NCBI GenBank assembly: GCA_016193065.1
Contig: JACPSX010000176.1
Coordinates: 1 to 16,239 of the forward strand
DNA: 16,239 bases
From: Candidatus Tectimicrobiota bacterium
Lineage (GTDB): Bacteria > JACPSX01
Direction of reading: 5' to 3'
Shown: positions 1 through 16,239 of the stretch, in pieces
How positions within the stretch are numbered: position 1 is the stretch's first letter
Layout of the letters: the number at the start of each line of letters is the position of its first letter
Position numbers and translations under genes: made by a program
Notes under the pieces: generated by a model
Told to the model about the DNA's origin: nothing
Database searches by the model: none
What the model saw: only the letters and a program-made list of their open reading frames with translations

Positions 1-69
1 GGTCCGCTGCGGGAGGTGTGCAGCGAAGGGCGGGAAGAGGCCCCTTTCCTCGGACGCTACAAAAACTAG
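1..69 (+). CDS. 3' end of an unidentified upstream gene (partial)
   Basis: Frame 1 is open from the first base of the window to a TAG at 67-69, giving 22 residues that end in FLGRYKN. The charged composition (REVCSEGREE) and the position upstream of the tetR promoter fit the C-terminus of a cytoplasmic protein. Too little is present to name a family. The frame could also be open by chance, so confidence is moderate to low. Confidence 0.4.
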   Translation, partial: GPLREVCSEGREEAPFLGRYKN

Positions 70-124
70 GGGTGGGCAAGGGCGCTCTCCTCTCTTCGCG
101 TTCAGGACAAGCGAGACTTTGCGC

Positions 125-154
125 TTGACAAGAGCCCTTCGATTTGGCTTTAAT
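125..154 (+). promoter_or_regulatory. Probable sigma70-type promoter of the TetR gene
   Basis: A perfect -35 box TTGACA (125-130) is followed after 18 nt by TTTAAT (149-154), a five-of-six match to the -10 consensus. The segment is AT-rich compared with the coding DNA around it. It lies about 50 nt upstream of the regulator's start. The heptamer TATTGAA occurs twice just downstream (159-165 and 177-183), which could be part of an autoregulatory operator, but no clean palindrome was found. Confidence 0.55.
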
Positions 155-203
155 AACATATTGAATCTTATGGTTTTATTGAAAACCTGAGGAGATCGCT
201 CCG

Positions 204-836
204 GTGCCCAGTGATCAGAAGCTGGAATACATACTGAAACATGCGGCGGCTATCTTTGCGGAGAAAGGATACGATCGGGCCTCGGTCCGCGACATTTCCC
301 GGGCCACCGGGATGAGCTTGGCCGGTCTTTACTACTATTTTCGCAGCAAGGAAGAACTTCTCTATCTCATCCAGAAACACGCCTTTTCAACCGTTGTGGA
401 AGCCCTCGAGAAGGAATTGCAGACCCTGCATGATCCTGTGGAGAGGCTGTATTTCCTAATCTACAATCACTTAAGGTATTTTCTCCAGAACATGGATCAG
501 TTGAAAGTGTGCGCGCTGGAGGTCGACACCCTGAACGGCTATTTCTACGAAAAGGTGGCTGAAGTTCGCAAACGTTACTTTGAGGTAGCCCAGGGGGTCG
601 TGCAGAGCATCCTCCTTCTCCATCAGCCCTCCGAGCGCGATGCCCGTCTGGCCACCCTGCAACTCTTTGGTTCCATTAACTGGGTCTACATGTGGTATAA
701 TCCCAAAAAGGATGGTGGGGCGCGGGAGATGAGTCAGTCCATCGTTCACCTGTTTTTGTATGGGCTGATTCCGGCAGCGGGAGAACCCTCCCGGGCAGGC
801 CAGCGCGCCGGTCGCCGTTATATCGCTAAGACATAA
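204..836 (+). CDS. TetR/AcrR family transcriptional regulator
   Basis: This 210-residue protein is of normal TetR length. The N-terminal DNA-binding domain (about residues 8-55) contains the family hallmarks AAAIFAEKGYDRASVRDIS and GLYYYFRSKEELL. The C-terminal ligand domain is variable and contains NWVYMWYNP, a motif resembling TetR proteins that control fatty or aromatic acyl-CoA catabolism. The GTG start at 204 is chosen because GAGGAG sits just upstream (189-194) and the TetR domain begins right after. It is followed in the same direction by a CoA ligase gene after a 153-nt gap. The natural inference is that it represses its own gene and the ligase and/or SBP operon and is relieved by an acyl-CoA or acid; the ligand cannot be read from the sequence. 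Confidence 0.93.
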   Translation: MPSDQKLEYILKHAAAIFAEKGYDRASVRDISRATGMSLAGLYYYFRSKEELLYLIQKHAFSTVVEALEKELQTLHDPVERLYFLIYNHLRYFLQNMDQLKVCALEVDTLNGYFYEKVAEVRKRYFEVAQGVVQSILLLHQPSERDARLATLQLFGSINWVYMWYNPKKDGGAREMSQSIVHLFLYGLIPAAGEPSRAGQRAGRRYIAKT

Positions 837-989
837 GAAAGCATCAGAACATTACAGGTGGAGAGGGAACAATCTCCTGCAATTCCCGGCATGGGGACAA
901 TTCCCAGGTAGGGCGGATTGTTTTCAGGCGAGTTTCAGCCGCGGATGCCCCATCATCGCTGTTTACACTCCGCCTGAAGGGAGGGCCTC

Positions 990-2342
990 GTGAGTCTCAC
1001 TGTTTATTCTTCCAAGTCCATGAGCAGCATCTTCTGGAACGAGTTTACCGAGACCATGCCCCGTGAGCAGCTCGACGCAATTCATCTGAAGCGCATCCAA
1101 AAGATGATCCGTTATGCCTACGATCGGGTCCCCTTCTACCGAAAACTGTACCAGAAGGCCGGGCTGAAGCCTGGGGATATTCGGACGCTGGATGACTTCA
1201 ATCGTCTGGTCCCTTCTATCGACAAAAAGGACATTGTGGAAGCTCAGCAAGTCGAGCCCCCCTGGGGAGAAGCCATTGCTCTCTCGGAGGACTTTAATTT
1301 GTTTCGCTTCCAGACTTCCGGATCGACCGGGGTCCCCATGGGGATTCCGGTTTCGTACTACAGCTCACACCACTATGGTGAGCAGTGGACCTACGGCTTC
1401 TGGGGGGTTGGCATCCGTCCCCGGGACTCTTTTTATTTCGCCTTCGCCTGGGGGACTTTTATTGGTTTCTGGAGCGCTTACTGGGGGGTGCGCCGCCTGG
1501 GAGCCACGGTCTATTCGGGAGGGGGCTTTACCACCGAGATGCGTCTCAAGCAGATTCTGGAATACGAGCCCACGGTCTTGGTATGCACTCCCACCTATGC
1601 TCTCTACATGGCGGAGAAAGCCCGGGAAATGGGGATCGATTTGCCGGCCACTTCGATCAAATACACCTATCATGCCGGGGAGCCCGGTGGAAATGTACCG
1701 GCTACCCGCAGGGCCATCGAGGAAGCGTGGGGCGCGAAAACGTACGAGCTCTACGGCATCGGGGAAGTGGGGGCCATTGCTCCAGGCTGTCCCCGTCAAT
1801 TGGGCGTTCACCTGGCCGAAGACCAAGCTTATGCCACGGTCGTCAACCCGGAGACGGGCGCTCCGGTGGCCCCCGGAGAAGTGGGTGAAAATCTGGTAAC
1901 GAGCCACATTCAGTTCTCCCAACCCCTGATCAAGTACCGCTCCCACGACCTGGTGCGACCCGTGTATGACAAGTGCTCCTGCGGCCGCACCTGGCTTCTC
2001 TTCAAAGATGGGGTTCTTGGTCGCACCGACCATATGATCATCATCAAGGGGACCAACGTCTACCCGACTGCCATTGAAACTTTGCTGGGGGACGTATCCG
2101 GACTGACCGCGAACTACGAGATTCACGTGAGCAGCGGCCAGCTCAACGATGAGATCACGGCCAAGGTGGAAGCCGCTCCCGATGTTTCCGCTTCCGATTA
2201 CGCAACCTTGCAGAGGAAGGCCGAAGGAATTCTGTACGACAAGATCCTGGTGCGGATCGGCGTAGAAATTCAGAAACCCGGGGCCCTTCCCCGGTACGAA
2301 CTCAAGGCCAAACGCTTTTTCGATCATCGCGAGAAGCATTGA
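990..2342 (+). CDS. PaaK-like acyl-CoA ligase (AMP-forming, phenylacetate-CoA ligase family)
   Basis: The protein has 450 residues, close to the usual PaaK length. The expected order of adenylation motifs is present: P-loop QTSGSTGVPMG (residues 108-118), the A5-like YGIGE (255-259), YRSHD (316-320) and GRTDHMIIIKG, then a C-terminal LPRYELKAKRF whose Lys439 aligns with the lysine needed for adenylation. CSCG (329-332) is seen in part of the family. The enzyme should activate a carboxylic acid with ATP and CoA, giving acyl-CoA, AMP and PPi in the cytoplasm. The substrate is not determinable; phenylacetate is only the family prototype. GTG at 990 is preceded by GAAGGGAGGG (976-985). A small unknown gene follows after 24 nt, and a secreted solute-binding protein lies further downstream, fitting uptake plus activation of an organic acid. 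Confidence 0.9.
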   Translation: MSLTVYSSKSMSSIFWNEFTETMPREQLDAIHLKRIQKMIRYAYDRVPFYRKLYQKAGLKPGDIRTLDDFNRLVPSIDKKDIVEAQQVEPPWGEAIALSEDFNLFRFQTSGSTGVPMGIPVSYYSSHHYGEQWTYGFWGVGIRPRDSFYFAFAWGTFIGFWSAYWGVRRLGATVYSGGGFTTEMRLKQILEYEPTVLVCTPTYALYMAEKAREMGIDLPATSIKYTYHAGEPGGNVPATRRAIEEAWGAKTYELYGIGEVGAIAPGCPRQLGVHLAEDQAYATVVNPETGAPVAPGEVGENLVTSHIQFSQPLIKYRSHDLVRPVYDKCSCGRTWLLFKDGVLGRTDHMIIIKGTNVYPTAIETLLGDVSGLTANYEIHVSSGQLNDEITAKVEAAPDVSASDYATLQRKAEGILYDKILVRIGVEIQKPGALPRYELKAKRFFDHREKH

Positions 2343-2366
2343 GACGATGTTTGAGAGGAGAGCCGT

Positions 2367-2552
2367 ATGACCAGAGGGGAAATTGCTGAAAGAATCAGGG
2401 CGCTTCGTCGTGAGATCGGAGCCCTCAATCAAGACCCCTTCAGCCCGGCCGTGGAACGCTCCCTGTTCCTGGCGGACATGTACATGCACATGGCTCTGGG
2501 ACACCTGGGCGAGGTTGAAGAGGTCACCCCGGAACTAAAGGAGGAAAGCTAG
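2367..2552 (+). CDS. 61-residue protein of unknown function
   Basis: I do not recognise this protein. It begins MTRGEIAERIRALRREIGAL, predicted to be a charged helix, followed by NQDPFSPAVERS and a Met-rich helix LFLADMYMHMALGHLG, with an acidic tail. There are no cysteines, signal peptide or membrane segment. The ribosome-binding site AGAGGAG (2354-2360) has good spacing to the ATG, and the gene starts 24 nt after the ligase stop, so it is very likely co-transcribed with it. It may be a small accessory or subunit of the ligase or of a following enzyme; this is inference from position only. Its stop (TAG 2550-2552) overlaps a second well-placed start. Confidence 0.7.
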   Translation: MTRGEIAERIRALRREIGALNQDPFSPAVERSLFLADMYMHMALGHLGEVEEVTPELKEES

Positions 2553-2767
2553 TGCAGTTCCAGCTTCTTCTCCTTCAATACGAGGCAGCCGTCAAATTGT
2601 CGCGTCACCGTACTCCGTCGTTCGTCCCGATGAGCTGGGACGGTTCTGGTTTAGGCGGCCTGTCGGTGGCAAACGAGCTTGATGGAAACGGTCGTGGCAA
2701 GTCGTGCAGCGGGCTACAGAAAGGAAGGAGGTTGACAAGATGCGAAGAAAAGGTTCTGTCTGGATGA
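2552..2767 (+). pseudogene. Well-initiated short ORF, possibly a remnant of a deleted enzyme gene
   Basis: A near-perfect Shine-Dalgarno AAGGAGG (2538-2544) sits 7 nt before GTG 2552, which overlaps the previous stop by one base. This is the layout of a genuine operon gene. The reading frame nevertheless gives only 71 residues and becomes unlike protein (Gly/Ser/Arg-rich) after about residue 20, running past the start of the downstream SBP gene at 2740. The first residues (VQFQLLLLQYEAAV) loosely resemble the beginning of enoyl-CoA hydratase-type proteins, which would suit a CoA-ligase operon, but that match is weak. The best reading is a true translation start whose gene was largely deleted or frameshifted. 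A leader peptide is the alternative. Confidence 0.3.
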
Positions 2768-4014
2768 CTATGCTGGGTATCATGAGCTCCCTGGTGCTCA
2801 TTGCAGCGGTGGTTATGGCCCCGGGAGTGGAGGCTGCTCCTGCCAAAAAAGAAGCCGCCAGGGGGCCGGTCAAGGTGGGGTATCTGACCCCTCTTTCCGG
2901 AGTGTACGCCGGTCCCGGTGGGGACCAGAGGGACGGGTTCCTTCTCTACTGGGAGCAAGTTGGAAACAAGGTGGGCGACCGCCCTGTAGAGGTTCTCGTG
3001 GAGGATAAGGGAAGTAACAAGCCGGATGAAGCGCTCACCAAGGCGAGAAAGCTGATGGAGCGGGATAAGGTGCATATCCTGGCGGGCATCATCTCCAGCG
3101 GAGTTGCCTACGCGCTGAGAGATTTCGTCAATGCTCAAAAGGTTCCGTTTATCGTGACCAACGCCGGGGCCGACGGCCTGACCCAGAAGCAGCGCAGCCC
3201 CTACATTTTCCGCTCTGCTTTTGCCAACAGCGATTCTTCCCATCCTCTGGGAGAGTGGGCTTACAAGCAGGGGTACCGCAGGGCTGTCATCCTGGCTGCC
3301 GACTACTCGGCAGGATACGAGCAGATCGGTGGTTTTATTCGCACTTTCACGGAAGCCGGCGGGCAAATTGTGCAGGAAATCTATCCTCCCCTGGGAACGA
3401 CCGATTATGCCCCTTACCTGGCCCAGATCAAGCGGGATGCCGATGTGGTAGCTGTCTTCTTTGCCGGCGCGGACGCGCTGCGCTTCGTGCAGCAGTACGG
3501 CGAGTACGGCCTCAAGGGAGCACTTCCGCTGATCGGGAAAGGCTACTTGGTGGACGAAGTCATTCTCCCCAAGCAGGGCGATGCTGCCGTGGGCATCGTG
3601 ACTGCTCTGCACTGGAGCTACGTCCTGAATACACCGGAGAACAAAGCTTTCATCCAGGCCTACGAGGCCAAGTACAAGCGGCCTCCTACTTCCTACGCAG
3701 AGCAGGGGTACGTGGGGGCCCAGATGCTTGTCAAAGCTCTGGAAGCGGTCAAGGGGAACGTCGAAAACAAACAGGCTTTTCTCAACGCCCTGAAAAAAGT
3801 CGAGCTAAACGCCCCGCGGGGCAAATTCCGCCTGGATGCTTACGGAAACCCCATCCACAGCGTCTACATCCGGAGAGTAGAAAAGGTCGGAGACAAATTG
3901 CAAAATACGGTGATAGACACCTATCCGTCCGTGGGCCAGTTCTGGAAGTGGAGCCCCGAGAAGTACATGGCCCTGTCGGATTATGACAAGATGAAGGGCA
4001 AGTGGGTCAAGTAA
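2740..4014 (+). CDS. Liv-type ABC transporter periplasmic substrate-binding protein (first copy)
   Basis: The start is taken at ATG 2740 because GGAAGGAGG lies just upstream (2723-2731) and the protein then begins with a classical signal peptide: MRRK, a hydrophobic stretch, and VEA-AP as the likely cleavage site near residue 28. An in-frame GTG 12 codons upstream lacks this logic. The mature part is a type I periplasmic binding fold of the LivK/peripla_BP_6 family (KVGYLTPLSGVYAGPG, then ARKLMERDKVHILAG, DYSAGYEQ, AEQGYVGAQ). With 424 residues it has normal length. It should deliver a solute to a LivHMGF permease. It is clearly paralogous to the product of 7698-8921 (about half identical by eye). 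Its ligand may be a branched-chain amino acid or an organic/aromatic acid; linkage to the CoA ligase favours the latter. Confidence 0.92.
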   Translation: MRRKGSVWMTMLGIMSSLVLIAAVVMAPGVEAAPAKKEAARGPVKVGYLTPLSGVYAGPGGDQRDGFLLYWEQVGNKVGDRPVEVLVEDKGSNKPDEALTKARKLMERDKVHILAGIISSGVAYALRDFVNAQKVPFIVTNAGADGLTQKQRSPYIFRSAFANSDSSHPLGEWAYKQGYRRAVILAADYSAGYEQIGGFIRTFTEAGGQIVQEIYPPLGTTDYAPYLAQIKRDADVVAVFFAGADALRFVQQYGEYGLKGALPLIGKGYLVDEVILPKQGDAAVGIVTALHWSYVLNTPENKAFIQAYEAKYKRPPTSYAEQGYVGAQMLVKALEAVKGNVENKQAFLNALKKVELNAPRGKFRLDAYGNPIHSVYIRRVEKVGDKLQNTVIDTYPSVGQFWKWSPEKYMALSDYDKMKGKWVK

Positions 4015-4070
4015 GGCAAACTCTTGAAAACTATTCAGAGAGCGTTTTAAGAAAGGGCACTATGAACTAC

Positions 4071-4216
4071 AGGCGGCTCAAAAGTGTTCCGCACCCAGAG
4101 GGTACCCGAGGCGGCAAGAAGCGAGGAGTGAGGCGTACGTGGTAGGTACGCGCCAGCGACGAGCGACGTAGCCAACAACGCACACCCACAGGGTACCCGG
4201 CATTTTTCAGCCGCCT
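4071..4216. repeat. Palindromic intergenic repeat between convergent operons
   Basis: Outer arms AGGCGGCTCAAAAGTG (4071-4086) and CATTTTTCAGCCGCCT (4201-4216) are inverted copies matching at 14 of 16 positions. Inside them, two direct copies of CACCCA-(G/C)-AGGGTACCCG lie at about 4092-4109 and 4184-4200. A central hairpin GCGTAC-GTGGTAG-GTACGC (4133-4151) is flanked by AGCGAGGAGTGAG and the tandem AGCGACGAGCGACG. The element fills the space between the SBP gene stop (4014) and the livF stop (4218), both pointing into it. It could act as a bidirectional terminator or mRNA-end structure, or be a non-autonomous REP/MITE-like repeat. No protein is encoded in it. Confidence 0.65.
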
Positions 4217-4217
4217 G

Positions 4218-4826
4218 TTAAACGCCCAAGTAGCGGGACTTCACCTCCGCGTTTTTCCACAACTCCTGAGGGGAGGATTGGTAGACAATCCTCCCCTTGC
4301 TCATGATGTACACGTAATCCGCGTGTTTTAAGGCGAAAGCCAGGTTCTGCTCGATCAGCAGAATCGATAGGCCGTGTTCCTTGATCTGCTCGATCAGACG
4401 GCCCATTTCCCGCACAATTAACGGGGCAAGACCCTCCGTGGGTTCGTCCATCAGCAGGCACTGGGGGTTTCCCATGAGAGCTCGCCCGCTGGCCAGCATC
4501 TGTTGTTCCCCTCCGCTCAATTTGCTCCCCCGATGCCGTATCCGTTCTTTGAGCACGGGGAAGAGCGTGAACAGCTTTTCCATGGTCCAGGACTGGGCGG
4601 CATCCTTTGCCTGCGGGCGCGTGGCGATTTGCACGTTCTCCCTGACGCTGAGGGAGGGAAACCGCCGGGGGGGCGTAAAGCCAATAATGGAACGGATGAG
4701 CGTGGTTTTCCCCACGCCGTTTCGGCCCAGGAGGGCGGCAACGCTGCCGACTCCAACTTTCAGGGAAGTTCCCTGCAGAACGTAGCTATCTCCATAGTAG
4801 GTATGAATATCCTGAACCTCAAGCAT
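4218..4826 (-). CDS. livF: LivF-like ABC transporter ATP-binding protein with an internal deletion
   Basis: The protein keeps Walker A GRNGVGKTT (34-42), the ABC signature LSGGEQQML, Walker B LLMDEPTEGL and the switch region LLIEQN, and ends in the family-typical SRYLGV. It is only 202 residues where LivF proteins have about 233-240. The gap is precise: GFTPPR (49-54) runs straight into RFPSLSVREN (55-64), so roughly 33 residues that normally carry the beta hairpin and the Q-loop-equivalent VPEGR segment are absent. The frame is preserved. The start is 5 nt after the livG stop, so it is the last gene of the SBP2-livHMGF operon. Without the Q-loop region ATP hydrolysis or coupling is likely impaired. 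A sequencing or assembly collapse is the other explanation. Confidence 0.88.
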   Translation of the reverse strand: MLEVQDIHTYYGDSYVLQGTSLKVGVGSVAALLGRNGVGKTTLIRSIIGFTPPRRFPSLSVRENVQIATRPQAKDAAQSWTMEKLFTLFPVLKERIRHRGSKLSGGEQQMLASGRALMGNPQCLLMDEPTEGLAPLIVREMGRLIEQIKEHGLSILLIEQNLAFALKHADYVYIMSKGRIVYQSSPQELWKNAEVKSRYLGV

Positions 4827-4831
4827 TCCTT

Positions 4832-5578
4832 TTACTCCCCCCCCAGATAGATCTCCGTCACTCTCGGGTCATCCTTGATCTCGCTTACACTCCCCTCAGC
4901 TAGGAGAGAACCGAAGTGCAAAACGCTGACCCGATCGGCCAGGGCAAAAGCCACGTCCATATCGTGCTCGATGAGGGCTATGGTTATATTGCTGTCGAGC
5001 TTGCGGATTGCTTCTGTTACAGTGCTGGTCTCTGCCGGTGAGAGTCCGGAGGTAGGTTCGTCCAAGAGGAGAAGCCTGGGATTTCCGGCCAGTGCCAAAA
5101 TAATCTCCACCTGGCGCTGATCCCCGTGAGAGAGATTGCGGGCCAGTTCTCCGGCCTTTTCTCGCATTCCCCACTCTTCCAGAAGTTCGTATGTTCTCTT
5201 CTCCAAATGACGGTAAAAAGAAACCGGCCGCAGCGCGGAGTACTTGGCGGTGTCCAGGGCCTGGACCGCCAGAAGCACATTCTCAAATAAGCTCAGGTTG
5301 GGAAAGAGGTTGGTGATCTGAAAGGTGCGCGCAAGCCCCAGAGCGGCCCGGCGGTGCGGGGAAACCCGGGTCACTTCCTTGCCGAAAAGATAAATCTCTC
5401 CCGAGGAAGGGGAAAAGGCCCCGCTGATGAGGTTAAATAGAGTGGTTTTGCCGGCGCCGTTGGGGCCGATGATAGCGCGCCGCTCCCCAGGCTCCAGGGC
5501 AAGACTCAGGTCGTTGACGGCCTGCAAACCGCCGAAATTCTTACATAATTTCTTTACAAGGAGGTTGGGAGAGCTCAT
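4832..5578 (-). CDS. livG: LivG-like ABC transporter ATP-binding protein
   Basis: At 248 residues this is a full-length LivG-type ATPase. Visible motifs are Walker A GPNGAGKTT (38-46), Q-loop ARTFQITNLF, signature NLSHGDQRQVEI (the usual LSYG is LSHG here), Walker B LLLLDEPTSGLSP and the H-loop IEHDMDVAF. It powers the liv-type importer on the cytoplasmic face of the membrane together with the LivF partner. Its start codon overlaps the livM stop by 4 nt (ATGA, 5575-5578), implying translational coupling. Nothing looks truncated, in contrast with the neighbouring livF. Confidence 0.95.
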   Translation of the reverse strand: MSSPNLLVKKLCKNFGGLQAVNDLSLALEPGERRAIIGPNGAGKTTLFNLISGAFSPSSGEIYLFGKEVTRVSPHRRAALGLARTFQITNLFPNLSLFENVLLAVQALDTAKYSALRPVSFYRHLEKRTYELLEEWGMREKAGELARNLSHGDQRQVEIILALAGNPRLLLLDEPTSGLSPAETSTVTEAIRKLDSNITIALIEHDMDVAFALADRVSVLHFGSLLAEGSVSEIKDDPRVTEIYLGGE

Positions 5579-6522
5579 GTGCTTACCGATCGTCGCAGCT
5601 TCGACTTCAGAGTGCCAATGATGCCTGCAGGGGCGAACAGAACCACGGCCACGTAAATCGCGCCCAGGATAAGTAGCCAGCGTTCGGTCTGGGCACTGAT
5701 AAGGTTCTCCAGAAGCACAATAACCCCGGCTCCCAGGGCAGGTCCGAGCAGGGTTCCGGCTCCTCCCAAAATCACCATGAGCAAAACCTTGGCCGACAGC
5801 ACGATGCTTAAGTCAGCGGGGCTTACAAAGCCGTTGTAAAAGGTAAATAACATGCCTGCCACACCGCCGAAGATGGCGGCAATGATGAAAGCCAGGTACT
5901 TGTAGAGCCAGACGTTGTATCCCAGGGCTCTCATGCGGGTTTCGCTTTCCCGAATTCCTCTCAGGGCATGCCCGAAGGGGGAACGGATAAAAATCGAAAG
6001 GACGATGACCACCAGGACAAACAACACCAGGGCAAAGTAGTAGAAGTTCGTCGTGTTCCACAAAGAGAAGGGGATCCCCAGGCTCGGGCGGGGGACTCCC
6101 GGCAGGCCGTCATCTCCCCCGGTCAAGGAGCGCCACTTGAAGGCAATTCCCCACAGAACTTGGGCCAAAGCCAGTGTGATCATGAGGAAATAGGCGCCGT
6201 GTGTGCGTATGGCCAGGAGACCGAAAATGGCGCTGATGGTAATTGCGGTTCCCAGGCCGGATCCCACCACCAAGCCGAAGTGTTTCGTGACCTTGAGAGA
6301 CAGAAGCCCGACCGTGTAGCCGGAAACCCCGAAATAGGCCGCGTGTCCCAGGGAAGGCAGACCCGTATGTCCCAGCAGGATATCCAGGCTCATGGCAAAT
6401 ATCCCGTAGATCATCATCTGGGTGACGAGGCCCACGTAGTACTGGGACAGCACCAGCGGCAATAGGGATAGAACAGCCAGCAGAGCCAGTGCCGTAACAA
6501 TTCGCAGAGGTCGCATTGTCAT
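5575..6522 (-). CDS. livM: LivM-like branched-chain amino acid-type ABC transporter permease
   Basis: This 315-residue polytopic membrane protein has LivM hallmarks: an N-terminal segment MSLDILLGHTGLPSLGHAAY, the motif GGDDGLPGVPRP, SPFGHALRGIRESETRMRALGY (the cytoplasmic loop that contacts the ATPase), and a C-terminal GGAGTLLGPALGAGV. Many hydrophobic segments are visible along its length. It forms the membrane channel with LivH. It is 4-nt overlapped with both neighbours (livH at 6519-6522, livG at 5575-5578), so the permease and ATPase genes form one tightly coupled unit. The length is normal for the family. Confidence 0.95.
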   Translation of the reverse strand: MTMRPLRIVTALALLAVLSLLPLVLSQYYVGLVTQMMIYGIFAMSLDILLGHTGLPSLGHAAYFGVSGYTVGLLSLKVTKHFGLVVGSGLGTAITISAIFGLLAIRTHGAYFLMITLALAQVLWGIAFKWRSLTGGDDGLPGVPRPSLGIPFSLWNTTNFYYFALVLFVLVVIVLSIFIRSPFGHALRGIRESETRMRALGYNVWLYKYLAFIIAAIFGGVAGMLFTFYNGFVSPADLSIVLSAKVLLMVILGGAGTLLGPALGAGVIVLLENLISAQTERWLLILGAIYVAVVLFAPAGIIGTLKSKLRRSVST

Positions 6523-7373
6523 CCTTTGCCAAACAGACCCGTGGGCTTGACGGCCAAAATGATCGCCATGGGCGCGAAGATCGTGAACAGGGAAAACTCG
6601 GGAAATAGGGCCTTCCCGAAGTTGTCCAGGAGGCCCACAATGAGGCTTCCCACGAAGGCCCCTTTGAGGCTTCCGAGACCGCCGATGATGACGACCACAA
6701 AGGCAAGCAATAAAATTTCAAAGTCCACCCCGGGATAGACGCCCACAAAGGGTCCCCCGATGACCCCAGCGAGGGCGGCCAGGGTTGCCCCTATGCCAAA
6801 GACGATAGTGAACAGGAAAGGCATGTTGATCCCAAGACCGCGAGTCATCTCTTCATCGTCAACCCCGGCCCGGATGATTGCTCCGATGGCCGTTTTTTCC
6901 TGGAGGACCCAAAGAGCTAGAGCAACGAGAAACCCTACTCCGATGACAAAGATGCGGTAACTGGGGATCACGATGTTGCCGAACCGGTAAGACTCTTCAA
7001 ACAGAGAGGGCTTTGGAAGCGCCTGGGGATTCCCTCCCCAAATCCAGAGAGCCACATCGGCAATAATGAAGAGAAACCCGAAAGTGAGCAGAACCTGGGC
7101 CAGCTCGTTCTTGTAGAAGCGGCTCAAGAAGAAGCGCTGCATGATAATGCCTACAATGACCACCACCGCAACAGCGCCCACAATGGCAAGCAAGAAGCTG
7201 TTTGTCTTCTTGATGACCGCCAAGCCCACGTAGGCTCCCAGTAAATAATAGGAGCCGTGAGCGAGGTTGATGATCCCCATGAGCCCGAAGATGAGGGAGA
7301 GACCTGCGGCCAGCAGGAACAAAAGCATGGCAAAGGAGAGGCCGTTAAAGGTCTGGACAAGCCAAAATGTCAT
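6519..7373 (-). CDS. livH: LivH-like branched-chain amino acid-type ABC transporter permease
   Basis: This 284-residue membrane protein is of normal LivH length. It begins with a hydrophobic stretch and the family motif GLMGIINLAHGSYYLLGAYVG, has the coupling loop AIIRAGVDDEEMTRGLGIN, and ends with the conserved FVVVIIGGLGSLKGAFVGSLIVG. With LivM it makes the transmembrane pore of the importer. The ATG at 7373 gives the expected N-terminus although no strong ribosome-binding site precedes it. The gene lies 324 nt downstream of the SBP gene on the same strand, with a probable terminator in that gap. Confidence 0.95.
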   Translation of the reverse strand: MTFWLVQTFNGLSFAMLLFLLAAGLSLIFGLMGIINLAHGSYYLLGAYVGLAVIKKTNSFLLAIVGAVAVVVIVGIIMQRFFLSRFYKNELAQVLLTFGFLFIIADVALWIWGGNPQALPKPSLFEESYRFGNIVIPSYRIFVIGVGFLVALALWVLQEKTAIGAIIRAGVDDEEMTRGLGINMPFLFTIVFGIGATLAALAGVIGGPFVGVYPGVDFEILLLAFVVVIIGGLGSLKGAFVGSLIVGLLDNFGKALFPEFSLFTIFAPMAIILAVKPTGLFGKG

Positions 7374-7697
7374 GTGCGCTTGCTTTCAGAATGCGTGAAT
7401 GAACAAGGGCCGACCTTTGGCCCCCGTGCATCCGAGTTGGCAAACAAAAAGCTCCCTTGGGTTTGCCTGCAAAGCTCCCAACTGCTTCTTCCTCAAGGTT
7501 TTAAAAAAACCGGACCTGGGTTCCGTCCCGGTGATTCAGGAAGAAAACAGGACAGTTCCCCATCCTGCGAAGGGTTTCGCCCTCAATCTCCGGCCTTCAC
7601 CTGTATGAAACCGAGTTCACTGTAACCCGGCTAGACTACCAAAATCAGAGTCGACGATCAACCCCTCATTCCGGATCGCGGAAAAAAAACAGGACCT
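7374..7697 (-). other. 324-nt spacer between the SBP gene and livH
   Basis: No convincing gene is present. The one long frame that crosses it on the + strand starts inside livH and has no family-like sequence. The spacer holds a likely minus-strand terminator (7503-7531), a small GC hairpin GGGCC/GGCCC (7407-7411 and 7419-7423) just ahead of livH, and two copies of a short AAAAAAAC(C/A)GGACCT element (near 7503 and 7682). A promoter for livHMGF could be here, but no good -35/-10 pair was recognised. Confidence 0.5.
7503..7531 (-). terminator. Probable intrinsic terminator downstream of the SBP gene
   Basis: Read on the minus strand, CCGGGAC (7531-7525) can pair with GTCCGG (7515-7510) with a single bulged G, around a 9-nt loop, and is followed directly by seven T (7509-7503). 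It lies between the SBP stop and livH. Partial termination here would give more binding protein than permease, a common arrangement in ABC importer operons. The stem is short and bulged, so strength is uncertain. Confidence 0.5.
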
Positions 7698-8921
7698 CTA
7701 CTTTTTCGGGGTCCAGAACTGATCCACGTCCGAGATCTTGTCCGTAACCACGTTCTGCAGCTTGCCGCCTATCTTCTCCACCTTGCGAATGTAGACAGGC
7801 TCTATGACGTTTTGAAATTTGTCAAACTTGAAGGGGCCCCGGGGAGCCTCAAACTGGACTTGGCGAAGGGCCTCCAGGAATTGTTCTCTGTTTTCCACGT
7901 TGCCCTTGACCGCCTTGATGGCCTCCGCAATAACCCGGGCCCCGACATACCCCTGCTCTGAGAACATGCTGGGGTCCTCGTTGTACTTTTGGCGATAGGC
8001 GGCCACAAATTTCTTGTTTTCCGAGGTGTCCAGGGTGGTCGCGTAATGGAGGTAGTTGGCGATCCCGAGTGCCGCATCCCCGATGGAGGGCAGGAAAGAA
8101 TCGTCCACTGTGTCGCCAAGGACAAAGAGTTTCACTTTGTCCTTCAGGCCGTATTCCGCGTACTGTTTTATGAACCGGATGGAGTCGCTGCCCGCAAAGA
8201 AGGCCCATACCGCATCCGTTGATCCGGCCTTGGAAGTGACCTGGGCCAGGAAAGGGGCGAAGTCCTGGGTTGCCAGAGGAGGATAAATCTCGGCAACGAC
8301 CTGGCCGCCGGCGGCCTTGAAAGTTTTCAAGAAACCTTGGGCCTTCTCATGGCCGGCAGAGTAATCGGGGGCCATCGCGATCACTCTGCGGATTCCGGCT
8401 TTTTCGTAAGCATACCAGCCTCCGGCCAGGTCCTGCTGACCGTTGACGAAGGAGACCCGGAAGATATAGGAACTCCGGTCCTGGGCGGTGAGGCGTGCCG
8501 CACCGGCGTTGGTAATCACCAGTGGAATCTTGTTGGCCTCGACGTAATCCCGGATCGAGTAAGCCACGCCGCTGTGGATGATGCCGGCCAGGATGTTGAC
8601 CTTGTCTCTTTCCACCAGCTTCCTGGCCTTAATGGGCCCGATTTCCGGCTTGGCCTCCGTGTCCTCGGTAATCAACTGGATCTTCCGCCCCCCGGCCTGG
8701 GATTTGATTTCCTCCAGGTACAGCTTAAAACCGTTATCCATGTCTTTGCCGGGCTTGGCGTAGACGCCCACGTAGGGGGCCATAAAACCAATCTTAATCG
8801 CTGAGCGGGTGGCCGGAGCCGCCCAAGACCGGTCGCCATACGCTCCTAACACCAGCGCTCCAAGAAACAGAAGTACTGCCGGGACTGAGAAGAAAACCTG
8901 GCCTTGTCTTTTTCCCGCCAT
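7698..8921 (-). CDS. Liv-type ABC transporter periplasmic substrate-binding protein (second copy)
   Basis: The start is set at ATG 8921, where AAGGAGGGATC (8937-8927) is a strong ribosome-binding site and the protein opens with a signal peptide: MAGKRQGQ, a hydrophobic core, and RSWAAPA as the likely cleavage region. The frame stays open upstream to 9086 but that extension is Ser/Arg-rich and non-hydrophobic. The 407-residue product is a type I periplasmic binding protein of the LivK family (KIGFMAPYVGVYAKPGKD, ARKLVERDKVNILAG, DYSAGHEKAQGF, SEQGYVGAR). It heads the livHMGF operon and is the dedicated binding protein for that permease. It is a close paralogue of the product of 2740-4014. Confidence 0.93.
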   Translation of the reverse strand: MAGKRQGQVFFSVPAVLLFLGALVLGAYGDRSWAAPATRSAIKIGFMAPYVGVYAKPGKDMDNGFKLYLEEIKSQAGGRKIQLITEDTEAKPEIGPIKARKLVERDKVNILAGIIHSGVAYSIRDYVEANKIPLVITNAGAARLTAQDRSSYIFRVSFVNGQQDLAGGWYAYEKAGIRRVIAMAPDYSAGHEKAQGFLKTFKAAGGQVVAEIYPPLATQDFAPFLAQVTSKAGSTDAVWAFFAGSDSIRFIKQYAEYGLKDKVKLFVLGDTVDDSFLPSIGDAALGIANYLHYATTLDTSENKKFVAAYRQKYNEDPSMFSEQGYVGARVIAEAIKAVKGNVENREQFLEALRQVQFEAPRGPFKFDKFQNVIEPVYIRKVEKIGGKLQNVVTDKISDVDQFWTPKK

Positions 8922-9130
8922 GCCTGATCCCTCCTTCGTTCTGCTGATGGATGCTTGAGAGCGGCTTTGTATCCTGTACACCCCCGAGATTTGAAGCGAA
9001 AGAACTCTACCTTTTCGCCAGAGGCAGTCTCTGCTAGAGAAGAACATTTCAACCCCTTGGCTGGCAATCTCTTTCGAAACGACCATGATCCCGCGGATTG
9101 GACTCCGCCTGTGTCCAGGAAATTGGCCGT

Positions 9131-9160
9131 ATTATAGAGGAGAAACACAAATTTCTTCAA
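9131..9160 (-). promoter_or_regulatory. Probable sigma70-type promoter of the SBP-livHMGF operon
   Basis: On the minus strand a perfect -10 box TATAAT (9136-9131) is preceded after 18 nt by TTGAAG (9160-9155), a four-of-six -35 match. The surrounding DNA is AT-rich. Transcription would begin near 9124, leaving an untranslated leader of roughly 200 nt before the SBP start at 8921. Confidence 0.55.
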
Positions 9161-9178
9161 GGATTTTTTGAAATACGG

Positions 9179-9207
9179 TTGCACTCCCCCACCTGGGGTT
9201 ATAAGCT
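9179..9207 (+). promoter_or_regulatory. Possible promoter of the cupin gene
   Basis: TTGCAC (9179-9184) is followed after 17 nt by TAAGCT (9202-9207), with TATAAG overlapping at 9200-9205. Both boxes are partial matches. The location, about 75 nt upstream of the cupin start and back to back with the opposite promoter, is suitable. Confidence 0.3.
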
Positions 9208-9278
9208 TCGACACGGAGAGAAGTGGCTAGGACAGGAGAAAAATCTGACTTTTTTGCGTTTTTGAGACAGGGGGAGGC

Positions 9279-9596
9279 ATGGACCATAGAAAGGTGGAGG
9301 GACTGAAGTCTTTCTCACAAGAAAAGCTCAACAAAGTAGCCCTGTTCAGCAGCGAGCGCAGCATGACGGACCTCTACTGCGTGCTGCCGGGCCAGAGCCA
9401 GAAGCCGCACGTTCACGAGGCGTCGGATAAGGTGTTCTACGTCATCTCAGGGAAGGGGACTTTTACAATCGGCGGCGAGGAGGCGGTTTTGAGCCCTGGA
9501 GAACTCACGATTGCGCGCCCCGGCGAAAACCATGCTCTGGCAAACCGGGGTTCCGAACCGCTGCTCGTGTTGGTTTTCATGGCTCCCAGGCCGTAA
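9279..9596 (+). CDS. Small single-domain cupin protein
   Basis: This 105-residue protein is one conserved cupin barrel. Motif 1 is G-QSQKP-HVHEASDKVFYVISGKG: the two histidines (44, 46) are present, but the usual glutamate position is occupied by Asp50/Lys51. Motif 2 is complete as PGENHALAN (81-89) with His85. It probably binds a divalent metal, but cupins of this size range from isomerases to sensors, so no reaction can be assigned. The start follows AGGGGGAGG with unusually short spacing. It is separated by 243 nt from the next gene and may be its own transcription unit. Confidence 0.88.
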   Translation: MDHRKVEGLKSFSQEKLNKVALFSSERSMTDLYCVLPGQSQKPHVHEASDKVFYVISGKGTFTIGGEEAVLSPGELTIARPGENHALANRGSEPLLVLVFMAPRP

Positions 9597-9660
9597 GGTT
9601 TCCGTTGTGATGTGGCTTCGTCCTCCCCGTGCCCCGCGCTCCGAATGGTACTCTAGCTGG

Positions 9661-9687
9661 AATTTGCGCCGGCCCGAAGCGCGAATT
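9661..9687 (+). repeat. Inverted repeat/hairpin downstream of the cupin gene
   Basis: AATTTGCGC (9661-9669) can pair with GCGCGAATT (9679-9687) over 9 bp including one G-U, with a 9-nt loop. No T-run follows, so it is not a standard intrinsic terminator. It could be an operator or a 3'-end stability structure. Confidence 0.4.
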
Positions 9688-9719
9688 GGCAGAAAGGAGC
9701 TATGGAGCCTGCGGCGAGG

Positions 9720-9748
9720 TGGACGGAGGAGGGTAAAGCGTGTATAAT
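9720..9748 (+). promoter_or_regulatory. Probable promoter of the nfu/SOD/folE/nuo gene series
   Basis: A perfect -10 box TATAAT (9743-9748) lies 17 nt after TGGACG (9720-9725), a four-of-six match to the -35 consensus. Transcription would start near 9755, inside or just before the strong hairpin at 9749-9791. It is the only promoter-like site recognised ahead of the long rightward run of genes. Confidence 0.45.
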
Positions 9749-9791
9749 GGCCTTACTTCCGTAACTTCTTTAGATTTGGGAAGTAAGGGCC
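9749..9791 (+). promoter_or_regulatory. Strong hairpin at the start of the nfu leader
   Basis: GGCCTTACTTCC (9749-9760) pairs with GGAAGTAAGGGCC (9779-9791) over 12 bp with one bulged base, leaving an 18-nt loop. It immediately follows a TATAAT box and precedes the nfu start by 48 nt. As DNA it could be an operator; as RNA it would be a 5' leader stem. There is no T-run after it. Confidence 0.5.
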
Positions 9792-9839
9792 GGAAGGTGG
9801 ATTCAACTCAGGGAGGGGGGTGAGAAATGGGAGCGATTC

Positions 9840-10067
9840 ATGATCGAGAAAGAGAAGGTCGAGCGGGTCCTGTCACAGCTCCGTCCGGCTCTCAATGCGG
9901 ATGGGGGAGATGTTGAGCTTGTCGAGGTCACCGAGAACAACGAGATTCTGATCCGGCTCGTTGGCGCCTGCGCGGGCTGTCCGATGTCCCAAATGACGTT
10001 GCAGATGGGAATCGAACAGGCCCTCAGGGAAGAGATCCCTGAAATCGAGCGGGTGCTGGCGGTCTAG
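9840..10067 (+). CDS. NifU C-terminal-domain (Nfu-type) Fe-S scaffold/carrier protein
   Basis: The 75-residue protein is a stand-alone Nfu domain. It starts with IEKVL-like helix sequence (KEKVERVLSQLRPALNADGG) and contains the diagnostic LVGACAGCPMSQMTL with Cys44-x2-Cys47, which holds a [4Fe-4S] cluster between two subunits. Nfu proteins carry Fe-S clusters to target apoproteins in the cytoplasm. Its position ahead of many Fe-S complex I subunits and oxygen-defence genes fits a role in building or repairing their clusters, which is inference. The ATG at 9840 gives the canonical N-terminus, with GGGAG shortly upstream. Confidence 0.93.
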   Translation: MIEKEKVERVLSQLRPALNADGGDVELVEVTENNEILIRLVGACAGCPMSQMTLQMGIEQALREEIPEIERVLAV

Positions 10068-10129
10068 GGCTCGCCCGCAAGGGGAAAATTTACCGCACAA
10101 AACCAAAAGTCATCTGGAGGGGGAAAATC

Positions 10130-10732
10130 ATGGCTTTCGTGGAGATCAAGGCCCAGGAGCTCAAGCCTGCCACTTTGAACATGGATGGAATTTCCAAGAA
10201 GACGATGGAAGAGCATTACAAGCTCTACCAGGGATATGTGAACAAGACGAACGAGATCCGGAAAAAGCTGGAAACCGCGGACCGGACCACGGCGAATCAG
10301 ACCTATAGCGATTTGCGGGTTCTCAAGGTAGAGCTTACCTTTGCCCTGGGCGGGGTCAAGAACCACGAAATCTATTTTGCCAATCTTGGCGGCAAGGGAG
10401 GGAAAGCAACCGGAAGGGCCTCGGAGGTCATCGAGAAAGATTTCAGCTCCTTTGAGAAGTGGGCGGAGGATCTAAAGGCCACGGGACTTGCCGCCCGCGG
10501 CTGGGTTTGGCTGGCCTACGATCACGATGACGGGAGGTTCTTTAACTTCCTCGGGGATGCCCAAAACACCTTCCCGGTCTGGAACGCGACCCCGGTCTTG
10601 GCCCTGGACACCTACGAGCACGCCTATTACCTGGATTACGCCACGAACCGGGGGGCTTACATAGACGCCTTTATGCGGAACCTGGATTGGGATGACGTCA
10701 ACCGGCGGATTGCGGCTCTCAACCTGAAGTAG
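10130..10732 (+). CDS. Iron/manganese superoxide dismutase
   Basis: This 200-residue protein is a Fe/Mn-family SOD converting superoxide to O2 and H2O2. All four metal ligands are visible: His29 ([12 protein letters not shown]), His79 (KNHEIYF), Asp160 and His164 in [12 protein letters not shown]. The second-shell residues look Mn-type: GG before VKNH (Gly74-Gly75) instead of the Gln of E. coli FeSOD, and Gln145 in GDAQN where MnSOD has its active-site Gln. The N-terminus differs from the textbook LPPLPY start, having [13 protein letters not shown]. No signal peptide, so cytoplasmic. GGAGGGGG (10116-10123) defines the start. It lies 62 nt after nfu and 37 nt before folE, probably in the same transcript. 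Confidence 0.95.
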
Positions 10733-10746
10733 GAAGGGGCAGCTCC

Positions 10747-10773
10747 ATGACCACAGGGGCCGGGGTTTCATGA
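10747..10773 (+). CDS. Possible 8-codon leader ORF coupled to folE
   Basis: An ATG at 10747 follows AGGAAGGGG (10732-10740) at good spacing and encodes MTTGAGVS before a TGA that overlaps the folE start as ATGA (10770-10773). The folE start itself has only a GGGG-rich stretch as ribosome-binding site. The arrangement would let ribosomes finishing the mini-ORF reinitiate on folE. It may simply be fortuitous. Confidence 0.3.
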
Positions 10774-11318
10774 GCGGGGAGGGGGTGGAAGAGGATATTT
10801 CCAGGAAGACTCTGGAGATTCGGGAGATCATTGAAGGGCTCCTGCACTGGCTGGGGGAAGATCCGAGCCGTCCCGGACTGGACAAGACGCCGGAGCGGGT
10901 CGCCGAAGCCCTGCAGTTTCTTACCCGGGGTTATCAGCAGGACATCGACGAGGTCCTGAACGGAGCACTGTTTCCCATCGCCTACGAGGAGATGGTGATC
11001 GTGAAGGACGTGGACTTCTACAGCCTTTGCGAGCACCATCTTCTCCCTTTTTTCGGCAAGTGCCATGTGGCCTACATCCCCGACAAGAAGGTGATCGGTC
11101 TTAGCAAAATCCCGCGCCTGGTGGAGGTCTTCAGTCGCCGCCTGCAGGTCCAGGAGCGCCTGACCTGCCAGATTGCTGAGACAATTCAAGAGAAGATTTC
11201 CCCGGTCGGGGTGGCGGTGGTGATGGAAGCCCAGCACCTCTGCATGATGATGAGGGGAGTCGAGAAGCAGAATACCCTGGCGGTTACCAGCTCTATGCTG
11301 GTCGTATTTCGCACGTGA
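10770..11318 (+). CDS. folE: GTP cyclohydrolase I (FolE), apparently missing its C-terminal tail
   Basis: The enzyme turns GTP into 7,8-dihydroneopterin triphosphate for folate or other pterins. Zinc ligands are present as Cys87 and His90 in LCEHHLLPF and Cys158 in QHLCMMMRG. Substrate-binding segments [21 protein letters not shown] and the N-terminal [15 protein letters not shown] are intact. At 182 residues it is slightly short: the usual ending TSAMLGVFR followed by a 12-18 residue helix (family form D-x-x-TR-x-EFL) stops here at SSMLVVFRT. The stop overlaps the next gene's GTG by three bases, and that gene also seems clipped at its start, suggesting a deletion at the junction. The active-site part should still fold. 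Confidence 0.94.
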
Positions 11319-12004
11319 CAGGCGCCAGCCGGGGGATCGGCCGGGCCGTGGCCCTGGCTCTGGGCCGGGCCCGGGTTCATACCGCTGTCCTGGCCCGCTC
11401 GCGCCCCGCTCTGGAAGAGGTCGCCCGGCAGGTGCAGACGGACGCCGTGAAGGCCCTGCCGATCGTGGCCGATGTGCGCCACGAGGACGAAGTGAAGCGG
11501 GCCGTGGAGGAGGTCGTGGCCCGTCTGGGCTCCCTCGACATCCTGGTCAATTGTGCCGGCAAGGGATACTTCGGTTGGGTCCACGAGACCGAAACCGCAG
11601 ACTGGGACGAAGTCCTGGGAGTCAACCTGCGCGGACTCTTCCTCTGCACCCGGTATGCCCTGATCCACATGCTTTCCCGGCAGCGGGGGCAGATCGTCAA
11701 TTTGGCTTCCGTGGCAGGACTGCAAGCGTACGGCAAGAGCGCCGCGTATTGCGCCAGCAAGTTTGGCGTGGTGGGGTTTTCCCGGGCGCTTGCCCTGGAG
11801 GTGAAGAAAAGGGGCGTGCGGGTGCACACAATTTGCCCGGGGGCGGTGGACACGGGGTTTTGGGAAAGTTCCCCTTCCCGCCCGGATCGCTCGCAGATGC
11901 TCCTTCCCGAGGAGATTGCCGAGTTGGTCATGGAGGTCTTGAGTTTTTCGGGGCGCGGGGTGGTGAGCCAGATGGTCGTGAACTCTCCGCTTGGAGTCTA
12001 TTGA
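11315..12004 (+). CDS. Short-chain dehydrogenase/reductase (SDR), N-terminally short
   Basis: This 229-residue Rossmann protein shows the classical SDR signatures: TGASRGIG (2-9) for NAD(P) binding, the VNCAG motif, the catalytic Ser in VNLASVAG, and YCASK (Tyr-x3-Lys). PGAVDTGFW follows as in 3-oxoacyl-ACP reductase-like enzymes. The oddity is the N-terminus: the only start, GTG at 11315, encodes the Val of the usual [10 protein letters not shown], so the first beta strand (typically 8-12 residues before it) is missing. Upstream in the same frame no ATG is found within folE. Substrate cannot be inferred; a pterin reductase role next to folE is possible but unsupported. Likely compromised or misassembled at its start. 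Confidence 0.88.
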
Positions 12005-12019
12005 GGCGGGAGGAACTCC

Positions 12020-12553
12020 ATGGGGGAACCCGATCTGGATGCTGCCTTGAGGATGGCGATCAATCGGGAGGTGGTTTCCTTCCTGTACTACGACATCCTG
12101 TCCGGGCAGAAGAATTTTCCGGAGTACCTGCGGCAGGTTTTCAGTTTTCTGGCCGAAGGGGAGCGTGAACATTTGGCGGCGCTCGTCGGGAGCCAGCAGA
12201 AACACGGGGGAGGTGCGGGATTTGAGGGTCCGGCCGATCTCATAGAGAAGAACCGGGCCTTTGTGCAGGAGAGGGTCCGGGAGGAGGTTGCTGAAGCCAT
12301 CCGGAAAGGTTATCCTGAACCGCGGGAAGTGCTGACGCGGGCGGTGAAGAAAGAACAGCAGTCGGCGCGTTTTTACTCTTTTTACTCGGGCTCCGTGAAG
12401 AACCGTGAGGTAAAAGCCTTCTTCAAAACCTTGCTGCAGGAAGAAAAAGAGCACGTGAAGATCATGAAAGCTCTCCATCTGCTGGTCGAGAAGGGAATCA
12501 TGGGAGTCAACAACCTAGCCGACAAGGCCAAGACAAAGAAGGGGTCGAGATGA
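12020..12553 (+). CDS. Ferritin-like di-iron protein (rubrerythrin-type, no rubredoxin domain)
   Basis: The 177-residue protein is a four-helix bundle of the rubrerythrin/ferritin-like superfamily. Candidate di-iron ligands fall in the expected repeats: Glu17 in INREVVSFLYYD, Glu48 and His51 in AEGEREH, Glu112 in KKEQQSARFY, Glu142 and His145 in QEEKEH. There are no cysteines, so the C-terminal rubredoxin domain of classical rubrerythrins is lacking. In anaerobes such proteins reduce peroxide or handle iron, which suits the neighbouring SOD. GGGAGGA (12008-12014) marks the start 15 nt after the SDR stop. Its stop overlaps the nuoI start as ATGA, so it is translationally coupled to complex I genes. 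Confidence 0.88.
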   Translation: MGEPDLDAALRMAINREVVSFLYYDILSGQKNFPEYLRQVFSFLAEGEREHLAALVGSQQKHGGGAGFEGPADLIEKNRAFVQERVREEVAEAIRKGYPEPREVLTRAVKKEQQSARFYSFYSGSVKNREVKAFFKTLLQEEKEHVKIMKALHLLVEKGIMGVNNLADKAKTKKGSR

Positions 12554-13062
12554 TCCGCAGGTTTTGCAGGGAAATCCTTGACGTCTTTTGGCCCATCTCC
12601 AAGGGGATGCGGGTTACCTTGAAGCACCTGTTCAAGGTGCCGATTACAGTCCAGTATCCGGTGGAAAAACTGAACCTGGCGACCCGGTTCCGGGGCAGGC
12701 TATTTAACAAGATGGAGGACTGCATCGGCTGCGACAACTGTGCCGTCGTCTGTCCTACGAGTTGCATCTCCATGGACCTGGTGCGCAAGCCCAAGGACGC
12801 TCCCAAGGAATTCACCTCCGACGGCACGGAGATAAAGATCCTGGTGACCCGTTTTGACATCGACCTGACCCGTTGCATGTTCTGCGGCCTCTGCACCATC
12901 CCCTGCCCGACGGAGTGCCTCACCATGAGCGAAGGCTACGAGCATGCGTTTTACGACAAGGAGGAGTGGATTCTGCGCTTTGGCGCCAACACGAAGAATC
13001 CGGAACTCCTTGCCCTGGATCCCAAGAAGCAAGATGAGAAGGCCGCCGCAATTGCATCCTAA
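12550..13062 (+). CDS. nuoI: NADH-quinone oxidoreductase subunit I (NuoI)
   Basis: NuoI carries the two [4Fe-4S] clusters N6a and N6b in the peripheral arm of complex I. Both motifs are intact: CIGCDNCAVVCP (Cys58, 61, 64, 68) and CMFCGLCTIPCP (Cys109, 112, 115, 119). The N-terminal part GMRVTLKHLFKVPITVQYPVEK and the RFRGRLF segment are characteristic of NuoI and separate it from simple ferredoxins. Length 170 is normal. The start overlaps the preceding ferritin-like gene by 4 nt with AAGGGG upstream. It is the first complex I gene of this cluster, which is unusual because nuoI normally follows nuoH. Confidence 0.93.
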   Translation: MIRRFCREILDVFWPISKGMRVTLKHLFKVPITVQYPVEKLNLATRFRGRLFNKMEDCIGCDNCAVVCPTSCISMDLVRKPKDAPKEFTSDGTEIKILVTRFDIDLTRCMFCGLCTIPCPTECLTMSEGYEHAFYDKEEWILRFGANTKNPELLALDPKKQDEKAAAIAS

Positions 13063-13086
13063 TCTCTAGAAAGGGGGTGATCGCCT

Positions 13087-13566
13087 GTGGGAATTTTGGA
13101 AGGACAGTTTGGCTCGAACGCCATTACAACGACAGTGGACAAATTGATCAATTGGGCCCGCAAGTCCTCCCTGTGGCCCATGACTTTTGGGCTGGCGTGC
13201 TGAGCAATTGAAATGATGGCCGCGGGGGCCTCGCGGTTCGATGGTTTTGAGCGCTTCGGAGTCCTGTTCCGGGCCTCGCCGCGACAGTCGGACGTGATGA
13301 TTGTGGCGGGCTCGGTGACTTACAAGATGGCGGAGTTGATTCGCAGGCTGTACGACCAGATGCCTGAGCCCCGCTGGGTGATCTCCATGGGTGCCTGTGC
13401 AACGAACGGGGGCCCTTATAATTCCTACAGTCATATGCAAGGGGTGGATAAAGTGGTCCCCGTTGACGTGTACGTCGTGGGTTGTCCCCCCAGGCCCGAA
13501 GCGCTTATTCACGGTATCATGCAACTCCAGAAAAAGATCGAGCAGGAAAAATTGTTGAGGAAGTAG
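13087..13566 (+). CDS. nuoB: NADH-quinone oxidoreductase subunit B (NuoB) with in-frame UGA at a cluster ligand
   Basis: Reading from GTG 13087 (AAAGGGGGTGA at 13070-13080 upstream) gives a standard NuoB N-terminus, [19 protein letters not shown] then TFGLAC, directly followed by TGA and [13 protein letters not shown]. The TGA replaces the second Cys of the invariant GLACCAIEMM, one of the four ligands of cluster N2. The other ligands are Cys38, Cys104 (GACATNGG) and Cys133 (GCPPRPEA). With the TGA read through, the protein has 159 residues, normal for NuoB. Both sides of the TGA remain conserved and in one frame, so the gene is otherwise undamaged. TGA serves as an ordinary stop elsewhere in this window (folE, livM, nuoF), so a changed genetic code is excluded. 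Selenocysteine insertion or a nonsense mutation/error are the options. Confidence 0.85.
13201..13238 (+). promoter_or_regulatory. In-frame UGA (13201-13203) with SECIS-like hairpin (13218-13238)
   Basis: After the UGA, 14 nt separate it from GGCCGCG (13218-13224), which pairs with CGCGGTT (13232-13238): five G-C pairs and two terminal G-U pairs. The apical loop GGGGCCT (13225-13231) starts with G and lies 22 nt after the UGA. Bacterial SECIS elements are expected just downstream of the UGA inside the coding region, with a short stem and a G at the first loop positions, so geometry is compatible. The stretch also codes for the conserved AAGASRFD in GC-rich DNA, so a hairpin could arise by chance; a competing GGCC/GGCC fold exists. 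Confidence 0.45.
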
Positions 13567-14036
13567 TGGCATCTGAACCTCAGAAAGAGCAGATCCGCCG
13601 CGCCCTGGCTTCTTTCCCCCGGGAACAGACCTACCTGCTTCCCGCGCTGCAAAAGGTGCAGGAAGAATTGGGCTACCTTCCCCCGTGGGCGCTGGAGACG
13701 GTCAGCGAGTATACCCGGGTGCCCAAAAGTGAGGTGTACGGAGTCGCCACTCATTACCCCGAGCTGCGCTTGCATTGCCCGGGTCGCCGGCATATCCGGG
13801 TATGCACCGGGGTTAGCTGCCGCGTCAATGGCTCCCTCGACGTTCTCCGTGCCCTGTCGGAGGTTTTGGGCGTGCGTTCCGGAGAGACCCGGCAGGACGG
13901 TGAGGTGACTCTCGAGGAGGTCGGATGTTGTTTTGTTTGCTCGGTGGCCCCGGTGGTGGAAGTTGACGGGGTATTCAAGGGACGCGTGCAGTCGTCTGCC
14001 GCTGCCTCTATGGTAAACGAGAGGGGGAGGCCGTAG
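13566..14036 (+). CDS. nuoE: NADH-quinone oxidoreductase subunit E (NuoE)
   Basis: NuoE is the thioredoxin-like [2Fe-2S] (N1a) subunit of the NADH-oxidising module. The cluster motif is present as Cys80-x4-Cys85 (VCTGVSC) and Cys121-x3-Cys125 (GCCFVCSVAP, with an extra Cys122 inside). The helical N-terminal part includes LLPALQKVQEELGYLP, typical of the family. The start is set at GTG 13566, whose G is the last base of the nuoB TAG, with GAGG just upstream; the frame continues further upstream inside nuoB, but that part is not NuoE-like. Length 156 is normal. The overlap with nuoB argues that ribosomes normally reach the nuoB stop, hence that the upstream UGA is read through at least sometimes. 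Confidence 0.93.
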   Translation: MASEPQKEQIRRALASFPREQTYLLPALQKVQEELGYLPPWALETVSEYTRVPKSEVYGVATHYPELRLHCPGRRHIRVCTGVSCRVNGSLDVLRALSEVLGVRSGETRQDGEVTLEEVGCCFVCSVAPVVEVDGVFKGRVQSSAAASMVNERGRP

Positions 14037-14041
14037 GCGCC

Positions 14042-15694
14042 ATGGGAACGCCTCAAGAGCGCTGGCGATTACTACAGGGCCAGGCTCAGGCCCAAGAGCC
14101 GCCGGGTACCCGCCTGGCGGGTGCCCGCCTGGCGGGTGCCCGCCTGCTGGTGGGGGCGGGGAGCTGCGGGCAGGCGGTCGGCGCCCTCGAAGTTGCGGCA
14201 GAGCTCCGCGTGGGGCTCGGGAAGCTCGGACTCCGGGTCCCGGTCGTGGAGGCGGGCTGCACCGGGATGTGCTACGGAGCCGTTCAAGTCACCTTGAACG
14301 GTCAGGGGGTTCCCGCCACTTACAGTTCCATTACACCGTCTGAGGCTGCTGCTGCGCTGGCGCAGATTTTAAAAAAGGCGCCTCTCTCTTCCCACGAAGC
14401 CTTCCTGTGGAATCCGGATTCTCAGACTGGACTGCCGGGTCTGCCCTCGATCCCTTTCTTGTGGGGACAGCGCCGGGTTGTCCTGGAACGCTGCGGTCTC
14501 GTGGATCCCGGAGATATCCATGATGCTTTGCGACATGGGGCATACGGGGCCCTGGCCCGCGCACTTACCGAGATGGATCCTCCTCAGGTCATTGCCGTGG
14601 TCAAAGAGTCGGGACTCCTGGGGAGAGGGGGCGCGTATTTCCCTGCCGCACTGAAGTGGGAAGGCTGCCGGGCCGCGCGGGGCGAACCCAAATATCTCGT
14701 GGTGAATGCGGAGGAGGGAGAGCCCGGGATTTTCAAGGACCGCCATCTCATGGAAGGAGACCCCCACAAGCTCTTGGAGGGGATGCTCATTGCCGCTTAT
14801 GCAGCCGGGAGCAGCCGTGGTTTCCTGTTCGTCAACGGGGAGGCCAAGTTGTCCTTCGAGCGCTTGGCCCGGGCGCTGGACCAGGCCCGCAGTCTGGGCC
14901 TCATCGGAAAGCGGATTCTGGGTTCAGACTTCTCCTTTGAGGTGGAGTTGAGGCAGGGAGCCGGTGGCTTTGTCCTGGGCGAAGAGACGGCCCTACTGGA
15001 GTGCATTGAGGGACGGCGGGCCCTGCCTCGCGTGCGGCCTCCGTTCCCCGTCGAATCGGGCCTTTGGGGTCAGCCCACTGTCATCAACAACGTGGAGACT
15101 CTGGCCAATGTGCCTGCGGTCATCGAGCGAGGAGCCAACTGGTTTCAGAGTTTGGGAACAGAAAAGTCCCGGGGAACCAAATTATTTGGTCTGTCCGGGA
15201 ATGTGGCCCGGCCCGGAATTGTCGAGGTGGAACTGGGGCACACCTTGCGGGATCTGATTTTCTCCCTGGGGGGAGGCGTTTCGGGAAAAGCCGGGTTGAA
15301 GGCTGTCCTGCTTGGGGGGCCCTCCGGGAGTCTGGTTCCTCCTCAAGATCTGGATTTGTCTTTGGAACCGAGAGGAAAATTCCCTCTGGGGTCCGGCGGG
15401 GTGGTTGCACTTGACGGTTATCGCTCGATTCTTGACGTCGTCCACACCCTGATCCGCTTCAATACCGGCGAATCCTGTGGAAAGTGCACCCCGTGCCGGG
15501 AAGGGACGGCCCGGCTGTCAGACATGGTGGCCGGGCTGGAGAAAGGCCGGATGCCCTCTACTGTTTTCGGCGAGCTTGAAAACCTGAGCGAGGTTGTGAG
15601 CCTGGCTTCCCTGTGCGGGTTGGGACAAGCCGCCCCGTATTCCGTCCTGAGCGCTCTCCGATATTTTCCCGAGACCCGCGGAGTTTCTCCCTGA
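14042..15694 (+). CDS. nuoF: NADH-quinone oxidoreductase subunit F (NuoF), NADH/FMN-binding
   Basis: NuoF oxidises NADH through FMN and passes electrons to a [4Fe-4S] cluster. Visible are GRGGAYFPAALKW (194-206) and NAEEGEPGIFKDRH (around 223-236) for NADH/FMN, the SLBB region LSGNVARPGIVEVELG, and the N3 ligands Cys479, Cys482, Cys485 (ESCGKCTPCREGT) and Cys525 (SLCGLGQ). The 550-residue length reflects an added N-terminal thioredoxin-like domain (about 30-110) as in HydB/HndC-type proteins; it shows Cys42, Cys73 and Cys77, with Val where a first ligand Cys is often found. A 15-nt tandem repeat lies at its N-terminus. The ATG is 5 nt after the nuoE stop. Confidence 0.94.
   Translation: MGTPQERWRLLQGQAQAQEPPGTRLAGARLAGARLLVGAGSCGQAVGALEVAAELRVGLGKLGLRVPVVEAGCTGMCYGAVQVTLNGQGVPATYSSITPSEAAAALAQILKKAPLSSHEAFLWNPDSQTGLPGLPSIPFLWGQRRVVLERCGLVDPGDIHDALRHGAYGALARALTEMDPPQVIAVVKESGLLGRGGAYFPAALKWEGCRAARGEPKYLVVNAEEGEPGIFKDRHLMEGDPHKLLEGMLIAAYAAGSSRGFLFVNGEAKLSFERLARALDQARSLGLIGKRILGSDFSFEVELRQGAGGFVLGEETALLECIEGRRALPRVRPPFPVESGLWGQPTVINNVETLANVPAVIERGANWFQSLGTEKSRGTKLFGLSGNVARPGIVEVELGHTLRDLIFSLGGGVSGKAGLKAVLLGGPSGSLVPPQDLDLSLEPRGKFPLGSGGVVALDGYRSILDVVHTLIRFNTGESCGKCTPCREGTARLSDMVAGLEKGRMPSTVFGELENLSEVVSLASLCGLGQAAPYSVLSALRYFPETRGVSP
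14104..14148 (+). repeat. 15-nt tandem repeat, three copies, within nuoF
   Basis: Three adjacent units, GGGTACCCGCCTGGC, GGGTGCCCGCCTGGC and GGGTGCCCGCCTGCT, encode the peptide TRLAGARLAGARLL at residues 22-35 of NuoF. The unit length is a multiple of three, so copy-number change keeps the frame. It sits just before the thioredoxin-like domain. Confidence 0.85.
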
Positions 15695-15725
15695 GGTCCG
15701 GTTGTCGATGAGGGGGATACCAGCG

Positions 15726-16239
15726 ATGGCCGGTACGCTGACGATCGATGGTGTTGTCGTCCAGTTCCAGGAAGGGGAAACCGTTCTCGATGCCGTAAAC
15801 CGGTCCGGAATTTACCTCTCCCAACTGTGCAAGGAGCCCGAACGTCCGGCCTTGGGCGCCTGCCGCACCTGTCTTGTAGAGATCGAGAGCGTGCGGGGGT
15901 TTCCGGCTTCCTGCTCCACGCCCTGCCGTCCGGGGATGGTGGTTCGGACCAATTCTCCCGAAGTCGAGAAGATTCGTCGCGGCGTCTTGGAACTCACGCG
16001 CGGGATGCTTAGCCCCGGCGATGGGGAACGCCGGAGGAGCCTCGGCCAGTTTGACCAGGCCATCGAGCACGCCGCAATTCCCCAGGCGTGCTATCAGCCT
16101 CTCCACCGCTATCCAGTCGACGAAAGCAAATCATTCTTTGTTTTGGACCGGGACCTCTGCATCCTGTGCGGGCGCTGCGTGGATGCCTGCCAGCAAGTGC
16201 AGCACATCGGTGCCATTGCCCTGATTGGCAAGGGACATG
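15726..16239 (+). CDS. nuoG: NADH-quinone oxidoreductase subunit G-like protein (NuoG), 5' part only
   Basis: Open from ATG 15726 (AGGGGG at 15711-15716 upstream) to the window end, 171 codons without a stop. Residues 1-75 form a [2Fe-2S] ferredoxin domain with Cys35, Cys46, Cys49 and Cys63 (LCKEPERPALGACRTCLVEIE then PASC), leading to GMVVRTN. Near the end a [4Fe-4S] motif DRDLCILCGRCVDACQQVQ appears. Between them the usual H-x3-C-x2-C-x5-C segment (cluster N5) is not present; the region reads LELTRGMLSPGDGERRR and LGQFDQAIEHAAIP in the same frame. It resembles NuoG and the N-terminal part of NAD-linked formate dehydrogenase or Fe-hydrogenase subunits; without the rest, which of these it is cannot be settled, but NuoI/NuoB neighbours favour complex I. 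Confidence 0.88.
   Translation, partial: MAGTLTIDGVVVQFQEGETVLDAVNRSGIYLSQLCKEPERPALGACRTCLVEIESVRGFPASCSTPCRPGMVVRTNSPEVEKIRRGVLELTRGMLSPGDGERRRSLGQFDQAIEHAAIPQACYQPLHRYPVDESKSFFVLDRDLCILCGRCVDACQQVQHIGAIALIGKGH

Follow-up and report, generated by a model that had tools for sequence, protein, structure and literature searches.

A UGA codon at a cluster N2 cysteine position of nuoB: a candidate selenocysteine ligand in complex I

Cluster N2 serves quinone reduction in complex I and combines a pH-dependent potential with strained tandem-cysteine ligation, the strained Cys pair having been described as N2 ligands in the Yarrowia enzyme in 2021 (PMC8042128). The locus considered here raises the question of why a nuoB gene, which encodes the N2 subunit, should carry an in-frame UGA precisely at the second of these tandem cysteines, and whether that codon is read as selenocysteine (Sec) or reflects a lost gene or a faulty base. 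The window, the whole stretch of 16,239 nucleotides analysed, belongs to contig C144 of a MAG of 2.9 Mb in 294 contigs, estimated to be 86% complete.

The nuoB locus and its place in a proposed split complex I

The nuoB gene lies within a putative operon, the features of which are as follows.

12020–12553, + strand: ferritin-like protein, whose gene opens the putative operon and overlaps nuoI (profile match)
12550–13062, + strand: nuoI, subunit with two 4Fe-4S ferredoxin clusters (profile match)
13069–13082, + strand: Shine-Dalgarno-like AGAAAGGGGGTGAT, 5′ of the nuoB GTG
13087–13566, + strand: nuoB with in-frame UGA, 159 residues, Sec39 proposed; GTG start, TAG stop at 13564–13566
13201–13203, + strand: TGA, codon 39, at the second of the two adjacent Cys positions that ligate N2 (Cys46 in Thermus Nqo6)
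13566–14036, + strand: nuoE, its GTG start at 13566 overlapping the nuoB stop (profile match)
14042–15694, + strand: nuoF, NADH/FMN subunit (profile match)
15702–16239, + strand: NuoG-like Fe-S N-terminal part, continuing past the window (profile match)

The initial annotation had described TGC-TGA at the NuoB Cys-Cys pair, conserved flanks in a single frame, a ribosome-binding site before the GTG and a nuoE start on the nuoB stop, and all four descriptions hold. The TGA is in frame where 110 of 110 homologues have Cys-Cys, the read-through product is a clear NuoB (254 bits against a cut-off of 116 for NCBIfam NF005012; 239 against 143 for TIGR01957), and both the upstream motif and the TAG/GTG overlap are present at the positions listed. 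Apart from the TGA, the gene is intact and carries no further lesion. The other N2 positions, 38, 104 and 133, are Cys, and in Thermus Nqo6 (chain 6 of 2fug/4hea) the counterpart of codon 39 is residue 46, an offset of 7. This Nqo6 position is an established N2 ligand, and the structure of the NuoB fold is known. The 110 homologous loci, drawn from 80 named genome contigs and from relatives' genomes, specify the conserved second Cys by TGC (55) or TGT (55) and contain no internal stops, leaving the window, in this comparison, as the only locus with a stop at this codon.

Beyond the window, contig C144 goes on to encode the alpha subunit of a formate dehydrogenase, of the Cys type (RLCHAP), up to approximately 18388, in a stretch that includes an N gap, giving the order ferritin-like, nuoI, nuoB, nuoE, nuoF, NuoG-like/fdhA. 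A second contig, C21 (L160 6032–12902), carries nuoA-C-D-H-J-K-L-M, and so encodes the NuoB partner subunits A, C, D, H and J–M, and is missing B, E, F, G and I. The window's nuoI and nuoB are the sole candidates found for the missing B and I. On this gene content, the window operon is most simply read as completing the C21 complex I; because it supplies what the C21 operon is without, its UGA-containing nuoB is probably needed. A second intact nuoB, which the initial annotation had held would count against Sec if the window copy were untranslated, does exist as a Cys-type copy on contig C152, but it belongs to a separate set, alongside nuoD, nuoI and a partial nuoG. Gene content also makes formate a possible electron source, the window (12020–16239) and L160 (6032–12902) together outlining a possible formate-fed complex I.

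Several further features of these contigs may be recorded. The ferritin-like protein (12020–12553) has weak similarity to the encapsulin cargo EncB. At L160 2500–2600 the end of nuoL and the start of nuoM are apparently fused, with sequence missing, probably as the result of a deletion or of a join made in assembly. The nuoF gene (window 14100–14150) contains a short repeat, CCCGCCTGGCGGGTG..., there read as RLAGARLAGARL, that recurs on other contigs (L140 about 7100–7300; L155 4290–4335). One copy adjoins the N gap that precedes fdhA, and the element resembles a dispersed, GC-rich repeat located within genes.

Selenocysteine machinery and a candidate SECIS element

The source had initially been guessed to belong to the Desulfobacterota, a placement that finds no support: among 385 diverse genomes compared, the best EF-G identity to the window's genome is 69%, in a genome that is probably from the phylum Nitrospirota. 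A search for selA, selB, selC and selD, proposed in the initial annotation, had a divided outcome. Profile searches recovered SelB (370 bits) and two SelD proteins (410 and 382 bits), each with UGA at its own active-site (Sec) position; the presence of two such selD genes in one genome (L139 8370–9400 and L140 3855–4900) is an observation in its own right. SelA had no match in the 86%-complete MAG, nor was tRNA-Sec found there, the candidates examined being ordinary tRNAs: matches to RF01852 were assigned by ARAGORN to Trp, Ser, Leu, Gly and Tyr tRNAs. Because the start of selB is some 250 bases away from the end of its contig, loss of selA or selC is plausible. Neither the window nor the contigs that carry selB and selD matched any RNA family in Rfam. 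The downstream FdhA is Cys-type, with no in-frame UGA matches in a scan with TIGR01591, and therefore offers no Sec control in this genome.

Two nested structures are predicted directly after the UGA.

13204–13254, + strand: predicted stem-loop, candidate bacterial SECIS, beginning just past the UGA (−19.7 kcal/mol)
13218–13238, + strand: apical SECIS-like hairpin GGCCGCG-GGGGCCU-CGCGGUU with a G-rich loop

The apical hairpin (−12.2 kcal/mol, loop 21–23 nt from the UGA) falls within the published bSECIS limits for loop, stem, spacing and energy, which include a loop of 3–9 nt with G in its first two positions, a spacing of 16–37 nt and an energy of −7.5 kcal/mol or lower (PMC13188914). The SECIS search suggested at the outset thus returns a candidate whose apical strength is matched by 1.1% of 5000 synonymous shuffles at local codon usage (p about 0.01) and by none of the 110 Cys homologues. 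The looser −7.5 limit is passed by 20% of shuffles and by 15 of the 110 homologues, and the minimum free energy of the whole region is ordinary (p 0.23). Taken alone, the stem-loop is modest evidence for Sec.

A second UGA-containing nuoB

Among 386 diverse genomes, the exact pattern A-C-UGA-A-[IVM]-E-M matched the window alone; a scan of 395 genomes from the phylum closest in EF-G gave a single match, on contig C85 of one genome, G639. Across 779 genomes besides the window's own, then, the only other match is this Nitrospirota genome, whose UGA falls on the identical codon of nuoB. The covered sequence of G639 (1.51 of about 1.6 Mb) encodes SelB (387 bits), tRNA-Sec (68 bits), a SelD with UGA and an FdhA with UGA at RL-U-HAP, that is, at Sec sites, a gene complement that marks it demonstrably as a Sec decoder. 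The comparison of UGA with TGC in other nuoB genes, which the initial annotation had called for, accordingly turned up a second UGA in an organism equipped to decode it.

The G639 gene sits in a nuo operon of order nuoA-B-C-D-crp-E-F-G-H-I-J, with no other internal stop in six genes checked, and is the sole full NuoB match in the 1.51 Mb. The lesser matches are a partial C-terminal piece at a contig edge (45% identical) and a 37%-identical piece, probably hydrogenase-type, that adjoins a 27%-identical NuoD-like gene. In a NuoB tree, the G639 protein falls among those of named Nitrospirota and well apart from the window NuoB; this separation of the two UGA genes indicates that their UGA codons arose independently, from two origins.

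The hairpin after the G639 UGA lies within all bSECIS limits except that for energy (−4.5 versus −7.5 kcal/mol; p 0.14 by synonymous shuffling), the fdhA hairpin of the same genome reaching −10.1 kcal/mol. In a close relative, the named Nitrospiraceae MAG L029, NuoB is 93% identical and the codon is TGC; the remaining listed members of the G639 genus show no UGA motif match. Across 176 codons the G639 and L029 genes differ by 40 synonymous and 11 other nonsynonymous changes, a ratio that indicates purifying selection on nuoB. From the UGA to base 57 they differ at three bases only, and one of these, a synonymous T to G, turns a −0.9 non-hairpin in L029 into the −4.5 hairpin of G639, whose loop has its G where the model requires it; 2.9% of random triple changes achieve as much.

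Weighing the readings, and comparison with known systems

The reading that we favour is that the stem-loop just 3′ of the UGA at codon 39 would direct the SelB system of the organism to decode this codon as Sec, yielding a NuoB with Sec in place of the second tandem Cys that ligates the terminal [4Fe-4S] cluster N2. Sec-NuoB and the adjacent NuoI would then complete the split complex I, the remaining subunits coming from the A-C-D-H-J-K-L-M operon, with NuoEF and the formate dehydrogenase-type subunit feeding electrons in. Judged from sequence, we place the probability that the window's UGA specifies Sec at about 0.8, because a repeated chance hit at one codon in a Sec decoder is unlikely: a second accidental hit at this codon, in 779 genomes and in such an organism, would be expected a few percent of the time at most. 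The initial view of UGA at a conserved Cys as the signature of a selenoprotein is supported by SelB, SelD, the SECIS-like hairpin and the UGA nuoB of G639. Counted against Sec are the absence of SelA and tRNA-Sec from the window MAG, the weak G639 hairpin, Cys in the relatives of G639, assembly flaws in the MAG (the nuoL/nuoM junction) and the Cys-type nuoB in the same genome.

The initial annotation had considered a point change or a base error to explain the data equally simply; both now appear less probable than Sec. A recent nonsense mutation would make this a dying nuoB, replaced by the Cys-type NuoB of contig C152, and the intact paralogue and the ATG past the stop, at 13213, speak in its favour. 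Codon 39 accounts for just one of the 57 single-base routes to nonsense in the window nuoB, and Cys codons together for four. The gene has no other lesion, nuoE is coupled to its stop, and the window's nuoI and nuoB are the only candidates for an operon without B and I; in G639, moreover, the other nuo genes are intact and no second full NuoB occurs in 1.51 Mb, so that we consider this explanation unlikely.

Similarly improbable, and if anything slightly more so, is a consensus error over a true TGC or TGT in an ordinary NuoB. A single base would suffice, and the MAG, in 294 contigs, contains N gaps and at least one place that looks wrongly joined, but the error would have to recur by chance at the same codon in the one match among 779 other genomes, which is a Sec decoder; no internal stop is seen in 110 homologous loci, and a nearby synonymous change in G639 builds a hairpin. 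The frame that stays open beyond the UGA would also fit recoding of another kind, whether general stop read-through or insertion of a different amino acid. This is very improbable given a universal Cys position and the Sec machinery present. A reassigned code was rejected, as TGA ends neighbouring genes normally, nuoF and fdhA included, and the code is therefore standard.

Returning to the Sec reading, we infer Sec insertion, selenium ligation of N2 and an effect on the redox or protonation chemistry of the cluster. The fuller proposal, that Sec is an N2 ligand with two or more separate origins, in two phyla, and that it alters the redox or protonation behaviour of electron handover to quinone, appears reasonably probable. 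If true, selenium may sit in the quinone-reducing centre of complex I, a core respiratory enzyme would join the selenoproteome, and the natural exchange of Se for S at an N2 ligand would provide a single-atom probe of the quinone-reducing step. To our knowledge, no earlier complex I selenoprotein has been described, and a Sec NuoB would be the first. Criteria in use in the field are a UGA/Cys pair, a SECIS-like structure and a UGA homologue in another Sec user (PMC12013277), and by these NuoB qualifies as a credible new selenoprotein family. The claim that such a protein is undescribed is upheld in the sources searched: NuoB is not among the 119 prokaryotic selenoprotein families of a 2026 catalogue (PMC13188914), and no report was found in the open-access papers searched, an absence that is no proof of novelty.

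The window NuoB shares with NuoB/NDUFS7 (PSST, the N2 subunit) 60–70% identity, the positions of the four N2 cysteines, three of them Cys here, and all family signatures, and differs in its UGA at the second tandem Cys codon; unlike the usual nuoB, next to nuoA and nuoC, it lies beside nuoI, nuoE, nuoF and fdhA. PF02508 is the Rnf/Nqr membrane subunit family, neither complex I nor NuoB. Its catalogue name, 'NADH:ubiquinone oxidoreductase subunit E', hints at a respiratory NADH dehydrogenase selenoprotein (PMC13188914). Sec likewise occurs in Fe-S proteins in HdrA (CxxU) and the (2Fe-2S)-binding selenoproteins of the CopZ family (GxUC, CU), the CU motif of the window NuoB being found also in form 2 of the latter (PMC13188914), but their folds are unrelated to NuoB and none is complex I or quinone-reducing. 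Within the complex I superfamily, the [NiFeSe] hydrogenases (FrhA, MvhA/VhuU; PMC13188914) also have Sec in place of a metal-ligating Cys. In these enzymes Sec binds nickel in the large subunit, a NuoD homologue, whereas in the window NuoB it is proposed to bind an Fe-S cluster in the small subunit.
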